A DNA stretch of 64,000 nucleotides from Alkalispirochaeta americana (GCF_900156105.1 NZ_FTMS01000010.1:1-64000); one strand, 5' to 3'; positions 1 through 64,000 are shown, counted from the first letter of the stretch. Notes: generated from the sequence alone by a model not told the origin. Numbers and translations are program-made.

Positions 1-116
1 TCCCGCGCGGTGTGCTTCCCCTTCTGGTGCTGCTGTTCTATCCGCGCTTCCCCGCCGCCAAGGCGGACCTGCTCCCGGATCGTCTTCATATGCTGGATCG
101 CTTCTCGGTTTCCCAC
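1..116 (-). CDS. Acyl-CoA carboxylase, carboxyltransferase (beta) subunit, N-terminus only
   Basis: Partial gene running off the left edge; only the first 38 codons are present. The reverse strand reads MGNREAIQHMKTIREQV, then a segment containing LGGGEARIEQQHQKGKHTAR. This matches the conserved N-terminus of propionyl/methylmalonyl-CoA carboxyltransferase subunits (PccB/MmdA family, usual form LGGG..RI..QH..GKLTARER). The start is GTG at 116-114, with AAGGAG eight bases upstream at 130-125. The family transfers carboxyl from biotin to an acyl-CoA, or in MmdA drives a Na+ pump by decarboxylation. The N-terminus cannot separate these roles. It is divergent from the AllH gene, with a shared control region at 117-407. 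Confidence 0.75.
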   Translation of the reverse strand, partial: MGNREAIQHMKTIREQVRLGGGEARIEQQHQKGKHTAR

Positions 117-313
117 TGTCTTCACTCCTTGCCTATCTTCACGGATCTTACATACCTTACTCTTCACGGGAACAGAACTACCGCAAGACCGTTTGCCCGG
201 TTGCCGATAGCCCGGCAGCTCCATCGTTACTGTACTGCTTGATATAAACTGCCACGGTACGCCCTGACTGCGCTCCTGTCAAGCTATGATAGTTCCTGCG
301 ATGCTTCCTGTAT

Positions 314-342
314 AATGTATCCTTGGGCCGGCTCCGATTCAA
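314..342 (-). promoter_or_regulatory. Candidate sigma70 promoter for the acyl-CoA carboxylase gene
   Basis: On the reverse strand, TTGAAT (342-337), a 17-base spacer and TACATT (319-314). This gives a leader of roughly 190 bases before the GTG at 116. Identified by hexamer match only. Confidence 0.35.
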
Positions 343-383
343 CGGCAACGGCCTTTTCCCGATGACTTTTTCCAGTCTTCCGG

Positions 384-389
384 TATAAT
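384..389 (+). promoter_or_regulatory. -10 box of the ureide/oxamate block
   Basis: Perfect TATAAT 18 bases before the AllH start codon, with a poor -35 (GATGAC around 361-366). A second TATAAT lies at 311-316. The 291-base gap between the divergent genes (117-407) holds these boxes; I see no clear operator repeat in it. Confidence 0.4.
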
Positions 390-407
390 ACTCCAAAGGT
401 GGGAAAA

Positions 408-1385
408 ATGCTCTATCCCGTGCCTCCAGAGGAGGCTCCCCGGGCGGTGCCGGGAGCGCTCGTGCCCGATCATTTTTCCGGCACCATCCGGGGGCGCCAT
501 CGGGGCGTGGCGAACATTGAACTCCGGGACCACTGGGGGCCCTATTTCATCTCCCTCGTTGCAGATCCCCGGGATCGAACCGCCTTCGCGGTGCTCCTCC
601 CCGGCGAAGCAACATCCCTGCTGGAGCAACTTCGGCCCGGCGAAGTCCTCTCGGGGTCTCCCCGGGGGCTGACCCCGGAAGGATCCACCTCCACGGCCCT
701 GATTCTGCGCTATCCCTCGATCCAGGACGATTCGCCCCGGTACCAGGGATTTCTGGACCTCTCCGCTGAAGACCGGGCCACCATCACCAGCAGAACAACC
801 CGGGAAAAGCTCCTTGACATTCTCCTGAAGGAACCCCGCTTGCATCGGGGATTCCTGCCGCTTCTCTTTTCTCCCGCTCTCATCCCCCGGGACGATCCAT
901 TCCTTCGGCAGGCAGAGCGAACTCTGGCACCCCTTCGCCTCCCGGAACTGCACGGTCTGCCCCGTCTGGTGGGGCTTGGTCCGGGCTTTACTCCAGCGGG
1001 TGACGATTTTCTGGCAGGAACACTGATGGCACTGGATATCATTCCCCGGGCGGTCCCGGAACCCCGGGCGGTCCCGGAACCCCGGGCGGTCCCGGAAGCA
1101 GATCTCCGGGAGGGTCTCCTTCACGAGATCCGGCAGGCTCTCTCCAGAACCACCACCGGCGGTGCCACCCTGCTCCGGCTCTCTTTGGAAAGCCGCCCCC
1201 CCGCCTTTGCCCATGATATCTGCCACAGCCTGGCCGATGACCACAAAGGGCCCCACGAACGGGCCAAAGAGGCTATAGATATCGCTGATAGCCACGGAAA
1301 TAGCTCGGGATTGGATTTTCTTGCGGGTTTTGTATGGCTCCTTCAAAGGCATCAGGGATTTGACAGGGAGCAGAACTGGGTGTAG
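408..1385 (+). CDS. DUF2877 / AllH-like protein (oxamate carbamoyltransferase component)
   Basis: About 325 residues. The key family motif GLGPGFTPAGDDFLAGTL is present about two thirds in. DUF2877 proteins (E. coli YlbF/AllH) work with FdrA (AllF) and AllG; the three have been linked to oxamate transcarbamylase, which splits oxalurate into oxamate and carbamoyl phosphate. Here AllH precedes FdrA and AllG in one rightward operon. ATG at 408 is preferred over an in-frame GTG at 399 because AAAGGTGGG sits just upstream of it. Oddity: straight after the GGDD-type motif there are three perfect 18-bp copies encoding RAVPEP, which lengthen a loop. No carbamate kinase is visible nearby. Confidence 0.8.
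   Translation: MLYPVPPEEAPRAVPGALVPDHFSGTIRGRHRGVANIELRDHWGPYFISLVADPRDRTAFAVLLPGEATSLLEQLRPGEVLSGSPRGLTPEGSTSTALILRYPSIQDDSPRYQGFLDLSAEDRATITSRTTREKLLDILLKEPRLHRGFLPLLFSPALIPRDDPFLRQAERTLAPLRLPELHGLPRLVGLGPGFTPAGDDFLAGTLMALDIIPRAVPEPRAVPEPRAVPEADLREGLLHEIRQALSRTTTGGATLLRLSLESRPPAFAHDICHSLADDHKGPHERAKEAIDIADSHGNSSGLDFLAGFVWLLQRHQGFDREQNWV
1044..1097 (+). repeat. 18-bp tandem repeat, three perfect copies, inside AllH
   Basis: Unit ccccgggcggtcccggaa at 1044-1061, 1062-1079 and 1080-1097. It encodes (RAVPEP)n in frame, so copy-number change would keep the frame. Confidence 0.95.
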
Positions 1386-1468
1386 CGTTTACATCTTCGA
1401 ACGGAGGGTATGATACGGAACCAGCAGGGACCCCAATCACACCATACAGATTGAAAGAGAGGCCTGAC

Positions 1469-3028
1469 GTGAAGCGAATCATCCTGCGGAAGGATTCGTA
1501 CTACGATTCGGTATTTCTGATGCTGATCAGTACGGACGTAAAAAAACTGGACGGAATCACCGATGCGGTGGTCGCCATGGGAACGGAGATGAACCTGGGA
1601 CTCCTCCAGGACATGGGCATGAGCGGGCCCGAGCTGGCCAAGGCTGGCCCCAACGACTTGATTATATCCCTGGAGGGAAGCTCCGAGGAAGCCGTAGCAG
1701 CCGCCGAAAAAGCGGTGGACGGACTCCTTACCAAAAAAGCTTCCTCCGGGGTGGACGCCACCTACCGGCACGCCAGCAGCGACGCTGCCTACGAAGCCGA
1801 CCCCGACTCGAACCTGGTGATCATCTCCGTGCCCGGAGCCCACGCTCCACGGGAGGTCAGAAAAGCCCTCAAGGCGGGCAAGCACGTAATGCTCTTCTCG
1901 GACAACGTCTCCCTGGAGGAGGAGGTCAAACTGAAGACCCTGGCCCGCGAGAAGGGGCTCCTTCTGATGGGTCCTGACTGCGGCACGGCCATCATCAACG
2001 GAAAACCCCTCTGCTTTGCCAACGTGGTCGCTCCCGGTCCAATCGGGGTGGTCTCCGCCGCCGGAACGGGCCTTCAGGAGGTAACGACCCTGATCTCCCG
2101 CGCCGGAGGAGGCATATCCCAGGCGATCGGTACGGGCGGACGAGATCTGAAAAGCGAAAAGGTGAACGGCTCCACGACGCTCATGGCCATTGAGGCGCTG
2201 GCGGAAGACCCCAAAACCAGGGTCATTGTGGTCATCTCCAAGCCCCCGGCCCCAAAGGTAGCCGATCGGGTAATCCAGGCGCTGAAAAAAACGGGAAAAC
2301 CCGCCGTGATCCATCTGATCGGGCTGCCCGGGGAATCGTCCCAGGACAATCTCCACTACGCGGCAAACCTTGAGGAAACAGCCCGCAAGGCCGTGGCGAT
2401 CTCCCGGGGAGAATCCTGGTCCCCCTCGGTCTTTGACGAGGACGAGAAGGAGATCGATGCCCTGGTGGAGAGGGAAACCTCGGCCGTTTCCAGCAGTCAA
2501 CGCTATCTCAGGGGATATTTCACGGGAGGCACCCTCACCGATGAGGCGGTTTTCGGTCTCAACGACACCCTGGGCGGCATCTATTCTTTCGATCCCAGCG
2601 ATACAGCCTTTGCACTCAAAGATCCCCAGCGTTCGGAGAAACACACCATCGTGGATCTGGGCGAGGATGTCTTCACCGTGGGGCGGCCCCATCCCATGAT
2701 CGATCCATCCACACGGACCGACCGGATGCTCCGCGAGGCCGAGGACGAGGAGATCGCCCTGGTGCTGGTGGACTGTGTTATCGGTTACGGCAGTCATCCC
2801 GATCCGGCAGGGGCTCTGGCCCCGGCGATCGCTGCGATGCGCCAGGCTGCGGCAAAACGGGGCGGCTATCTTCCCGTTATCGCCAGCATCACGGGCACCG
2901 AGGAAGATTTCCAGAACATCGAATCCCAAAAGCGGGCCCTTACCGCAGCCGGTGCAGTGGTGATGCCCTCGAACTACCAGGCCGTCGAGCTTGCCCGGCG
3001 CATGATGGCCCTTCTGAAGACACGATAG
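1469..3028 (+). CDS. fdrA: FdrA / AllF acyl-CoA synthetase-like protein
   Basis: 519 residues from the GTG at 1469, which has GAGAGG six bases upstream; a further upstream TTG at 1451 has no ribosome site. FdrA proteins have the succinyl-CoA ligase fold. The Rossmann-like region with GVVSAAGTGLQEV and the later GYGSHPDPAGALAPAI segment are typical of the family. In E. coli FdrA (AllF) acts with AllG and AllH as oxamate transcarbamylase. Length is close to E. coli FdrA (about 555). The AllG start is 12 bases after the stop, so the two are probably cotranscribed. Role by family and context; substrate not proven. Confidence 0.85.
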   Translation: MKRIILRKDSYYDSVFLMLISTDVKKLDGITDAVVAMGTEMNLGLLQDMGMSGPELAKAGPNDLIISLEGSSEEAVAAAEKAVDGLLTKKASSGVDATYRHASSDAAYEADPDSNLVIISVPGAHAPREVRKALKAGKHVMLFSDNVSLEEEVKLKTLAREKGLLLMGPDCGTAIINGKPLCFANVVAPGPIGVVSAAGTGLQEVTTLISRAGGGISQAIGTGGRDLKSEKVNGSTTLMAIEALAEDPKTRVIVVISKPPAPKVADRVIQALKKTGKPAVIHLIGLPGESSQDNLHYAANLEETARKAVAISRGESWSPSVFDEDEKEIDALVERETSAVSSSQRYLRGYFTGGTLTDEAVFGLNDTLGGIYSFDPSDTAFALKDPQRSEKHTIVDLGEDVFTVGRPHPMIDPSTRTDRMLREAEDEEIALVLVDCVIGYGSHPDPAGALAPAIAAMRQAAAKRGGYLPVIASITGTEEDFQNIESQKRALTAAGAVVMPSNYQAVELARRMMALLKTR

Positions 3029-3040
3029 GAGCAGAGGATC

Positions 3041-4474
3041 ATGAGCAAAAACGCTATCACCGCCCTCTTTGGGCAGGACCTGCAGGTGGTAAACCTGGGA
3101 CTTGAGAGCTTTGGCGATACCCTCTCGCAATTGGGAACGCCCGTTACCTCGGTGGAATGGAAACCGCCCGCCGGAGGCGATCCCGAACTGGCAGTCCTCC
3201 TGGACCGGCTGGAAGAGGCCGAAGCGTCGGGAAAACTCAACCGGGCTGCGGCAAATCAGGAGGCGGTCACCCGAATCCTCAAGGGGAAACCCACCCTGGT
3301 GGGAATAGGCATCGCCAAAGACACCGTTCCGGGAATGCACAAAAAGCTTATCATGCACGCCGGACCACCCGTGGAATGGGAGGACATGGCAGGCCCCTTG
3401 CGGGGCGCCATCATCGGCGGGCTGATCTACGAGGGGCTGGCAAAAACCCCCGAAGAGGCAGAAAAACTGGCCGCCTCGGGAGAGATCACCTTCGATCCCT
3501 GCCACCACCACAACGCCGTGGGGCCCATGGCGGGGGTGACCACAGCCAGCATGCCTGTGTGGGTCATGGAGAACAGCACCTTCGGCAACCGCGCCTACTG
3601 CACCCTCAACGAGGGACTCGGCAAGGTCCTCCGCTACGGCGCCAACTCCAAGGAAGTAATCGACCGGTTGCGCTGGATGGAACAGGAACTGGCGCCGATC
3701 CTCAAAAAAGCCCTGGAACTCCACGGCCCCCTGGACATGAAGAACCTCATTGCCCAGGTTCTTCAGATGGGTGACGAGGGCCACAACCGCAACCGCGCGG
3801 GCACAAGCCTCTTCATCCGCGAGATGGCTCCCTACCTGGTGATGCTCGACGAGGAAAAAGAGAAACTGGCCAAGGTCTTCCGGTTCATGCACGAGAACGA
3901 CCACTTTTTCCTGAACCTCACCATGCCCGCTTCGAAGTGCACCGTCGACGCCGCTGCGGGGATCGAGGGAAGCTCCCTGGTCTACACCATGGCCCGAAAC
4001 GGGACAGAGTTCGGCATTCGCCTGGCGGGCCTGCCCGACCGCTGGTTCACAGGCCCCGCGTCTGTGGTGGACGGACTCTATCTGCCGGGCTTCTCAGCCG
4101 ACGATGCCGCCCGGGACGTGGGTGATTCGGTGATCACCGAGACCTGTGGTATCGGAGGGTTCGCCATGGCGGCAGCTCCGGCGATCGTCAAGTTTGTGGG
4201 TGGTTCGCCCGCCGATGCGGTGAACTTCACCCGCAAGATGTACGAGATCACCCTGGCCGAGAACGATACCTACCAGATTCCCGCCATGGACTTTCGGGGA
4301 ACCCCCACAGGAATCGATGTGGTGAAAGTGGTAGAGCACGGTGTCCTGCCGGCGATCAATACCGGTATCGCCCATAAGGACCCGGGCGTGGGAATGGTTG
4401 GCGCAGGGCTGGTAAAGCCTCCCGAGAAGGCCTTTCGGGACGCTTTTGCCGCTTTTGCAGAAAAATACACCTGA
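3041..4474 (+). CDS. DUF1116 / AllG (YlbE-like) protein
   Basis: 477 residues, the usual size of the DUF1116 family (E. coli YlbE/AllG). Recognisable segments include ITFDPCHHHNAVGPMAGVTT, GDEGHNRNRAGTSLFIREM and NDTYQIPAMDFRGTPTGID. The family is almost always encoded next to FdrA, as here, and forms part of oxamate transcarbamylase. Start ATG at 3041 with an AGAGG-like ribosome site. The gene sits between fdrA and the cyclase-family hydrolase and is followed by a strong hairpin (4480-4521). Confidence 0.85.
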   Translation: MSKNAITALFGQDLQVVNLGLESFGDTLSQLGTPVTSVEWKPPAGGDPELAVLLDRLEEAEASGKLNRAAANQEAVTRILKGKPTLVGIGIAKDTVPGMHKKLIMHAGPPVEWEDMAGPLRGAIIGGLIYEGLAKTPEEAEKLAASGEITFDPCHHHNAVGPMAGVTTASMPVWVMENSTFGNRAYCTLNEGLGKVLRYGANSKEVIDRLRWMEQELAPILKKALELHGPLDMKNLIAQVLQMGDEGHNRNRAGTSLFIREMAPYLVMLDEEKEKLAKVFRFMHENDHFFLNLTMPASKCTVDAAAGIEGSSLVYTMARNGTEFGIRLAGLPDRWFTGPASVVDGLYLPGFSADDAARDVGDSVITETCGIGGFAMAAAPAIVKFVGGSPADAVNFTRKMYEITLAENDTYQIPAMDFRGTPTGIDVVKVVEHGVLPAINTGIAHKDPGVGMVGAGLVKPPEKAFRDAFAAFAEKYT

Positions 4475-4479
4475 AAATG

Positions 4480-4521
4480 TTCCTGAAGGCCCGGGGTGCC
4501 CCGGAGCCCGGGCTTCAGGAA
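4480..4521 (+). other. Strong intercistronic hairpin between AllG and cyclase genes
   Basis: TTCCTGAA-GCCCGGG pairs with CCCGGGC-TTCAGGAA (about 15 bp with a one-base bulge). There is no T-tract, so it is more likely an mRNA processing or stability element than a terminator. The cyclase start follows 38 bases later. Confidence 0.7.
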
Positions 4522-4558
4522 AGAGACCGCAGGAACACCAAGACGGAAGGAGAACGGT

Positions 4559-5452
4559 ATGAAGGACATGAAGGTAATTGATCTGAGCATCCCCCTGGGG
4601 ATTGGAACTCCTCCCTGGCCCACCTATGAGCCCCTGGAGGTGAAATACTTCAAACGCCTTGCCCCCAATGGAGCAAACGGCCAGCTGGTGACCCACTCGA
4701 ACCACATTGGAACTCACCTGGATGGGGAGATCCACTTCTACACCCCCGGGAAGGATATCGCCAGTCTGGACATGGACTTTCTCGTCCATGAAGGCGTCAT
4801 CGTGGATCTCTCGGACGTTGCCGGTGAATACGACGTGTATACATCCCAGATGATCGAGGATCGTGTTGAGGTAAAAGAGGGAGACATCCTGATCATCTCC
4901 ACCGGATACCACCAGTACAGCTGGGATCAGCCCACGGCCGACGAGGTAACCTATATGGTGAAGCACCCCGGGCCGGACCGGGAGTTTGCCGAGTGGGCCA
5001 AGAAGAAAAAGCTCCGCTGGATCGGCGTGGACTGCGGAAGCGCCGACCACCCCATGAACACCAAGATCCGCGACTGGATGCCCCGGAACGCCGCCGAGTG
5101 CGACGCTCACTTCAAGAAAAAATACGGCAAGGGCCTGACCGAGGTCTTCACCGACGACAAGTATCAGCTGATGCACCTGGAGATGTTCCCCCACGGGATC
5201 GTTCACGCCGAGTGCATAGGCGGGGATATCGACCTGCTTCTGAACCAGCGGGTGACGATCGGATGTTTCCCCTGGCGTTTCGTGGACGGCGAGTCCAGCA
5301 TCGCCCGGATCGTGGCCTTTGTGGACGAAGCGCAGTATGAGGAGCTGATGGAGAAAAAATCACGCTGCGAGCTCACCAAGTTCGGCGATGTGGCGCGTGC
5401 AAAAAATCAGTGGCTCCTTGACGAAGCCCGACAGCGGGCCCGCAAAAGCTGA
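4559..5452 (+). CDS. Cyclase-family metal-dependent hydrolase (kynurenine formamidase/isatin hydrolase fold)
   Basis: 297 residues from ATG 4559, with AAGGAG six bases upstream. The metal-binding signature HxGTHxD is present in SNHIGTHLDGEIHFYTPG, followed by FLVHEGVIVDLSDV. Pfam 'cyclase' proteins (PF04199) are Mn/Zn hydrolases that open amide or lactam rings, for example isatin hydrolase and kynurenine formamidase. Its place between the AllFGH genes and a CoA-transferase suggests opening of a cyclic or amide intermediate in the same pathway; the substrate is unknown. The gene is followed by a clear rho-independent terminator. Confidence 0.85.
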   Translation: MKDMKVIDLSIPLGIGTPPWPTYEPLEVKYFKRLAPNGANGQLVTHSNHIGTHLDGEIHFYTPGKDIASLDMDFLVHEGVIVDLSDVAGEYDVYTSQMIEDRVEVKEGDILIISTGYHQYSWDQPTADEVTYMVKHPGPDREFAEWAKKKKLRWIGVDCGSADHPMNTKIRDWMPRNAAECDAHFKKKYGKGLTEVFTDDKYQLMHLEMFPHGIVHAECIGGDIDLLLNQRVTIGCFPWRFVDGESSIARIVAFVDEAQYEELMEKKSRCELTKFGDVARAKNQWLLDEARQRARKS

Positions 5453-5482
5453 TCAGCAGGTTGGCCCGGGGCCAGCCGCAGT

Positions 5483-5512
5483 ACCGGGGGAGCGATCCCC
5501 CGGTTTTTTTTT
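5483..5512 (+). terminator. Rho-independent terminator after the cyclase gene
   Basis: CCGGGGG (5484-5490), loop AGCGAT, CCCCCGG (5497-5503), then nine T (5504-5512). It splits the catabolic block into two units, or acts as an attenuator before the CoA-transferase, whose start is only 48 bases on. Confidence 0.9.
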
Positions 5513-5539
5513 GCCCCCACACAGAAACGGGTGTACACT
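5511..5539 (+). promoter_or_regulatory. Possible promoter for the CoA-transferase/amidase pair
   Basis: TTGCCC (5511-5516), 17 bases, TACACT (5534-5539). It overlaps the tail of the terminator and would restart transcription 14 or so bases before the AGGAGGA ribosome site. Hexamer match only. Confidence 0.3.
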
Positions 5540-5559
5540 TGCTCCAGGAGGACCCAACC

Positions 5560-6753
5560 ATGAAAAGCAGCAAACCCTTGGAAGGCCTGAAGGTTCTGGA
5601 TATGACCAGGGTATTGGCCGGCCCCTACGCCACGATGATCCTCTCCGATCTTGGAGCGGAGGTGCTGAAGGTGGAAATGCCCGGCACAGGCGATGATTCC
5701 CGCCATTTCGGGCCTTTCAAAAACGGGAGAAGCCTCTACTTTCTCAGCATCAACCGGGGCAAGCACTCCATGACCCTCAACCTGAAGACCGACGAGGGAA
5801 AGGACATCCTGCGCAAACTGGTTGCCCGCTACGACATGGTGGTAGAAAACTTCCGCCCCGGCGTCATGGAAAAACTCGGGTTGGGCTACGAGGAACTGAA
5901 AAAGATAAATCCCGGACTGATCTACGCGGCTGCCTCGGGCTACGGCCACTCCGGCCCGGAGAGCAAAAAACCTGCCTACGATATCCTGGCCCAGGCCGAG
6001 GGCGGCCTCATGGGGATCACGGGCTGGCCGGGAGAAGCTCCGGTTCGGGTGGGGTGCTCCATCGGCGATATCACGGCGGGTCTCTTTGCCTCGATCGGCA
6101 TTCTGGCAGCGCTCCACCAGCGGAACGCCACCGGGCTGGGGCAAAAGATCGACGTGGCCATGCTGGATTGCCAGGTGGCGATCCTGGAAAACGCCCTGGC
6201 CCGGTATCAGGCCACTGGAGAAAACCCGGAACCCCTGGGAAATCGCCATCCCACAATCACCCCTTTCCAGGCCTACCAGGCAAAAGACGACTGGTTCGTA
6301 GTGGCCATGGGGAACGACAACCTCTGGAAGACCTTCTGTACCGCCACAGAACGACCGGACCTGGCCGAAGATCCCCGGTTCGCCACCAATCCGGCCCGAA
6401 CCGAGAACCTGGAGGCACTGAATGCTCTCATGGACCCCCTCATGGCAGAGCGGACCGTTCAGGAGTGGTCGGAACTCTTCTCCGAGGTGGGCATTCCCCA
6501 CGCCCGGATCAACAAGGTAGAGCAGATCATGAAGAGCCCCCAGGTGATCGCCCGGAACATGCTCGCCTCCGTGGAGGATTCCCTGGCGGGGACAGTCCAG
6601 GTGGCGGGAAACCCCGTCAAAATGAGCGGTTTCGAGGACTCCACCGAGCGGCCGCCCCTCCCCGAACTGGGAGAGCACACCCGGGACGTTCTCACCGGAT
6701 TGGGCTACAGCCAGGAGGCAATCCAGGCCCTCCAGGACCAGGGGGTTATCTGA
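5560..6753 (+). CDS. Family III CoA-transferase (CaiB/BaiF type)
   Basis: 397 residues. Start ATG 5560 has a strong AGGAGGA seven bases upstream. The N-terminus GLKVLDMTRVLAGPYATMI is typical of class III CoA-transferases. The catalytic aspartate is in GCSIGDITAG (Asp about 170, matching Asp169 of formyl-CoA transferase), and HPTITPFQAY lies in the second domain. These enzymes move CoA between carboxylic acids via an aspartyl-CoA thioester. The family includes formyl/oxalate CoA-transferases, which would suit an oxamate-to-oxalate route, but the acid cannot be read from sequence. The stop abuts the amidase ATG, implying translational coupling. Confidence 0.88.
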   Translation: MKSSKPLEGLKVLDMTRVLAGPYATMILSDLGAEVLKVEMPGTGDDSRHFGPFKNGRSLYFLSINRGKHSMTLNLKTDEGKDILRKLVARYDMVVENFRPGVMEKLGLGYEELKKINPGLIYAAASGYGHSGPESKKPAYDILAQAEGGLMGITGWPGEAPVRVGCSIGDITAGLFASIGILAALHQRNATGLGQKIDVAMLDCQVAILENALARYQATGENPEPLGNRHPTITPFQAYQAKDDWFVVAMGNDNLWKTFCTATERPDLAEDPRFATNPARTENLEALNALMDPLMAERTVQEWSELFSEVGIPHARINKVEQIMKSPQVIARNMLASVEDSLAGTVQVAGNPVKMSGFEDSTERPPLPELGEHTRDVLTGLGYSQEAIQALQDQGVI

Positions 6754-8118
6754 ATGAAATACGTTGCCCCCCGGGACCCTGCGCGGCTTCTTTCGGTACT
6801 CCGCCGGGGCGAACGGCCCCTTTCGGTGGAAATAGAGACAATCCTGGACCGCCTGGACCGCTATGAGGAGACCTTGCAGACCCTCCTGCCCGATGAAAGC
6901 CCCCAGCAGCGACGGGATCGCCTTCTGGCCGAGGCCCGGGCACTGGAAGAGCGCTGGCCCCGGGCCGAAGAACGGCCGCCCCTCTTTGGTCTGGTGGTGG
7001 GCGTGAAAGATCTCTTCCACGCCCGAGGGTTTCCCACCCGGGCAGGCTCCCGGCTCCCGGCGGATACCTTCCGGGACGAGGAAACCCCCGATGCGGCGAG
7101 TCTGCAGCGGCTCCTGGACGCGGGCGCGCTGGTTCTGGGGAAAACGGTCACCACGGAGTTCGCTTATTTCGGGCCCGGACCGACCCGAAACCCCTGGAAC
7201 CCGGACCACACGCCGGGAGGATCATCAAGCGGTTCTGCCGCTGCCGTGGCAGCCGGATTCTGCCACCTGGCCCTGGGAACTCAAACGATCGGCTCAATCT
7301 CTCGCCCTGCGAGTTTCTGCGGGATAGCAGGATACAAGCCAAGCTACGATCGGATCAGCCCCGCCGGGGTGATTCCCTTCTCGCCCAGCGCTGATCACGT
7401 GGGTGTCCTGGCTCCCTCGGCACAGGCTTTGCGCCTGATCGCACCGGTTCTTACCCGCCACTGGAACGATCCGGAAGCACAAGCGCCCACAGCCCCTCCA
7501 AAGGATACCCTGCGCCACCGGCTGGGAACGGTTCTGGTCCCCGACGACGCCTACCTGGAACAGGCAGCTCCCGAGAGCCTGAAAGCCCTGGAAAGCCTCT
7601 GCGAGCGTCTTCAGGGAATCGGCGTTACCCTTCTTCGGGTGAAGGCCTTTCCCGATATCGAGGAGATCAACCGGGCCCACCAGGAAATGATCGCCGCCGA
7701 GTTTGCCCAGGTCCATGCCTCGTGGTTTGCCGAGCACCATCAGCTCTACCACCCCCGAAGCAAGGAGCTGGTAGAGCGGGGAATGGCCATACCCCAGGAC
7801 ACCTATGCCCGGGCCTGTGGCGGGCGACAGCAGATACGCGACCGGATACAGGAGACCCTGGACCGTCACGGGGCAACGCTCTGGCTCTCGCCAGCCGCTC
7901 CGGGAGAAGCCCCCCGGGGGATCGACTCCACGGGAAGCCCCCTGATGAACCTGCCCTGGACCTATGCGGGAGTTCCCACAGTGGCAATCCCCCTGACCAC
8001 CCTGCCCCACGGAACGGGGCCGGAGGGACTTCCCCTGGGAGTACAAGCCGCAGGACACTTCGGTGCCGACGAAGTACTCCTGAACCGGGCCGTTCAACTC
8101 GAAGAAGCGCTCCAGTAG
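6754..8118 (+). CDS. Amidase-signature hydrolase
   Basis: 454 residues. The Ser-cisSer-Lys triad of amidase-signature enzymes is visible: Lys in VVGVKDLFHARGFPTRAGS (about residue 87), the cis-Ser in GGSSSGSAAAVAAG (about 155), and the nucleophile Ser in TIGSISRPASFCGIAGYKPS (about 180). It resembles the amidase half of allophanate hydrolase (AtzF-like) and other small-amide hydrolases. ATG directly follows the CoA-transferase stop. In an oxamate pathway it could release ammonia from oxamate or a carbamoylated intermediate; that is inference. A terminator overlaps its stop codon. Confidence 0.85.
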   Translation: MKYVAPRDPARLLSVLRRGERPLSVEIETILDRLDRYEETLQTLLPDESPQQRRDRLLAEARALEERWPRAEERPPLFGLVVGVKDLFHARGFPTRAGSRLPADTFRDEETPDAASLQRLLDAGALVLGKTVTTEFAYFGPGPTRNPWNPDHTPGGSSSGSAAAVAAGFCHLALGTQTIGSISRPASFCGIAGYKPSYDRISPAGVIPFSPSADHVGVLAPSAQALRLIAPVLTRHWNDPEAQAPTAPPKDTLRHRLGTVLVPDDAYLEQAAPESLKALESLCERLQGIGVTLLRVKAFPDIEEINRAHQEMIAAEFAQVHASWFAEHHQLYHPRSKELVERGMAIPQDTYARACGGRQQIRDRIQETLDRHGATLWLSPAAPGEAPRGIDSTGSPLMNLPWTYAGVPTVAIPLTTLPHGTGPEGLPLGVQAAGHFGADEVLLNRAVQLEEALQ

Positions 8119-8130
8119 GAGCGCTTTTTT
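8106..8130 (+). terminator. Rho-independent terminator overlapping the amidase stop
   Basis: AGCGCTCC (8106-8113), loop AGTA, GGAGCGCT (8118-8125), ending in a six-T run (8125-8130). The stop codon lies in the loop/stem, so the terminator is built into the coding sequence. Confidence 0.9.
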
Positions 8131-8192
8131 CTCTGCCGGGGGTCTTCAAGGGTTAATGCGGACCCCCTCCCTGTGGTACCCTCTGGGCGTTT

Positions 8193-10145
8193 ATGAAACC
8201 CTTCACACTCCGCCCCCGAAACGTTCTGGTTTTCTTCCTGATCTTTCTCGGCACGGTGGCCCTTGTCGTCACCGCAGGAACCCTGGTGCACCGCACGGCC
8301 CGTCTCCAGCAGAAACTCGAGAGCCTGAGCAGCAACCTGAGCGCCGAAGTAGAACGTCAGAACCAGCGGGGGCACCTCCTGGAAAACAACCAGCGCGTGG
8401 CCACAACCCATCTCCAGGAAGTTCGCGCCCTGATGAACCTTCCCACAGCGGAATTCCGGTTCTCCCTGGATGATACGGAGCTGGACCCGGGGACGGAAGA
8501 CGACGAGGACCTTCTCCTGCGCGCCCTCGACAGGATCGCCGTCCACCATGAACGCGAAGCCCTTCAGAAAGAGCTGAACGAGCTCTTCTCGCCGGGAAGC
8601 TCCCTGGCAGAAGATCTTCGCCAGAAGAATCTGACCATCGAGCCCGGTGCCCGACGCGGCCTCTGGACCCTCGAAGCCCCCCTCACGGACGATACAGACG
8701 ATACAGACGATACAGACAACACACACCAGACAGACTCCCTTTCCCCCCTGGCAACAATCAGCATCTCGGGAACCACTCCGCCGGCGCAAGCCGTGATTGA
8801 AACTGCCGATGGCGCATCGCGAAGGATCTCCTACACTGGCACCCTGCGGGAACGGCACCAGCAGATATCAACCGCCCTGGAAGAACTCCTGCCCCGGGCC
8901 CGGGAACACCAGGCAGCCCTGGCTGCCAAAGAAACCGGGAAAACCGGTCAGGATACCGCCCCGGACGAAGCCCCGGCCAGGGCAGACCTCGCCCCGGACG
9001 AAGCCGCCAGGGAATATCTTCAAACCCGGGCCGCCACGCCCCGCGTCCAGGAGCGTCTTGCGGAACATCGCCTCCACCTTGCCCGGGAACCCCGGGAAAC
9101 TCTGGATTTCTACGTCTTCGATATCACCTCCCTGGAGGGGGATACCCCTGAAGGCTCTTCCCTGGGGTCCCTGGCGGTGCTGAAACACACCGGCGAAATC
9201 TACCTGCTGGACCAGGAAGACATAATGATCACCGGTCTCAAAACCCTGGGAAAGGAGATCGAAGCACTCAGCAACCCCCAGGTGAGCTCTCCCGAGGATG
9301 CCCAAACCCTGCCGGAGAGTTTCCCCCCGGGCTTTCGGGGCGGCTCTCACCGGGATGGAACAAACATCCTCCTGGTCGGCACCCACGAAACAAAGGCCGA
9401 CTCGATCATGCTCCTCCACCTCTCGCCAGAGAAGACAATCTCCATCGTGAGCATCCCCCGGGACCTCTACTACCAGGGACGCAAGCTCAGCGATCACTAC
9501 GAAATCTACGGAGCCCGGACTTTCCTGGCCCGGATATCCGAGATTATCGGCCGCGAGATCGACGCCTACGTCTCCATAGATATGTACGCCTTTATCGAGG
9601 TAGTGGATATCCTCGGGGGGATCACTCTCACCCTGGAGGAGCCCCTGCGGGACCCCACCTACCGCGTCCGGGACAACGGAACCTGGAGCACCCTCTCCTT
9701 CCCTGCCGGCACTCACACCCTCTCCGGCGTGGAAGCGCTCCGCATCGCCCGATCCCGGGCAACCACCACCGATTTTGGACGCTCCAGCCGCCAGCACGAC
9801 ATCCTCGAGGCTCTGCGGCGGAGGATCAACACCCTCCACGCGGGCAACCTCTCCCAGGTCTACCGGCTGATACAAACCCTGGCCACCTACGTGGAGACCG
9901 ATCTCACCCCCTGGGAGATTACCCAGTTTTTCCTGGCCTACCGCAATGCCCCCATCACCAACCGCTCGGGCATGACCTATTACAACATTCTCTATTCCAC
10001 CTACAGCAACGTCCACTACCAGGGGATCACCCTGGCCGAGGCTGAAGCCAGGGAAAACTTCTTTATGGGGCTCTGGATTCTCCTTCCCCGGGGAGGGAAC
10101 TGGGACGTGATCCGCTGGTTTGTGGACGAGAACACCGGACCTTGA
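8193..10145 (+). CDS. LytR-CpsA-Psr (LCP) family membrane protein
   Basis: 650 residues. One N-terminal membrane segment (about 9-31), a likely coiled coil (33-65), a low-complexity Asp/Thr stretch near 167-180, then a long extracytoplasmic region. The C-terminal LCP domain (about 385-560) shows GTNILLVGTHETKADSIMLL, SIVSIPRDLYY, YVSIDMYAFIEVVDILGGI and GVEALRIARSR, with the conserved Asp/Arg phosphate-binding residues. LCP enzymes move lipid-linked glycopolymers onto peptidoglycan. Spirochaetes lack classical teichoic acids, so the acceptor or substrate is open. No good ribosome site precedes ATG 8193; TACCCT lies 10 bases upstream. Confidence 0.85.
   Translation: MKPFTLRPRNVLVFFLIFLGTVALVVTAGTLVHRTARLQQKLESLSSNLSAEVERQNQRGHLLENNQRVATTHLQEVRALMNLPTAEFRFSLDDTELDPGTEDDEDLLLRALDRIAVHHEREALQKELNELFSPGSSLAEDLRQKNLTIEPGARRGLWTLEAPLTDDTDDTDDTDNTHQTDSLSPLATISISGTTPPAQAVIETADGASRRISYTGTLRERHQQISTALEELLPRAREHQAALAAKETGKTGQDTAPDEAPARADLAPDEAAREYLQTRAATPRVQERLAEHRLHLAREPRETLDFYVFDITSLEGDTPEGSSLGSLAVLKHTGEIYLLDQEDIMITGLKTLGKEIEALSNPQVSSPEDAQTLPESFPPGFRGGSHRDGTNILLVGTHETKADSIMLLHLSPEKTISIVSIPRDLYYQGRKLSDHYEIYGARTFLARISEIIGREIDAYVSIDMYAFIEVVDILGGITLTLEEPLRDPTYRVRDNGTWSTLSFPAGTHTLSGVEALRIARSRATTTDFGRSSRQHDILEALRRRINTLHAGNLSQVYRLIQTLATYVETDLTPWEITQFFLAYRNAPITNRSGMTYYNILYSTYSNVHYQGITLAEAEARENFFMGLWILLPRGGNWDVIRWFVDENTGP
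8691..8717 (+). repeat. 9-bp tandem repeat in the LCP gene
   Basis: Three perfect copies of gatacagac (8691-8699, 8700-8708, 8709-8717) encoding DTD triplets, flanked by degenerate copies. It falls in the linker before the LCP domain. Confidence 0.9.
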
Positions 10146-10170
10146 AGAATCCCCGGGATTGCACATCGGA

Positions 10171-10215
10171 AGCAGTCCTGAAAGCAGCCCCGGGAGCAGC
10201 CCCGGGAGCAGCCCC
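10171..10215 (+). repeat. 12-bp tandem repeat just after the LCP gene
   Basis: Unit agcagccccggg at 10183-10194 and 10195-10206, a partial copy at 10207-10215 and a degenerate copy at 10171-10182. The rest of the 214-base gap to the chemoreceptor start shows no convincing promoter. Confidence 0.85.
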
Positions 10216-10359
10216 CAAAAAAAGTCGGTCATTTCACTGGCAAAACGGCTTTCCGTCCATCATAATCTGATGAGGAGGACGTTCCTCCCGGCTACCTCAC
10301 GTCACGTTGTTTGTATCCGGGCAAAGGCAACTACTCCTGCACTAGTAAGGGGGAATCGA

Positions 10360-12552
10360 ATGAAGAATATCAAACTGGGGATCAAACTGGTGGGAGGCTT
10401 CTCGCTGGTTGCCGCAATCGTTCTGGTGGTGGGGTTCTTCGGCTGGATGGGGGCCAACCAGATGAATCGCCATGTCGATGAGATCGCGCGGGTACGTCTC
10501 CCCAGCGTGGACGCTCTCCTCTCGCTCCGGGGCGAGTCCAACGCCCTGCGTATCGCCTTCCGCTCGCTTTTGAACCCCCGCATGTCCATGGAGGACCGGG
10601 AGCGGCAGTACGAGAACATCGAGACCGCGCGCCGGCGAACCTACGAGGACGCGATTGGTATCTACGAACCCCTGCCCCAGACGCCCGAGGAGGCCCGGCT
10701 CTGGCAACAGTTTCTCCCGGCCCTGGAGACCTGGGCAGAATACAACAACAACTTCATCACCGAAACCCGCCGCATCGAGGAATCGGAGATCCTGAACCCC
10801 GAGGAATACCAGGTAGTCATTCAGGGATTCATCGGCGATCACCAGGAGCTGATCCGGAACGTGGCGGTACTCCTGATCACGGGGAATGATTTCGCCGGCG
10901 GTGACGACCACCGGCGATGCGGCTTCGGCCAGTGGCTTGCAGAATACCGCACCCAGAACCCGGTAATTCTCCAGGCGATCCGCGAGATCGGCCCCTACCA
11001 CGAGGCGTTCCACCGGACGGTCACCGAGATCCGCACCGCCCTGCGTCAGGGGAACCAGGCCCGGGCGGAGGATCTTTTCTCCCAAACCCTCCTGCCCAGC
11101 GCCGACCGCACCATCGAGCTCTTTGGCACGATGCTCGCCGAGGCGGACCGGATAGACAATATCTACGACGAGCTGAGCCACCAGGCCCTCACCGAAGGGG
11201 TCCGCCATCAGCAGGCAGCCATGGCAATCCTCGATCAAATCATTGACATCAACCGGGCCGTGGCAGCCGAGGCAACAGAGCAAGCCGTCCGCGACGGCGC
11301 ACGGGTACAGCGGATCGCCCTGACAGGAATCATTCTGGGAGTAACCCTGGCGCTGGTCCTGGGCATGCTCCTTACGCGGGCAATCACCGGGCCCGTCTAC
11401 AAGGGAGTATCCTTTGCCCAAGAGCTGGCAAAAGGAGACCTCACCACAACCCTCGATATCGACCAAAAGGACGAGATTGGCATCCTGGCCAAGGCCCTCC
11501 AGGAGATGAGGGATCAGCTCCTGAGCGTTGTCGCCGATATCCAGTCCGCCTCGGCAAACGTCTCGGCAGGGAGCGAAGAGATGAGCGGCACCGCCCAGCA
11601 GCTTTCCCAGGGAGCAACGGAACAGGCCGCCAGCGCCGAGGAAGTCTCCTCTTCCATGGAAGAGATGGGCGCCAACATCCGCCAGAACTCCGACAACGCC
11701 ATGCAAACCGAGAAGATCTCCCAGAAGGCAGCCCGCAATGCCACAGAAGGAGGCGAAGCGGTTTCGCAAACCGTAACTGCCATGAAAGAGATCTCCGAAA
11801 AGATCAATATCATCGACGAGATCGCCCGCAATACCAACCTTCTGGCGCTGAATGCCGCCATTGAGGCCGCCCGGGCCGGAGAACACGGCAAGGGCTTTGC
11901 CGTGGTGGCCAGCGAGGTGCGAAAACTGGCCGAACGAAGCCAGAAAGCCGCCGCCGAGATCGCGAATCTCTCCCGCAGCAGCGTGGCCGTAGCCGAACAG
12001 GCAGGAACGATGATCAGCGAGATCATACCCGACATCCAGAAGACGGCCGAACTGGTCCAGGAAATCACTGCGGCCAGCCGGGAGCAAAACAGCGGGGCCG
12101 ATCAGATCAACCAGGCCCTGATGCAGCTCGACCAGGTGGTACAGCAGAATGCCTCGGCATCGGAGGAAATGGCCTCCATGGCCGAAGAACTCAGCAGCCA
12201 GGCCGAGCAGCTCCAGAGCACCATGGAATTCTTCCGGGTAAACAATTCCGGTCGGAGCGGGGAGGCGCCACGGGGGGCCGCCCTGTCTCATCAGAAAGGT
12301 GCGGCCTCGGGAGGCCGAAGCTCTGGGGCTTCCGGATCCGGCGCGTCCGGAGCCAGAGGAGCCTCATCCAAAGGAACGGGAGGGCCGGGGAAGAGCACTC
12401 GGCGACTGGAGCAGCACCAGTCGGGCGCATCGGGATCATCCGAGAGGGGGATCACTCTGGCCGAGAAGGGATCCCAGACAAACTCCCGGATATCGCTGGA
12501 CCTGAACGAGAACGGCCCCGACGATATCGACGGCGAGTTCGAGAGCTTCTAG
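10360..12552 (+). CDS. Methyl-accepting chemotaxis protein with CZB-like sensor and CheR tether
   Basis: 730 residues from ATG 10360 (AAGGGGG upstream). Membrane segment at about 13-31, periplasmic sensor 32-315, second membrane segment about 318-339, HAMP, then a cytoplasmic signalling domain with the hairpin region NLLALNAAIEAARAGEHGKG. The sensor contains His161, Cys187 in CGFGQW, His214 and His218, the 3His/1Cys arrangement of zinc-binding CZB domains, which are usually cytoplasmic. The tail is Gly/Ser-rich and ends in EFESF, matching the CheR/CheB-binding pentapeptide pattern of NWETF. Zinc or oxidant sensing is inferred from these residues. Confidence 0.9.
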   Translation: MKNIKLGIKLVGGFSLVAAIVLVVGFFGWMGANQMNRHVDEIARVRLPSVDALLSLRGESNALRIAFRSLLNPRMSMEDRERQYENIETARRRTYEDAIGIYEPLPQTPEEARLWQQFLPALETWAEYNNNFITETRRIEESEILNPEEYQVVIQGFIGDHQELIRNVAVLLITGNDFAGGDDHRRCGFGQWLAEYRTQNPVILQAIREIGPYHEAFHRTVTEIRTALRQGNQARAEDLFSQTLLPSADRTIELFGTMLAEADRIDNIYDELSHQALTEGVRHQQAAMAILDQIIDINRAVAAEATEQAVRDGARVQRIALTGIILGVTLALVLGMLLTRAITGPVYKGVSFAQELAKGDLTTTLDIDQKDEIGILAKALQEMRDQLLSVVADIQSASANVSAGSEEMSGTAQQLSQGATEQAASAEEVSSSMEEMGANIRQNSDNAMQTEKISQKAARNATEGGEAVSQTVTAMKEISEKINIIDEIARNTNLLALNAAIEAARAGEHGKGFAVVASEVRKLAERSQKAAAEIANLSRSSVAVAEQAGTMISEIIPDIQKTAELVQEITAASREQNSGADQINQALMQLDQVVQQNASASEEMASMAEELSSQAEQLQSTMEFFRVNNSGRSGEAPRGAALSHQKGAASGGRSSGASGSGASGARGASSKGTGGPGKSTRRLEQHQSGASGSSERGITLAEKGSQTNSRISLDLNENGPDDIDGEFESF

Positions 12553-12595
12553 CTCCCGACCGGTCAGCCCGGTCATGCAAGAACCCTACACCTTT

Positions 12596-12631
12596 ACCAG
12601 CGCGCCCTCCTCGGGGGGCGCGCTGGTCGTT
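12596..12631 (+). terminator. Probable terminator after the chemoreceptor gene
   Basis: ACCAGCGCGCC (12596-12606) pairs with GGCGCGCTGGT (12617-12627), an 11-bp stem followed by CGTTT. The weak T-tract lowers confidence. Confidence 0.6.
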
Positions 12632-12711
12632 TCGCCCCCCGGGCGTGCTCTGCAAAATCTGTGGTCTTTCAGGAGATGAAGGAGTGGATTTGCAGAAGAT
12701 CTTGCCCTATC

Positions 12712-13782
12712 ATGGTGTCCATGAAGAGTTGCTACGCCTCGGACATTCTCCCCACGGCAACCCGCTGGCTCCAGGAAGGGCGAAGCGTTGTGGTGGGCAC
12801 CATTATCCATCAGCAGGGATCTTCCAGCGCCCCCCTGGCGGCCCGCATGATCTGCAACGAACAGGAAGAGGTTGCCGGCGCCGTCAGTGGCGGTTGCGTT
12901 GAATCCGATCTCGCCCGCCAGGCCCAGGAGGTGATCAGGACGGGAACACCGCGTCTGGTTCACTACGGCCCCCGGGAGACCACCTCCGAACCGGAGCCGA
13001 TCCTGGAGGTGGGGCTTGCCTGTGGAGGGGCGATCACGGTCCTCCTTGAACCTCTGGACTCGACCTGGCTCGCTGGGCATCAAGACTCCTTTTGCGGAGT
13101 GGTAACGGTCCAGGTGGCAGAAACCCCTCCCTTCAGGGTAACCAGAACCTGGTACCCCCGGGAGATGCCCTTTGGGGCGGGCCTGGTGCGTGACGCCTGG
13201 GAGTCGGGTGCAGCCAGAAGCAAACGGGCCGGCAAAATGATCCTTCTGGCGGAACCGGTTATCCCGGCACCAACGGTACTTGTCTTCGGCGCAACCCCCG
13301 TAGCAGACGCCCTGGTCCGGCTGGCCCGGGTCATGGGGTACTCCTCGGTGATCAGCGATCCCCGGGAGGCCCGCTTTTCGGGGCCTCGTCCCGTAGCCGA
13401 CGAGGAACTTCAGGACTGGCCGGACCAGACCCTTCAGGAACTTCTCCGCAGGGGATCCCTGGCCCCGCCCCAAGAGCTCTTTGTGGTCTCCCTGGACCAC
13501 GAACCCCGCTTTGAAGACGCTCTATGGGAAGCCCTTCTGGAAGAGATGGAAAGAGGCACTATCGCGAAACCCGCCTATACGGGGGCAATCGGGCAAAAAG
13601 ACCGCGCCCTGGAACGGCAGACGCGCGCCCGGCAAAGGGGCCTGGACCTCTCACCCCTGGAGCCGATTTACACGCCCGTTGGCATGAATCTGGGAGGCAA
13701 GGCCCCGGCCGAGGTAGCCCTGAGCATCATCGCCCAGATTGTTGCCTCTCGCCATGGACGACCCGGGGGACACCTGGCCTGA
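12712..13782 (+). CDS. XdhC/CoxI-family molybdenum hydroxylase maturation factor
   Basis: About 356 residues. The N-terminal XdhC/CoxI domain shows SDILPTATRWLQEGRSVVVG and EVAGAVSGGCVESDLARQA; the C-terminal half has the Rossmann-like XdhC_C region with NLGGKAPAEVALSIIAQI. XdhC proteins load sulfurated molybdenum cofactor into xanthine dehydrogenase-type enzymes. The start is uncertain: in-frame ATGs at 12676, 12712 and 12721 all lack a good ribosome site at normal spacing. 12712 was chosen because family members begin just before the DILP helix. No hydroxylase is encoded in the window. Neighbours (P-loop NTPase, purine permease) fit purine catabolism. Confidence 0.82.
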   Translation: MVSMKSCYASDILPTATRWLQEGRSVVVGTIIHQQGSSSAPLAARMICNEQEEVAGAVSGGCVESDLARQAQEVIRTGTPRLVHYGPRETTSEPEPILEVGLACGGAITVLLEPLDSTWLAGHQDSFCGVVTVQVAETPPFRVTRTWYPREMPFGAGLVRDAWESGAARSKRAGKMILLAEPVIPAPTVLVFGATPVADALVRLARVMGYSSVISDPREARFSGPRPVADEELQDWPDQTLQELLRRGSLAPPQELFVVSLDHEPRFEDALWEALLEEMERGTIAKPAYTGAIGQKDRALERQTRARQRGLDLSPLEPIYTPVGMNLGGKAPAEVALSIIAQIVASRHGRPGGHLA

Positions 13783-13803
13783 GCCCCTCCAGCCACATCG
13801 AGG

Positions 13804-14460
13804 CTAGCGGAGCAAACTGCGCAGGAAAGCCGGACGTTCGGCATCTCCCCCTTCCCCGACGCCAATCGTCACGGGAGAACACCCCTTCCTCTCCCGGCGA
13901 ATATAGTTGCACAGAGTTGCCACCAGGGAGGGGCGCACCACCACCACCAGCGGCAGAAGCGGAAGCTCCGCCCCCCTGAGCAGATCGCGCAGAAGAGCCG
14001 AGAAGCCTTCTCCCCGATTCAACTCAAGAGGTCCTATCTCGTCCAGAACCGCCAGGCGATGATCTCCCTGAAGAAGTTCCTGCCGCAGGGCATCCCCGGC
14101 TGCACCCAGAGCCTGTCGGGAGAAACGATACGGCCCCAGGATCACTCCCTCCGGGGGAACCTCCTCCGGAGGAGCCTCCTCCTGAGGAGCCTCCGCCAAC
14201 GTGTGGCGAAGACCATCTTCCTCGGACGCCCTCTGGGGCCGATAGTCAGGATCAACCACACGAGCCAGGGCAAAGCGCGCGCCACCGGGCAGAACCACCG
14301 AATCTATGCCGAAACGTCTCCCCTCGCCATCCTCACAGGCAGGGGAGATCAAGGCAGCCACCCCGCTGTGACGCGCCGCCAGAACGGAGCAGAATCTGGT
14401 TTTTCCCGAGCCCCTCGGCCCCGTCAAAACGGTTACCAGGGGCTCTCTCCCTCTTTGCAT
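13804..14460 (-). CDS. P-loop NTPase, THEP1-like, of the molybdenum hydroxylase type
   Basis: 218 residues. Walker A is TGPRGSGKTRFC at the N-terminus and Walker B is RLAVLDEIGPLELNRGEGF, the pattern of the THEP1/nucleotide-binding family that often accompanies Mo-hydroxylase accessory genes. Start ATG 14460 is supported by GGGAGG about five bases upstream. An in-frame acidic repeat (APQEEAPPEEVPPEG) sits in the middle. It lies between the XdhC-like gene and a purine permease but on the opposite strand, so it is a functional neighbour rather than an operon partner. Exact substrate unknown. Confidence 0.65.
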   Translation of the reverse strand: MQRGREPLVTVLTGPRGSGKTRFCSVLAARHSGVAALISPACEDGEGRRFGIDSVVLPGGARFALARVVDPDYRPQRASEEDGLRHTLAEAPQEEAPPEEVPPEGVILGPYRFSRQALGAAGDALRQELLQGDHRLAVLDEIGPLELNRGEGFSALLRDLLRGAELPLLPLVVVVRPSLVATLCNYIRRERKGCSPVTIGVGEGGDAERPAFLRSLLR

Positions 14461-14492
14461 GGATCCTCCCGGGGTTCAAGATTACCCTGCTC

Positions 14493-14522
14493 AATATACT
14501 TCCCGAAGCACCTCCAGGGCAA
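14493..14522 (-). promoter_or_regulatory. Candidate promoter for the NTPase gene
   Basis: Reverse strand TTGCCC (14522-14517), 18 bases, TATATT (14498-14493), leaving about 32 bases to the start and including the ribosome site. Confidence 0.45.
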
Positions 14523-14609
14523 AACCTGGCCGTCCGCGCAGTATACAAACCCTACTAATCCGTGGTACAAGTCCGGGCATCCAACACAAAGGGAGCTCAT
14601 AGCACAACC

Positions 14610-15914
14610 ATGCACAACACAATGGAAACCTTTTTTGAACTCAAGAAGAACAAAACCGATGTCCGCACAGAGGTAATCGCAGGAATTACCACCTTCCTGA
14701 CCATGGCCTACATCCTTGTTGTCCAGCCCCTGACCCTGGCCGAGGCTGGAATGGACTTCGGCGCAGTCTTCACCGCTACAGCGATCGCCTCCTTCATAGG
14801 GACCATGGTGATGGCCCTGGTAGCAAAGTTGCCCTTCGCGCTGGCTCCCGGTATGGGGCTCAACGCCTTTTTTGCCTTCTCGGTTGTCGTGGGAATGGGC
14901 CGAAGCTGGCAGTTTGCCCTGACAGCGGTCTTTCTGGAGGGAATCATCTTCATCATTCTCACGATGCTCAACGTTCGGGAAGCTATCGTGGACAGCATCC
15001 CCGAGAACATCAAGAAAGCAATCTCCGTGGGTATCGGCCTCTTTATCGCCTTCGTGGGATTCAAGAACGCCGGGATCATCGTGGCCCACGAACAAACGCT
15101 GGTCCAGCTGGGGAGCATGGCTGAACCGGGAGTACTGGTGGCGCTGATCGGCCTGATCGGGACCGGAGCCTTCGTGGCGCTCAAAATGAAAGGCGCCCTC
15201 CTGGTGGGAATCCTGGCGGCCACGGTGATCGGTATCCCCTTCGGCATTACCACCGTTCGTGAAGGATTTCAGCTCATCAGCGCTCCCCCTTCAATCGCTC
15301 CGGTGTTCATGCAGTTTGAGTGGGGCCAGATTTTCACCTTCGACATGCTCCTGGTGGTCTTCACCTTTCTCTTTGTCGATATGTTCGACACCGTGGGAAC
15401 CCTGGTGGGGGTCTCCACCAAGGCGGGCCTCATGACAAAAGACGGGAAGATTCCCCGCGTAAAGGGCGCCCTCATGGCCGACGCCATAGGCACAACGGCG
15501 GGAGCGATGCTCGGAACCAGCACCGTCACCACCTACATCGAAAGCGCCGCCGGAGTAGAAGAGGGGGGCCGCACGGGTCTCACTGCCCTGGTCACGGCTT
15601 GTTTCTTCCTGGTCGCCCTCTTTTTCAGCCAGGTCTTTCTCCTGATACCCGCAGCCGCCACGGCTCCGGCCCTGATCCTGGTAGGTGTCTTCATGGCAAG
15701 CCCCGTGAAGGACATCGACTTCACCGACTACACCGAGGCGATTCCGGCCTTTTTGACCCTTATCGTCATGCCCTTGACCTTCAGCATCTCCGAGGGGATC
15801 GTCTTCGGCGTTCTCTCCTACGTATTCCTGAAGCTCCTCACGGGGCGACACAAGGAAATAACCCTCCTGACCTACCTGGTGGGAGTCTTCTTCCTGATCA
15901 GCCTGGTGGTATAG
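14610..15914 (+). CDS. NCS2/AzgA-type purine permease
   Basis: 434 residues with about 12 hydrophobic segments. Family motifs include RTEVIAGITTFLTMAYILVV near the N-terminus, APGMGLNAFFAF, and LVVFTFLFVDMFDTVGTLVG with GTSTVTTYIESAAGVEEGGR. These are typical of AzgA/PbuG adenine-guanine-hypoxanthine transporters in the inner membrane. Starts at 14610 or 14622 are possible; AAAGGGAG lies 14 bases before 14610. No purine riboswitch is visible in the 149 bases upstream. Its last 17 bases overlap the end of the convergent ilvA gene. Confidence 0.9.
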   Translation: MHNTMETFFELKKNKTDVRTEVIAGITTFLTMAYILVVQPLTLAEAGMDFGAVFTATAIASFIGTMVMALVAKLPFALAPGMGLNAFFAFSVVVGMGRSWQFALTAVFLEGIIFIILTMLNVREAIVDSIPENIKKAISVGIGLFIAFVGFKNAGIIVAHEQTLVQLGSMAEPGVLVALIGLIGTGAFVALKMKGALLVGILAATVIGIPFGITTVREGFQLISAPPSIAPVFMQFEWGQIFTFDMLLVVFTFLFVDMFDTVGTLVGVSTKAGLMTKDGKIPRVKGALMADAIGTTAGAMLGTSTVTTYIESAAGVEEGGRTGLTALVTACFFLVALFFSQVFLLIPAAATAPALILVGVFMASPVKDIDFTDYTEAIPAFLTLIVMPLTFSISEGIVFGVLSYVFLKLLTGRHKEITLLTYLVGVFFLISLVV

Positions 15915-17466
15915 AAGGATTTCCGGGGACAGGGTCGATACCCTGCCCCCGGGACCACGCCCCTGTCCCTCGGGAGGTCAGAAAGAGGTCCACCGAGGGA
16001 GACCCCTCCAAAGAGCTCCATTCGTAGCCTGTTTCACGAAGCCGCGCCTCCAGAGCACCCCGGTCATCAGCCTGAAAGCCAATAAGCACGTTCCCCCTGT
16101 CGCTGGCCCGGTTTCGATAGTGAAAGGCGCTGATGTTCCAGCGAGTCCCCAAAGTCCCAAGAAAATCACCCAGCGCGCCGGGACGCTCCGGAAAATGAAT
16201 CTGATAGAGGTGCTCCGCCTGATCGCCCGGCACGGCACCACCGATCATGTGACGGACGTGTTCCTTGGCGATCTCGTCATCGGAAAGATCTGTGTGGTCG
16301 TAGCCCAGGGCCTCCATCCGTGCAAGAAACGTCCCCCGGTCGGCAGAGCTGGAAACGCTGACACCCACCAGCACATGGGCCGTCTCGCCCGGGCGAAAGC
16401 GGTAATGAAACTGGGTGATCGCGTGATCACCCACCAGGGCTGCGCAGAACTGCCGGAGAGCACCAGCCCGTTCCGGCATGGCCGTTGCCACCAGCACCTC
16501 CCGACCGGAGCCGATCAGGGTGCGCTCGGCCACCTGCTGGAGGCGTTCAAAGGTCATGTTTGCGCCCGAGCAGACCGCCACCGCGTGAGCATCCCGAGGC
16601 AGATCGGTCTTCATGATCCCTGCGGCAGCCAGGGCTCCTGCGGGTTCCACAATACTGCGGGTGTCCTCAAAGACCGCCTTGATGGCGGCGCAGATCTCGT
16701 CGGTGCTCACGGTGATCACCCTGTCCACGTAGCGGCGTACCGCCTCAAACGTGTGGGCTCCCACTTGTTTGACCGCCACACCGTCGGCAAAAATTCCCAC
16801 GTGGTCCAGCCGAACCCGCTCTCCCGCCTTCAGGGAGCGCTCCATGGCGTTGCTGTCGGCGGGCTCCACGCCAATAATTTCCACCTGGGGGAGTAGCTGC
16901 TTCACATAAAGGGAAATCCCCGCCAGAAGCCCCCCTCCCCCTACAGGAACAAAGATATGAGTGACATCGGGGAGCTGTTCCAGGATCTCCCGGCCAATCG
17001 TACCCTGGCCGGCGATAACCAGCGGGTCATCGAAGGGGTGAATGAAGGTGGCCCCGCTCTGGCGGAGCAACTCCCGGGCGCAGGCGTAGGCCTCCTGAAA
17101 GGAGTCCCCCTCCAGAACGACCCGGGCCCCATGGCCTCGCACAGCATCAACCTTGATGAGAGGCGTTGTTTTGGGCATCACGATCGTGGCGGGAATGCCC
17201 AGCATGGAGGCGCTGAGGGCAACCCCCTGGGCGTGGTTACCCGCGCTTGCCGCGATCACACCACGCTGACGTTCTTCCCCGGTGAGTGCCACGATCCGGT
17301 TGTAGGCTCCGCGTATTTTGAAGGAGTGCACGGGCTGGAGATCTTCCCGCTTTAAATACACCCTCGCCCCCCGGAGCGCCGAAAGCTTCGGGGCCGGAGA
17401 GAGAGGCGTCTCCTCCGCCGCCTGGTAGACCCGGGCGAGGAGGACCTGTTTGAAGGCATCAGTCAT
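15898..17466 (-). CDS. ilvA: Threonine ammonia-lyase (biosynthetic type)
   Basis: 522 residues, the length of long-form IlvA (E. coli 514). The PLP lysine is in QPVHSFKIRGAYN, the glycine loop is FVPVGGGGLLAGIS, and the Ser/Gly substrate loop is AASAGNHAQGVA. Two C-terminal ACT-like regulatory repeats are recognisable: RAGALRQFCAAL about residues 335-415, and ERPGALGDFLGTL about 430-500. The enzyme deaminates threonine to 2-oxobutanoate for isoleucine synthesis and is normally inhibited by isoleucine through these repeats. It follows the SPOR gene by 73 bases. Upstream GATACC ends eight bases before the ATG with no ribosome site. Confidence 0.93.
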   Translation of the reverse strand: MTDAFKQVLLARVYQAAEETPLSPAPKLSALRGARVYLKREDLQPVHSFKIRGAYNRIVALTGEERQRGVIAASAGNHAQGVALSASMLGIPATIVMPKTTPLIKVDAVRGHGARVVLEGDSFQEAYACARELLRQSGATFIHPFDDPLVIAGQGTIGREILEQLPDVTHIFVPVGGGGLLAGISLYVKQLLPQVEIIGVEPADSNAMERSLKAGERVRLDHVGIFADGVAVKQVGAHTFEAVRRYVDRVITVSTDEICAAIKAVFEDTRSIVEPAGALAAAGIMKTDLPRDAHAVAVCSGANMTFERLQQVAERTLIGSGREVLVATAMPERAGALRQFCAALVGDHAITQFHYRFRPGETAHVLVGVSVSSSADRGTFLARMEALGYDHTDLSDDEIAKEHVRHMIGGAVPGDQAEHLYQIHFPERPGALGDFLGTLGTRWNISAFHYRNRASDRGNVLIGFQADDRGALEARLRETGYEWSSLEGSPSVDLFLTSRGTGAWSRGQGIDPVPGNPSIPPG

Positions 17467-17539
17467 GAGGCCATGGTATCGTCCAGGGGCAGAAGATATC
17501 CACCCCCTCCAGCCCCCTCCGTCAGAGAGACCTCTGGAA

Positions 17540-18265
17540 CTAACTGCTCACGCTGCGCAGGGGATACTCTTCGCTGATATAGGCTTCCTCAAATCCCTCA
17601 ATGGCACGAACCCATTGCAAAAACTGCTCAGCCTCGGCCTTTGACTTGTAAGGACCAACCCGGAGACGATAGAAGATCTGACCGTCCACGTTTCGTGTTG
17701 TCACCCGCCCCCCCAGATCACGGCTGGCCAGGGTCTGTTCCGCCTGGGCAACCCTGTCTCGACTGGGCGATGCGATCAACTGTATCCAGTACTCCGTTAC
17801 GCGGACCTGCCGGGGTTCCGGTGATTCTGCCGGAGCAGGTCTTGCCGGAGCTGGCCGGGGCTCTGCCCTTGGGGCAGGCTCTGCCGGTGCAGACGCTCTT
17901 GGGGCAGAGGCTGTTGGGGCAGGCCGGGGATCCGCCGCCGGGGCAGGCGCTGCCGGGGCTGGAGCGGGAGGATCTTCCTCGAGGTGGAGCTCTCCATCTA
18001 CTGCCGGGGCTTGGGAGAGAGGATCGTGGTCTTCCCTCTCCCCGTACACAATAATCAGGGAGTCCTCTTTTTCCGGAGGCTCCAGGGGAGCCCGCTCCTG
18101 ACGCCGCACGTACTCAATGGGGTCGAACTCCCTCACCGCGCTGTGTCTCGTGCCCTCCGATTCAGCGCCCCCTCCGGGGTATAACAGAGCTACCCCAACT
18201 CCAAAGACCGCGACAAAGAAGATCGCTGCCGAAGCGATGATCATCAGAACTTTGTTCTGCTCCAT
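17540..18265 (-). CDS. SPOR-domain membrane protein
   Basis: 241 residues. One N-terminal membrane segment (about 5-28), a long Pro/Ala-rich linker with short repeats (about 85-150), and a C-terminal SPOR domain (about 153-238) with YWIQLIASPSRDRVAQAEQ and YRLRVGPYKSKAEAEQFL. SPOR domains bind denuded septal peptidoglycan, so a role at the division site or periplasmic wall is likely. AGGAG is 11 bases from the ATG. It starts seven bases after coaE, in the polA-coaE-SPOR run. Confidence 0.85.
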   Translation of the reverse strand: MEQNKVLMIIASAAIFFVAVFGVGVALLYPGGGAESEGTRHSAVREFDPIEYVRRQERAPLEPPEKEDSLIIVYGEREDHDPLSQAPAVDGELHLEEDPPAPAPAAPAPAADPRPAPTASAPRASAPAEPAPRAEPRPAPARPAPAESPEPRQVRVTEYWIQLIASPSRDRVAQAEQTLASRDLGGRVTTRNVDGQIFYRLRVGPYKSKAEAEQFLQWVRAIEGFEEAYISEEYPLRSVSS

Positions 18266-18272
18266 AGTGCGT

Positions 18273-18881
18273 TTATTCTCCTGGTTCCTGCCGTAACTGA
18301 AGAGCCTCCTCCAGCTGCCGGTACAGCAGCTCCGGCGCGCTCCGGTTATCTACTCTTATTATGTCGGCACATGATCGCCGTGCTTGAATATGGAGCCTGC
18401 GTTGTGCCCAGAGGCGGCGAAAAATTGCTCTCCATCCCAGAGCATCGCGCCGCCTGGCCCGGGCAATCCGCACCCCCAGGGGCGCCTCCACAAGAAAAAC
18501 CGCATCGCAGAGGGTGTGCAACCCCAGCGGCACCAGCAAAGCGGCGTTGATCACCACCGTCGTTACCGGGGAAGAACCCAGAATCGATCGGGTGCGTTCG
18601 CTCACCTCCTGCCGTATCCAGGGATGGACCAGCTCCTCCAGCCGGGCCAGAGCCGAAGAGCTGGAAAAGACCAGCCGCCCCAGGCGTGCCCGGTCAATCC
18701 GATCACCCCGATCGTTCAGGATGGTCCTTCCAAAACGATGAAGGATCTCTTCCTGCAACTCCTCCAGGGCCTGATGCCCCACGTGATCCACGTTGATCTC
18801 CTGCCACCCCCGGTCGGAAAACCACTTCACCACCAAGTCTTTCCCGGCGCAGCATTTTCCTGCCACCCCCACCACTCTCAC
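18273..18881 (-). CDS. coaE: Dephospho-CoA kinase
   Basis: 202 residues, the normal CoaE length. The P-loop is GVAGKCCAGKD rather than the usual GLTGGIGSGKS; the catalytic Asp region INVDHVGHQAL and HPWIRQEV follow, and LVEAPLGVRIARARRRD is in the lid region. It phosphorylates dephospho-CoA in the last step of CoA synthesis. The GTG start overlaps the polA TGA stop (GTGA, four bases), indicating translational coupling. The unusual cysteine-rich P-loop is the main deviation. Confidence 0.85.
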   Translation of the reverse strand: MRVVGVAGKCCAGKDLVVKWFSDRGWQEINVDHVGHQALEELQEEILHRFGRTILNDRGDRIDRARLGRLVFSSSSALARLEELVHPWIRQEVSERTRSILGSSPVTTVVINAALLVPLGLHTLCDAVFLVEAPLGVRIARARRRDALGWRAIFRRLWAQRRLHIQARRSCADIIRVDNRSAPELLYRQLEEALQLRQEPGE

Positions 18882-21742
18882 TGATGCATCGCCCCCCAGC
18901 GGTCACCACTCTCCACACTTACCCGGAGAGGAACCGAAAGGGCAACAGCGCCGGACATCTCTTCCAGGAGAATGGTTTTCAATGTCTCCTCCTCATGAGG
19001 CGGACATTCAAGAATCAGCTCGTCATGAACCTGAAGAATCATCTGCGCCTGCAGCCCCTCCCGGCCAAGGCGGTGCGAAACAGCCAACATGGCCTTCTTT
19101 ACGATGTCAGCAGCAGTTCCCTGAATCGGGGTGTTTACCACCACCCGTTCTACCGCCGATTTTACCGTCCTGTTCCGGCTGAGAATATCCGGTACGGGAC
19201 GGGGGCGACCCAGAAGGGTTCTGACCTCTCCATCCTTCTCGGCCCGGGCCACCGTTTCATCGATAAACGTTCCGATACCCTGGTAGGTACCAAAATAGGT
19301 TTTGATGAACTCCTCGGCCTCTTTCCGGGGCAGCCCCAGTTCGTTCGAAAGACGAAAGGCACTCATGCCGTACATCACACCGAAGTTGATCGTCTTGGCG
19401 ATTCGCCGCTGTTCCGCCGAAACCGCCTCGGGAGAAACCCCGAAAATAAGACCCGCTGTGCGACTGTGAACGTCCTCCCCCGTACGAAACGCCTCCATCA
19501 GGGCTTCATCCCGGGAGAGATGGGCCAGGACCACCAGCTCGATCTGGGAATAGTCGGCGCTGACGAAGATCCACCCCTGACGGGGCACAAAGGCATCGCG
19601 AATGCGTCGTCCCTGGGTGTCGCGGATGGGGATGTTCTGGAGATTCGGTTCCGCGCTGGAGAGACGGCCCGTGGCAGTTCCCGTCTGGTTCAGGCTGGTG
19701 TGGATGCGCCCCGTCCGGGGGTTCACCATTTTCGGCAAGGCATCCACGTAGGTACTGCGCAATTTGGTGAACATCCGGTATTCAAGAACCCGTTCCGGCA
19801 AGGGATCTTCCCGCGCCAGCTCCTGAAGCACCGCCGTATCGGTGCTGAACCCCGTTTTTGTCTTCTTGACAGGCTGAAGCTTTCGCTCCTGAAAGAGAAC
19901 CTCCTGGAGCTGCTTGGTGCTGGCTATATTGAAGGCGTGGCCTGCCAGCTCGTGGATTTCCCGCTCCACCTTCTCGATGATGCTGGAGAGCTCCCCGGAA
20001 TACTGCTCCAGAGCGAAGACGTCGAGGCCAATTCCGACAGTTTCCATATCTGCCAGAATTGGCACCAGAGGCATCTCCAGGGACTCGAATATGTCCCGGA
20101 CACCCCGCCTGTCCAGAAGACGGTCCAGCACTGTATAGAGGCGGTACGTCACGTAGGCGTCCTCTCCGGCGTAGCGTGCCGCCTGGTCCAGAGGAACGTC
20201 CCCAAAGTTCCTGCCCGCTTTCGAGTTTCCTGACTTCGAGGTATTCCGCCGGCCCTTCCCGCCCGATTCGTTCTCGTCCGACCCGGGGGCACTGGAAAAG
20301 AGATCATCGAAGGAAATCGTCTGGTACCCCAGATAATCCAGGGCCAGACGATCCATGCCGTATCCTCCGGCGGAGGTATCCACAAGCCAGGCAGCGATCA
20401 TGGTATCAAAATAGACCGGACCGGGCCGTATCCCCCAACGGGAAAGGATCTTGTAATCAAACTTGAAGTTTTGCCCCACAATCCGGCAAGCGGGGTCCGT
20501 CAGGAGCGACGAAAGCTCCTGCTTCAGGTGAGGTTCGTCAAAAACAGCGCCTTCAGGCCCTCGCAACGGTATGTAGCAGGCTTCGTCGGCACTGCAGGCC
20601 AGGGAGAATCCCAGGGGGTTCGCCGTTAGCGCGTCCAGGCTATCGGTTTCCACATCGAAGGCGAAGATCTTTGCCTCCCGGGCCCGGGAGATCCACCGGG
20701 CCAGCTGCTCCCGGGTGCGAACCAGTTCGCACGCCCCCTGCTTTGCGAAGGCCTCCCGTTCCTCCCGGGAGAGCACCAGATCGGCCCGCTCCCGGGGAGA
20801 CCAGGATGGAGAGAGTTCGTCTCCCCTTCGGGTCTCCTCTGGTCCGGCTTCGGTCGGGAGGGCCCTCCCGGGTGCACCCGGAGAACCGCCGGTCTGTTCC
20901 ACCAGTTTTTTCATTCCCTGGGCGATCATCAGCGGAGCAGCGGCTTCGTAATCGAGATCCTTCAGTTCATAGCGATCCTCTCCCGGAGGAAGGGGCGCGT
21001 CGGAGGCCAGAGAGATAAGATCCCTGCTCAGGAACGCCGCCGCCCGCCCTTCCTCGAGCTTGCTGCGCCTGTTGGGGGAAAGCTCCTCCAGATGCCCGTA
21101 GAGATTGTCCAGGGTGCCGTAGCGCCCGAGAAGATCGGCGGCAGTCTTTTTCCCAATTCCCTTCACCCCGGGAATGTTGTCCGAAGCATCGCCGATAAGG
21201 GCCAGAAAGTCCCGAATCTGCTCGGGCCAGACCTGCCAGTCCCGGTACACCGCATCCCGGTCCATCTCGTCGATACCATCCTTGCCGGGCCGCAAAATCC
21301 GCACGGGATCACCCACAAGCTGGAGCAGGTCCTTGTCTCCCGAAATAACCCGGCAGGCCCGGCCCTTTTTCCGGCATCGCTCAGCCAGGGTTGCCATCAC
21401 ATCGTCGGCCTCGTAGCGGTCAACTCTCACGGAGGAGACCCCCAGAGCCTGGAGAATCTCCTCGATCACCGGAATCTGGGCGTGGAGATCATCGGGGGTC
21501 TCCTGGCGGTTCGCCTTGTATTCCTCGTATTGTTCATGCCTGAAGGTGGGCACCCGGGAGTCCATGATCACAGCGAAGTTTTGGGGCTGGTAATCCCGAA
21601 AGAGCGCGAAGAGGGTGCGAAAAAACCCGAAGACCGCCGAGGAGTTCTCCCCCTGGGGATTTCGGAGAGGATTTCTGAAAAAGGCAAAGTAGGATCGGTA
21701 GATAACGCTGTAACCATCCAGCAAATAGAGGGTATCGTCCAT
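18878..21742 (-). CDS. polA: DNA polymerase I
   Basis: 954 residues from the ATG at 21742; the family N-terminus DTLYLLDGYSVIYRSYFAFF begins there. 5'-3' exonuclease domain about 1-300. 3'-5' exonuclease: FAFDVETDSLD carries the D-x-E pair, NFKFDYKIL and YAGEDAYVTYR supply the other acidic residues, so proofreading looks intact. Polymerase motifs: SADYSQIELVVLAHLS (A), RRIAKTINFGVMYGMSAF (B), LQVHDELILECP (C). A Ser/Gly/Lys-rich insert splits the proofreading domain. The start is six bases after a TATAAG box, hinting at a leaderless message. Confidence 0.95.
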   Translation of the reverse strand: MDDTLYLLDGYSVIYRSYFAFFRNPLRNPQGENSSAVFGFFRTLFALFRDYQPQNFAVIMDSRVPTFRHEQYEEYKANRQETPDDLHAQIPVIEEILQALGVSSVRVDRYEADDVMATLAERCRKKGRACRVISGDKDLLQLVGDPVRILRPGKDGIDEMDRDAVYRDWQVWPEQIRDFLALIGDASDNIPGVKGIGKKTAADLLGRYGTLDNLYGHLEELSPNRRSKLEEGRAAAFLSRDLISLASDAPLPPGEDRYELKDLDYEAAAPLMIAQGMKKLVEQTGGSPGAPGRALPTEAGPEETRRGDELSPSWSPRERADLVLSREEREAFAKQGACELVRTREQLARWISRAREAKIFAFDVETDSLDALTANPLGFSLACSADEACYIPLRGPEGAVFDEPHLKQELSSLLTDPACRIVGQNFKFDYKILSRWGIRPGPVYFDTMIAAWLVDTSAGGYGMDRLALDYLGYQTISFDDLFSSAPGSDENESGGKGRRNTSKSGNSKAGRNFGDVPLDQAARYAGEDAYVTYRLYTVLDRLLDRRGVRDIFESLEMPLVPILADMETVGIGLDVFALEQYSGELSSIIEKVEREIHELAGHAFNIASTKQLQEVLFQERKLQPVKKTKTGFSTDTAVLQELAREDPLPERVLEYRMFTKLRSTYVDALPKMVNPRTGRIHTSLNQTGTATGRLSSAEPNLQNIPIRDTQGRRIRDAFVPRQGWIFVSADYSQIELVVLAHLSRDEALMEAFRTGEDVHSRTAGLIFGVSPEAVSAEQRRIAKTINFGVMYGMSAFRLSNELGLPRKEAEEFIKTYFGTYQGIGTFIDETVARAEKDGEVRTLLGRPRPVPDILSRNRTVKSAVERVVVNTPIQGTAADIVKKAMLAVSHRLGREGLQAQMILQVHDELILECPPHEEETLKTILLEEMSGAVALSVPLRVSVESGDRWGAMHQ

Positions 21743-21748
21743 ATATGC

Positions 21749-21777
21749 CTTATACCACGGACATTTTCGATTGAACA
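21749..21777 (-). promoter_or_regulatory. Weak candidate promoter for polA
   Basis: Reverse strand TGTTCA (21777-21772), 17 bases, TATAAG (21754-21749), six bases before ATG. The -35 is poor, and TAAGG could instead act as a ribosome site. Confidence 0.3.
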
Positions 21778-21801
21778 GGAGCACCCTCACTGTGCTATAG
21801 T
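21771..21801 (+). promoter_or_regulatory. Promoter reaching the start codon of the 21808 gene
   Basis: TTGAAC (21771-21776), 19 bases, TATAGT (21796-21801), preceded by TG in the extended -10 position. The ATG follows six bases after the box, so transcription would begin at or next to it. Confidence 0.5.
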
Positions 21802-21807
21802 ATAGCC

Positions 21808-22347
21808 ATGGGAAAAAGAGGAAACCGTTCAAAGAACCGGGGCCAGAACAACCCGAATCGCCCCCGGACGCCAAAAAAAAAGAGACCCATTCCCTTTGAT
21901 CCGGAGAAACACCTTCTTCCCCCGGAGCCGCCGGAGCGGAACTACAGCTCCTGTCCCCTTTCGGGAGAAGAAATAGACGATATCGTGAACGCCATTGCCC
22001 ACCCCCAGACGGGTGCGCCGGTACGCTTCGACAGCGTCATAAAATCTCTCCGGGAACAGGAGTCGGAGGAGCTCGCCGAGGACGAGCGCCTGGCGTATCT
22101 GGGCCGGGGGAACTTTGGCATTGTCAAGATAGAAAAGAAGGGGAAAAACAGACCGGAACTGGTGGTACGAAAATACTTCCACTACGAGGACACCCACGAC
22201 AAGCAAACCTGGCGGAAGGAACTGTCCCCGGGAATATCCCGCGACTACATCCCCAACCCCCAGCCCCTGGCTGATCTCTACACGTCAGAAGAGCTGGCTG
22301 CCTTTCCCCGGTTCGACGCGAGCAGTTCGGCCGTAACACTCCGCTGA
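21808..22347 (+). CDS. Conserved-looking hypothetical protein, basic N-terminus
   Basis: 179 residues, no family recognised. The first 30 residues are rich in Arg/Lys/Asn/Pro and probably disordered, followed by PFDPEKHLLPPEPPERNYSS. A segment with LGRGNFGIVKIEKKGKNRP resembles a small beta-sheet module and is followed by RKYFHYEDTHDKQTW. No signal peptide or membrane segment. No ribosome site precedes the ATG; a -10 box ends six bases upstream. It is divergent from polA, and the 65-base gap carries both promoters. Function unknown. Confidence 0.7.
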   Translation: MGKRGNRSKNRGQNNPNRPRTPKKKRPIPFDPEKHLLPPEPPERNYSSCPLSGEEIDDIVNAIAHPQTGAPVRFDSVIKSLREQESEELAEDERLAYLGRGNFGIVKIEKKGKNRPELVVRKYFHYEDTHDKQTWRKELSPGISRDYIPNPQPLADLYTSEELAAFPRFDASSSAVTLR

Positions 22348-22383
22348 AACGCCAGCACCGGCCATGCCAAAACCCTGCTCACA

Positions 22384-22432
22384 CGCCCCCTGGCGGGGGG
22401 GCCTCTAGAAGATCTTCCAGCAGGTCTTCTAG
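22384..22432. terminator. Two hairpins between convergent genes
   Basis: GCCCCC-TGGC-GGGGGGC (about 22385-22402), then CTAGAAGA (22405-22412) pairing with TCTTCTAG (22425-22432). They lie in the convergent gap and touch the stop of the FlgN-like gene. There is no T-tract, so termination is likely but not certain. Confidence 0.5.
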
Positions 22433-22824
22433 CGGGTAAGGTCTATTGACCGCCCGCCATGGGCGGGCGGGGCAAAGACCGACCGCGCCCGGCGCGGGAT
22501 CCGCAACTCCGTAATCCGCCGACCCAGGTCGTCCCGGCGCTCCCGCAGACATTCTTCGTTTTTCTTCTGTTGCTCCCGAGCCCGGGCCACAAGGGATTCC
22601 ATCTCTGCTCTCTCGCCAGAGGCGGGCTCCCTCTCCCGGGCCGCAAGAACGCGCTGGACCGATTCAAGCCCGGCCAGGGCGTCACCGCTCTCCAGGACCA
22701 GCGCCTCCAGACGATCCGTATCACCCTCGGTGATTGCCTGGTGCTGCCGCTCCAGCAGATCAAGATAGCGCAGGAGATGCTCCTTCGCCTGGCCGCGATA
22801 GTCCTCAAGGCGGTCTTTGGTCAT
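22429..22824 (-). CDS. FlgN/FliT-like flagellar chaperone candidate
   Basis: 131 residues, almost entirely helical and charged. Heptad-like leucines run from HLLRYLDLLERQHQAI to the C-terminal third, the size and style of FlgN/FliT export chaperones. It starts nine bases after fliS on the same strand. FlgN binds hook-filament junction proteins; FliT binds FliD. Sequence alone does not identify the client, and the assignment leans on position and composition. Confidence 0.6.
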   Translation of the reverse strand: MTKDRLEDYRGQAKEHLLRYLDLLERQHQAITEGDTDRLEALVLESGDALAGLESVQRVLAAREREPASGERAEMESLVARAREQQKKNEECLRERRDDLGRRITELRIPRRARSVFAPPAHGGRSIDLTR

Positions 22825-22833
22825 CCCGCAGAA

Positions 22834-23265
22834 TTACCCCGCAATGTTCACCCCGCCACCGGAAGGAACACTCCGGGCATCGGGTGACTGGCTCTCTATT
22901 TGCTTCCAGGCATCGCGGAGGTTCACGATGAGGCCCCGCACTTCCTGAAGCGGCTCCTGCTCTTTCTTGACGTTCGCCTCCATAAGCCGATCGTTAAAGA
23001 AGAGGTAGAGCCTGAGCAGGTTCTGGGCGATCTCGCCCCCCTGCTCCAAATCCAGAGAGACCATTAACTCTGTAATGATGTCCTGAGCCTTCACCAGGGC
23101 GTTATTGATCTTGTCGAGCTCCCGGGACCTCCCTGCCAGAAGAGCTTCGGCCACATCGATCTGCCGTAGCGCTTCATCGTAGAGCATCACGATGATGCGC
23201 CCCTGCGACGCGGTCTTCACGCTTGTTTGCCGATAGGCACTCACGGAACTCTGTTGGTACGCCAT
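22834..23265 (-). CDS. fliS: Flagellar export chaperone FliS
   Basis: 143 residues. Typical FliS pattern: an N-terminal Tyr/Ser segment YQQSSVSAYRQTSVKTASQ, then GRIIVMLYDEALRQIDVAE, KAQDIITELMVSLDLEQGG and IAQNLLRLYLFFNDRLMEAN. It binds newly made flagellin and keeps it unfolded for export. Start ATG 23265 has GGGAGGA just upstream. It is likely cotranscribed with the FlgN-like gene; the preceding deacetylase-like gene ends 43 bases upstream. Confidence 0.93.
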   Translation of the reverse strand: MAYQQSSVSAYRQTSVKTASQGRIIVMLYDEALRQIDVAEALLAGRSRELDKINNALVKAQDIITELMVSLDLEQGGEIAQNLLRLYLFFNDRLMEANVKKEQEPLQEVRGLIVNLRDAWKQIESQSPDARSVPSGGGVNIAG

Positions 23266-23308
23266 GCTTCCTCCCTGTTACATCGTCATGTGCCGCATAG
23301 AACACACT

Positions 23309-25621
23309 TCACCGCGCATTATCTCGCAAGGTCGACACCGGAACGACCTGGTATCCCCGCTCGATGAGCCCATTCAGGAGCACATCGAGATGGTGGAAAA
23401 GATAATCCTCCCGACCTCCATCGGGCCGGTCATCACCAGGACGCCCCACGGTCATGGCGATAATGGACCCGGGCTTCTTCTGCCGCAATACATCCTCAAT
23501 AATCTGTGCCGAAGGGCTGTAGCGCCGGGATACTCCGCCGGCACCGCGCAGAGACACCCAGTCCAAACTGTCCACATCCCGACCAATGTAAGTGTAATTC
23601 ATCATACGCGCGGCAGAAAGGATCGTCGAGTCCACGAAATAGTACGGCGCGTGCCAGAGCAAGGTCAACTCCTGTCCGGTGGCGTTGTAGAAAAGATCTT
23701 CGTTTCGGGCCAGCCCCTGACGAATAAACTCGGGCGTTATCTGAAAACGGCCGCTCGAAAAATCGAAGTGGGTATAGAAAAGATTTCCTACCTCGTGACC
23801 GCTTTCGGCGATTTCCCGGACCGCTCCGGGATGGCGCTGAATGAAATCGCCGTTTACAAAGAAGGTTGCCCGCACCCTGTACTCGGCCAGGGTATTCAGA
23901 ATCTCGGGAAGACCCGTGACAGAATCGATGGCGTTAAAAACCAGGGATACCTCCCGGCGCCTGATTCTGGAACCGTGCGTAAAATGCCCAAAATCAACGG
24001 GATCATCCTCCCGAGGAAACGGTTCGTAGGCCTGGAGGGGTTCCGGAAAGAGCGGTTCCGTGCCGAAACTGGCGATATTCCGGACCATCACCATATTGCG
24101 GTAGCTGCCCCTGGAGAGATCCTCCATGTAAACCCTGTTCCGGCCACTCGCCACACGGCGCTCCCTCAGATCCAGGGAACTCACCGAGCTCCATCCCCGG
24201 GAATCAAGCTGAAACGCCAGCCCTCCTCCCTGGACCTCCACCCGGCCGTTGCTCCGGTTGAAGCCGTAATCCTGGGGCTGACTAATGGCAAAAACAGTCC
24301 TGAACGGCCCGTTCCCGCTGCGCTCCAGATCCACATGCTCGATAAGCTCCCGCCCTGCCAGGAGCAATTCCTTCCGGGAAATCCACCGTGCCTGGAGCAA
24401 CCCGGGCTGATCAATTCTGACCCGGACCTCACCGGAACGGTGGTCACGGACCTCGGCTCCCTCGTCATCCCAGACCAGAAGGTCCCGACCGTCAGGAGAA
24501 AGATCGATTCCCCGGATTCCCTGGTCCCCCGTGTCACGGAACCTGGTTCGCTTCTCCTGGTCCTGGAGATCCAGCCGGTAGAGAGCCGATACAGATTCCC
24601 CGGCGCGGATACTTCCCGTCCTGAGGGTGATCAGATCGTCGGAAGACCACATCACCTGACGAACCCGGGTATTCCGGGGAAGATGGAGGAACGGCAACGA
24701 GAGGGTCTCGCCGGTGGAGAGAAAATCATCAGCCTCAAGATAAAAGAGGTGGATATTCCGGCCGTCCCTGGAAAGGAGAATTTTCTCCCCGTCGGGAGAA
24801 ATCCAGTATCGGTCAAAGATGGGGTCGAACCGGTGGGGAAGCTTCCCCACAATCCGGCCGATCTTGAGAAGCTCCTGATAGAGGGATCGGGTAAAGAACT
24901 CGACCCCCGGTATGCGGTAGACCACCGAACCCGAGACAAAATTCAGGGTATTCTCACCGGTCCAGACCACACTGTTTATTGTTCCCGGACCGATCCTGCG
25001 AAGGCGTTCCGAGAGAACCCGATCTTCCAGATACTGGCGGACAGAAAAATAATAGACGTAACCACCCTTGCTGTAGGCCAGGAAGCGGGAATCCCGGGAC
25101 CAGCTGTGGGGAAGATTCCTCAAAGCCAGCTCCACCTGGGCCGCCACGGTGATCTCCTGATCCTGTCTGGTATCGTAGAGACGGATCTCTCCATAACCGG
25201 GCGATGTGGGAACAAGATAGGAGAGGAAACGACCGTCGGGGCTGGACACCACGCTCAGGACCTTGCCGGTCTGAATCGCATCACCCTGCACGAAGGAGGG
25301 AAAGGCTTCCAGAGGAGAAAACCCGCTAAAGCCATCGCTCAGGGTTCCCCGAAAGAGACCAAAGCGGTTCTGGACTTGAAGGATAGACCCCTCGCCCAAC
25401 ACAGAGACCCGTTCCGGGAAGATGGTAAGCTGGGTGCGGGTCCCTCCAGGAATATCCGCAAAAAGAAGGGTATCGTAGGAGCCGAACTCCGGCACCTCCG
25501 TTGTAGCCGCAAAGAGAAGTTCTTCCGAGGCGTTGAGATCAAGCCCGCTAAAGCGAACCTGTCCGGCGAGGGAGAGCACGGACACCGCCCCGAGTATGAA
25601 AACCAGCGTCAATCGTTTCAA
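23309..25621 (-). CDS. Secreted beta-propeller protein with a degenerate polysaccharide deacetylase domain
   Basis: 770 residues beginning at TTG 25621 (AGGTAGG upstream), giving signal peptide MKRLTLVFILGAVSVLSLAG. Residues about 25-540 contain repeated TolB/WD-like blades (SPDGRFLSYLVP, SPDGEKILLSRDGRNIHLF, SPDGRDLLVWDDEG). Residues about 550-770 match NodB deacetylases in layout: RVRATFFVNGDFIQRHPG, ESGHEVGNLFYTHFDF, HAPYYF, DVDSLDW. Key residues differ: the first motif is VFNAID instead of TFDDG, the first histidine of the H-x3-H motif is Leu, and the final His motif is absent. A binding rather than catalytic role is likely. It is upstream of fliS. Confidence 0.8.
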   Translation of the reverse strand: MKRLTLVFILGAVSVLSLAGQVRFSGLDLNASEELLFAATTEVPEFGSYDTLLFADIPGGTRTQLTIFPERVSVLGEGSILQVQNRFGLFRGTLSDGFSGFSPLEAFPSFVQGDAIQTGKVLSVVSSPDGRFLSYLVPTSPGYGEIRLYDTRQDQEITVAAQVELALRNLPHSWSRDSRFLAYSKGGYVYYFSVRQYLEDRVLSERLRRIGPGTINSVVWTGENTLNFVSGSVVYRIPGVEFFTRSLYQELLKIGRIVGKLPHRFDPIFDRYWISPDGEKILLSRDGRNIHLFYLEADDFLSTGETLSLPFLHLPRNTRVRQVMWSSDDLITLRTGSIRAGESVSALYRLDLQDQEKRTRFRDTGDQGIRGIDLSPDGRDLLVWDDEGAEVRDHRSGEVRVRIDQPGLLQARWISRKELLLAGRELIEHVDLERSGNGPFRTVFAISQPQDYGFNRSNGRVEVQGGGLAFQLDSRGWSSVSSLDLRERRVASGRNRVYMEDLSRGSYRNMVMVRNIASFGTEPLFPEPLQAYEPFPREDDPVDFGHFTHGSRIRRREVSLVFNAIDSVTGLPEILNTLAEYRVRATFFVNGDFIQRHPGAVREIAESGHEVGNLFYTHFDFSSGRFQITPEFIRQGLARNEDLFYNATGQELTLLWHAPYYFVDSTILSAARMMNYTYIGRDVDSLDWVSLRGAGGVSRRYSPSAQIIEDVLRQKKPGSIIAMTVGRPGDDRPDGGREDYLFHHLDVLLNGLIERGYQVVPVSTLRDNAR

Positions 25622-25690
25622 GTTCCTACCTCCCGGCTTCCCCTTCCATAATCGGCACGTCCCGAAAAAAAATGAGCCCGGGAGAGAAAA

Positions 25691-25882
25691 TTACTGCCTG
25701 TGAACGTGAGCCTCCAGCATAAAGGACTCGAGTTCGCCGTCCATCTCTTCAAGACGCTGAACCATGCGATCCAGTCGCTCCAGCAGAAACTGTCGTTGCT
25801 GTGTTTCGATCCGATCAAAGGGAGCCTCCAGGAACTCCTCAAGCGAGGCAGGCTCCCAGGGCGTCCCCTGGTGATCACCCAT
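25691..25882 (-). CDS. Small helical protein coupled to PhoH
   Basis: 63 residues. Predicted coiled coil from RIETQQRQFLLERLDRMVQ to the end. Its ATG (25882) overlaps the PhoH stop as TGATG, so it is translationally coupled. No family recognised. The overlap and charged heptad pattern argue that it is real. Confidence 0.6.
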   Translation of the reverse strand: MGDHQGTPWEPASLEEFLEAPFDRIETQQRQFLLERLDRMVQRLEEMDGELESFMLEAHVHRQ

Positions 25883-27246
25883 CACAGAAGCTCCGCCGCC
25901 AGCTCAGCCAGGGGACTGCGCTCGGTTCGCGTCATGAGAACGTGGCCAAAGAGCGACTGACCCTTGAAAGCCTCCACCAGGTAGGTGAGACCGTTGGAGT
26001 TCGCATCCAGGTAGGGGCTGTCGATCTGGAAGGGGTCTCCCGTGAGGACCACCTTGGCGTCTGTTCCCGCCCGGGAAACGATGGTTTTCACCTCGTGGGG
26101 CGAGAGGTTCTGGGCCTCGTCAATCACGATAAACTGCCCCGGCAGGGAACGCCCCCGGATATAACTGAGGGCCTCCAGCTCTACCAGGCTGCTGCTGATA
26201 AGCTGTTCCGGTGTCTTCACGTTGGGCTTGTGGTACACCCCGAGAATGTACTCGAGATTGTCAAAGAGCGGCTGCATCCAGTGGGAGAGCTTCTCGTTTT
26301 TTGCCCCCGGTAAATACCCGATGTCTTTCCCCATGGGTATCACGGGACGGCTCACCAGGACCCGCTTGTAGATCTTATCCTCGATGGTCTGCTTGAGTCC
26401 CGCCGCGATCGCCAGGAGGGTCTTCCCCGTTCCGGCTTTCCCCACCAGAGTGACCAGTTGCACCTCGGGATCCAGCAGGAGCTCCAGAGCGATCCGCTGC
26501 TCCGTGTTCAAGGGCCGTACCCCCGCCACAGCGGGCATCTTGTGATCCACCAGCTCCAGCCGTGGCGATTCGCCCGGGCGGTACCGGCCCAGGAGCTCCT
26601 CGGGATGCTCTTTATCACGGAGCACAAAGAACTGGTTGGGCACGGCCTGGTCGTTCCACTCCACGGACCTCTCCTCCTCCAGCTCGCGATATGTTTCGGG
26701 ACGGGTATCCAGGGAGGTAAAGCCGCTGTAGAGATGGGTTATATCGACCTTCTGCTTTTCGTAATCCACGGCCTTCAGCCCCAGGGAGGCAGCCTTCACC
26801 CGGGCATTGATATCCTTGCTCACAAAAAAAACGGTGTTTCCCGCCTCCTGGAGTTGCCAGGCCGTGAGGATAATCTTGTTATCGGCCTTGTCCTGGAGGA
26901 AATCGTTGGGTATGTGCCTTGGCTGGGTGGAGACGACCCTCAGGATGGCCCCGTTCTCGATTTTTACCCCCGAAGAGAGGTTTCCCGGGCGGCCCCGCTC
27001 ATCAAGGAAACGGATCGCTTTCCGGGCGTTCCGGCCCCGTTCGTCGGAGAAGGTCTTGAGCCGGTCCAGCTCCTCCAGAACCCACATGGGAACCACCACC
27101 TCCTGATCGCGGAAACTGAGAATCGCGTCGGGACGGTGGATCAGCACGTTGGTATCGATGACAAAGATCTTTTTGGGGATATCACTTTTTTTGGAATCAA
27201 TTTTTTTGCCAGCGTCACTGTTCTTGCCGGAATCACTGTTTGCCAT
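25882..27246 (-). CDS. PhoH2-type PIN domain-ATPase
   Basis: 454 residues. N-terminal PIN domain (about 27-170) with FVIDTNVLIHRPDAI, ADNKIILTA and FVSKDINARVKA, giving the acidic RNase residues. C-terminal PhoH domain (about 235-450) with Walker A LVGKAGTGKTLLAIAAG, Walker B FIVIDEAQNLSPHE and VLTGDPFQID. PhoH2 proteins are ATP-driven RNA-unwinding ribonucleases. A Lys/Ser/Asp-rich N-terminal extension repeats SGKNSDAGKK-like units. AAGGAG is six bases before ATG 27246. It is divergent from the XPB helicase. Confidence 0.9.
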   Translation of the reverse strand: MANSDSGKNSDAGKKIDSKKSDIPKKIFVIDTNVLIHRPDAILSFRDQEVVVPMWVLEELDRLKTFSDERGRNARKAIRFLDERGRPGNLSSGVKIENGAILRVVSTQPRHIPNDFLQDKADNKIILTAWQLQEAGNTVFFVSKDINARVKAASLGLKAVDYEKQKVDITHLYSGFTSLDTRPETYRELEEERSVEWNDQAVPNQFFVLRDKEHPEELLGRYRPGESPRLELVDHKMPAVAGVRPLNTEQRIALELLLDPEVQLVTLVGKAGTGKTLLAIAAGLKQTIEDKIYKRVLVSRPVIPMGKDIGYLPGAKNEKLSHWMQPLFDNLEYILGVYHKPNVKTPEQLISSSLVELEALSYIRGRSLPGQFIVIDEAQNLSPHEVKTIVSRAGTDAKVVLTGDPFQIDSPYLDANSNGLTYLVEAFKGQSLFGHVLMTRTERSPLAELAAELL

Positions 27247-27315
27247 AACACGCTCCTTGTTGGTCCTGCCGGTTGCAAGCCCGATACCAGACTCCCTAAG
27301 TCTAGGATACTGTTA

Positions 27316-27345
27316 TTGTACTGTCGAATCTTTTGCAGGAATAGT
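27316..27345 (+). promoter_or_regulatory. Candidate promoter for the XPB helicase operon
   Basis: TTGTAC (27316-27321), 18 bases, AATAGT (27340-27345), then 14 bases including AGGAAGA before the ATG. Confidence 0.45.
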
Positions 27346-27359
27346 GTAAAACAGGAAGA

Positions 27360-29042
27360 ATGCCGCAGCCCCTCATTGTCCAAGGCGATAACTCGATTCT
27401 TCTGGATGTTCACGACGACGAGGCTTCTGAAGCCCGCAACAGCATCGCCCCCTTCGCGGAACTGGAAAAGTCGCCAGAACACTTTCATACCTACCGCATA
27501 TCTCCCCTCTCTCTGTGGAACGCCGCTGCGGCAGGCCTCACCCGGGAGGAGGTTCTGGAACGGCTCCGGCGTTACAGCCGGTTTCCCCTGCCGGGAAACG
27601 TCCAGCACTCTATCGGGGAACTGATCGGCCGCTACGGCCGGCTCCGCCTGGAGCCCACCGACGAGGACTATACCCTGCGACTGGTTGTTCCTGATGAGGA
27701 CATCCGTCAGGAACTGAGGTCCCGCAAAAACCTTGCCCGCTATCTCCGGGAGGAAGAGGACTTTCAAAGCCACCCCGATTCGTTTCTTCTCCCCCTTCTG
27801 GACCGGGGAACGGTGAAGCAGGAGCTGATCCGTCTGGGGTATCCCGTGGATGACCGCGTACCCCTGGCACCGGGAGACCCTCTCGAGTTCTCTCTTCAGG
27901 AGAAGACCCGCGCCGGAGCACCCTTCCTGCTCAGGGACTACCAGAAGGAGGCGGCCCGGACCTTCCACGGAGGGGGGGATCCGGGCACAGGCTATGGTGT
28001 GGTGGTCCTGCCCTGCGGGGCGGGGAAAACCGTGGTGGGGATCGAGACAATGCATCTGCTGCAGACCAACACACTCATCCTCACCACAAACGTGGCAGCC
28101 GTCCACCAGTGGATCGATGAACTCCTGGACAAGACGACTCTCGGGGAGGATCAGATCGGCGAATACAGCGGTACCCGCAAGGATGTTCTGCCCGTGACGG
28201 TGGCGACCTACCAGATTCTGGTGTGGCGCCGCGACCGGGAGTCTCCCTTTCCTCACTTTGATATTTTTCGCCGCCGCCGGTGGGGGCTCATCATCTACGA
28301 CGAAGTCCACCTGCTGCCGGCACCAATCTTCCGGGTTACCGCCGAGATCCAGGCCGTCCGGAGGCTGGGCCTGACAGCAACACTCATCAGGGAAGATCAG
28401 TGCGAGACCGATGTGTTCTCCCTGGTGGGGCCGAAACGCTACGACGTACCCTGGAAAGAGCTGGAACAGAAGGGCTGGATCGCCGAGGCTACCTGCTACG
28501 AGATACGCCTGGACCTTCCCCGGGAACTCAGGACCGAATACGCCGTGGCTGACAAACGGCGAAAATACCGTCTTGCGGCAGAGAATCACCGCAAGATCGA
28601 AGCGGCCCGGCAAATCATCGAGAATCACCCGGGTGAGGCAATCCTGGTGATCGGCCAGTACCTGGAGCAGCTGAAAAAACTGGCCCACCACCTGGAAGCC
28701 CCACTCATTACCGGCAGCGTTCCCAACCACCGCCGGGAAGAGATCTACCAAGACTTTCGCCAGGGCTCGCTGCCGGTCATCGTGGTGAGCAAGGTGGCCA
28801 ACTTTGCGATCGATCTTCCCAACGCATCGGTGGCGATCCAGGTCTCGGGGAGCTTCGGTTCCCGCCAGGAGGAGGCCCAGCGCCTGGGCCGCATCCTCCG
28901 GCCCTCTCCGGGGGAACACCACAACTCGACCTTCTATACGCTCGTTTCAAACCACACCGTGGAGGAAGAGTTCGCCGCGAACCGTCAGAAATTTCTTGCA
29001 GAACAGGGGTATACCTATCATATCGAACACTGGACAGACTGA
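27360..29042 (+). CDS. XPB/Ssl2-type DNA repair helicase
   Basis: 560 residues. Helicase motifs: FLLRDYQKEAARTF (Q-like), VVLPCGAGKTVVGIE (Walker A), LIIYDEVHLLPA (DEVH), LGLTATLIRED, which includes the RED motif typical of XPB, and the C-terminal EEAQRLGRILRP arginine-finger motif VI. The N-terminal region (1-170) matches the XPB damage-recognition part. Bacterial XPB unwinds DNA 3'-5' and occurs in mycobacteria and some spirochaetes. AGGAAGA precedes ATG 27360. It is followed by a partner protein in the +1 frame, as in mycobacterial XPB/Rv0862c-type pairs. Confidence 0.92.
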   Translation: MPQPLIVQGDNSILLDVHDDEASEARNSIAPFAELEKSPEHFHTYRISPLSLWNAAAAGLTREEVLERLRRYSRFPLPGNVQHSIGELIGRYGRLRLEPTDEDYTLRLVVPDEDIRQELRSRKNLARYLREEEDFQSHPDSFLLPLLDRGTVKQELIRLGYPVDDRVPLAPGDPLEFSLQEKTRAGAPFLLRDYQKEAARTFHGGGDPGTGYGVVVLPCGAGKTVVGIETMHLLQTNTLILTTNVAAVHQWIDELLDKTTLGEDQIGEYSGTRKDVLPVTVATYQILVWRRDRESPFPHFDIFRRRRWGLIIYDEVHLLPAPIFRVTAEIQAVRRLGLTATLIREDQCETDVFSLVGPKRYDVPWKELEQKGWIAEATCYEIRLDLPRELRTEYAVADKRRKYRLAAENHRKIEAARQIIENHPGEAILVIGQYLEQLKKLAHHLEAPLITGSVPNHRREEIYQDFRQGSLPVIVVSKVANFAIDLPNASVAIQVSGSFGSRQEEAQRLGRILRPSPGEHHNSTFYTLVSNHTVEEEFAANRQKFLAEQGYTYHIEHWTD

Positions 29043-31146
29043 ATCAGCCTTCAGCCGGTATCTGCTCAGCCTTGAGGATGAGTCATTCTTCGCCCTGATC
29101 AGAAACTATCTGGGTCCCGTGCGGACGCCCTATAACAAACATGACCTCATAGCAAAACTCGTGGAGTTCCTCTCCCGCGAAGAGACCCGGCGTGCGATCA
29201 GGGCACGGATCGACGGAGATGACGAGATCCTCCTGGCAGCCACAGCCCTGCTGGGCCAGCCCGGGGAGGATCAACTCTATCACTTCCTGGAGGACCAGCT
29301 TGATTACGGCCGCTTCCGGTGGCTGCTCCTGAACCACCGGGACCGCCTCCTTTTGATCGACGGCTTCCAGGCGGGAACGGTACAGATCAACCCTCTTCTG
29401 GCGCAGACAACGCTCCAGGAAGCGATCGACCCGCAAAGACTTATCGAGGGGGAACCCCTGGCCCCCTCCGATGAAGCTGCTTCGGGAGAGTTTCCCTGGC
29501 TCTCGGCGGCCTTTGCAACAGCTCTCTACGCCTTCCTGAGGGAAGATCCCGATCTCTATACCCAGGCAGGAAAGCTGCGAAAGCGGTCCATCGCCCGTCT
29601 GAACGATCGCTTTGGCACACTCCTGACCGGTGAGGAGGGAGAACAGCGTCTGGCGACAGCCCTGCAGGCCCTGACGACGCTGCAGCTCCTGGTGCACCGC
29701 CAGGAGGAGGGGCTCGTCCTCTTCCCCGACGCCTGGGATGAGCTGGCAGATCTCCCGGAAGAATGGATACAGGCCCTGCTTTGGGGGGCTCCGCTGACGC
29801 ATTCCGTCGAGGAAGCCTTCGATATCGCGGCGCTTCTGATTTCCTTCTCCGCAACGGTCCCCTGCAACAGAAGCTTTACACCTGTCGAGATTCTCCGGAT
29901 CTTTCGTCTCACCGGGGCCGGAAGCGGCCTGCCCCTTCCCGGCACCGGCGAAACCCCTTCCCTTCTGGCTGCAATGGGGCTGCTTCTGCCCCTGGACGCA
30001 GAGGAGCCTTCCCCCGACAACGAAACCGGCACCGGCACCGACCGTCCGGCACGGTTTCGCCTGAACCCTACAGCGGCATCGCTCCTGAAACCCCCGGAAA
30101 CCTCCCCGGGGGGCGTATCGCTCCAGGCGACAATGGAGATGAACGTCCCTCCGGGAACTCCCTTCCGGGATCGCCTGGATCTTGCCCGGATTGCGGCACT
30201 TCGACGCTTCGACGTGATGGTGGTGCTGGAATTATCCCGGGAGAGCCTTTCCTCGGCGCTTCGGGAGGACCAGATCGCCGCCCGCGAGACGATTCTGCGC
30301 ATCTGCGGAGCCTCCTTGCCCCAGAACGTCGATTTTCTGCTCCGCCGGTGGCAAGACCGCCTTCAGGCAGTGCGGCTTATCCGTGGGGTGGTTCTGGTGG
30401 TGGACCAGGAAGCAGAAGAACTTCTGGGAGCCTCGGAGCAGCTCGATCCGTTTATTCAGGAACGGCTTGCTCCGGGGGTGATGATCATCTCCCCCGATGC
30501 GGTTCCCCAGGTTGAACAGCACCTTCGAGCCCTGGGATTTCATGGCTCGGTCCGGCTGGAATCGGTATCGGCCGGGGGTGCGCCGCCACCGGAATACCGG
30601 CGTTTTCTCCAGCGGCACCGCGGCCCCGCGCTGGCGCCTCCGGTTCCCCGCCACGCCCGCCGGGATGACCTGCCCCGAACCACCGGGTCTGCTCTGCCGG
30701 ACGGGATGCAAGAGCTCCACGCGACAGAAGAATCCTTGAAGGCGACCCTGGACGCGCAAAACCTGCCCCAGGAAGCTGCCCGGGAGCTGGCTCTCCGTAT
30801 CGAGGGGAAACTGATCCTCTTTCCGGAGCAAATAAACCCCGACGTGGTCCCCCGCCACGGGATCGAGGCAAAGGGGCTGGACTATCTGGGCAAAGTCCGC
30901 CTGGTGGAGCAGGCGATTCAGGAAGGGGAACTGCTGGAAGTCATTATGCGCACCGCCGAGGGAGCCCCCCGGCGGCTCCTTCTTCGGCCCCGGGAGATCG
31001 TCCAGAGCGGAGAAGACCTGATGCTGCGGGCCCTGGAACTCCCCCAGGAGAAGCCCCTGCGAGTCAGGATTCGCCGGGCTTCCCTGGTCCGCCGTTTGAG
31101 CGGGGCGCTCCTCCGATCAAAGAAAGCTCACCCAGGCGGGCGCTAA
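28996..31146 (+). CDS. XPB-associated protein (helicase C-terminal-like domain)
   Basis: About 715 residues; the recognisable protein begins around 29041 (ESAFSRYLLSLEDESFF). It resembles the large XPB-neighbouring proteins with a Helicase_C_3-like domain, seen here in the C-terminal third: RDRLDLARIAALRRFDVMVV, VRLIRGVVLVVD and PLRVRIRRASLVRRL. The start is a puzzle: there is no in-frame ATG or GTG before the domain. TTG 28996 is the last classical option, and AGGGG precedes an ATC/ATA pair at 29017-29022. It overlaps the helicase end in the +1 frame. The last 83 bases overlap the end of convergent aroDE. Confidence 0.75.
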   Translation: MQNRGIPIISNTGQTESAFSRYLLSLEDESFFALIRNYLGPVRTPYNKHDLIAKLVEFLSREETRRAIRARIDGDDEILLAATALLGQPGEDQLYHFLEDQLDYGRFRWLLLNHRDRLLLIDGFQAGTVQINPLLAQTTLQEAIDPQRLIEGEPLAPSDEAASGEFPWLSAAFATALYAFLREDPDLYTQAGKLRKRSIARLNDRFGTLLTGEEGEQRLATALQALTTLQLLVHRQEEGLVLFPDAWDELADLPEEWIQALLWGAPLTHSVEEAFDIAALLISFSATVPCNRSFTPVEILRIFRLTGAGSGLPLPGTGETPSLLAAMGLLLPLDAEEPSPDNETGTGTDRPARFRLNPTAASLLKPPETSPGGVSLQATMEMNVPPGTPFRDRLDLARIAALRRFDVMVVLELSRESLSSALREDQIAARETILRICGASLPQNVDFLLRRWQDRLQAVRLIRGVVLVVDQEAEELLGASEQLDPFIQERLAPGVMIISPDAVPQVEQHLRALGFHGSVRLESVSAGGAPPPEYRRFLQRHRGPALAPPVPRHARRDDLPRTTGSALPDGMQELHATEESLKATLDAQNLPQEAARELALRIEGKLILFPEQINPDVVPRHGIEAKGLDYLGKVRLVEQAIQEGELLEVIMRTAEGAPRRLLLRPREIVQSGEDLMLRALELPQEKPLRVRIRRASLVRRLSGALLRSKKAHPGGR

Positions 31147-32647
31147 ACAGGCGAAACTGGGCGGCCGCCTGGCGCTGAAACATCTCCTGGCCGTTTATGA
31201 CCTTGCAACCGGCAGCCCGGGCCCGCTTGAGCAGGGGCGTTTCGGGCGGGGTATAGATGATATCGTAGACGATTTCCTCGCCCGTAAAGGTATACTGGGG
31301 GATCGGATCCAGCGGATCATCCCCCATACCGACCGAGGTGGTCTGCACCAGAATATCAAAGGGCCGTTCTGTCTGGGCCAGATCCTGCAAACCGTGGGCG
31401 TGCTCCCCGGCGATACCGCAATCCCGCACCAGCTCCTGGGCCCGGGAGCGGGTGCGGTTAAAGACGTGGACCTCCACCCCCGCAGCAAAAAGCCCGGCCG
31501 CTACGGCACGAGCCGCACCACCGGCCCCGATCACCGCCGTCCGAAGCCCCGCCAGATCACCGCGAAGTTCCTGCAGAGGTTCCAGAAACCCCGCCTCGTC
31601 GGTGTTATCGGCGTACCACCCGCCGCACTCATCACGGGTGGAACGCACCAGTGTATTGGCCGCCCCGGCCCGAAGCGCCGCCGTTCCACAGGTTCTGGCT
31701 CCCACGGCCACAGCCACGGCAAAGGAAAGGGCCGACACCTTGTGGGGCACCGTTACCGACGCACCCTCCAGGGGGATAACCTGGGCGAGCGCCGAGAAAT
31801 CCGAAAAGGAATCAAGCCGCAGAGGAAGATAGATCGCCTTGATCCCTTCCCGGGCAAAGCGCTCGTTGTGATACCGGGGAGAACGGGAATGAGCCACAGG
31901 GGCACCAAGAACAGCAAAGACAGGCCACTCGGACCTGGCCTGATCAACCCGGTAGACCTCGGCCAGCATCCGGGCGTCAACCTGACCCGGAGCAGCTACC
32001 GCGTCCGGATCATCCCCGGAAGAATCCGAGGCGTAGGTCCAGAGACTTCGCAACCGGGCCGGAAAGGCCCGCGTGAGAAATCCGTGCTCACCCATGCCAA
32101 CCCAGATCGCCCGCCTTCCGGGCATCATCTGGCGGAAGGTATCGGCCGCCCGGATCAACTCTACCAGGTCTTTTGCAGAGCGCGTGGCCACAGCCAGCTT
32201 GGCCACCTCCTTGGGGTCAGCCGCAAGACGCGCCATGAGCTGCGAGAGATCCTGCGGTGTCTCCCGGGGAACATGGTGAGACCTGATCACCGTACCACCC
32301 CGGGAACGGACCAACAGCGCGATCTGGTCCCAGAGGGGGTGGCCCCGCCGGTCCAGTTCGATATCCACATAATCCGGAGAGAGCGCCTCCTGGAGGGCCT
32401 CAAAGAGAAAGACACGCTGCGCGTCGTCTCCCTCCCAGCGCCCCAGATCACGAACCCGTCTGATGGTGAGCACAGCGGGGACCCCGGGGTTCGACGCCTC
32501 CCACCACCGGCGTATCGCGCCGGGATCGCGTTCGGAAGGCTTCAGCAAGTCCACCCGGAGCTCCACCAGAGATATCCAGGGACGGTTTGTTTCCAGCTGC
32601 CGGGTCCACGCTTCGAGCGTATCCCCCGTAAGACACAAGCAGATCAT
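31064..32647 (-). CDS. aroDE: Fused type I 3-dehydroquinate dehydratase / shikimate dehydrogenase
   Basis: 527 residues. AroD half (about 1-225): VELRVDLLK, DYVDIELDR, TVIRSHHVPRETP with the catalytic His, and Schiff-base Lys150 in EVAKLAVATRS. AroE half (about 240-500): AVLGAPVAHSRSPRYHN, GASVTVPHK with the catalytic Lys, ADNTDEAGFL, the NADP loop IGAGGAARAVAAGLF, and VFNRTRSRAQ. It performs steps 3 and 4 of the shikimate pathway, dehydroquinate to shikimate, as in plants, Chlamydia and some spirochaetes. The start lies six bases after a TAGGGT box. The C-terminal 27 codons overlap the convergent helicase-partner gene. Confidence 0.95.
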   Translation of the reverse strand: MICLCLTGDTLEAWTRQLETNRPWISLVELRVDLLKPSERDPGAIRRWWEASNPGVPAVLTIRRVRDLGRWEGDDAQRVFLFEALQEALSPDYVDIELDRRGHPLWDQIALLVRSRGGTVIRSHHVPRETPQDLSQLMARLAADPKEVAKLAVATRSAKDLVELIRAADTFRQMMPGRRAIWVGMGEHGFLTRAFPARLRSLWTYASDSSGDDPDAVAAPGQVDARMLAEVYRVDQARSEWPVFAVLGAPVAHSRSPRYHNERFAREGIKAIYLPLRLDSFSDFSALAQVIPLEGASVTVPHKVSALSFAVAVAVGARTCGTAALRAGAANTLVRSTRDECGGWYADNTDEAGFLEPLQELRGDLAGLRTAVIGAGGAARAVAAGLFAAGVEVHVFNRTRSRAQELVRDCGIAGEHAHGLQDLAQTERPFDILVQTTSVGMGDDPLDPIPQYTFTGEEIVYDIIYTPPETPLLKRARAAGCKVINGQEMFQRQAAAQFRLFSARLGELSLIGGAPRSNGGPGKPGES

Positions 32648-32653
32648 GACCTA

Positions 32654-32682
32654 ACCCTACCGGGAAAGGAGCGTTGTGGGAA
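32654..32682 (-). promoter_or_regulatory. Promoter reaching the aroDE start codon
   Basis: Reverse strand TTCCCA (32682-32677), 17 bases, TAGGGT (32659-32654), then six bases to ATG 32647. The six bases TAGGTC are a poor ribosome site at this spacing. Confidence 0.45.
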
Positions 32683-32694
32683 GTATTCTTCCAC

Positions 32695-32729
32695 TCCCCT
32701 CTGGTTTACCGAGTCCCCTCTGGTTTACC
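32695..32729 (+). repeat. Direct repeat in the aroDE-rex control region
   Basis: tcccctctggtttacc at 32695-32710 and 32714-32729, identical, 19 bases apart start to start (about two helical turns). The spacing suits a dimeric or tandem regulator on one face of the DNA. The 223-base divergent gap also has an AT-rich stretch (32760-32870) with possible -10 boxes such as CATAAT at 32812. Confidence 0.85.
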
Positions 32730-32870
32730 AAAGCGATACACCTTTGAGCGATGAACAATAGTTATAGTGCAAAAAAACAATTGTTCTTGCAATAATCTGA
32801 AAGGTTGGTTGCATAATATGAGAAGCCGGAATAGTATTGTGATAGTTTATGTGATTGAAGGCGCAATTTA

Positions 32871-33575
32871 ATGGAAACTAAGATAAATAGAGGGATCGTC
32901 CTTCGCCTGGCAAAGTACCTGAGGGTGTTGCACAAGCTGAAGGGCATGGGGTTTGTAAAGGTTTTCTCCAATAACCTGGGCGATGCTATCGGGGTTACCC
33001 CGGCGGTGGTGCGCAAGGATTTCTCGATCATCGGAATTCCGGGCAACAAGCGCGGAGGCTACAACATCGATGTCATCATCGAAGAGATCGAGCGGATGCT
33101 GGGCAAGGAAGAGCGCCAGCCCATCGTTGTCCTGGGGTGCGGAAAGATCGGCAACGCCCTGATGCACTACACCGAGTTCGAACGGGACGGGATCGAGGTT
33201 GTGGCAGGGTTCGAAATAAACCCTGATCTGATCAATCCCAACGCTCATATTCCCATTTATCCGATCGCAAAACTTCCCGAGGTCGCCGTCAGAGAAGCGG
33301 TAAAGGTCGCTGTTATTGCTGTCCCCGATGTGGCTGCCACGGAGGTTTTCGAACTGGTAACGGCATCGGGAATTCCGGGAGTCCTCAACTTCACCTCGGT
33401 GGATCTCAAGTGCGGACGTTGCGATTTTGACGAGTGCGCCATCCGGTGCATCGTCCAGAACGTAAACATTGGCCTGGAAATAGAGAATCTCTTCTACCTG
33501 GTCCGGATGAAAGAGGCTGATATATTGGATCAAAGCCGATCCCGGACAGAAACGCTCACATCTCAAACAGGATAA
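32871..33575 (+). CDS. rex: Redox-sensing transcriptional repressor Rex
   Basis: 234 residues. N-terminal winged helix (about 8-75) with RLAKYLRVLHKLKGMG and TPAVVRKDFSIIG; NAD(H)-binding Rossmann fold from VVLGCGKIGNALMHY (about 85-100); C-terminal swapped helix NVNIGLEIENLFYLV. Rex senses the NADH/NAD+ ratio and represses fermentative and hydrogenase genes. A four-cysteine cluster, KCGRCDFDECAIRC near residue 180, is unusual and could bind metal or sense oxidation. Its stop overlaps the next start (TAATG). No full Rex operator palindrome is evident upstream; only one half-site, TTGTGA, lies at 32838. Confidence 0.93.
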   Translation: METKINRGIVLRLAKYLRVLHKLKGMGFVKVFSNNLGDAIGVTPAVVRKDFSIIGIPGNKRGGYNIDVIIEEIERMLGKEERQPIVVLGCGKIGNALMHYTEFERDGIEVVAGFEINPDLINPNAHIPIYPIAKLPEVAVREAVKVAVIAVPDVAATEVFELVTASGIPGVLNFTSVDLKCGRCDFDECAIRCIVQNVNIGLEIENLFYLVRMKEADILDQSRSRTETLTSQTG

Positions 33576-33910
33576 TGCCCATGACTCTTGCAGAATGCCT
33601 TGAACACGTACACGGAACCTGGATCATCCCCGGAGACGAGACGGAAGAGTTCTTCGATGTAGTCGTCTCGGACCTTATGAGCGACGTTCTGGTGACGGAA
33701 CTGGAGGACTTCCTCCTGGTCACCTCCCTTACGTCGGAACAGGTCCTGCGGACGGCCGACATTGTCGATGCCCGGGCGATCCTGATAACCAACGGGAAGC
33801 AACCCCAGGAGCGGATGAGAAGCCTGGCACAGCACCAGACCATGCCGATCATGGTAACGCCCCTGACAACCTTCGATACCTGTCGCGCCCTGGCGGAGTG
33901 CAAGAAATAA
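33575..33910 (+). CDS. DRTGG-domain protein (first copy)
   Basis: 111 residues, or 109 if ATG 33581 is used. A small alpha/beta protein with VVSDLMSDVLVTELEDFLLV and VDARAILITNGKQPQERM, the DRTGG fold known from HPr kinase N-termini. Such stand-alone DRTGG proteins accompany anti-sigma-like ATPases and PHP proteins in [FeFe]-hydrogenase clusters. Coupled to rex by a TAATG overlap. Probably a ligand-binding regulatory subunit; ligand unknown. Confidence 0.78.
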   Translation: MPMTLAECLEHVHGTWIIPGDETEEFFDVVVSDLMSDVLVTELEDFLLVTSLTSEQVLRTADIVDARAILITNGKQPQERMRSLAQHQTMPIMVTPLTTFDTCRALAECKK

Positions 33911-33937
33911 CGACAGAATGAACGAGGGGGTCAAGCC

Positions 33938-34873
33938 ATGAACAGCGGCGGCACATCCATTCCTATCGATACCGATCAGGGGTCACCTATCATTCTGGAG
34001 CTCATCTACCGGCTCAAGATCCGGGATGTCATGACAGAGCCCACCTTTATCTGCACCACCGACGAGACCATGCGGGACGCCCAGCGGATCATGAAGAGCA
34101 ACAGTATCAGCGGCGTTCCCGTGATGGAGGGCCGCCGGCTCGTGGGAATCGTCAGCGTTGACGATGTGATCACGGCCCTGGAAAAGGGGTATATCGACGA
34201 TCCCGTTCAAAATCACATGACCCGTCAGGTGATTGTCCTGGAAGACGACATGCCCCTGAGTTTCGGGATATCCTGGCTCGATAAATACCGCTTTGGCCGC
34301 CTGCCGGTGCTGAACGCACGAAAAGAACTCGTGGGAATTGTGACCAGCCGCGACGTGATCGTCGCTCTGCTACTGGAGATCAACAAGGAAATCGAGCGTT
34401 TCGAAAAAAACACCAAGCAGAAAGAGTCATCGGGCGAGGGGTTCCGCCTGGAATACACCACCCGCCCCTTCGATTTCGAGATGGCGGGACGCCTCTCGAC
34501 AGAGACAAAGCAGCAGCTCAAATCGCGGGATCTTCCGCCCAAGCTCATCCGCCGGGTTGCGATCGCTACCTACGAGCTCGAGATGAATCAAGTGGTCCAC
34601 TCCGAAGGCGGAACCGTACAGGTCTCCTACGAAGCAAAACGACACCGCGTGACCATACGCGCCCGGGACCACGGCCCGGGGATCGAGGACGTGGAATCGG
34701 CCCTGGAAGAGGGGGTTTCCACGGCCAACGAATGGGTCCGCTCCCTGGGATTCGGCGCGGGCATGGGCCTGCCCAACACCCGCCGGGTCGCCGATGAGTT
34801 CTCCATCTCCTCGTCTCCGGCCGGAACGAACGTTGACGTGGTTATCTATACATCGCAGGAGGGAAAATCATGA
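33938..34873 (+). CDS. CBS-pair protein with anti-sigma-type ATPase domain
   Basis: 311 residues. Two CBS repeats (about 25-145) with LKIRDVMTEPTFICTTDETM, SGVPVMEGRRLVGIVS and FGRLPVLNARKELVGIVTS. Then a GHKL/HATPase_c domain (about 165-305) with IATYELEMNQVVHS (N box), ARDHGPGIED (G1) and GFGAGMGLPNTRRVAD (G2), the RsbW/SpoIIAB style. It is likely a serine kinase or anti-regulator gated by adenine nucleotides through CBS. A GAGGGGG ribosome site is present. Overlaps the second DRTGG gene by ATGA. Confidence 0.85.
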   Translation: MNSGGTSIPIDTDQGSPIILELIYRLKIRDVMTEPTFICTTDETMRDAQRIMKSNSISGVPVMEGRRLVGIVSVDDVITALEKGYIDDPVQNHMTRQVIVLEDDMPLSFGISWLDKYRFGRLPVLNARKELVGIVTSRDVIVALLLEINKEIERFEKNTKQKESSGEGFRLEYTTRPFDFEMAGRLSTETKQQLKSRDLPPKLIRRVAIATYELEMNQVVHSEGGTVQVSYEAKRHRVTIRARDHGPGIEDVESALEEGVSTANEWVRSLGFGAGMGLPNTRRVADEFSISSSPAGTNVDVVIYTSQEGKS

Positions 34874-35202
34874 ATGTTTCTGAATTAGCTGGAGCACTGG
34901 ATCTCAGACTGGTCCAGGAAACCTACGAAGACGGACCGGTTCAGGGGGCCTATACTTCGGACCTTCTTAGCGATGTCATGGCCAACGCCAACAGCGCCGA
35001 TGCCCTGATCACGATCCAGGCACACAAGAACACCATCGCCGTGGCAACTTTGGTAGGGGCATCGGCGATCATTATTTGCAACAACCGCCCCGTTCCCCAG
35101 GACATGCTCGACGCTGCCGAATCCGAGGGAATCGCGATCTTTGTGAGCGACGAGGACCAGTTCACGCTCTCGGGACGGCTCTACACCATTCTGAAAGGAT
35201 AA
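34870..35202 (+). CDS. DRTGG-domain protein (second copy)
   Basis: 110 residues: ALDLRLVQETYEDGPVQGAY, YTSDLLSDVMANANSADALI, TLVGASAIIICNNRPVPQDM. Closely follows the stand-alone DRTGG pattern and is the partner of the copy at 33575. ATG overlaps the previous TGA (ATGA). The order rex-DRTGG-CBS/ATPase-DRTGG-PHP is that of hydrogenase-linked regulatory operons. Confidence 0.82.
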   Translation: MNVSELAGALDLRLVQETYEDGPVQGAYTSDLLSDVMANANSADALITIQAHKNTIAVATLVGASAIIICNNRPVPQDMLDAAESEGIAIFVSDEDQFTLSGRLYTILKG

Positions 35203-35211
35203 GAGCGGGCC

Positions 35212-35940
35212 GTGACGGTTGTTGCCGACCTTCACAACCACTCCTGTCTCAGCCCCTGCGGGGATCTGGAGAACAGCCCCGGTGCGCTCTGCCGCCGGGC
35301 GGCAGAGCTGGGGATCTCCATGTTGGGCCTCACGGACCACAACAGTGCCCGGAACTGTCCCGCCTTTGAGGAGACCTGCCGCCGCGAGGGGATAATTCCT
35401 GTTTTTGGCACCGAGACCACCACCCGCGAGGAGGTCCATATCCTCTCGCTCTTCGGATCGGTCCGGGAAGCCCTCGACTGGGGCGACTGGGTCTACGAAC
35501 GGTTGCCGGACTTCCGTCACGACCCGGAAAAGTTCGGCGATCAGGCCGTGGTCGATGCCGACGAAAACATTCTCGATTTCGAGGAACGCTACCTGATTCC
35601 TGCGATCGACGCTTCGATCGAGGAGATCGCCGAAGAGACCCTTCGCCGGGGAGGGCTCATTATCCCCGCTCACATCGACAGAACCGCCACGAGCATTGCC
35701 TCCCAGCTGGGGTTTCTTCCGGACCAGCGCTTCAGCGCCCTCGAGGTGACGCGCCTTCCCCCACCCTTTGACACCCGGGGCCATACCCTGATCTGCGATT
35801 CTGACGCTCATTTTCTGGATGACATGGGAAAACGGACCTTCAGCTTCGAGATATCCCCCGGGGACAGCTCCCCCTTCGCAGCCCTGGCCAGAGTGCTTCG
35901 GGAGGGAGCAGTGCGGCTTTCCATACCCGCCCCGGCCTGA
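35212..35940 (+). CDS. PHP-domain metal-dependent phosphoesterase
   Basis: 242 residues, GTG start. Metal-binding motifs are DLHNHSCLSPCG (His-x-His), GLTDHNS, GIIPVFGTETTTREEVHIL, IIPAHIDR and CDSDAHFLDD, so all PHP ligands appear present. PHP proteins hydrolyse phosphoesters such as histidinol phosphate, nucleotides or pAp. Here the gene closes the rex operon. In other anaerobes the next genes encode hydrogenase subunits; here the next gene is convergent ablB, and the operon stops. Confidence 0.85.
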   Translation: MTVVADLHNHSCLSPCGDLENSPGALCRRAAELGISMLGLTDHNSARNCPAFEETCRREGIIPVFGTETTTREEVHILSLFGSVREALDWGDWVYERLPDFRHDPEKFGDQAVVDADENILDFEERYLIPAIDASIEEIAEETLRRGGLIIPAHIDRTATSIASQLGFLPDQRFSALEVTRLPPPFDTRGHTLICDSDAHFLDDMGKRTFSFEISPGDSSPFAALARVLREGAVRLSIPAPA

Positions 35941-35965
35941 GCTCCCCGCCCGAGCCGCCTCGAGC

Positions 35966-36877
35966 CTAGAGGCTTCCTGGGGGGGGCTTCCCGGCTGGTT
36001 TGTACCAGACGTTCATGCTCTCCAGGTCCCCGCCAATCTGGGTGTTCCTGATGAGAGTCCCCCCGTAACGATACCTGGCCCTGAAAAAAGTACGGTTCAT
36101 GGCTGGCTGGGAGAGCCGGGCAATGGTGTAAAAACAGCGGTACTCCTGCCGGAGCAGGGCTTCTTCCATGGCAGACAGCAGGATCCCCGCCAGACCCGCG
36201 CCCCGAAAGGCAGGGTCCACGGCAAAATCGGTCATCTCCACGCTTTTTGGAACCGGGTGCTTCTCGGCTGAGGCCGCAGCAGCGATGGGGTGAGCAAAGC
36301 CCTCGGGAGCCGGGATCAGGTAGTAGTCCACATCGCTTCCCATGGTTTTGGCCAGATACTCCGGCGAGCCTATGGGAAAGGGATAACTTGCGAAGGTTCG
36401 CTCATAGAGCCCCGCCAGGGCGGGAATATCCCCGGGGAGGGCCCGCCGTACCTGCCAGGCAGTTCCTGGCGCCCCCCTTCGGGAAGGTTCGGACCCCTGG
36501 GGAGCTCCAGGCTGCTCCCCGATTGACCAGGCAGCGCAGGCTTCAAGGAGCTCGCGATCCTCCCGGGAAAGAATCTCCCGGGAGGGCGAAAAATACCGCA
36601 CCAGAATTATCGCCGCCTCTTCTCCCTGAAAATATCCCGGGATCATCGCTTCCAGACGGTACCCTCGGGCGAGAAAGAAGGGGGCCTCCCCCTGGGGAAG
36701 CAGGAAAAAGTGCTTTCCGTAGTTTTGCTGTTCCTGGAGCTCCTGAATTCGTTGCCAGAGCCTGTCCCGATCGGCACGGTGATATTCCATGAGGTAGATA
36801 CGGTCGCTCCCCCGTCCGTGATGGAGGAGGGACCGGCCCACCCGTTCCTGGCGGTCTTGTTCCTGGCAATCCATCAT
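35966..36877 (-). CDS. ablB: Beta-lysine N6-acetyltransferase
   Basis: 303 residues. C-terminal GNAT domain (about 150-290) with [20 protein letters not shown] (acetyl-CoA loop) and [21 protein letters not shown], characteristic of AblB. It acetylates beta-lysine to N-epsilon-acetyl-beta-lysine, a compatible solute for salt stress. It overlaps ablA by ATGA. A linker (about 120-140) is rich in Gly/Pro/Arg. The family plus the ablA neighbour makes the call strong. Confidence 0.9.
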
Positions 36878-38196
36878 TCAGCAATCTCATCCTGACGACG
36901 GCAGATGCGCGTGGTGTTCTCGGGAACCAGGGTATAAACATCGTCCTCGTCGGAAAGCAACTGGGTGATTCCCGTGGCGTTATTCTCCCGGGCTTCGTCC
37001 AGCTTGAGCTGGAGGTGACACTCATCGCAGTCGCGGTTGCAGTAGGTGTGAGGATATTCCGAGGGCTCCCGGTAGGTGGTGATCACTCCCTCGAAATTAC
37101 GCAGAACCACCTTGGAAGGAGAGTAGGAGACCAGATAGTTTGGCGCCACCGGTATCTTTCCTCCTCCGCCGGGGGCATCCACCACATAGGTGGGCACAGC
37201 CAGCCCGCTGGTGTGACCCCTCAGGCTTTCCATGATCTCGATTCCCTTGCTCACGGGCGTGCGGAAATGGGTGAGGCCTTCGGAGAGGTCACACTGGTAC
37301 AGATAATAGGGTCTCACACGATTCTGCAGCATCTTTTGAACCAGGGCTTTCTGTATTCTGGGACAGTCGTTGACATCCCGCAGGAGAACCGTCTGGTTAC
37401 CCAGAGGTATACCCCCATCGGCCAGGCGCGTGAGGGCTGCCCGGGATGAACCGGTCACCTCCCGAGGGTGGTTGAAATGGGTGTTTACGTAGAGGGGGTG
37501 GTAACGCTTCAGCATATCCACCAGCTCATCGGTGATCCGATAGGGCAGGACCACGGGCATTCGCGTGCCGATTCGTATAATCTCGATGTGGTCGATCTCC
37601 CGAATCTGGCTCAGTATCCACTCCAGGTATGAATCGGAGAGCATCAGCGGGTCTCCCCCCGAAAGAAGAACATCCCGAATCTCCCGATGCTCGCGGAGAT
37701 ACTCGATCCCCTGGGAGAGAATTTCCCTGGTGGGGATGGAATCGCGGTCTCCCACTTTTCGCTTTCGGGTGCAATGGCGGCAGTACATGGAACAGCTGTT
37801 ACTGATGTGAAAAAGAACCCTGTCGGGGTAGCGATGGGTGATGGCCGGTATGGGACTGTCCGTGTCCTCCGAGAGGGGGTCGGCCATCTCGTAATCCTGG
37901 CGGAGGAGTTCCCGCGAATCGGGAAAGGCCTGTTTCATGACGGGATCGTTTTGCCAGTCCGCCACGTCTATCAGAGAGAGGTAATAGGGCGTAATGGAGA
38001 GCGGGAAAGTCTCGATCGTCTCCTGGAGAGCCTCCCTCTCCTTTGGAGAAAAGGTTATGCCCGAGACCGTCTCGAAGGAATCAAGGTCGGTAATGGAATG
38101 CTTGATATGCCAGCGCCAGTTTGACCAGTTTCCTCCGGTGAAATCCTGCTGGAGTTTTCCTGCGATCTCTCGTTGCTTGCTGGTGAAATGCTTCAT
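36874..38196 (-). CDS. ablA: Lysine 2,3-aminomutase (KamA/AblA)
   Basis: 440 residues. Radical SAM cysteines Cys135, Cys139 and Cys142 in [14 protein letters not shown]. The PLP lysine lies in [17 protein letters not shown], and a C-terminal cysteine cluster is present in [12 protein letters not shown]. It converts L-lysine to beta-lysine using SAM, a [4Fe-4S] cluster and PLP. With ablB this is the osmolyte pathway rather than lysine fermentation, since no other fermentation genes are near. No ribosome site precedes the ATG; a promoter ends eight bases upstream. Confidence 0.93.
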
Positions 38197-38204
38197 GTGC
38201 GAAA

Positions 38205-38233
38205 AATGTATAGTGTTGAAAGTATTTAATCAA
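38205..38233 (-). promoter_or_regulatory. Promoter reaching the ablA start codon
   Basis: Reverse strand TTGATT (38233-38228), 17 bases, TACATT (38210-38205), eight bases before ATG 38196. It lies between the sirtuin stop and ablA, so ablAB can be expressed apart from the upstream genes. Confidence 0.55.
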
Positions 38234-38250
38234 GCGAAGCGGGCCCGGAA

Positions 38251-39003
38251 TTACCGGACAGCGGCCATCTCTTCCAGAACCTCACCGATGGATCCCCGAA
38301 AAACCCGCCGGGCCCGGTCGTCCCAGGGCGTTTCATCACGATTCACGATAATCAGACAGTCCCCCCTGTAGTGGTGCAGAAGCCCCGCAGCGGGGTGAAC
38401 GACCAGGGAACTCCCCCCCACGATCAGGATCTCGGCCCGGGAGATCGCCCGACAGGCCTCCTCTACCACGGACTGATCGAGAGACTCTCCGTAGAGAACA
38501 ACCCGGGGCCGGATTATTCCACCGCAGGTATCACATCGGGGAACGGCGCCGGTACTTTCGACAATTGATTTGAGGCCAAAAGATTTTCCGCAGGCAAGAC
38601 AGCTGTTGCGGTGGACCGACCCATGGAGCTCCCAGACAGTCTTGCTGCCAGCTTCCTGATGAAGACCATCGATGTTCTGAGTTACCACAGCCTGAAGCTT
38701 GCCCTGGTCCTCCCAGGACGCAAGAACCCGGTGAGCCCGATTGGGTTGTGCCCGGGGATGCACCAGGTGCTGCCGATAGTAGGAGAAGAAGATTTCCGGT
38801 TTTTCCTGCAGCATGGCCGCACTCAGAAGCTCTTCCGGTGCGTAGCCACGGTAGAACCGATCATGGTTGTCTGCCCGGCTGGAACGGAAGTCGGGGATAC
38901 CGCTCTCGGTGGAGACGCCGGCACCGCCGAAAAAAACGATCTTCTGTGAGGCCGAGAGGTGTTCCTTCAGTTCTTCCAGTTCCTTCATTTCTTCCAGGTC
39001 CAT
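38251..39003 (-). CDS. Sirtuin-type NAD-dependent protein deacylase
   Basis: 250 residues. FFGGAGVSTESGIPDFRS (NAD loop), TQNIDGLHQEAG, ELHGSVH with the catalytic His, and a Cys4 zinc site (CLAC and CDTC) are all present, as is VGGSSLVVHPAAG. It removes acyl groups from lysine side chains using NAD+. GGAAAGGAAG precedes the start. It lies 24 bases after the DUF89 gene and 54 bases before ablA, so a protein deacylase sits beside a lysine-acetylating osmolyte pathway. Confidence 0.92.
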   Translation of the reverse strand: MDLEEMKELEELKEHLSASQKIVFFGGAGVSTESGIPDFRSSRADNHDRFYRGYAPEELLSAAMLQEKPEIFFSYYRQHLVHPRAQPNRAHRVLASWEDQGKLQAVVTQNIDGLHQEAGSKTVWELHGSVHRNSCLACGKSFGLKSIVESTGAVPRCDTCGGIIRPRVVLYGESLDQSVVEEACRAISRAEILIVGGSSLVVHPAAGLLHHYRGDCLIIVNRDETPWDDRARRVFRGSIGEVLEEMAAVR

Positions 39004-39027
39004 AGACTTCCTTTCCGGTGGCTCTTC

Positions 39028-40251
39028 CTAATCTGAGGCCAGTTGCAGAAGCCCCCGGGTTCCGCTTGTTCTCCACGAAGGGTCTTCCGCCTGGAGTGCC
39101 TGACACCGCTCCCGGGATACACCCGCAAGGCAATCGCTTTTTATGGTCCGGAGAAAGAGCCAGGGAGCCTCGTGTCTGCAACGGATCGCCTCGGCCAGAG
39201 GGGTCCCGGGTGGCCATATTGTATCATGCATGGCCCGTCGATAGTTCAGATCTCCCTTGAAGATGACCATACCAGCCCGGTCCAGCGCTCTCGTGATGCG
39301 TGGCGGAGCATCGGCAAGAAAAAGGGGCTGGCACCAGAAATCATCCGGGGCAAGTCGTATTGCCCCCTCTTTCAGAGCGGCTCCAAAAGCCGAGGCACGG
39401 GACCGAACCTCCTCACGGGGATGGGTAGCTGCAACATCGAGGAACCGGTGCAGATCTGCCACGGTGGTATCGCTCACGTAGGTGGGGTACAGCTTCAGGT
39501 GGAGCACCAGAGGGACTTTCAGGAGCCTCCTCAGAGTCAAAGAGAGGGCCACATCAGCCGCCAACTCTGACCCAGTATTATCCAGGACCAGGTGAATCTC
39601 CCGCCCCGACGATTCAGCCTCTTCCGAGGCGCCCTGCAGGCCAAGAAGATGATCCAGGGCAGGCTGGTCATCCTGGGCAACGAGGGTCTCCGGGATCTCC
39701 CCTGTCGTGTCCAGGGCTGTGCCACCGCTGAAACTCAGATCGGCCCGGTTCCCCCAGAGAGAGAGGAGCAGGGCCTGGAGGAGCTCCTCCTTCAGGGACC
39801 GGGGAGTTCCGGGAGCTCCCCCGTTCTTTCGGGTTTCTGCCTCCGCCAGGAGGGGCCAAAAGGCGGTTCCCTGTTCGAGTTCTCTCTCTTTCAGAGGTCC
39901 AAAGGGGTCTTTCAGGGTAGAAAAATACTCACAGGCCTCCAGAAGAAGGCGGTAGGCGTAGGTTTCGGCAAAGAACCATTCCGTTTCCTGCCAGCCTTGC
40001 CCCTGGCAGGACCGGTAGAGACAATTCCACTGATCCTGATCGAAGGCTGAATCGACCAGCGGCGGGATCTCACCGTTTTCCACCATCTTCCGCGAGAGTT
40101 CCTCCAGGCGCTTCTGAACACGGCCGGGATAGGTGGGGTTTGCTTGAAGTATGGAATGTATAATTCGTGGAAATCGCTCAGTCATGGTATTTGAAGCGAA
40201 CCTGTTGGAAGAATCGGTTTTAATGGGTTGATGCGAAAGGATGTGATTCAT
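39028..40251 (-). CDS. DUF89/ARMT1-family damage-control phosphatase
   Basis: 407 residues from ATG 40251. ARMT1-type signature: LVLDNTGSELAADVALSL (Asp/Asn metal site), MVIFKGDLNYRRAM and LFLRTIKSDCLAGV. The N-terminal FPRIIHSILQANPTYPGRV is also typical. DUF89 proteins are metal-dependent phosphatases acting on side-reaction sugar phosphates or related damaged metabolites. A later start at 40185 (MTERFPR) is possible; neither has a strong ribosome site. Probably the first gene of the run with the sirtuin. Confidence 0.85.
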   Translation of the reverse strand: MNHILSHQPIKTDSSNRFASNTMTERFPRIIHSILQANPTYPGRVQKRLEELSRKMVENGEIPPLVDSAFDQDQWNCLYRSCQGQGWQETEWFFAETYAYRLLLEACEYFSTLKDPFGPLKERELEQGTAFWPLLAEAETRKNGGAPGTPRSLKEELLQALLLSLWGNRADLSFSGGTALDTTGEIPETLVAQDDQPALDHLLGLQGASEEAESSGREIHLVLDNTGSELAADVALSLTLRRLLKVPLVLHLKLYPTYVSDTTVADLHRFLDVAATHPREEVRSRASAFGAALKEGAIRLAPDDFWCQPLFLADAPPRITRALDRAGMVIFKGDLNYRRAMHDTIWPPGTPLAEAIRCRHEAPWLFLRTIKSDCLAGVSRERCQALQAEDPSWRTSGTRGLLQLASD

Positions 40252-40360
40252 ACCTAATGTATACCTGCCTTTCCTTCTTGAAACAAGTGGGCCACAGAGA
40301 GGTTTTGACCCTGCCCCTGTTCGAATCGGGGAATGCAAAATATCTGCTTTTCGTTTCTTC

Positions 40361-40390
40361 TTGTACAAATCGATTATGAACCAGTATAAT
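40361..40390 (+). promoter_or_regulatory. Promoter of the 82-residue protein gene
   Basis: TTGTAC (40361-40366), 18 bases, perfect TATAAT (40385-40390). A second TATAAT lies at 40401. The reverse strand also has CTGCAA-17-TATACT over the same bases, so divergent promoters may overlap here. Confidence 0.65.
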
Positions 40391-40421
40391 AAGGCAATTC
40401 TATAATTGCAGGAGAGAAAAA

Positions 40422-40670
40422 ATGGCCTTTGAACTGAAGAAAGTATCAAAAAGTTCTGTTGTTTCCGTGAAAGAAGGTCCCCAGATGGCAAAAAGAAAGG
40501 GAGAACCCGTTTCTAACGAGATCGGAGTAAACTTCACCTTTGATGCAAAAGAGAAACTTCTCTCAGGGAAAATGATGTTTTTCAACGTTAAAACCGATCT
40601 TGCCGACGAACGCGAACTCTACGAGGCGATCGAAATGGCGATCAACCAGGTCCTGAAGGCCCGGGTGTAA
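40422..40670 (+). CDS. Small hypothetical protein (82 aa)
   Basis: 82 residues with a clear AGGAG ribosome site seven bases before ATG and a near-consensus promoter, so very likely expressed. Sequence: basic N-terminus, a segment with IGVNFTFDAKEKLLSGKMMF, and a helical C-terminus ELYEAIEMAINQVLKARV. No family recognised, no membrane segment. The AT-rich 5' region contrasts with neighbours. Followed by a structured element that may end transcription. Confidence 0.75.
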   Translation: MAFELKKVSKSSVVSVKEGPQMAKRKGEPVSNEIGVNFTFDAKEKLLSGKMMFFNVKTDLADERELYEAIEMAINQVLKARV

Positions 40671-40681
40671 CAAAGGCCCTC

Positions 40682-40731
40682 CGGCCCGGTGGCGGTGACA
40701 AAGCCGCCGGGGCGAGGGAGCCGGGCCGTTT
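40682..40731 (+). terminator. Structured element, possible terminator
   Basis: CGGCCCGG (40682-40689) pairs with CCGGGCCG (40721-40728), enclosing an inner GGCGG/CCGCC hairpin (40691-40708), then TTT. The short T-run makes the role uncertain. Confidence 0.5.
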
Positions 40732-40762
40732 CAGCGGCTACCCTCCCGGAGCATTTTCGGGG

Positions 40763-40768
40763 TATACT
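40763..40768 (+). promoter_or_regulatory. -10 box adjacent to the PTS EIIA start
   Basis: TATACT, six bases before the GTG at 40775. No acceptable -35 at 16-19 bases, so weaker than the other short-leader promoters. Confidence 0.3.
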
Positions 40769-40774
40769 CGGGGT

Positions 40775-41221
40775 GTGCTTTTTGACGTGCTGAACGAGTC
40801 CCTGGTGAAAACCAGGTACGGGGCCGATTCTCTGGAAGAAGTGGTGGAGGAGCTCTTGCGCCTTCTTGATGCTACCGGAAAGATTCTTGATCTGGATCAG
40901 GCCCGGCGGGATCTTCGGGAGAATCAGCAGCATCTTGCTGCGGGGATGCAGCATGGCATCGCGATCCCCCATGCCAAGACGGCTGCGGTGCAGGAGCTGG
41001 TGGCCGCGGTGGTGGTAACAGAGAAGCCCATCGATTGCCAGAGTGTTGATGGTTCCCCCTCGCAGATTTTTATCATGACCCTTTCCCCTCATGACATGAC
41101 AGGTCCTCACATCCGGTTTCTGAGCGAGATCGGCCGCTTGCTAAAACACCGCAAGGTTCGTCGGGATCTGCTCAAGACGAAGGATTCCCGGGAGCTTCTG
41201 ACGGTCCTGCGAGGCGCCTGA
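40775..41221 (+). CDS. PTS EIIA domain protein (fructose/nitrogen-regulatory type)
   Basis: 148 residues. The phospho-accepting His is in HGIAIPHAKTAAV (about residue 65), with LSPHDMTGPHIRFLSEIGRL, the EIIA-Fru/PtsN pattern. No EIIB, EIIC or HPr domain is attached or nearby, so a regulatory PtsN-like role is more likely than sugar uptake. Start GTG 40775 follows a TATACT box by six bases. Convergent with the Mrp operon. Confidence 0.82.
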   Translation: MLFDVLNESLVKTRYGADSLEEVVEELLRLLDATGKILDLDQARRDLRENQQHLAAGMQHGIAIPHAKTAAVQELVAAVVVTEKPIDCQSVDGSPSQIFIMTLSPHDMTGPHIRFLSEIGRLLKHRKVRRDLLKTKDSRELLTVLRGA

Positions 41222-41279
41222 GGAAATCTGCCCGGACTTCCCGGAAGGTTCATCGATGAGTCTGCGGTGCGGGCTGTAA

Positions 41280-42800
41280 TCAGAGGGTTGCCACAAGAAA
41301 CCCCAGCAGAACCACCGTGGCCAGGGCCAGAAGCAACTGAGACTGAGGGCCCCAGCGGTGCCACGCTTTCAAGGCACCCGCCAGCCGGGAGCCCTGCCGG
41401 GAAATCTGCTCCGTGGCCAGCCGGAACATGACGCGGGCCGGATCCGGTCCTGCACCGGCAGGCAATGAAACCGGCCTCCCCTGGGCGACAAGCCTGGCTC
41501 TGAAACGCACCCACAGCAGGAGCGATCCCCCCAGGGGAAGAAGGGCCGCGCCCAGAGACGGGCCGGAGAAGCCGCTCCAGCTGTCGATCCCGGGCACCAG
41601 CGTGGGACGAAGACCGATCAGGACCGTTGCAACAGCAACAAGGAAGGCGGGCACCAGGCAAATCGCCCTCCTTGTCCTTGAGGGGAGCGTAATTGGACTT
41701 TTCGCAGGAGCCCAGAAGATCATCCAGAGAAACTTCAAAAAGGAGAGGCCTGTTCCGACCGAGGCCAGTTGCAGCAGAAGCCCCGGTGCGCCTCCGCCCA
41801 CGGCGTGTTTCAGGAGTTCCTTGCTGGCGTAGCCGCTGGTAAAGGGGACTCCCGAGATCGCTGCAGCACCAATTACACCCAGCACGCAGAGGATCGGCCG
41901 CTTTCGGGCCAGACCGCCCATGAGAGGCAGTTCTTCCTGGGGGCCACCTCCGGGAGCGACGAAGGATCGGGCAGCTTCGGCAGCCACCATGAAAAGGAGG
42001 GCCTTGTAGAGGGTGTGGGTCACCAGGTGAAAAAGCCCTGCCCGGGTGGCGGTGCCGACCATAGCCGTGTCAACGGTCATCCCGGCCATTCCCACGGCAG
42101 CGGTCATGTATCCCACCTGGCTAATCAGGTGGTAGCTCAGGAGTCGACGAACCTGATGCTGCCGAAGCGCCAGCACCACCGCAACCAGCGCAGTGAGCGC
42201 TCCGGCCCAGGCAAAAAGCGGTACTCCTCCCGGAGAAAACCGGACCAGCCGGGCTGCCGTAACCACACCCACCTTGGTGGTGAAGGCCGAGAGCAGCGGC
42301 GTTATCGGCAGGGCTGCCACCGGATAGGCCCGGACAAGCCAGAAATGGAAGGGAATCCCCGCCGTTTTTATCAGCACAGCCAGGGCCATGAAGGGCTGCG
42401 CCGCCGGGACAAGACCCTCGGCAGCAAGCCCCCCGGTACGGAGCGTTCCTGTTTCGTTGAAGTGAAGAAGGGCCGCCACAAAGTAGAGGGCCGCCGCGAT
42501 GATCTGAACAACAAGATACAGCGACGCAGCCCGGCGGGCCTCGCCTGTTCGGCTCTGTAACAGGAGAAAGAAGGCCGAGAAGGTAAGAATCTCCCAGGCC
42601 ACCAGAAGCGTTATCAGATCTGCGCTCAGCGCGGCCAGGATGCCCCCTGCCACGTGGATCAGCCCCGGCAAGATCGCCCGGTGATGTCTCTGGACAAGCA
42701 GAAGCAGCATGCTGACGGCACCGGCAAAACAGAAGAGCAGGAGCACTGCTGCGTCCATGCCGTCCGGCAACACCCAGGTCCAGGAGAAGATCGGCTTCAC
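41280..42800 (-). CDS. Proton-conducting antiporter subunit (second MrpD/NuoL-M-type)
   Basis: 506 residues, about 14 hydrophobic segments. Proton_antipo_M core: LITLLVAWEILTFSAFFLL with the conserved Glu on TM5, VLIKTAGIPFHFWLVRAYP with the TM7 Lys, and LFHLVTHTLYKALLFMVAAE with His and Lys. It is a second large ion-translocating subunit beside MrpD, taking the place of the MrpA N-terminal part or of extra subunits in Mbh-like complexes. GTG start overlaps the mrpD stop (GTGA). Last gene of the operon. Confidence 0.82.
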   Translation of the reverse strand: MKPIFSWTWVLPDGMDAAVLLLFCFAGAVSMLLLLVQRHHRAILPGLIHVAGGILAALSADLITLLVAWEILTFSAFFLLLQSRTGEARRAASLYLVVQIIAAALYFVAALLHFNETGTLRTGGLAAEGLVPAAQPFMALAVLIKTAGIPFHFWLVRAYPVAALPITPLLSAFTTKVGVVTAARLVRFSPGGVPLFAWAGALTALVAVVLALRQHQVRRLLSYHLISQVGYMTAAVGMAGMTVDTAMVGTATRAGLFHLVTHTLYKALLFMVAAEAARSFVAPGGGPQEELPLMGGLARKRPILCVLGVIGAAAISGVPFTSGYASKELLKHAVGGGAPGLLLQLASVGTGLSFLKFLWMIFWAPAKSPITLPSRTRRAICLVPAFLVAVATVLIGLRPTLVPGIDSWSGFSGPSLGAALLPLGGSLLLWVRFRARLVAQGRPVSLPAGAGPDPARVMFRLATEQISRQGSRLAGALKAWHRWGPQSQLLLALATVVLLGFLVATL

Positions 42801-44449
42801 GGGAGACTCCTTTCTGCTGTGCTCCGGGTTGCATCCAGGGCTGCTTCCAGGGCGGCCTCAAGCTCTGGAGCGGTGGAAAGGAAAGCCTGACTCGCCTCTT
42901 CCAGGAAGGGGATCATCCATCGCTCCAGGATTCCCGTGGACAGGGCACCTCCTGCGAGAAGCAGCACCAGGACCGCCGCTACGGTTGTCCCGGGAGCACG
43001 GGTTCCGGGAGCTCCGGTTTCAGGAGCACCGATACCCTGACCTGAAGAATCGGCCCTCCCCTGTTCCGGAAGGGTTGTATCTTCCAGAGGCCCCGCGAGC
43101 GTCCCGGGGCCTGCCAGGATCAAGGCCGTTCGGGCGTAGTAGACCAGGGAGATGACCGTCCCCAGAGCGATCACCAGAAGCGGCAGCACACCAGGCTGAA
43201 CTATCGCGATCTGCCATTTCGAGGCGAAGCCACCCGTGGGGGGCAACCCGATCAGGGCCGCCGCTGCCCCCAGAAATGCTGCGAAAGCAAGGGGGGACGC
43301 AGCTGCCCGGCCGGAAAGACTGGCGATCCGCGACGTGCCGGCGGTGACGATAAAGCTGCGGCAGGACCAGAAGAGAGCGCTCTTCATGGCGCTATGGTTC
43401 ACCGCGTGATACAGCGCCGCCGCCAGGGCAGCCCCGGCGGCACTCGTCGTTGCAAGAGCAGCATCCCCGAGAGAGACTCCGGCCATCCCGGCGGCCCCCA
43501 GGCCAAGACAGATATACCCCGCGTGGGCCACGCTGGAAAAAGCGATAAGGCGCTTCAAATCCCCCTCGAAGAGGGCCAGCAGGTGCCCCAGAACGATGTT
43601 GATCATCCCCGCCCAGAGGAGGACGGGAAAGAGCGCCGGCACCAGGAGAGGAGCTTGCAGAAGCCCCCAGAGGAGCCGGATCAGGGCACCCAGGTAGACC
43701 TTCATGCCAACGGCCGAAAGAAACCCCGCTGCGGTGCTTCCCGCGGCGCGATAGGCCGGAGCCTGCCACAGGTGCAGCGGCACCAACCCGATCTTGATCC
43801 CCAGGGAAACCACAAGAGACACCGCCAAAACGGCCCGGGTTCGTCCAGCCAGGGACGGAATAACCCGGGCAGCCAGGGGAATCGAGAGAGTTCCCGTGGT
43901 CCGATAGATCACAATAACGGCCAGGAGAAAGAGAACGCCGCTGAAAGAGGCCAGAATCAGATACGTCAGGGCTGCAGCGGCGTTCCTGCCGCGCCCCTTC
44001 ATCCCGATCAGCCCGATCGTGGAAACCGTGGCCAGCTCCAGGAAGACGAAGAGGTTAAAAAGATCGGCCGCTACAACAATGCCGTTGAGAGCGCTCGTGT
44101 AGAGGCAAAGCAGGGGGAAGAACTTTCCTGTCAGGGCACCCAGCTCCCGGGAACCCAGGGAGAAGATCGTCACCGCGATAAACCCCGCAAGGACGATCCC
44201 CGCGAGCAAGACCGTTCCCGCATCGGCCGCCAGGAGAATGCCCCAGGGGGGAAGCCACCCCCCCGGAACGTAAATCACCAGGCCCTGTCGGGCGACGGCC
44301 CGGCCCAGCAGGCAGACCGCAGCTGTCTGCAGGCCAAGACCGGTTACGAGAATCCACACTTTGCTCCGGGGATATGCCAGATCACCCAGGGCGATCATAA
44401 AGGCCGTTCCCAGGGGTATTATCACGATCAGCAGGGGCAGGTGTTCCAT
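42797..44449 (-). CDS. mrpD: Na+/H+ antiporter subunit MrpD (MnhD)
   Basis: 550 residues. Recognised by AADLFNLFVFLELATVSTIG, SLGIKIGLVPLHLWQAPAYR, LIAFSSVAHAGYICLG and LPPTGGFASKWQI, all standard MrpD motifs with Glu/Lys of the proton path. Inner-membrane subunit of the Mrp cation/proton antiporter. Starts three bases after the mrpC stop. A Gly/Ala/Pro-rich cytoplasmic loop near residue 480-505 contains short repeats (GAPETGAPGTRAPG). Confidence 0.9.
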   Translation of the reverse strand: MEHLPLLIVIIPLGTAFMIALGDLAYPRSKVWILVTGLGLQTAAVCLLGRAVARQGLVIYVPGGWLPPWGILLAADAGTVLLAGIVLAGFIAVTIFSLGSRELGALTGKFFPLLCLYTSALNGIVVAADLFNLFVFLELATVSTIGLIGMKGRGRNAAAALTYLILASFSGVLFLLAVIVIYRTTGTLSIPLAARVIPSLAGRTRAVLAVSLVVSLGIKIGLVPLHLWQAPAYRAAGSTAAGFLSAVGMKVYLGALIRLLWGLLQAPLLVPALFPVLLWAGMINIVLGHLLALFEGDLKRLIAFSSVAHAGYICLGLGAAGMAGVSLGDAALATTSAAGAALAAALYHAVNHSAMKSALFWSCRSFIVTAGTSRIASLSGRAAASPLAFAAFLGAAAALIGLPPTGGFASKWQIAIVQPGVLPLLVIALGTVISLVYYARTALILAGPGTLAGPLEDTTLPEQGRADSSGQGIGAPETGAPGTRAPGTTVAAVLVLLLAGGALSTGILERWMIPFLEEASQAFLSTAPELEAALEAALDATRSTAERSLP

Positions 44450-44452
44450 CGG

Positions 44453-44830
44453 CTACCCCTCCTGCCGGTGAAGCTCCCGAAAGATCCGGGAGAGATCGGT
44501 GGTGCCAAACCGCTGATAGAGCACAACCGAGAGAGCCAGGGCGACAGCCAGCAGGCCGGCTCCAATTACGATCGCTGTCAGCGCCAGGGCATGGGGCAAG
44601 GGATCCACAAAAGCCTCGGCCGGAAGATCAACAAAGGGGCCGTCCATGATGGGGGCAGCCCCCCCGGGAACCCAGGCCAGGGCAGCAAGAACGATAACCA
44701 GCGATGATTCCATGACGCTCATGGAAATGCAGATGTTGATCATGTCCCGGTGGGTGAGAAGGCCGAAGAGCCCCACGGCAAAAATTATTCCTGCGGCGAT
44801 ACAGGTCACGAGCTGTACATTCGGGACCAC
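44453..44830 (-). CDS. mrpC: Na+/H+ antiporter subunit MrpC (NuoK-like)
   Basis: 125 residues from GTG 44830, which overlaps the mrpB stop (TAGTG) and has GGTGGAG just upstream. Three membrane segments with IFAVGLFGLLTHRDMINICI, SMSVMESSLVIVLAAL and DPLPHALALTAIVIGAGLLA, the NuoK/MrpC pattern. Confidence 0.9.
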   Translation of the reverse strand: MVPNVQLVTCIAAGIIFAVGLFGLLTHRDMINICISMSVMESSLVIVLAALAWVPGGAAPIMDGPFVDLPAEAFVDPLPHALALTAIVIGAGLLAVALALSVVLYQRFGTTDLSRIFRELHRQEG

Positions 44831-45534
44831 TAGTCTCCACCCCCTGCCAGATGGCAATAAATCGAGCTTAATCCGGCAGCCACCTTGCAACCCACAATGA
44901 TATTGAGAACCGGGATGATTCCCCCACTGAGCAGCGCTCCCGGAGTTCCCCGGGGAACTCCCGCAACGACATTGGCAAGAAAGGAGGACCCCAGGAGAAT
45001 CCCCAGAATTCCCGTAGCCAGAAAAGCCAGGGCCCCCAGGTATTCCACAAACCCCAGGAACCTCAGAGAAACCCGCTGGAGGGCGAAGCGGTTGCCAAAA
45101 GCAACATGGAGCAGGATCACCAGGACAGCGATGCTGACACCGCCCTGAAACCCTCCTCCGGGAGATCGATGACCGTTGGTGATCACATAGGAGGGAAAGA
45201 TCAGGAAGAGCGGCAACAGATACACCAGAGCCCTCCGCGAGAGAAGCCCCAGGGGCTGGTCCTCTCTGGCAAAGCGGGGTGTCCCCAGAATGGCGGCGAT
45301 TACTACAGCGGAACCAAAAATCACCGAAGCCTCACCCAGAGTGTCAAAGGCGCGATAGTCCATGAGGATCGCCGTGGGGATGTTGACACTTCCCGTGGCG
45401 TGCGCCCCATCCTGAAGAAACCCCGGAAAAGGCGATGCGCTTTCTTCCAGCAGAAGCGTCACCAGGGCGGCCGCCGCAGCGATCACCGAAAGGAGCGCTG
45501 CAACAACAGTACGGAACCGATCCCCGACGTTCAT
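44830..45534 (-). CDS. mrpB: MrpB with N-terminal MbhE-like extension
   Basis: 234 residues. The first part contains NIPTAILMDYRAFDTLGEAS and VIFGSAVVIAAIL, which correspond to the MbhE/MrpA C-terminal module. The second part has PSYVITNGHRSPGGGFQGGV and FLGFVEYLGALAFLATGILG, the MrpB (MnhB) domain. So two modules separate in other operons are fused. ATG 45534 overlaps the preceding stop (TGATG). Confidence 0.88.
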   Translation of the reverse strand: MNVGDRFRTVVAALLSVIAAAAALVTLLLEESASPFPGFLQDGAHATGSVNIPTAILMDYRAFDTLGEASVIFGSAVVIAAILGTPRFAREDQPLGLLSRRALVYLLPLFLIFPSYVITNGHRSPGGGFQGGVSIAVLVILLHVAFGNRFALQRVSLRFLGFVEYLGALAFLATGILGILLGSSFLANVVAGVPRGTPGALLSGGIIPVLNIIVGCKVAAGLSSIYCHLAGGGD

Positions 45535-45785
45535 CACCGGATGCCCCCGGTGCGGTTCAGGGCCGTCACAAAAAGAGCCGTCATGAGCCCCGCGCCGATT
45601 ACTGCCTCGGCCATGGCCACGTCTACGGCCTGCAACAGGGCAAAGAGAATCGTGGAAAAAACACTGAACACCGAAAGAAGAATAATCGATGCCAAAGGCC
45701 CCTTCAGGAGCACCGCAGCGGTTGCACTCACAACAACACCCGCCAGAATCAGGTAGTAAGCCGTTTCAAGGAGCAGGCTGGTCAT
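45534..45785 (-). CDS. MbhD/DUF4040-like subunit (MrpA C-terminal fragment)
   Basis: 83 residues from ATG 45785 (GGAG seven bases upstream). LLETAYYLILAGVVVSATAA and MAEAVIGAGLMTALFVTALN match the DUF4040 module, which is part of MrpA in Bacillus but free-standing in Mbh-type complexes. Overlaps mrpG by 20 bases and mrpB by TGATG. Confidence 0.82.
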   Translation of the reverse strand: MTSLLLETAYYLILAGVVVSATAAVLLKGPLASIILLSVFSVFSTILFALLQAVDVAMAEAVIGAGLMTALFVTALNRTGGIR

Positions 45786-46146
45786 GGTTGTGCTCCAGGG
45801 AATCGCGCAGTTCCTGATACTCGTCCAGGACGAGATGCCGCCTGGAACGATCAATACGATAATTGGCCCGGGCGATCGCCTGAGTTGCTATGGGGTTGGT
45901 GATCATGAGAAAGAGAAAGATCACAGCGATTCGCAGACCAAAGAGTAGCGAGGGTGCTGCCAGGGCAGCCCCCAGGACGATAAGCCCCGCCCCGATGGTG
46001 AGCCCCTTGGTTCCTGCGTGGAGGCGGGTAAAGGCGTCGGGGAAGCGCCACATCCCCAGGGTCATGGCGAATACAAAGAACGACCCCGCTCCCAGAGCGA
46101 GGACACTCAGGATACGCAGAAACTGAGTCAGAATCACCGGTTGCAT
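45766..46146 (-). CDS. mrpG: Na+/H+ antiporter subunit MrpG
   Basis: 126 residues, three membrane segments. MWRFPDAFTRLHAGTKGLTI and FLFLMITNPIATQAIARANY are the MrpG (PhaG/MnhG) signatures. Overlaps mrpF by 13 bases. Confidence 0.92.
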   Translation of the reverse strand: MQPVILTQFLRILSVLALGAGSFFVFAMTLGMWRFPDAFTRLHAGTKGLTIGAGLIVLGAALAAPSLLFGLRIAVIFLFLMITNPIATQAIARANYRIDRSRRHLVLDEYQELRDSLEHNHDQPAP

Positions 46147-46427
46147 CCCTCCCCCGGGGGGGGCTCCCCGGGCAGAGCCGGATCTTTCTCCTCGAGAGAA
46201 CGGGAAATGACCAGCAGATCAGCGAAGAGCAGCAGCCCGTAAACCAGGGCGATATCCAGAAAAACCGCCCGCTCCATGAGAAGAGCCAGCAACACCAGAA
46301 CCACCACGAGCATCACCCCTATGGCATCACCCGCAGCGATTCTGTCGAGTAACGTAGGCCCCCGGAGAACCCGGCCCAGACAGGCAAGACTGCAGAGGCA
46401 CAGGAGAACCAGCACAAGAGGAATCAT
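46134..46427 (-). CDS. mrpF: Na+/H+ antiporter subunit MrpF
   Basis: 97 residues, three membrane segments. LRGPTLLDRIAAGDAIGVML and FLDIALVYGLLLFADLLVIS are standard for MrpF. Overlaps mrpE by ATGA. Confidence 0.92.
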   Translation of the reverse strand: MIPLVLVLLCLCSLACLGRVLRGPTLLDRIAAGDAIGVMLVVVLVLLALLMERAVFLDIALVYGLLLFADLLVISRSLEEKDPALPGEPPPGEGCNR

Positions 46428-46969
46428 TCCAGAATCCTCTTCACCCAGGGGCGGAGCCCTCCGGTCACCTGTTGATCCAGGGTGGCCGCGTCGTACTCCG
46501 ATACGTCGATCCAGTGGATAAAGAGAGCATCCCCGTCGGCCACGTAATCAAGGGAGAGCGTTCCCGGCGTGAGGGTGATCGTATTGGCCAGGGCCGTCAC
46601 GCCGGTCATTCCCGAGAGGCCGGTACGAACGCGAACGATCCCCGGCCAGAAGGTGATCGAGGGCTGAAGAGCCATGAAGGTAATCTGGAGACCCGAGAGA
46701 AAAATCTTTCCGGCGAAGACAGGCAGAAAGAGGGCTCCCGCCAGGAGCCCCTTCAGGAGAGCTCCAGCGCCGCGGGGGCTCCCGCTGGAAGGACCTCGAT
46801 CAGGCCCCTGACGGGAATCGGGAAACCAGAGGGCACTCCGACTGCGACGGAAGAGAAACAGACTTGTCAGGACGATTACCCCCCCCGCGATACCGTCGGC
46901 CACGGTAACGGCTCCCACAAAAAGGAACCAGAGCAAGAAGAGCGAGACCGCCGCCAGAATCGAAACCAT
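46424..46969 (-). CDS. mrpE: Na+/H+ antiporter subunit MrpE
   Basis: 181 residues. Two or three N-terminal membrane segments, then LANTITLTPGTLSLDYVADG and LFIHWIDVSE, the MrpE signature. First gene of the E-F-G-MbhD-B-C-D-D operon. Subunit order resembles Mbh/Mrp modules rather than Bacillus mrpABCDEFG. No ribosome site precedes the ATG (upstream CCTCCTTCCC), but a promoter ends seven bases away. Confidence 0.92.
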   Translation of the reverse strand: MVSILAAVSLFLLWFLFVGAVTVADGIAGGVIVLTSLFLFRRSRSALWFPDSRQGPDRGPSSGSPRGAGALLKGLLAGALFLPVFAGKIFLSGLQITFMALQPSITFWPGIVRVRTGLSGMTGVTALANTITLTPGTLSLDYVADGDALFIHWIDVSEYDAATLDQQVTGGLRPWVKRILE

Positions 46970-46976
46970 GGGAAGG

Positions 46977-47006
46977 AGGATACGGCAGAACGATTCCCTG
47001 TATCAA
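46977..47006 (-). promoter_or_regulatory. Promoter reaching the mrpE start codon
   Basis: Reverse strand TTGATA (47006-47001), 18 bases, TATCCT (46982-46977), seven bases to ATG 46969. Drives the Mrp operon separately from the lipid-kinase gene, whose stop it overlaps. Confidence 0.5.
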
Positions 47007-47950
47007 GAAGGATTTTCCCGGCTCTCCTGGTTTCGGCAGGGAACCACCAGTGACAGCGCTCCCCGATGGACCTGCACCTCCAGAGGCGTCCTGGTGAAGA
47101 CCTCGCCGTCTCCCTGAACGGGCTCGGGTTTCCGTTCAGCCTCCAGAAAGAGCCGGTTCCCCACCCGATAGTGGGTAAACCGTCCCTCTTTTGCCTTTTG
47201 GCGAAAGAGAATCCTCAGGCAGATCTCGCCGTAGTCCATCAGGGATCGCCCGTTCACCACATAGACATCCAGCAGGCCATCGCAGAAGGTCTCGGCGGGG
47301 CCCAAAACATTGGGAAGATGATCCAGAAGGGTGCCGCTGGAGACGATCAGCTCCGTGGCCTCCACCCGGCGGGAATAGTCGTCCAGGATCAGGTGATAGC
47401 GGGTGGAACGGCCTCCCGGAAGATGCCCGACGATCCGCCAGAGATAGGCCAGGAGGCCGAAGCGCTTCTTGTCCCGGGGCGGGGTCTCGTCCATCGACCG
47501 CGCACTGATACCAACGCTCAGATTGAGCACGAAGTGTCGCCCTTCTACCGAAAAGGTATCGACAGCTCGCGTTGCAGCTGTGGGAGCGGCCCCGGCAGCT
47601 GCCGCCAGAAGCGCCACAGCAGCCTCGGGACGAAGGGGGATTCCAAAGGCCCGGGCCAGGCCGTTTCCCGTTCCGGCAGGCAGTATCCCCAGGACCGCAC
47701 CGGTTCCGACCAGACCGTTGACAACACTCCCCACGGTACCGTCTCCTCCACAGGCAACCACCAGAGAGACCCCGTCGTCGCAGGCAGCCCGCACGAGACC
47801 AGCCACATCGTCCGATACCGAGGTTTCGTGAATGGCCACGCTTCGGCCGGGACCTTCCAGCCCTTTTGCCAGAAGATCTTTCATTTTTTCCACGTCACCA
47901 GAGCTTCCCGCAACAGGGTTCACAACGGCCAGTATGTTCTGATACAGCAC
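47003..47950 (-). CDS. Diacylglycerol kinase-like (YegS/DagK) lipid kinase
   Basis: About 315 residues from GTG 47950. DAGK catalytic motif VVACGGDGTVGSVVNGLVG and ILPAGTGNGLARAFGIP near the N-terminus, then a beta-sandwich with YHLILDDYSRRVEATELIV. Such enzymes phosphorylate diacylglycerol or related lipids at the membrane. The start is uncertain: earlier in-frame codons run into the divergent ychF promoter region. It is the gene immediately before mrpE. Confidence 0.85.
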   Translation of the reverse strand: MLYQNILAVVNPVAGSSGDVEKMKDLLAKGLEGPGRSVAIHETSVSDDVAGLVRAACDDGVSLVVACGGDGTVGSVVNGLVGTGAVLGILPAGTGNGLARAFGIPLRPEAAVALLAAAAGAAPTAATRAVDTFSVEGRHFVLNLSVGISARSMDETPPRDKKRFGLLAYLWRIVGHLPGGRSTRYHLILDDYSRRVEATELIVSSGTLLDHLPNVLGPAETFCDGLLDVYVVNGRSLMDYGEICLRILFRQKAKEGRFTHYRVGNRLFLEAERKPEPVQGDGEVFTRTPLEVQVHRGALSLVVPCRNQESRENPS

Positions 47951-48068
47951 GGTATCAACGATAGTACCTGGAGGCTCATTTTTCCAGCGCCCCCTTGAAC
48001 CCCCTGGCCTTCGTATCCCCTGGAGGAACGGAAATGCCCCGCTCCCGGAACGTCTCCGGAGCCGGGCG

Positions 48069-48097
48069 TTGCCGGGAACGTCTCTTTCCGGCATACT
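48069..48097 (+). promoter_or_regulatory. Promoter reaching the ychF start codon
   Basis: TTGCCG (48069-48074), 17 bases, CATACT (48092-48097), eight bases before ATG 48106. AGGA lies two bases before the ATG, too close for a normal ribosome site. Confidence 0.5.
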
Positions 48098-48105
48098 CCA
48101 GGAAC

Positions 48106-49185
48106 ATGAATATAGGAATCGTCGGTCTTCCCAAGGCAGGAAAGACCACAATCTTTAACGCCCTTACAGGACAGGAAGCTGAGGTGGCCGAGTACGCCTC
48201 CAGCAAAGTGGAACCCAACGTGGCTGTGGTGGATGTGGGCGACCCCCGGGTGGAAAAACTCTCGGCACTCTATCAACCCAAAAAGACCATCTTCGCCACC
48301 ACAGAGTTTATCGATTTTGTCAGCGGGGCTCAGGGAACGGACACGGCGGGAATCTTTTCCGGCGAGGGCATGACCATGGTAAAAAACGCCGACGCCCTGC
48401 TTTTGGTGCTCCGTAATTTTGCCAACGCTACCCTGGACGAGACCTGGGGAGCCGCCAACCCTCTGGGGGATCTCGAAACAATCGAGGCGGAACTGATCCT
48501 CTCGGACCAGGTGATCGCCGAACGGCGGCTGGAGCGGATCGAGGCGGACCACAAGCGAGGGCGCAAGACACCCCGCTCCCAGGCCGAGGAAAAGGTCATG
48601 CACCGCCTGGTGGCACAGCTTGATCAGGGCGGCGCGGTGCGAACCATGGAGTTCACCCCCGACGAACTCCAGATCATCAGCGGGTTCCGCTTCCTCACAG
48701 CCAAGCAGGTGCTTCTGGTGCTGAACTCCGATGAGGACCGGTACGGACAGCACCAGCCCCTGGTTGAGAAACTTCAGGAGCGCTATCCCGTGATTGAGTT
48801 TGCCGGAAACTTCGAGATGGAGCTCTCCCGCATGGACGCCGACGATGCCCGGGCCTTCATGGAAGATATCGGGATATCCGAGTCTGCCCGAAACCGCCTC
48901 ACCGCCTTTGCCTACCGCATGCTTGGCTACATCAGCTTTTTCACCGTAGGGGAAGACGAGGTCCGGGCCTGGACGATCCGCCACGGCCAAAACGCCCAGG
49001 AAGCGGCAGGAACGATCCACTCCGATCTTGCCAAGGGCTTCATCCGGGCAGAATGCTTCAACTACACCGACCTCCTGGAAAGCGGCTCCGAGCAAGCCGT
49101 AAAGCAGAAGGGCCTCTTCCGCCTGGAGGGCAAGGAGTACCCCGTAGAGGACGGGGATATCCTGAACATTCGCTTCAACATCTAG
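48106..49185 (+). CDS. ychF: Redox/translation-associated P-loop ATPase YchF (OLA1)
   Basis: 359 residues, the family length. P-loop GIVGLPKAGKTTIFNAL, switch region VDVGDPRVEKLS, a coiled-coil insertion (about 120-200), and a C-terminal TGS domain with ISFFTVGEDEVRAWTIRHG and HSDLAKGFIRAECFNYTDL. YchF hydrolyses ATP despite its Obg-like fold and associates with ribosomes and stress responses. Start ATG 48106 corresponds to the usual MNIGIVG N-terminus. Confidence 0.94.
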   Translation: MNIGIVGLPKAGKTTIFNALTGQEAEVAEYASSKVEPNVAVVDVGDPRVEKLSALYQPKKTIFATTEFIDFVSGAQGTDTAGIFSGEGMTMVKNADALLLVLRNFANATLDETWGAANPLGDLETIEAELILSDQVIAERRLERIEADHKRGRKTPRSQAEEKVMHRLVAQLDQGGAVRTMEFTPDELQIISGFRFLTAKQVLLVLNSDEDRYGQHQPLVEKLQERYPVIEFAGNFEMELSRMDADDARAFMEDIGISESARNRLTAFAYRMLGYISFFTVGEDEVRAWTIRHGQNAQEAAGTIHSDLAKGFIRAECFNYTDLLESGSEQAVKQKGLFRLEGKEYPVEDGDILNIRFNI

Positions 49186-49255
49186 GGGCCGCCAGGGGCC
49201 GCCCTTTCCGAGAAGTGGCGTCAGGAACCAGGGGGCCCCGAGGGGCCCTCCTGGC
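49183..49255 (+). other. Repeat and hairpin after ychF
   Basis: AGGGGCCGCC occurs twice in tandem (about 49183-49202, overlapping the stop). A GC hairpin of CCAGG.GGCCCC and GGGCC.CCTGG follows near 49228-49254. No T-tract, so a terminator role is only possible. Confidence 0.5.
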
Positions 49256-49328
49256 AAAAAAGCCGCTCGTCCCCTATACTTCATCCTGATACTGTGTCCT
49301 GCCGGATACGGGTAAAGGAAGGCAGACC

Positions 49329-51455
49329 ATGCGGATACGGACAAATCGACTCGGCAAAAAACTGATGCTCCCCCTCCTGGCGGCGCTTCTGGTGTTTATG
49401 GCGGTAAGCTTCTACACCGGTGACGTTCTTCTGGGCCGGCGCGTCCTGAACCAGCGCCGGGAATACTACCAGGAACAGACCAGCGCCTACGCGCAACAGA
49501 TGGACCACGCCGTAGGCCTGATCCAGGCCGTGGGGCAATCCATCGCCGCAGCAGCTCCCGTTCTTGCCGCTACTGCTCAGGCCGAAGCAACCGAGGCACT
49601 CACCGAGCACATTGGATCGTATCTTGCCGGAGCCGTTCGTTCCTCGGAGCGTGTCTTCGGATACGGAATCTGGTTTGAACCGGAGGTGATTCCCGGAGAG
49701 ACCTGGTTCGGCCCCTACAGCTACCGTGATGGCGACGCCGTAGAAATTACCTGGGAATACTCCACCCCGGACTACGACTATCACAGTCACAACTGGTACC
49801 TCCAGGCGACACCAGGCGAAAATCCCGAGGGGCTCCTCAGCATGACCGACCCCTACTACGATGAGACCTCGGGCCAGACCTTCATTACCATTGCCGCTCC
49901 AATCTACGGGGAAGACCAAACCTTCCTGGGGGCTGTCTCCATCGACTGGACCCTGGATTTTCTCCCGGAATTGCTGGCCGATATCCGCACCACGGAAAAC
50001 TCCTTTCCCTTTCTTCTGGATCTGCAGAACGAGAACGTCCTCTACCACCCCGACCCCCAGGTTGTGCAGGCCCCTTTCGCAGATGTCCCGGAACTTCTTC
50101 AGGCCCAGTCGCGCTACCTGGCTGTCTTCTCCCGGGATCTTGAACTGGTCCCCTACCGCTTCGGGATCGCCGTTCCCCTGGAGGAGGCCTACGGGGACAT
50201 TCGCACAATCCGGTTCATGAGCGCCCTCTTGCTGCTGGTCACGCTGGCCCTCATCACCATCATGGTAATGACCGTGAGCAACCGGGTGGTGGTGGCTCCC
50301 ATCACGGAGGTAGCCAGCCAGCTCACCCGCATCGCCGGGAAGGAGGCTGATCTGAGCTCGCGCATCCGTCTGCGGAGTCGCGACGAGGTTGGCGATCTTG
50401 CAAAAGCCTTCAACCGGTTTGTGACGAAGCTGCAGCAGACCATCGAGGGAATCAGCGCAGCCATGGGCAAAACCGACCACGACATGAGCCGTGTTGCCAC
50501 CAACTCCACCCAGACCACAGCGGCGGTTCAGCAAATACGGGCAAATATCTCCTCCGTGGGTCAGGGGATCTCCCATCTTCACCAGAACATCGAAGCAAGC
50601 GTCGCGGCGGTCCAGACCATGAAGGAGGCCGCCAACCGGATGAGAGATCAGGTAGACAGTCAGGTGGCCGCAATAGAGGAAACCTCCACCGCCACAGAAG
50701 AGATCAACGCCCAGACCACATCCATTCGGGACACGGCAGAAAAAAAGCTGGAGGGAATGAAAGAATTATCGACCCTGGTCGAACAGAGCCACCAGGATTT
50801 TGCGGGAATAGATACCCAGGTGACATCACTTATTACGATGACCACCGACATGATGGCCGCCTCGAGCATGATCAACACCATCGCGTCCCAGACAAACCTC
50901 CTGAGTATGAACGCCGCTATTGAAGCGGCTCACGCCGGAGAATACGGCAAGGGCTTCTCCGTGGTCGCCGAAGAAATCAGGAAGCTGGCCGAAACGGCCT
51001 CGCAAAACTCCAAGACCATCAGCCGATCCCTCCGGGAAAGCGTATCCTCGGTGAACGCCCTCTCGGAGGTGGTAGGGAAAGCCCGAGGTGTTTTTGACCA
51101 GGTCCAGGAATCATCCCGGGATGTATCGGGCTCCTTTGAGGAAATCGTCCACACCATCGATGAACTCTCGGGAGGCATCTCCGAAATAACCGGGGCTTTT
51201 CTCTCCATCCGCGATGCAATCGAAACGATCAAGGATCAGTCGAGTCTTATCCAGGACGAAAGCGGCCAGATTTCCCAGCTGGATCAGAAAAATGCGGAAA
51301 TCGGCACGTCCGTGAAGGGGGCTGTGGAAGAAATATCCCTGGGATCGGAAGAAATCAGCAACAGCATGGTCGATCTGGACGAGGGTATCCGGGATCTGGC
51401 GGAGCAGCTTGGCAAGATTCGGGAGCAGGCCGGACAGTTTTCTTCCCGGGAATAG
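49329..51455 (+). CDS. Methyl-accepting chemotaxis protein with Cache sensor
   Basis: 708 residues. Membrane segments near 12-32 and 297-320. The extracytoplasmic double-Cache region contains [40 protein letters not shown] and [13 protein letters not shown], the pattern of ligand-binding dCache sensors. HAMP follows, then the signalling domain with [20 protein letters not shown]. Start ATG 49329 has GGAAGG upstream, and TGGCAA-17-TATACT (about 49252-49280) is a possible promoter. Unlike the 10360 receptor it has no CheR pentapeptide. Ligand unknown. Confidence 0.93.
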
Positions 51456-51567
51456 CCGTTCCCGCCGGAGACACACCGCTGGCTCTGTACCGCTCTGTGA
51501 ATTCCATGGTACACTTCGCCCCATACGCTAACCACACGCGAAGAAACAACACACGAATGGGGTACAC

Positions 51568-52890
51568 ATGCTGACAAATCCGGTCTTTCTGTCCGTCCTG
51601 GTTATGGTTGCGCTCTGTCTACTGAAGCTCAATGTTCTGCTCTCTCTGATTGTTGCCGCCCTGGCGGGGGGAGTCCTGGCGGGAATGTCCCTTACAGATA
51701 CAATGGGGGCTCTCATCGGCGGCATGGGCGGGAACTCAAGCACCGCCTTAAGCTACATCCTTCTGGGCGCCCTCGCCGCCAGTCTTCACAAGACCGGCAT
51801 CGCCATCGTGCTCACGCGGAAGATTGTTCAGCTCGTTCGGGGCAAGGCAGTCGTGATGCTCCTGATCATCGCCGGTGTGGCCTCGCTGTCCCAGAACGCA
51901 ATCCCTGTACACATCGCCTTTATTCCCATCCTGGTTCCGCCCCTTCTGGCGGTGATGAACAAGCTCTCCATCGACCGGCGGGCCGTAGCCGCAGCCCTCA
52001 CCTTCGGGTTGAAGGCTCCCTACGTGGCCCTTCCCGTGGGATACGGATGGATCTTTCACGGCATCATCAGCGACCAGATGGCAGAAAACGGTTTGGCCGT
52101 GGAGCAAGGCCAGATCTGGCACGTCCTCTGGATTGCCGGAGCAGCCATGGCTGCAGGTCTTCTTGTTGCGATCTTTGTGACCTACCGCGCCCCCCGGGAC
52201 TACCAGCTGACAGCCGAGGATGAAGCCCGGCCCTCCCCGGCCGATGCTGATTCCGCGCCCCTGACCGCCCTGACCCGGCGTCACTGGGTTGCTCTGGCAG
52301 GAGCCCTCTCGGCCCTGGCCGTTCAGGTGAGCCCCCTGGGATCACTCCATATCGGAGCTCTCGTGGGACTGGCGATCATGCTTCTGGGTGGGGCTATCCA
52401 GTGGCAGGATATCGACGAGATGATCCACAGCGGTATCGGCATGATGGGCTTCATCGCCTTCGTGATGCTCGTTGCAGCGGGATACGGCGCGGTTATCCGC
52501 GAGACCGGGGCCGTGGAGCCCCTGGTGGAGAGTGCCCGGGTGCTTCTGGGCGGAAGCCGTTTCATGGGTGCCACCGTGATGATCCTGATCGGACTCTTCA
52601 TCACCATGGGGCTGGGCACATCCTTTGGCACCATTCCCATTATCGCTGCCATCTATGTTCCCATGGCACTCTCTCTGGGCTTCAGCACACCCGCTACAAT
52701 CCTTCTCATCGGTGTCGCCGGTGCCCTGGGAGACGCAGGCTCTCCCGCCTCGGACAGCACCCTGGGGCCCACGGCGGGACTGAACGTGGACGGCCAGCAC
52801 GACCACATCTGGGACACCTGTGTTCCTACCTTCCTGCATTACAACATTCCCCTGATGCTGGCAGGAATTATCGGAGCGATGATCCTCTAG
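51568..52890 (+). CDS. Na+/H+ antiporter-family permease (NhaC/YuiF-like)
   Basis: 440 residues, about 11-12 membrane segments. NPVFLSVLVMVALCLLKLNV at the N-terminus, AAALTFGLKAPYVALPVGYG, and GDAGSPASDSTLGPTAGLNV near the C-terminus are typical of the Na_H_antiport family (B. subtilis YuiF type). The family has also been linked to amino-acid transport, so substrate is uncertain. The conserved DAGSPASD loop probably lines the transport site. GGGG precedes ATG 51568. With Mrp it would add to Na+ or pH control. Confidence 0.85.
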   Translation: MLTNPVFLSVLVMVALCLLKLNVLLSLIVAALAGGVLAGMSLTDTMGALIGGMGGNSSTALSYILLGALAASLHKTGIAIVLTRKIVQLVRGKAVVMLLIIAGVASLSQNAIPVHIAFIPILVPPLLAVMNKLSIDRRAVAAALTFGLKAPYVALPVGYGWIFHGIISDQMAENGLAVEQGQIWHVLWIAGAAMAAGLLVAIFVTYRAPRDYQLTAEDEARPSPADADSAPLTALTRRHWVALAGALSALAVQVSPLGSLHIGALVGLAIMLLGGAIQWQDIDEMIHSGIGMMGFIAFVMLVAAGYGAVIRETGAVEPLVESARVLLGGSRFMGATVMILIGLFITMGLGTSFGTIPIIAAIYVPMALSLGFSTPATILLIGVAGALGDAGSPASDSTLGPTAGLNVDGQHDHIWDTCVPTFLHYNIPLMLAGIIGAMIL

Positions 52891-52905
52891 CGCTCGCTCC
52901 AGACG

Positions 52906-52931
52906 CTCCCCGGGGGGTTCTTCCCGGGGAG
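52906..52931 (+). terminator. Hairpin after the antiporter gene
   Basis: CTCCCCGGG (52906-52914) and CCCGGGGAG (52923-52931) form a nine-bp stem, then GTTCC. Weak T-content, so termination is probable rather than certain. Confidence 0.45.
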
Positions 52932-52992
52932 GTTCCGGCTCCTGCTCTATCGCAACTCCACCGTCGGGGTTCCTGGAAGCCATCTCCCTCCC

Positions 52993-53021
52993 TTGCCCGA
53001 TCGGGCTTTATTGGGTAGGGT
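52993..53021 (+). promoter_or_regulatory. Promoter reaching the histidine phosphatase start codon
   Basis: TTGCCC (52993-52998), 17 bases, TAGGGT (53016-53021), six bases before ATG 53028. Same -10 and spacing as aroDE. Confidence 0.5.
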
Positions 53022-53027
53022 TGATCC

Positions 53028-53600
53028 ATGATTACAGAAATATGTCTCGTCCGTCACGGAGAAACCGACTGGAACGCCCGTGCCCTGATCCAGGGCAGTA
53101 CCGATATCCCCTTGAATGAAACCGGCCGAAACCAGGCACGAGCAGCCGCCGGGATGCTCCAACAGGAGCAATGGGACGCCCTCTACGCCAGCACCATGAT
53201 CCGCGCCATCGAAACCGCAGAGATCATCGGGGAGGTCCTCTCGCTTGGGCCAGTTACAACGGACCATAACCTGCGGGAACGGGAGTACGGCATCGCCGAG
53301 GGAATGGATATTGCAGAACGGTACCGCCGCTTTGGCGAGGGGCCTATTCCGGGCGCTGAAGAGTGGGATCAGGTGCGACAGCGCGGGCTGGCTGCCCTGG
53401 ATTCGATACGGGAGAAAAATCCGGGGCAACGGATTCTTGCCGTTGCCCACGGAGGGCTTATCAATGCACTTCTGGGAGTTATCAGCGCCGGAGAAATCGG
53501 TTCGGGGAAGACGGTTCTGAAAAACGCCTCCACGAACCTGCTTGTCTGGGACGGTGCCTGGAAGGTCCGGTGGTACAACCGCACTGCCGAAGCAGCCTGA
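53028..53600 (+). CDS. Histidine phosphatase family protein (phosphoglycerate mutase-like)
   Basis: 190 residues. The catalytic LVRHGETDWNARALIQGSTD motif is at the N-terminus, the second His is in RILAVAHGGLINALL, and LREREYGIAEGM carries the acid/base region. This is the cofactor-dependent PGM-like branch; substrates range from 3-phosphoglycerate to cobalamin and sugar phosphates, so the role is open. Confidence 0.85.
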   Translation: MITEICLVRHGETDWNARALIQGSTDIPLNETGRNQARAAAGMLQQEQWDALYASTMIRAIETAEIIGEVLSLGPVTTDHNLREREYGIAEGMDIAERYRRFGEGPIPGAEEWDQVRQRGLAALDSIREKNPGQRILAVAHGGLINALLGVISAGEIGSGKTVLKNASTNLLVWDGAWKVRWYNRTAEAA

Positions 53601-53657
53601 ACGGCGACGCCCTGACTACCCCCGACAGGTCCGTGTATCCCCACTGGGGCACCCCTC

Positions 53658-53684
53658 ACTGGGGGCACTGGGGGCACTGGGGGC
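53658..53684 (+). repeat. 9-bp tandem repeat after the histidine phosphatase gene
   Basis: Three perfect copies of actgggggc (53658-53666, 53667-53675, 53676-53684), with a related ACTGGGGC at 53643, in the 105-base convergent gap before trpB2. Confidence 0.9.
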
Positions 53685-53697
53685 ACCCCCCGCTGGA

Positions 53698-53720
53698 GAA
53701 ATCCCTCACTGAGGGATTTC
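53698..53720. terminator. Perfect inverted repeat over the trpB2 stop
   Basis: GAAATCCCTCA and TGAGGGATTTC, 11 bp each, around one central base. It contains the trpB2 stop codon (53708-53706). Likely a terminator or RNA end structure for either strand; no T-run. Confidence 0.55.
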
Positions 53721-55073
53721 GGGAGTGTTAATCCGTGCCACGGCCTGGTTGATCTCCTCCTGGGAGAGTTCGAACCGCTCCAGACCACCCTGGAAGTACG
53801 CCTCGTAGGACGCCATGTCGAAGTTGCCGTGACCCGAGAGGTTCATCAGGATCGTTTTGGCAGTTCCTTCCTCACGGGCCCTCAGAGCCTCCCGGACCGC
53901 CACGGCGATCCCGTGGTTTGCCTCGGGAGCGGGAATAATTCCTTCAGTCCTGGCAAAGGAAACACCGGCCTCAAAGCTTTCTACCTGATCAACGGCTTGC
54001 GCTTCAATGAGTTTGTCTTTTAGAAGCTGACTGACCACCACACCTGCCCCGTGGTACCGGAGCCCGCCGGCATGAATCGCGGGAGGGATAAAATCGTGAC
54101 CCAGGGTATACATGGGAAGAAGCGGTGTCATCCCCACGGTATCGCCGAAATCGTAGCGAAAGACCCCCCGGGAGAGTTTGGGACATGCCGCAGGCTCGGC
54201 AGCGATAGCCCGGAGGGTTTGCTTTCCTTCCAGATGGTGCTTCAGGAAGGGAAAGGCGAGACCCGCAAAATTGGAACCTCCGCCAAAGGGACCGATCACG
54301 ATATCAGGAAAGTGACCGGCCATTTCCATCTGCACCAGCGCTTCCTGACCAATAACCGTCTGGTGAAGCAGCACATGGTTCAGAACGCTGCCCAGGGAAT
54401 AGCGTACATCCTCGTGTTTGGCGGCCATCTCGACGGCCTCGGAGATGGCGATACCCAGACTGCCAGGAGAATCGGGATTCTCGGCGAGAATCTTGCGCCC
54501 CGCCTCGGTTCGTTCCGACGGAGAAGGATAGACCTGGGCGTTCCAGGTGTTCATCATGAGCTTCCGGTAAGGTTTCTGGTTATAGCTGGTACGGACCATG
54601 TAGACCTCGCACTGGATGCCAAAGAGCTCGCAGGCAAAGGAGAGAGCACTGCCCCACTGGCCGGCTCCGGTCTCGGTAGTGATCCGCTTTACGCCATCCT
54701 GAAGATTGTACCAGGCTTGGGGGACAGCCGTGTTCGGTTTGTGAGACCCGGCGGGACTCACTCCTTCGTACTTGTAGTAGATTCGTGCGGGGGTATCGAG
54801 CAGTTTTTCCAGACGGTGAGCCCGAAAGAGCGGTGTGGGCCGCCAGAGAGCATAGATGTCACGCACCTCCGGGGGGATCTCGATCCACCGTTCCTGGCTC
54901 ATCTCCTGTTCGATCAGGCCCGAAGGGAAAAGCGGCGCCAGAGCGTCCGCTGTCAGGGGCTCTCCCGTGGCGGGGTGCAGGGGAGGAAGCGGTTTATTGG
55001 GCATGTCTGCCACAATGTTATACCAGTAGCGGGGAATCTCCCGTTCCGACAAAAGAATCTTGGTCTCACTCAT
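53706..55073 (-). CDS. trpB2: TrpB-like PLP-dependent enzyme (TrpB2)
   Basis: 455 residues from ATG 55073. PLP lysine in [39 protein letters not shown]; glycine loop [17 protein letters not shown]. The extra N-terminal residues and the insert [20 protein letters not shown] mark the TrpB2 subfamily, which makes tryptophan from indole and serine, or salvages indole, without TrpA. No trpA is nearby, supporting TrpB2. The ATG lies eight bases after the -10 box and has no ribosome site. Confidence 0.93.
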
Positions 55074-55081
55074 GAGGAACA

Positions 55082-55109
55082 ATTCTACGGGCAGGAGCGT
55101 CAGTGTCAA
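55082..55109 (-). promoter_or_regulatory. Strong promoter reaching the trpB2 start codon
   Basis: Reverse strand consensus TTGACA (55109-55104), 16 bases, TAGAAT (55087-55082), eight bases before ATG 55073. The expected transcription start is about 55075-55073. Confidence 0.7.
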
Positions 55110-55136
55110 TAAGCAGAGCCCCTGAAAGACCCTTCC

Positions 55137-55166
55137 TTGACCGATGAGAGGGTATTCTTCTAGTAT
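55137..55166 (+). promoter_or_regulatory. Promoter just upstream of the 55179 gene
   Basis: TTGACC (55137-55142), 18 bases, TAGTAT (55161-55166), 12 bases before ATG; predicted leader about five to seven bases with no ribosome site. Confidence 0.5.
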
Positions 55167-55178
55167 CTGTCACCAACT

Positions 55179-55589
55179 ATGAACCTCTTCGAATCCCAGA
55201 CAATCTCCCAAGTCGCCAGCGACTATTTTTACTGGATCTTTATCGGGCTCCTTCTGGTGAACCTTTCCCAGCGGCGTCACGGCATGAAAGCTCACAAAAA
55301 ACGGCTTGCCACGTTCTTCTATGCCCTTACGGCCATGGTCCTCTATTTTGGCGGGGTTACAATCATTCGGTACGGAGGAAACGACACCTGGTTTATCGCC
55401 CTTCTCCTGACGGCCCTGCTGCTCCTGGGAACCTTCCGCACCCACACCATGCCCTTTGCCGTTCGGTGCGCAAAGACGGGCAAACGCCTGGATACGCAGA
55501 CCTTCCTGTATCGCGACTCCAACACCTTGCCCGAGGCGGAGCCCCGTCCTGAAGCCGCCGACGAGCCGCAGGACACTCCCGAGGCCTGA
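55179..55589 (+). CDS. Small hypothetical membrane protein
   Basis: 136 residues with three hydrophobic segments (about 18-30, 44-62, 70-86) and a Pro/Glu-rich cytoplasmic tail. Basic residues after the first segment (SQRRHGMKAHKKR) suggest a cytoplasmic loop. No family recognised. Divergent from trpB2 and convergent with ftsK. Real by promoter and membrane pattern, function unknown. Confidence 0.65.
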   Translation: MNLFESQTISQVASDYFYWIFIGLLLVNLSQRRHGMKAHKKRLATFFYALTAMVLYFGGVTIIRYGGNDTWFIALLLTALLLLGTFRTHTMPFAVRCAKTGKRLDTQTFLYRDSNTLPEAEPRPEAADEPQDTPEA

Positions 55590-55622
55590 AGCAACGAGAA
55601 GAAGAAGGATCCTCCGGAAGAA

Positions 55623-58301
55623 TTACCCCGAGGAGGACATAACCTCCCGGGGTTTGCTTCCGTTCTGGGGCCCCACGAGGCCCATACGCTCCATCTCTTC
55701 CACCATTCGGGCTGCCCGGTTGTATCCGACCTTGAGCCGCCGCTGGAGATAGCTCGCCGAAGCCTTCCTTGAAGTCGTGACCACCTCGATCGCCCGCTCC
55801 ATGAGCGGATCCTCCAGGACATCGGCTTCCAGCTCGTCGTCATCTTCGTCGATAAAAATCTCGTCGTCGATGTAATCGGGCTCGCCAAACTCCTTTACCT
55901 CGGCCACGACCCGCTCAACCTCATCCTCCGAGAGAAAAGCTCCCTGCATTCGCACAGGAAAGGGATCAGCCGCCGAGGTGTAGAGCATATCTCCCCGACC
56001 AAGGAGCTTCTCTGCCCCCATTGAGTCCAGGATGATTCGGGAATCCACCTTGCTGGCTACCATGAAGGCGATCCGGGCGGGAATGTTTGCCTTGATCAAC
56101 CCGGTAATCACGTCCGTGGAAGGCCGCTGGGTGGCAAGGACAAGGTGGATTCCCACGGCCCGGGACATGGCCGTCAGACGAGCCACGGTACTTTCAAGTT
56201 CCTTGCCACTGGTAGACATGAGATCGGCAAACTCATCGATGATCACCACAATATAGGGCAACTCCTCGGTGGCGATGTTCTTGCGCTTGATCTTGCTGTT
56301 ATAGCCCCCGATATCGCGGGCCCCCATGCTATCCAGGAGAGAATAGCGGCGCTCCATCTCGTAGATCAGGTATTGCAACGCCTGGAAGGCTCGTTTGGGG
56401 TCCGTAATCACCGGCGTGAGCAGGTGGGGGATATCGTTGTAGAACTTTAACTCCACGATCTTGGGATCGATCAGGATGAGCTTCACCTCCGAGGGAGGCC
56501 GGCGATACAAAACCGAGCAGATGATGGAGTTCACACAGACCGACTTCCCGCTTCCGGTAGCGCCAGCGATGAGAAGATGAGGGGTTTTTGCCAGGTCCAC
56601 AATCTGGGCCTCGCCGGAAATGTCTTTGCCCAGGGCGATGGGAATGGTCATGGCATCACCAAAAAACTCATCGTCCAGGAGCAACTCGGCAAAGGAGACG
56701 ATGTGCCGCTGACGGTTGGGAATCTCGATGCCCACGGCGTGCTTCCCCGGAATGGGCGCAACAATGCGAACACTGGACGCAGCGAGGCGCAAGGCGATGT
56801 TGTCCGAGAGGTTGGTAATCTTGGCGAGCTTCACCCCCGGCGCAGGAAGTATCTCGAACATGGTGATCACCGGCCCCTTGCGAATACCCGTCACCTCGGC
56901 GCGGATTCCAAACTCCTCCAGGGTTACCCGCAGAACCTCGGCGGCATCGCGGGTGTTGTCGTCAATCTCCCAGTAGCGACCTTCGCCGTACTGCTGAAGC
57001 ACTCCCTCCACGGGGAGAGCGTAGCGCCGCCGCATGGAGGAGGACACCGGAGAAACCCGGAGATCCCCAGCCCCGGAAACGTCGGGGAAGATATCTTCGT
57101 CATCATCGGGGTCGTCGGGGTCATCGGGGTACACCTGAAAAGAGTTTTCCAGGTGTATCTCTTTTTCATCGTCCTGGAAGGGCTCCCCGATTTCATCGTC
57201 CCGGGATGCTTCGTATATCGCGTCGGACCGATCATCTTCGGGGTAGCCCCCCTCGGGGTAGTTCTCTTCAGGATAGTGCTCTTCGGGGTAGTACTCTTCG
57301 TCGTAGTTATCTTCACTGTACCCGGCGTCGGCGTAGTCTTCGCTGTAGTCCTCTTCAGCGTGCCCCACATCCTGAAGTGCCACCTCGCCATGGAAGGACT
57401 CCCGGGACGGCTGGGGGAAGGCAGCCTGGCGGTCGCTCCTGCCGGAGCTTTCCGAGACGGCAGCGGAAAAGAAGCGTCGGCGGTTTCTGAGGAACAGCGG
57501 AAGCGGCGAGGTGTCATCGGAAGGCTCCTCTGCCGGAAGAGCGTCCTCGGCCGGACCATCTTCTGCTGCCGGAAGAGCCTCCTCGGCCGGACCATTCTCG
57601 TGAGGAACATCCTCTTCGGGCGAGACCCAGCGTCGGAGTTCGCCCAGGGCCCTGGAAAAGTCTTCCTCGTCACCGGCAACAACGGGAGGTGCCGCCAGAA
57701 GAATCTGGTCCTCCCGGGGCTCATCGCTATCCGGGGAATCATCACGGTCCTGCCAGGATTCGGCCGAAGCCCTATCCTTCTCGCGCCAGGGAGCCTTGGG
57801 GGGAGGAAGAACCGGTATCACCCTGGCCGTTTCCTCGCGGCGAGATTGTTTCCTGGCTTCTGCCAGGCGCCAGATATGGATATACGCAACTCCCTGAATC
57901 ATCAGAAGCAAACTCGTGACAAGAAGCGCGCCGCGAAGCGAAAACCCTGCCACCAGGAAATCAATCAACACACCTCCGCTGGCGCCATCATGGGAAAGAA
58001 GCCGTACCATGGTCGCTGCCGTAAGCACCGGGAAATGCAGCAAACTTACCAGAAGAATGCCCCACCAGGTCAGTTCTTTTTCGGAGAACGACAATCCCGC
58101 CAGAATCAGGATGTACAAGGGAACCCACCAGGCCAGGAGATGGAAGGACCGAAAGAGAAAGCGCCCCGGAAGGGCAAAGATTCCCGCTATCGCGCCAGCG
58201 GGATCGACTATCGTTATCACCAGCAAGAGCGCTATCAGCGCAGCCGAGACTCCGAAAAAGAGACCTGTTGCTGTTCTTATGCTATTGGATCTGCCTTTCA
58301 C
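55623..58301 (-). CDS. ftsK: DNA translocase FtsK
   Basis: 892 residues from GTG 58301 (GGAGG seven bases upstream). Four N-terminal membrane segments (about 12-160), an acidic linker (about 200-430), the motor with Walker A LIAGATGSGKSVCVNSIIC and Walker B YIVVIIDEFADLM, and a gamma domain with ASYLQRRLKVGYNRAARMVE that reads KOPS. It pumps chromosome ends through the septum and activates XerCD. The linker carries Tyr/Glu/Pro repeats (GYSEDNYDEEYYPEEHYPE). Confidence 0.95.
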   Translation of the reverse strand: MKGRSNSIRTATGLFFGVSAALIALLLVITIVDPAGAIAGIFALPGRFLFRSFHLLAWWVPLYILILAGLSFSEKELTWWGILLVSLLHFPVLTAATMVRLLSHDGASGGVLIDFLVAGFSLRGALLVTSLLLMIQGVAYIHIWRLAEARKQSRREETARVIPVLPPPKAPWREKDRASAESWQDRDDSPDSDEPREDQILLAAPPVVAGDEEDFSRALGELRRWVSPEEDVPHENGPAEEALPAAEDGPAEDALPAEEPSDDTSPLPLFLRNRRRFFSAAVSESSGRSDRQAAFPQPSRESFHGEVALQDVGHAEEDYSEDYADAGYSEDNYDEEYYPEEHYPEENYPEGGYPEDDRSDAIYEASRDDEIGEPFQDDEKEIHLENSFQVYPDDPDDPDDDEDIFPDVSGAGDLRVSPVSSSMRRRYALPVEGVLQQYGEGRYWEIDDNTRDAAEVLRVTLEEFGIRAEVTGIRKGPVITMFEILPAPGVKLAKITNLSDNIALRLAASSVRIVAPIPGKHAVGIEIPNRQRHIVSFAELLLDDEFFGDAMTIPIALGKDISGEAQIVDLAKTPHLLIAGATGSGKSVCVNSIICSVLYRRPPSEVKLILIDPKIVELKFYNDIPHLLTPVITDPKRAFQALQYLIYEMERRYSLLDSMGARDIGGYNSKIKRKNIATEELPYIVVIIDEFADLMSTSGKELESTVARLTAMSRAVGIHLVLATQRPSTDVITGLIKANIPARIAFMVASKVDSRIILDSMGAEKLLGRGDMLYTSAADPFPVRMQGAFLSEDEVERVVAEVKEFGEPDYIDDEIFIDEDDDELEADVLEDPLMERAIEVVTTSRKASASYLQRRLKVGYNRAARMVEEMERMGLVGPQNGSKPREVMSSSG

Positions 58302-58376
58302 GCATAGCCCTCCGCCTTCATGTATCGGCAAAAACCCCGGCGGGCTTAGGGGATCTCCAGGAAGGACTTCATCGCC

Positions 58377-60593
58377 CTACTGCAGCAGAGGCATTTCGGC
58401 CGGGTCAGTTCCATCCAGCAGATGCTGATACCAGGCCGAGGAAACAGCGATTCGACGAAGGTACCAGCGAGTCTCCACAAAGGGAACAGCTTCCACAAGG
58501 AGTTCCGGGGGGAGATCGCCGAAAAGAGCCTGCCATCCCCGGCCCCGACCGGGGCCGGCGTTATATGAGGCCACCTGCAATATAAGGTTTTCGGGAACCA
58601 TTGTCCGAAGGAGGCTCAAATAATACGATCCCATCCGGAGATTCGTTGAAACCCTCTCCAGATTGATCGGTTGCGTCCACCCCAGGCGCCGGGCAATATC
58701 CTCTCCCGAAGCAGGCATGATCTGGGAAAGCCCCTGGGCCCCAACGTGCGACCGGGCCAGGGGATTGAAATGGCTCTCTTCCCGGACCAGGCCATAAAAA
58801 ATAGCAACGGGAACCTCTTCCTGCGCTGCGGCCGTCTCGATCTCCACCGAAAAGGGCCTCGGATAGAGAATCGCTATATCGCCTTCGCTTACATCCAGAT
58901 TTCCCCGGGCCACAGCCCTTCGGGCGAGGCCCAAGGCGGCCGACGCGTGACCCAGGCGGGAAAACCGATAGGCTAAAGCCATGGCCGGGACCGCTTCGCG
59001 GGGGTCCAGGGCGATCCTCATGGCCCAGGAGCTCGCCAGTTCAGGCTGCCCCGAGGCAAGAACTGCCGCTACGTGCGCCATCTCCCCCGAGAGGGGCTCC
59101 TGATCCCGGCTCCCGGAAGCAGAAACACCCCCGGTGCGACCGGAAAGTCGCCTGGCCAGAAGACCGTAATAGTCCAGAGGCGACAACTGGAGCGGAATAT
59201 CGAGACGATCCTCACCATCTTCTCCCAGTTCCAGAAACCCCTGGCGAGCGGCCAGAACCGTTACAACCGCCAGATGGGCCCGGGCATGAAGAGCCTCGGA
59301 GGGAAGGGCCTGATAGAGGTCTTCCAGCTCGTCCCACCGGCGGGAGCGGATAATCTCGGGAGTCAATCTGTCCAGGGCCGTACGAAACACCTGGGCCTCC
59401 GCCCCCCACCCGTTCAGAGCCTCCACCACCTCGGGGAGCCGCGCCCCCTCACCGATTGCCCGGGTAAGCCATGCTTCGATCATGGCCTGATCGGCCCCGT
59501 CCATGAGCGCCGCCATATCCTCCCGAGAGCCCGCAAAACGCCCCCGCACCCGGGCCAGCTCCCGGAAGACCTCCTCCTCTGAAGCCTCTCCATGAGAGAG
59601 GCCCCGGGATTCCAGTTCCCGGGCAAGGCTCTTCAGCCATCTCCTCGTGGCCTCGGCCCCCTCGCCCGAAGAAGTCTGCCCCAGGGAAGGCAACAGTCCG
59701 GGAGCGTCCCTCAGGCGCCCCGCAAGCCAGGCCGGATCGATTCGGCGGAAGAGTCGCTGCGCCTCGTCGTACTCCTCTTGACTGGTCCGATACACCGCAT
59801 CCAGGACCGTTCGTTCGTCCCGAGAAAACCCGCTGAACCGGGAATCCCGGTAGTAGCGAAAGAGATACAGCCGGGAGTGGATCGGGTGGGCCGGAACCTT
59901 CAAAAAAGCCTGAAGAAAGAGATCATTCTGATCCTGCTCCAGATGGTGAGCAGCCACGGCCCTCCAGAGAAAACGCTCCGCACTCAGATCGTCGGGGCTG
60001 TACTGTTCTCCCTGGGAGGCTCCCTCCCCGGAGGGCAGGAAAAGCATCGGGGGAATCGCTTCGGTAAAAGCAAGAAGTTCCTGGTACTTGTCTTGACGGT
60101 AGAGGGCCTCGCCGAACCGGAACCAGAGGTCCCGGTTCTCGGGCAAGAGTTCCAACCCCCTGGCGGCGTAGCCCTCCGATGCAAGCCAGCGGCGCTGGGA
60201 GGCGGCAATGCGGGCCAGACGGAGAGCGCTGCGACCCGCCCAGGAGGAGGCCCCCTGGTCGAGCTCGAACCGGTAGACCCGCCGGGCACTTTCCACCAGA
60301 CCCCGTGCTTCATACCCCCGCCCCAGGGCGTAGGGGAAGGAAGGATCAGCGTTGCGAAGGTTTTCCACCAGCCCTTCAGCGGGAACCAGCGTATCAAGAA
60401 CCTGGCCGTCGCCATAGGCGAGACGTTCCATAAGAACCGCTGCCGATAGTTCCCGGGGAGTCTGTCCTGCCCCGGCTCCCGCAAGATGCCCCTGGGCCCC
60501 GCAGGATGAAAAGAGAACCGCCACCGGCAGGAACGCCCGAAGAACAGGCAGGAGTCGCCGGATAAGAGAAGAAGGCTGAAGAAGGTTCGTCAT
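58377..60593 (-). CDS. Lytic transglycosylase lipoprotein (Slt type)
   Basis: 738 residues. Signal peptide with a spirochaete-style lipobox (AVLFSSCG), a long helical superhelix (about 40-570) and a C-terminal SLT domain (about 580-720). The catalytic Glu is in FYGLVREESHFNPLARSHVG, with GLSQIMPASGEDIARRLGW and QVASYNAGPGRGRGW. It cleaves peptidoglycan glycan strands. Starts nine bases after the Hsp70-like gene and is probably cotranscribed with it. Confidence 0.9.
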   Translation of the reverse strand: MTNLLQPSSLIRRLLPVLRAFLPVAVLFSSCGAQGHLAGAGAGQTPRELSAAVLMERLAYGDGQVLDTLVPAEGLVENLRNADPSFPYALGRGYEARGLVESARRVYRFELDQGASSWAGRSALRLARIAASQRRWLASEGYAARGLELLPENRDLWFRFGEALYRQDKYQELLAFTEAIPPMLFLPSGEGASQGEQYSPDDLSAERFLWRAVAAHHLEQDQNDLFLQAFLKVPAHPIHSRLYLFRYYRDSRFSGFSRDERTVLDAVYRTSQEEYDEAQRLFRRIDPAWLAGRLRDAPGLLPSLGQTSSGEGAEATRRWLKSLARELESRGLSHGEASEEEVFRELARVRGRFAGSREDMAALMDGADQAMIEAWLTRAIGEGARLPEVVEALNGWGAEAQVFRTALDRLTPEIIRSRRWDELEDLYQALPSEALHARAHLAVVTVLAARQGFLELGEDGEDRLDIPLQLSPLDYYGLLARRLSGRTGGVSASGSRDQEPLSGEMAHVAAVLASGQPELASSWAMRIALDPREAVPAMALAYRFSRLGHASAALGLARRAVARGNLDVSEGDIAILYPRPFSVEIETAAAQEEVPVAIFYGLVREESHFNPLARSHVGAQGLSQIMPASGEDIARRLGWTQPINLERVSTNLRMGSYYLSLLRTMVPENLILQVASYNAGPGRGRGWQALFGDLPPELLVEAVPFVETRWYLRRIAVSSAWYQHLLDGTDPAEMPLLQ

Positions 60594-60602
60594 GCCCCGA
60601 GA

Positions 60603-61238
60603 CTACCGGAAAAGCCGGCTCCACCGGAAGCGGATTCCGGCGGGAAGAACCACCACCGCCGAGGCAGCACGCAGGTCGGGAACAATCCTGGCCCCCAGAA
60701 AGGTCATGAACCCGTAGGCTCCAAGAGCAAGAAGGCTCAAACTGATCAGGAGAATCGCCACCAGCACCGTCCAATGGAAGGGACGAGGGTGATGAGAGTC
60801 TTCCTCAACATCCTCAGGAGAAAGCGGAGGCTGAAACCGGGGAGATTTTTTTTTGTCTCTCCCTGACTTGTCTCTTCCGGGTTTATCGCTCTCCGGTTTC
60901 TCTCTTGCCGAAGGAAATCCCTCGGGCTCCTCCGTATCCAGGGAGCATTCCATCGTCTGCAAGCGACCAGGACCTCCATCAAGGCGGGCTGTGAGCAACC
61001 CCTCCTGGTCTACTCCCACAAAAAGCTCCAGGGGAGCATCATCCTCGGAAAGCGGGGCCTCAAGGACCAGCTCTCCGAGAATCCGTTGAGCCTCCCCCTG
61101 ACGGCGAATGATGGCAACCCGTGCCCCTGGCTGGCCAGACTCGGCCGGGGAAAGAATCAACCGTTTTCGCGTGCGTTCCCGATCGGAGAGAATCGGGAAG
61201 AAAGAACCGTCGGCAAGTTGAATTCCTATCTCGGCCAC
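60603..61238 (-). CDS. Membrane protein with an Hsp70 substrate-binding-domain-like region
   Basis: 211 residues from GTG 61238, supported by GAGGAG eight bases upstream. Residues about 3-110 follow the Hsp70 beta substrate-binding domain layout: IGIQLADGSFFPIL, GARVAIIRRQGEAQRILGEL, then LELFVGVDQEGLLTARLDG, equivalent to the FDIDANGILxVSA strand of DnaK. No ATPase domain is present. A Lys/Asp-rich linker and one C-terminal membrane segment (about 162-184) follow. The resemblance is by eye. It precedes the transglycosylase gene. Confidence 0.55.
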   Translation of the reverse strand: MAEIGIQLADGSFFPILSDRERTRKRLILSPAESGQPGARVAIIRRQGEAQRILGELVLEAPLSEDDAPLELFVGVDQEGLLTARLDGGPGRLQTMECSLDTEEPEGFPSAREKPESDKPGRDKSGRDKKKSPRFQPPLSPEDVEEDSHHPRPFHWTVLVAILLISLSLLALGAYGFMTFLGARIVPDLRAASAVVVLPAGIRFRWSRLFR

Positions 61239-61257
61239 GATGAATACTCCTCGTTTT

Positions 61258-61286
61258 ACGCTATGTCTTTCTTCGAGGTTTGTCAA
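61258..61286 (-). promoter_or_regulatory. Promoter of the Hsp70-like/transglycosylase operon
   Basis: Reverse strand consensus TTGACA (61286-61281), 17 bases, TAGCGT (61263-61258), then a 19-base stretch with the GAGGAG ribosome site before GTG. Confidence 0.6.
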
Positions 61287-61291
61287 TCTTT

Positions 61292-61326
61292 GGAGATCTC
61301 CATCGGGCTTCGGAGATCTCCATCGG
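61292..61326 (+). repeat. 15-bp direct repeat in a divergent promoter region
   Basis: ggagatctccatcgg at 61292-61306 and 61312-61326 (period 20), with a partial copy ccatcggg at 61333-61340. Each unit holds the palindrome GGAGATCTCC. It lies next to the -35 of the leftward operon within the 244-base gap between the two divergent genes. Confidence 0.9.
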
Positions 61327-61446
61327 ACTTTGCCATCGGGCTGTATCACTCCTGCGGTGGGCACTTCTCCGGGTTCGTGCCCAGGCCTGGTCGCCGTATC
61401 ACTCCCAATCTCGCCACGAGTGACCGCACCAAACCGGAACCGGTCG

Positions 61447-61476
61447 TTGACAGCGGGGGGACCCCTCACTGATAAT
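61447..61476 (+). promoter_or_regulatory. Consensus promoter reaching the TPR gene start codon
   Basis: TTGACA (61447-61452), 18 bases, GATAAT (61471-61476), six bases (GGGAAA) before ATG 61483. Confidence 0.65.
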
Positions 61477-61482
61477 GGGAAA

Positions 61483-62832
61483 ATGCCCTTGCCGGTTTTG
61501 ATCGTCCTAATGATTCTGGGTGTGCTCGGTCTCGTCCTTCTCTACTGGTACGCCTTCGGGCGATCGGATGTCGAGAAAAAACAGAGAAATCAGCCAAAGA
61601 GAGACCGCTCAACCCTCCTGAAGCAGGCCAACAAGCAACTCGCGGCAAATCCGCGGGATCACAAGGCGCTCCTTACCCTGGCGGATATTTACTTTTCCGA
61701 CCAGGCCTGGGAGAAGGCCATGAAAACCTACGGGATTCTGGTGGGGCTCTGCGCCACCAACCAGGACATCGAGGAGTGGTTTGTCACGGCTCGTTACGCC
61801 CTGGCAGCGCTCCAGCTCAAAATGCCCGAGGAGGCCTACAAATCCCTCATGGTGGCCCGCACCCTCAAGGCCGATTCCTTCGAGATCAACACCAACCTGG
61901 GGTATCTGGAACACCGGAGGGGCAATCAGGAACGGGCTGCCCAGCTTCTGAATCAGGCCCACCAGGATTCCCCTGACCACATTCCGACACGGCGCCATCT
62001 GGGGCGGGCTCTCTTCAAGCTCCACCGATACCAGGAAGCAGGGCGCCATCTGAAAACTGTCATAGACCAGGACCCGAGCGACAAGGAATCCCTGTTCTAT
62101 CTGGGGCAGATCTATTCGGAGCTGGGGCGAAGCGATCAGGCCCTGATCATCTTCACGCACCTGCGGCCGGACCCGGTACTGGGTCCCAACTCGGCCCTCT
62201 ATGCGGGGACGATCCGCCTGGCCAAACGGGAAGAGGAAAAGGCCGCCCTGGACTTTGAGCTGGGACTGCGCCACGAGAACATTCCCGAGCAGGTAGAGCT
62301 GGAACTGCGCTACCGCCTGGCCCAGGTCTATACCAGCCAGCAGGAGCTGGGTCGGGCCCTGACTCAGCTGACAGAGATAAACAAGAAAAATCCGGGCTAT
62401 AAGGACGTGGCAAGCCAGATCGCCCGCAGCAAGGAGTTGCACAGCAACAAGAACCTCCAGACCTACCTGATATCGTCCACCAGCGAGTTTTCTGCCCTTT
62501 GCCGGAGGATGGTGAACACCTTCTTCAAGAACGCCACCATCAAGATCACCGACATCGCCATGCACAAGAACGACTACGCCGATATTCTGGCCGAGGTTGA
62601 AACTGCCCGCTGGGAGGATATTATCCTCTTCCGGTTTATCCGGGGCTCCGGTCAGGTGGGGGAGCTGGTGGTGAGGGATCTCAACGCCCGCCTCAAAGAG
62701 ACTCACTCCGGGCGGGGGTTCTGCATAACAGCGGGAACCTATTCGGAATCGGCGGTACACTTCGTCGAGGCCCGCCTCATCGATCTCCTTGACAAGGATC
62801 AGCTTCTGGAAATATTCAATCGCCTGGAGTAG
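61483..62832 (+). CDS. Membrane-anchored TPR protein with Mrr-like C-terminal domain
   Basis: 449 residues. One N-terminal membrane anchor (about 3-22), then TPR repeats (about 40-320; for example KALLTLADIYFSDQAWEKAM, IPTRRHLGRALFKLHRYQEA, ESLFYLGQIYSELGRSDQAL). The last ~100 residues, with YADILAEVETARWEDIILFR and GRGFCITAGTYSESAVHFVE, resemble the Mrr/REase-like core. The usual E/Q-x-K catalytic motif is replaced by ILFRFIR, so nuclease activity is doubtful. It may be a TPR-linked nucleic-acid or protein-binding module. Divergent from the Hsp70-like gene; its last 17 bases overlap convergent rsmG. Confidence 0.75.
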   Translation: MPLPVLIVLMILGVLGLVLLYWYAFGRSDVEKKQRNQPKRDRSTLLKQANKQLAANPRDHKALLTLADIYFSDQAWEKAMKTYGILVGLCATNQDIEEWFVTARYALAALQLKMPEEAYKSLMVARTLKADSFEINTNLGYLEHRRGNQERAAQLLNQAHQDSPDHIPTRRHLGRALFKLHRYQEAGRHLKTVIDQDPSDKESLFYLGQIYSELGRSDQALIIFTHLRPDPVLGPNSALYAGTIRLAKREEEKAALDFELGLRHENIPEQVELELRYRLAQVYTSQQELGRALTQLTEINKKNPGYKDVASQIARSKELHSNKNLQTYLISSTSEFSALCRRMVNTFFKNATIKITDIAMHKNDYADILAEVETARWEDIILFRFIRGSGQVGELVVRDLNARLKETHSGRGFCITAGTYSESAVHFVEARLIDLLDKDQLLEIFNRLE

Positions 62833-63565
62833 GAGCAGAACCCGGGGAGTCGGGATCGATCCTGAAGACCAGAAGCGAGCGCTCCCGCTCAAGAAAGGGC
62901 ACATCCACGGCCAGGACCTCCTCCAGAACTGTGCCCGGGAACGCTTCTATCACCCGGGCATCCTGGTGCGCTGACTCAAGGCGCCCCTTCCAGGCTACCA
63001 CGGTTGTGCCCGCCGGGAAGACCTTTGCCAGCCCCTTGAGCGTTCCCGGCGTGGTTTGCTGATACGCCCGAAAGACCACCACCGGCGGAGGATCGCTCTG
63101 AAAGAGCGCGCGGGCCTCTCCGCAGGGACGCTCGGCGTCGGTCTGCAGCACCTCCAGCGACGAGACTCCCAGAGGTGCAAGGGCACCCTGAAGAAACCGG
63201 ACCCGCCGCTCCCGCCGCTCCACCAGACAACACCGGTCGAGATACCCCTCCAGCAAAATTGCCAGGGGTATCCCCGGAAGACCGGCGCCGGAACCCAGAT
63301 CACAGACAACCCGGGACCCCGTCCGCTCCAGTATTCTCCAGACCCGGGGGACACCGGCGGCACTATCCAGCAGGTGCCGCGTTGCCAGCACCAGTGTATC
63401 CGCGGCATCCTCCTGAGAGATGAGCCCGAAGACGGGGTTCGATCGGTAGAGATCCTCCAGATAGCGGGAAAGCTGCACCAGAGACCTCCCGGGATCATCC
63501 TGCGGAGGCAACGCCGGAATCGCGGCAAGCCCCTGGGCCAGACGTTCTTCACTGGGCGACATCAT
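62816..63565 (-). CDS. rsmG: 16S rRNA (guanine-527-N7)-methyltransferase RsmG
   Basis: 249 residues. The SAM-binding loop VVCDLGSGAGLPGIPLAILL and RHLLDSAAGVPRV are RsmG hallmarks, with CLVERRERRVRFLQGAL and VVFRAYQQTTP following. It methylates G527 of 16S rRNA. ATG 63565 overlaps the mnmG stop (ATGA), the classic gidA-gidB order. Confidence 0.92.
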   Translation of the reverse strand: MMSPSEERLAQGLAAIPALPPQDDPGRSLVQLSRYLEDLYRSNPVFGLISQEDAADTLVLATRHLLDSAAGVPRVWRILERTGSRVVCDLGSGAGLPGIPLAILLEGYLDRCCLVERRERRVRFLQGALAPLGVSSLEVLQTDAERPCGEARALFQSDPPPVVVFRAYQQTTPGTLKGLAKVFPAGTTVVAWKGRLESAHQDARVIEAFPGTVLEEVLAVDVPFLERERSLLVFRIDPDSPGSAPTPGD

Positions 63566-64000
63566 GCTGCAGAGTTCCGTTTTCGCCTAGGGTCAAGCAT
63601 GACCATCAAGACCGTGACATCGGAGTTGCGAACGCCGGGGATTCTCGAGGCCTGCCCCACGGACAGGGGCCGCACGGAGCGAAATTTTTCCCGCGCCTCG
63701 TTGGAGATCCCCTTTACCTGGGAGTAATCATAGTCGGGGGGAATTCTGAGAGACTCCAGGCGGCGGAAACGGTGAACCATTTTCTCTTCCCGCGCCACGT
63801 ACCCCTCGTACTTTACGTCCAGCTCGACCTGACGCAGCCACTCCGGGGGAATATCCCCGGGGAGATCTTCCAGAAAGGGGAGAAGCATCTCCAGGGATAC
63901 CCGGGGGTTTTTGAGGATTTGGTGAAGACTTTTGCCCTGTTGGCCCTGGAGCACCTCCAGCGAGGGCTCGTCCCGATCACGGAGAAAGCGTTGCTGCAAT
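63562..64000 (-). CDS. mnmG: tRNA uridine modification enzyme MnmG, C-terminal part
   Basis: Partial, running off the right edge; about 145 C-terminal residues. QVELDVKYEGYVAREEKMVH and PPDYDYSQVKGISNEAREKF, then RPLSVGQASRIPGVRNSDV, are diagnostic for the MnmG (GidA) C-terminal domain. With MnmE it adds the carboxymethylaminomethyl group to U34 of tRNAs. Overlaps rsmG by four bases. Confidence 0.95.
   Translation of the reverse strand, partial: LQQRFLRDRDEPSLEVLQGQQGKSLHQILKNPRVSLEMLLPFLEDLPGDIPPEWLRQVELDVKYEGYVAREEKMVHRFRRLESLRIPPDYDYSQVKGISNEAREKFRSVRPLSVGQASRIPGVRNSDVTVLMVMLDPRRKRNSAA

Follow-up and report, generated by a model that had tools for sequence, protein, structure and literature searches.

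A detached rex–DRTGG–CBS/HATPase–DRTGG–PHP cassette in Alkalispirochaeta americana as a candidate trans-acting control unit for HydB/HydC-diaphorase oxidoreductases

A five-gene cassette between aroDE and ablB

The window, the whole stretch of 64,000 nucleotides from Alkalispirochaeta americana (GCF_900156105.1 NZ_FTMS01000010.1:1-64000) that was analysed, carries at 32871-35940 on its plus strand five open reading frames in the order rex, DRTGG, CBS/HATPase, DRTGG and PHP, with 0-27 bases between neighbours. This order, proposed in an earlier note on the same DNA, is borne out by the reading frames together with Pfam and NCBIfam matches, as is the end of the cassette at a convergent gene, since ablB/ablA (35966-38196) close it downstream. 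The features are as follows.

31064..32647, minus strand: aroDE, upstream flank outside the system
32648..32870: gap between aroDE and rex, 223 bp
32809..32837, plus strand: rex promoter, TTGCAT and TAGTAT with a 17 bp spacer; spacing the same in five related loci, read by eye
32849..32866, plus strand: candidate Rex auto-operator ATGTGATTGAAGGCGCAA, 4 bp before the ATG; 9/14 to the consensus, p 0.2 when taken alone
32871..33575, plus strand: rex, NADH-responsive repressor by family; NF003996, 205 bits against a cut-off of 138
33575..33910, plus strand: DRTGG protein 1; PF07085 at 6.7e-8, above the Pfam cut-off
33938..34873, plus strand: CBS/HATPase, two CBS domains fused to an RsbW/SpoIIAB-like HATPase (HATPase_c_2); PF00571 at 1.1e-21, PF13581 at 1.2e-10
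34870..35202, plus strand: DRTGG protein 2; PF07085 at 1.3e-4 and HPrK N-terminal domain at 1.3e-4, both slightly below the Pfam cut-off; position conserved
35212..35940, plus strand: PHP-family metallo-phosphoesterase; PF02811 at 5e-11
35966..36877, minus strand: ablB, convergent flank outside the system; TIGR03827

No hydABC genes were found next to the cassette in the window, where aroDE adjoins rex. The nearest named-contig genome is that of Alkalispirochaeta alkalica (96% identity), and the assembly of A. alkalica DSM 8900 (L020), which is independent, has identical cassette flanks and an empty aroDE-rex gap. An assembly artefact is therefore excluded as the reason for the missing hydrogenase, and an assembly break as the cause of the detachment is ruled out; hydrogenase genes adjacent to the cassette in the true assembly, which the earlier note had named as evidence against its own proposal, are missing from that independent assembly too.

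Of 48 homologous loci in the Spirochaetota, 45 preserve the CBS/HATPase-DRTGG(2)-PHP order, so the arrangement is not due to chance. DRTGG1 adjoins this core in 21 of the 48 cassette loci and Rex in only 10; the constant part of the cassette is the core without Rex. In the window all five frames are open with their motifs intact (95-98% identity to A. alkalica), the cassette is single-copy, with one full-length CBS-HATPase in the genome, and the CBS-HATPase is kept in 8/8 family members searched. The cassette is real and conserved and apparently undescribed in the searchable literature; no description of it together with hydrogenase was found in the literature searched.

Domains and motifs of the cassette proteins

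The ATP-binding N and G boxes of the CBS-HATPase are conserved in alignment (TYELEMNQ, DHGPG, GFGAGMGLP), and the metal-ligand motifs of the PHP protein (DLHNH, TDH, E, H, PAH, SDAH) are intact and invariant in five rows. The HATPase_c_2 type with its N and G boxes is shared with RsbW and SpoIIAB, the anti-sigma and partner-switching kinases, and a SpoIIE-type phosphatase occurs in an unlinked cluster on contig C18; in contrast to those systems, none of the five cassette genes is an anti-sigma-antagonist or sigma gene, and kinase activity is putative. DRTGG protein 1 is weakly similar (E 0.2) to the DRTGG part of the CBS-pyrophosphatase structures 3l2b and 3l31. The regulatory region of CBS-pyrophosphatase (CBS-DRTGG-CBS) binds AMP/ADP and Ap4A. 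Because the cassette contains the same two domain types, with weak sequence matches to both, its CBS and DRTGG proteins may likewise bind adenylates, although here the domains are on separate proteins, CBS is fused to a HATPase and there is no pyrophosphatase.

The window Rex consists of an N-terminal winged helix (PF06971) and a Rossmann domain (PF02629), lies above the curated NF003996 cut-off and matches PDB Rex chains at E 1e-27; by family, it would be expected to sense NADH. Residues 181-193 form a loop, ...LKCGRCDFDECAIRC..., holding four cysteines (C181, C184, C189, C193; C-x2-C-x4-C-x3-C), which are invariant in five aligned rows and in whose place both solved Rex chains that were aligned have a short turn. 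Rex proteins of several families have four cysteines with varying spacing, others three, two, one or none, and the loop looks like a metal or Fe-S site that was gained or lost repeatedly. The AlphaFold model of Rex had a mean pLDDT of 61.5, falling below 50 from residue 176 on, and left the loop without a usable prediction. As a marker of hydrogenase the loop was rejected, being kept in the hydrogenase-free genomes G395 and G396, lost in the formate dehydrogenase-linked G414 and G417, and also missing in the hydrogenase-linked Rex of loci L032, L034, L051 and L064. A second, divergent Rex-like gene on contig C16 of the window genome (L019 6150-8003; 29% identity) has no Cys loop and lies inside a long open frame.

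Unlinked hydrogenases and a lost neighbour operon

The window genome (G000; 3.3 Mb, 95.6% complete) contains five genes with an [FeFe]-hydrogenase domain (Fe_hyd_lg_C), including two HydABC sets, all on other contigs (C17, C18 and C4). The earlier description of an operon without a hydrogenase thus fails at the level of the genome, and the search for HydA, HydB and HydC that went with it located both sets on C17, where they face each other. One, hydC-hydB-hydA, occupies about 6.8-12.1 kb; the other spans 14.1-18.6 kb and reads hydC2-(unnamed small gene)-hydB2-hydA2, with no Pfam match for its small gene. In the HydABC set convergent with hydABC2, HydB is fused to a GltD-like pyridine-nucleotide oxidoreductase (L016 7227-10364, C17), and similar convergent HydABC pairings were seen in G404 and G334.

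An operon hydC-HATPase-(small gene)-hydB-hydA runs divergently from the cassette at loci L023 and L024, and in L024, G397 and G398 the hyd operon sits between aroDE and rex. Across a comparison of 60 further loci, divergent hydC-HATPase-hydB-hydA genes stood beside rex at 12, and also in G393, G397 and G407; hydC next to rex always went with this divergent plan, and at the other loci the operon was downstream or not in view. Within the window's own family the linked hyd operon is retained in G393, G397 and G398, the HATPase alone remains between aroDE and rex in G394, and nothing is retained there in G000, G334, G395 and G396. Judged from these gene orders, the window lineage has evidently lost a divergent partner operon from the aroDE-rex gap.

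In a tree of the CBS-HATPase the eight family members fall together (100/99) with the detached ones nested among them (97/86), as would follow from vertical inheritance of the cassette in the family. HydB2 from C17, in comparison, groups with G130, G394, G402 and G404 (the last two of another family) and not with the family's resident HydB; forcing it into the resident group costs 158 log units (AU p 8e-8). Taken together, the two trees therefore indicate a vertically inherited controller and a hydrogenase of another lineage. That the operon simply moved is ruled out by the position of HydB2 outside the resident family copies. In a quick tree, the HATPases of formate dehydrogenase operons are joined by the C18 HATPase and by the relic copy of G394 (SH-aLRT 96); this hints, without proving it, that the aroDE-rex site formerly held a formate dehydrogenase operon.

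Co-inheritance without linkage

The survey covered 393 Spirochaetota genomes, 74 of which were called as carrying the cassette by a strong CBS-HATPase match. The small HATPase of the hydrogenase operon, here termed the companion HATPase, is present in 72/74 cassette genomes and in 11/319 others (Fisher p 4e-64, with genomes taken as units and ancestry only partly corrected). When the data were shuffled within families, among the hydrogenase-positive genomes of the class, the observed agreement between cassette and HATPase was never reached (0/10000). Cassette and companion HATPase lie within 20 kb of each other in only 22 of the 72 genomes, farther apart on one contig, by up to 2.6 Mb, in 12, and on different contigs in 38, some of which may reflect assembly breaks. 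Detachment is common and co-inheritance near-total, and co-inheritance without linkage in 50 of the 72 genomes argues that the connection of cassette and hydrogenase is functional rather than accidental. The claim that such cassettes usually precede hydrogenase genes was correct as to the type of enzyme and as to adjacency in relatives, but the two mostly lie apart and, when adjacent, are usually divergent. The proposed comparison with hydrogenase presence across spirochaetes gave an [FeFe]-hydrogenase in 74/74 cassette genomes of the survey, yet five cassette-bearing members of the order gave no PF02906 hit.

Formate dehydrogenase as an alternative partner

These five (G395, G396, G400, G414 and G417; two in the window's genus) come from an order sample of 46 genomes, with the cassette in 29 and PF02906 in 35, and the absence of a PF02906 match is to be read with their completeness of 94, 97, 76, 92 and 99%, respectively, and contamination of up to 8%. 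In G396, G400 and G417, and also in G405, hydC and hydB are followed by a formate dehydrogenase-type subunit, with a companion HATPase; the 2Fe-2S/4Fe-4S/molybdopterin assignment of this subunit is by Pfam in G417 and by homology in the other three. The formate dehydrogenase catalytic subunit is strongly matched in G395, G396, G414 and G417 and, by the same search, absent from the window genome. The cassette of G417 faces fdhD and a hydC/hydB formate dehydrogenase operon with HATPase, and rex of G402 faces fdhD, the fdhD of G417 having been assigned by eye through its similarity to the G402 gene, which Pfam confirms. Because formate dehydrogenase on the same hydB/hydC diaphorase appears as the partner in some genomes, the cassette is, on gene content, not hydrogenase-specific.

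The flavin subunit HydB has been found combined with formate dehydrogenase among the reviewed relatives of electron-bifurcating HydABC (PMC6288185). The spirochaete enzymes share the HydA, HydB and HydC subunit domains with that group, their bifurcation being putative, whereas the cassette is a regulator and not an enzyme. Formate dehydrogenase operons of Spirochaetales that include a companion HATPase together with hydC and hydB of the hydrogenase type were seen at L164 (5542-12749), L160, L163 and L166, with fdhD or moeA nearby at L164 and L160; a possible identity for them is an NAD-linked or bifurcating formate dehydrogenase.

Candidate Rex sites

Work on Caldicellulosiruptor bescii has established a consensus for Rex sites and shown that Rex regulates both its own gene and the hyd operon (PMC6391272). 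The system described here would resemble that one in an autoregulated, NADH-sensing Rex and in TTGTGAANNNNTTCACAA-like sites upstream of rex and hyd genes. It differs in the cassette of nucleotide sensors that Rex heads, in the lack of linkage to the hyd genes and in a Rex of the subgroup with an inserted four-Cys loop. The position of the candidate site ATGTGATTGAAGGCGCAA, which is itself imperfect, is shared by most relatives, several of which have near-consensus copies, and an [A/T]TGTGA half-site recurs 2-5 bp before the rex ATG in most loci. Near-consensus Rex-like sites lie between hydC and rex in G374 (14/14), G361 and G349 (12/14 each) and before rex in the formate dehydrogenase-linked G417 (12/14) and G414 (11/14); the Rex-like site TTGTGAATGAATTCACAA occurs in G374 and others. 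The genome search for Rex sites advocated in the earlier note points to an imperfect Rex-like site before hydC2 on C17, TTGTGCTTGATGTAACAA (p about 0.01-0.03), which is the same in G334, a genome too close for a strong footprint; the genome-wide scan was too noisy, as the motif gave 58 matches and its reversed control still 41. The Rex-like sites at rex and hydC2 are suggestive, not proof.

A putative control unit for diaphorase complexes

On balance the cassette is probably a unit that controls, in trans, NADH-linked flavin oxidoreductases of the HydB/HydC-diaphorase type. In this lineage its neighbour operon was lost, and the unlinked C17 HydABC, which is of a different lineage, would serve instead. 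Across the comparison its targets would mostly be [FeFe]-hydrogenase HydABC and sometimes formate dehydrogenase, all sharing the HydB/HydC diaphorase and the small companion HATPase, and we infer that the C17 HydABC is the present target. At low NADH/NAD+, Rex would repress its own operon and probably hydC2, and high NADH would lift this repression. The CBS and DRTGG proteins may read adenine nucleotides and thereby govern ATP binding by the CBS-HATPase; the latter would act with the companion HATPase on the diaphorase complex, directly or, as a guess, by Ser/Thr phosphorylation, and the PHP protein would remove the phosphate or degrade a signal nucleotide. Our preferred guess, if a weakly supported one, is that a kinase and a phosphatase work as a pair on the diaphorase or the companion HATPase. 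Control in trans has against it that Rex is adjacent in only 10/48 loci, that a second Rex-like gene exists on C16 and that the hydC2 site is imperfect. Of the earlier proposal of a detached module controlling hydrogenase genes elsewhere, the detachment is supported by the unlinked HydABC, the divergent operons of relatives and the co-inheritance, and its restriction to hydrogenase gives way to the formate dehydrogenase partners. A wider version, in which a portable system with a Rex sensing NADH (and perhaps oxygen or iron) by way of a metal- or Fe-S-binding Cys loop as an extra, and a CBS/DRTGG/HATPase/PHP relay sensing adenylates, controls in trans any NADH-linked HydBC-type complex, be it a hydrogenase or a formate dehydrogenase, so that the enzyme could be exchanged under a constant controller, is put forward only tentatively.

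The main rival to the kinase/phosphatase guess is an assembly or protection role, in which the four core genes help to build, mend or protect the HydBC flavin/Fe-S complex and have no signalling function. A constant core with a metal-dependent PHP protein and ATP-binding proteins, following HydBC whatever the catalytic subunit, would suit such a role, but CBS and DRTGG are typical nucleotide-sensing domains and the head gene in some loci is a redox repressor, and we regard it as rather doubtful. The earlier note had also considered a stand-alone NADH/energy-charge switch with its own, unrelated targets, as might be suggested by a cassette that is unlinked more often than linked and is kept in the five genomes lacking a PF02906 match. 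Four of these five, however, are those with the strong formate dehydrogenase match, and in the fifth, G400, the formate dehydrogenase-type subunit is clustered with hydC, hydB and a HATPase. Since the partner HATPase is hardly ever missing, a switch that stands entirely alone is unlikely. That the cassette is a fossil, decaying after loss of the hydrogenase, is very improbable: the neighbour operon is gone and G394 retains the HATPase only, but the open frames, the intact motifs, the identity to A. alkalica and the retention of the CBS-HATPase throughout the family all speak against decay.

Regulator genes of unknown role are frequent beside hydrogenase operons and are ignored. The natural replacements described above, with a resident hydrogenase lost, a foreign one unlinked or formate dehydrogenase in its stead, offer a ready experiment on the cassette's targets. 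If control in trans is correct, it would explain how fermenting spirochaetes adjust their disposal of NADH to redox and energy state, and would offer a regulator movable between electron-disposal enzymes.

Other hydrogenase-like genes of the window genome

The C18 cluster (L017 7100-12963) encodes an Fe-hydrogenase-PAS protein, a SpoIIE phosphatase, a second hydrogenase-like protein, a 197-aa companion HATPase and a Fur-like gene product (Fur by eye), and is sensory. On C4 (L018 5258-8876) a hydrogenase-like domain fused to a HATPase is followed by CheX and a response regulator; this arrangement resembles a sensory hydrogenase connected to a phosphorelay of the chemotaxis type.
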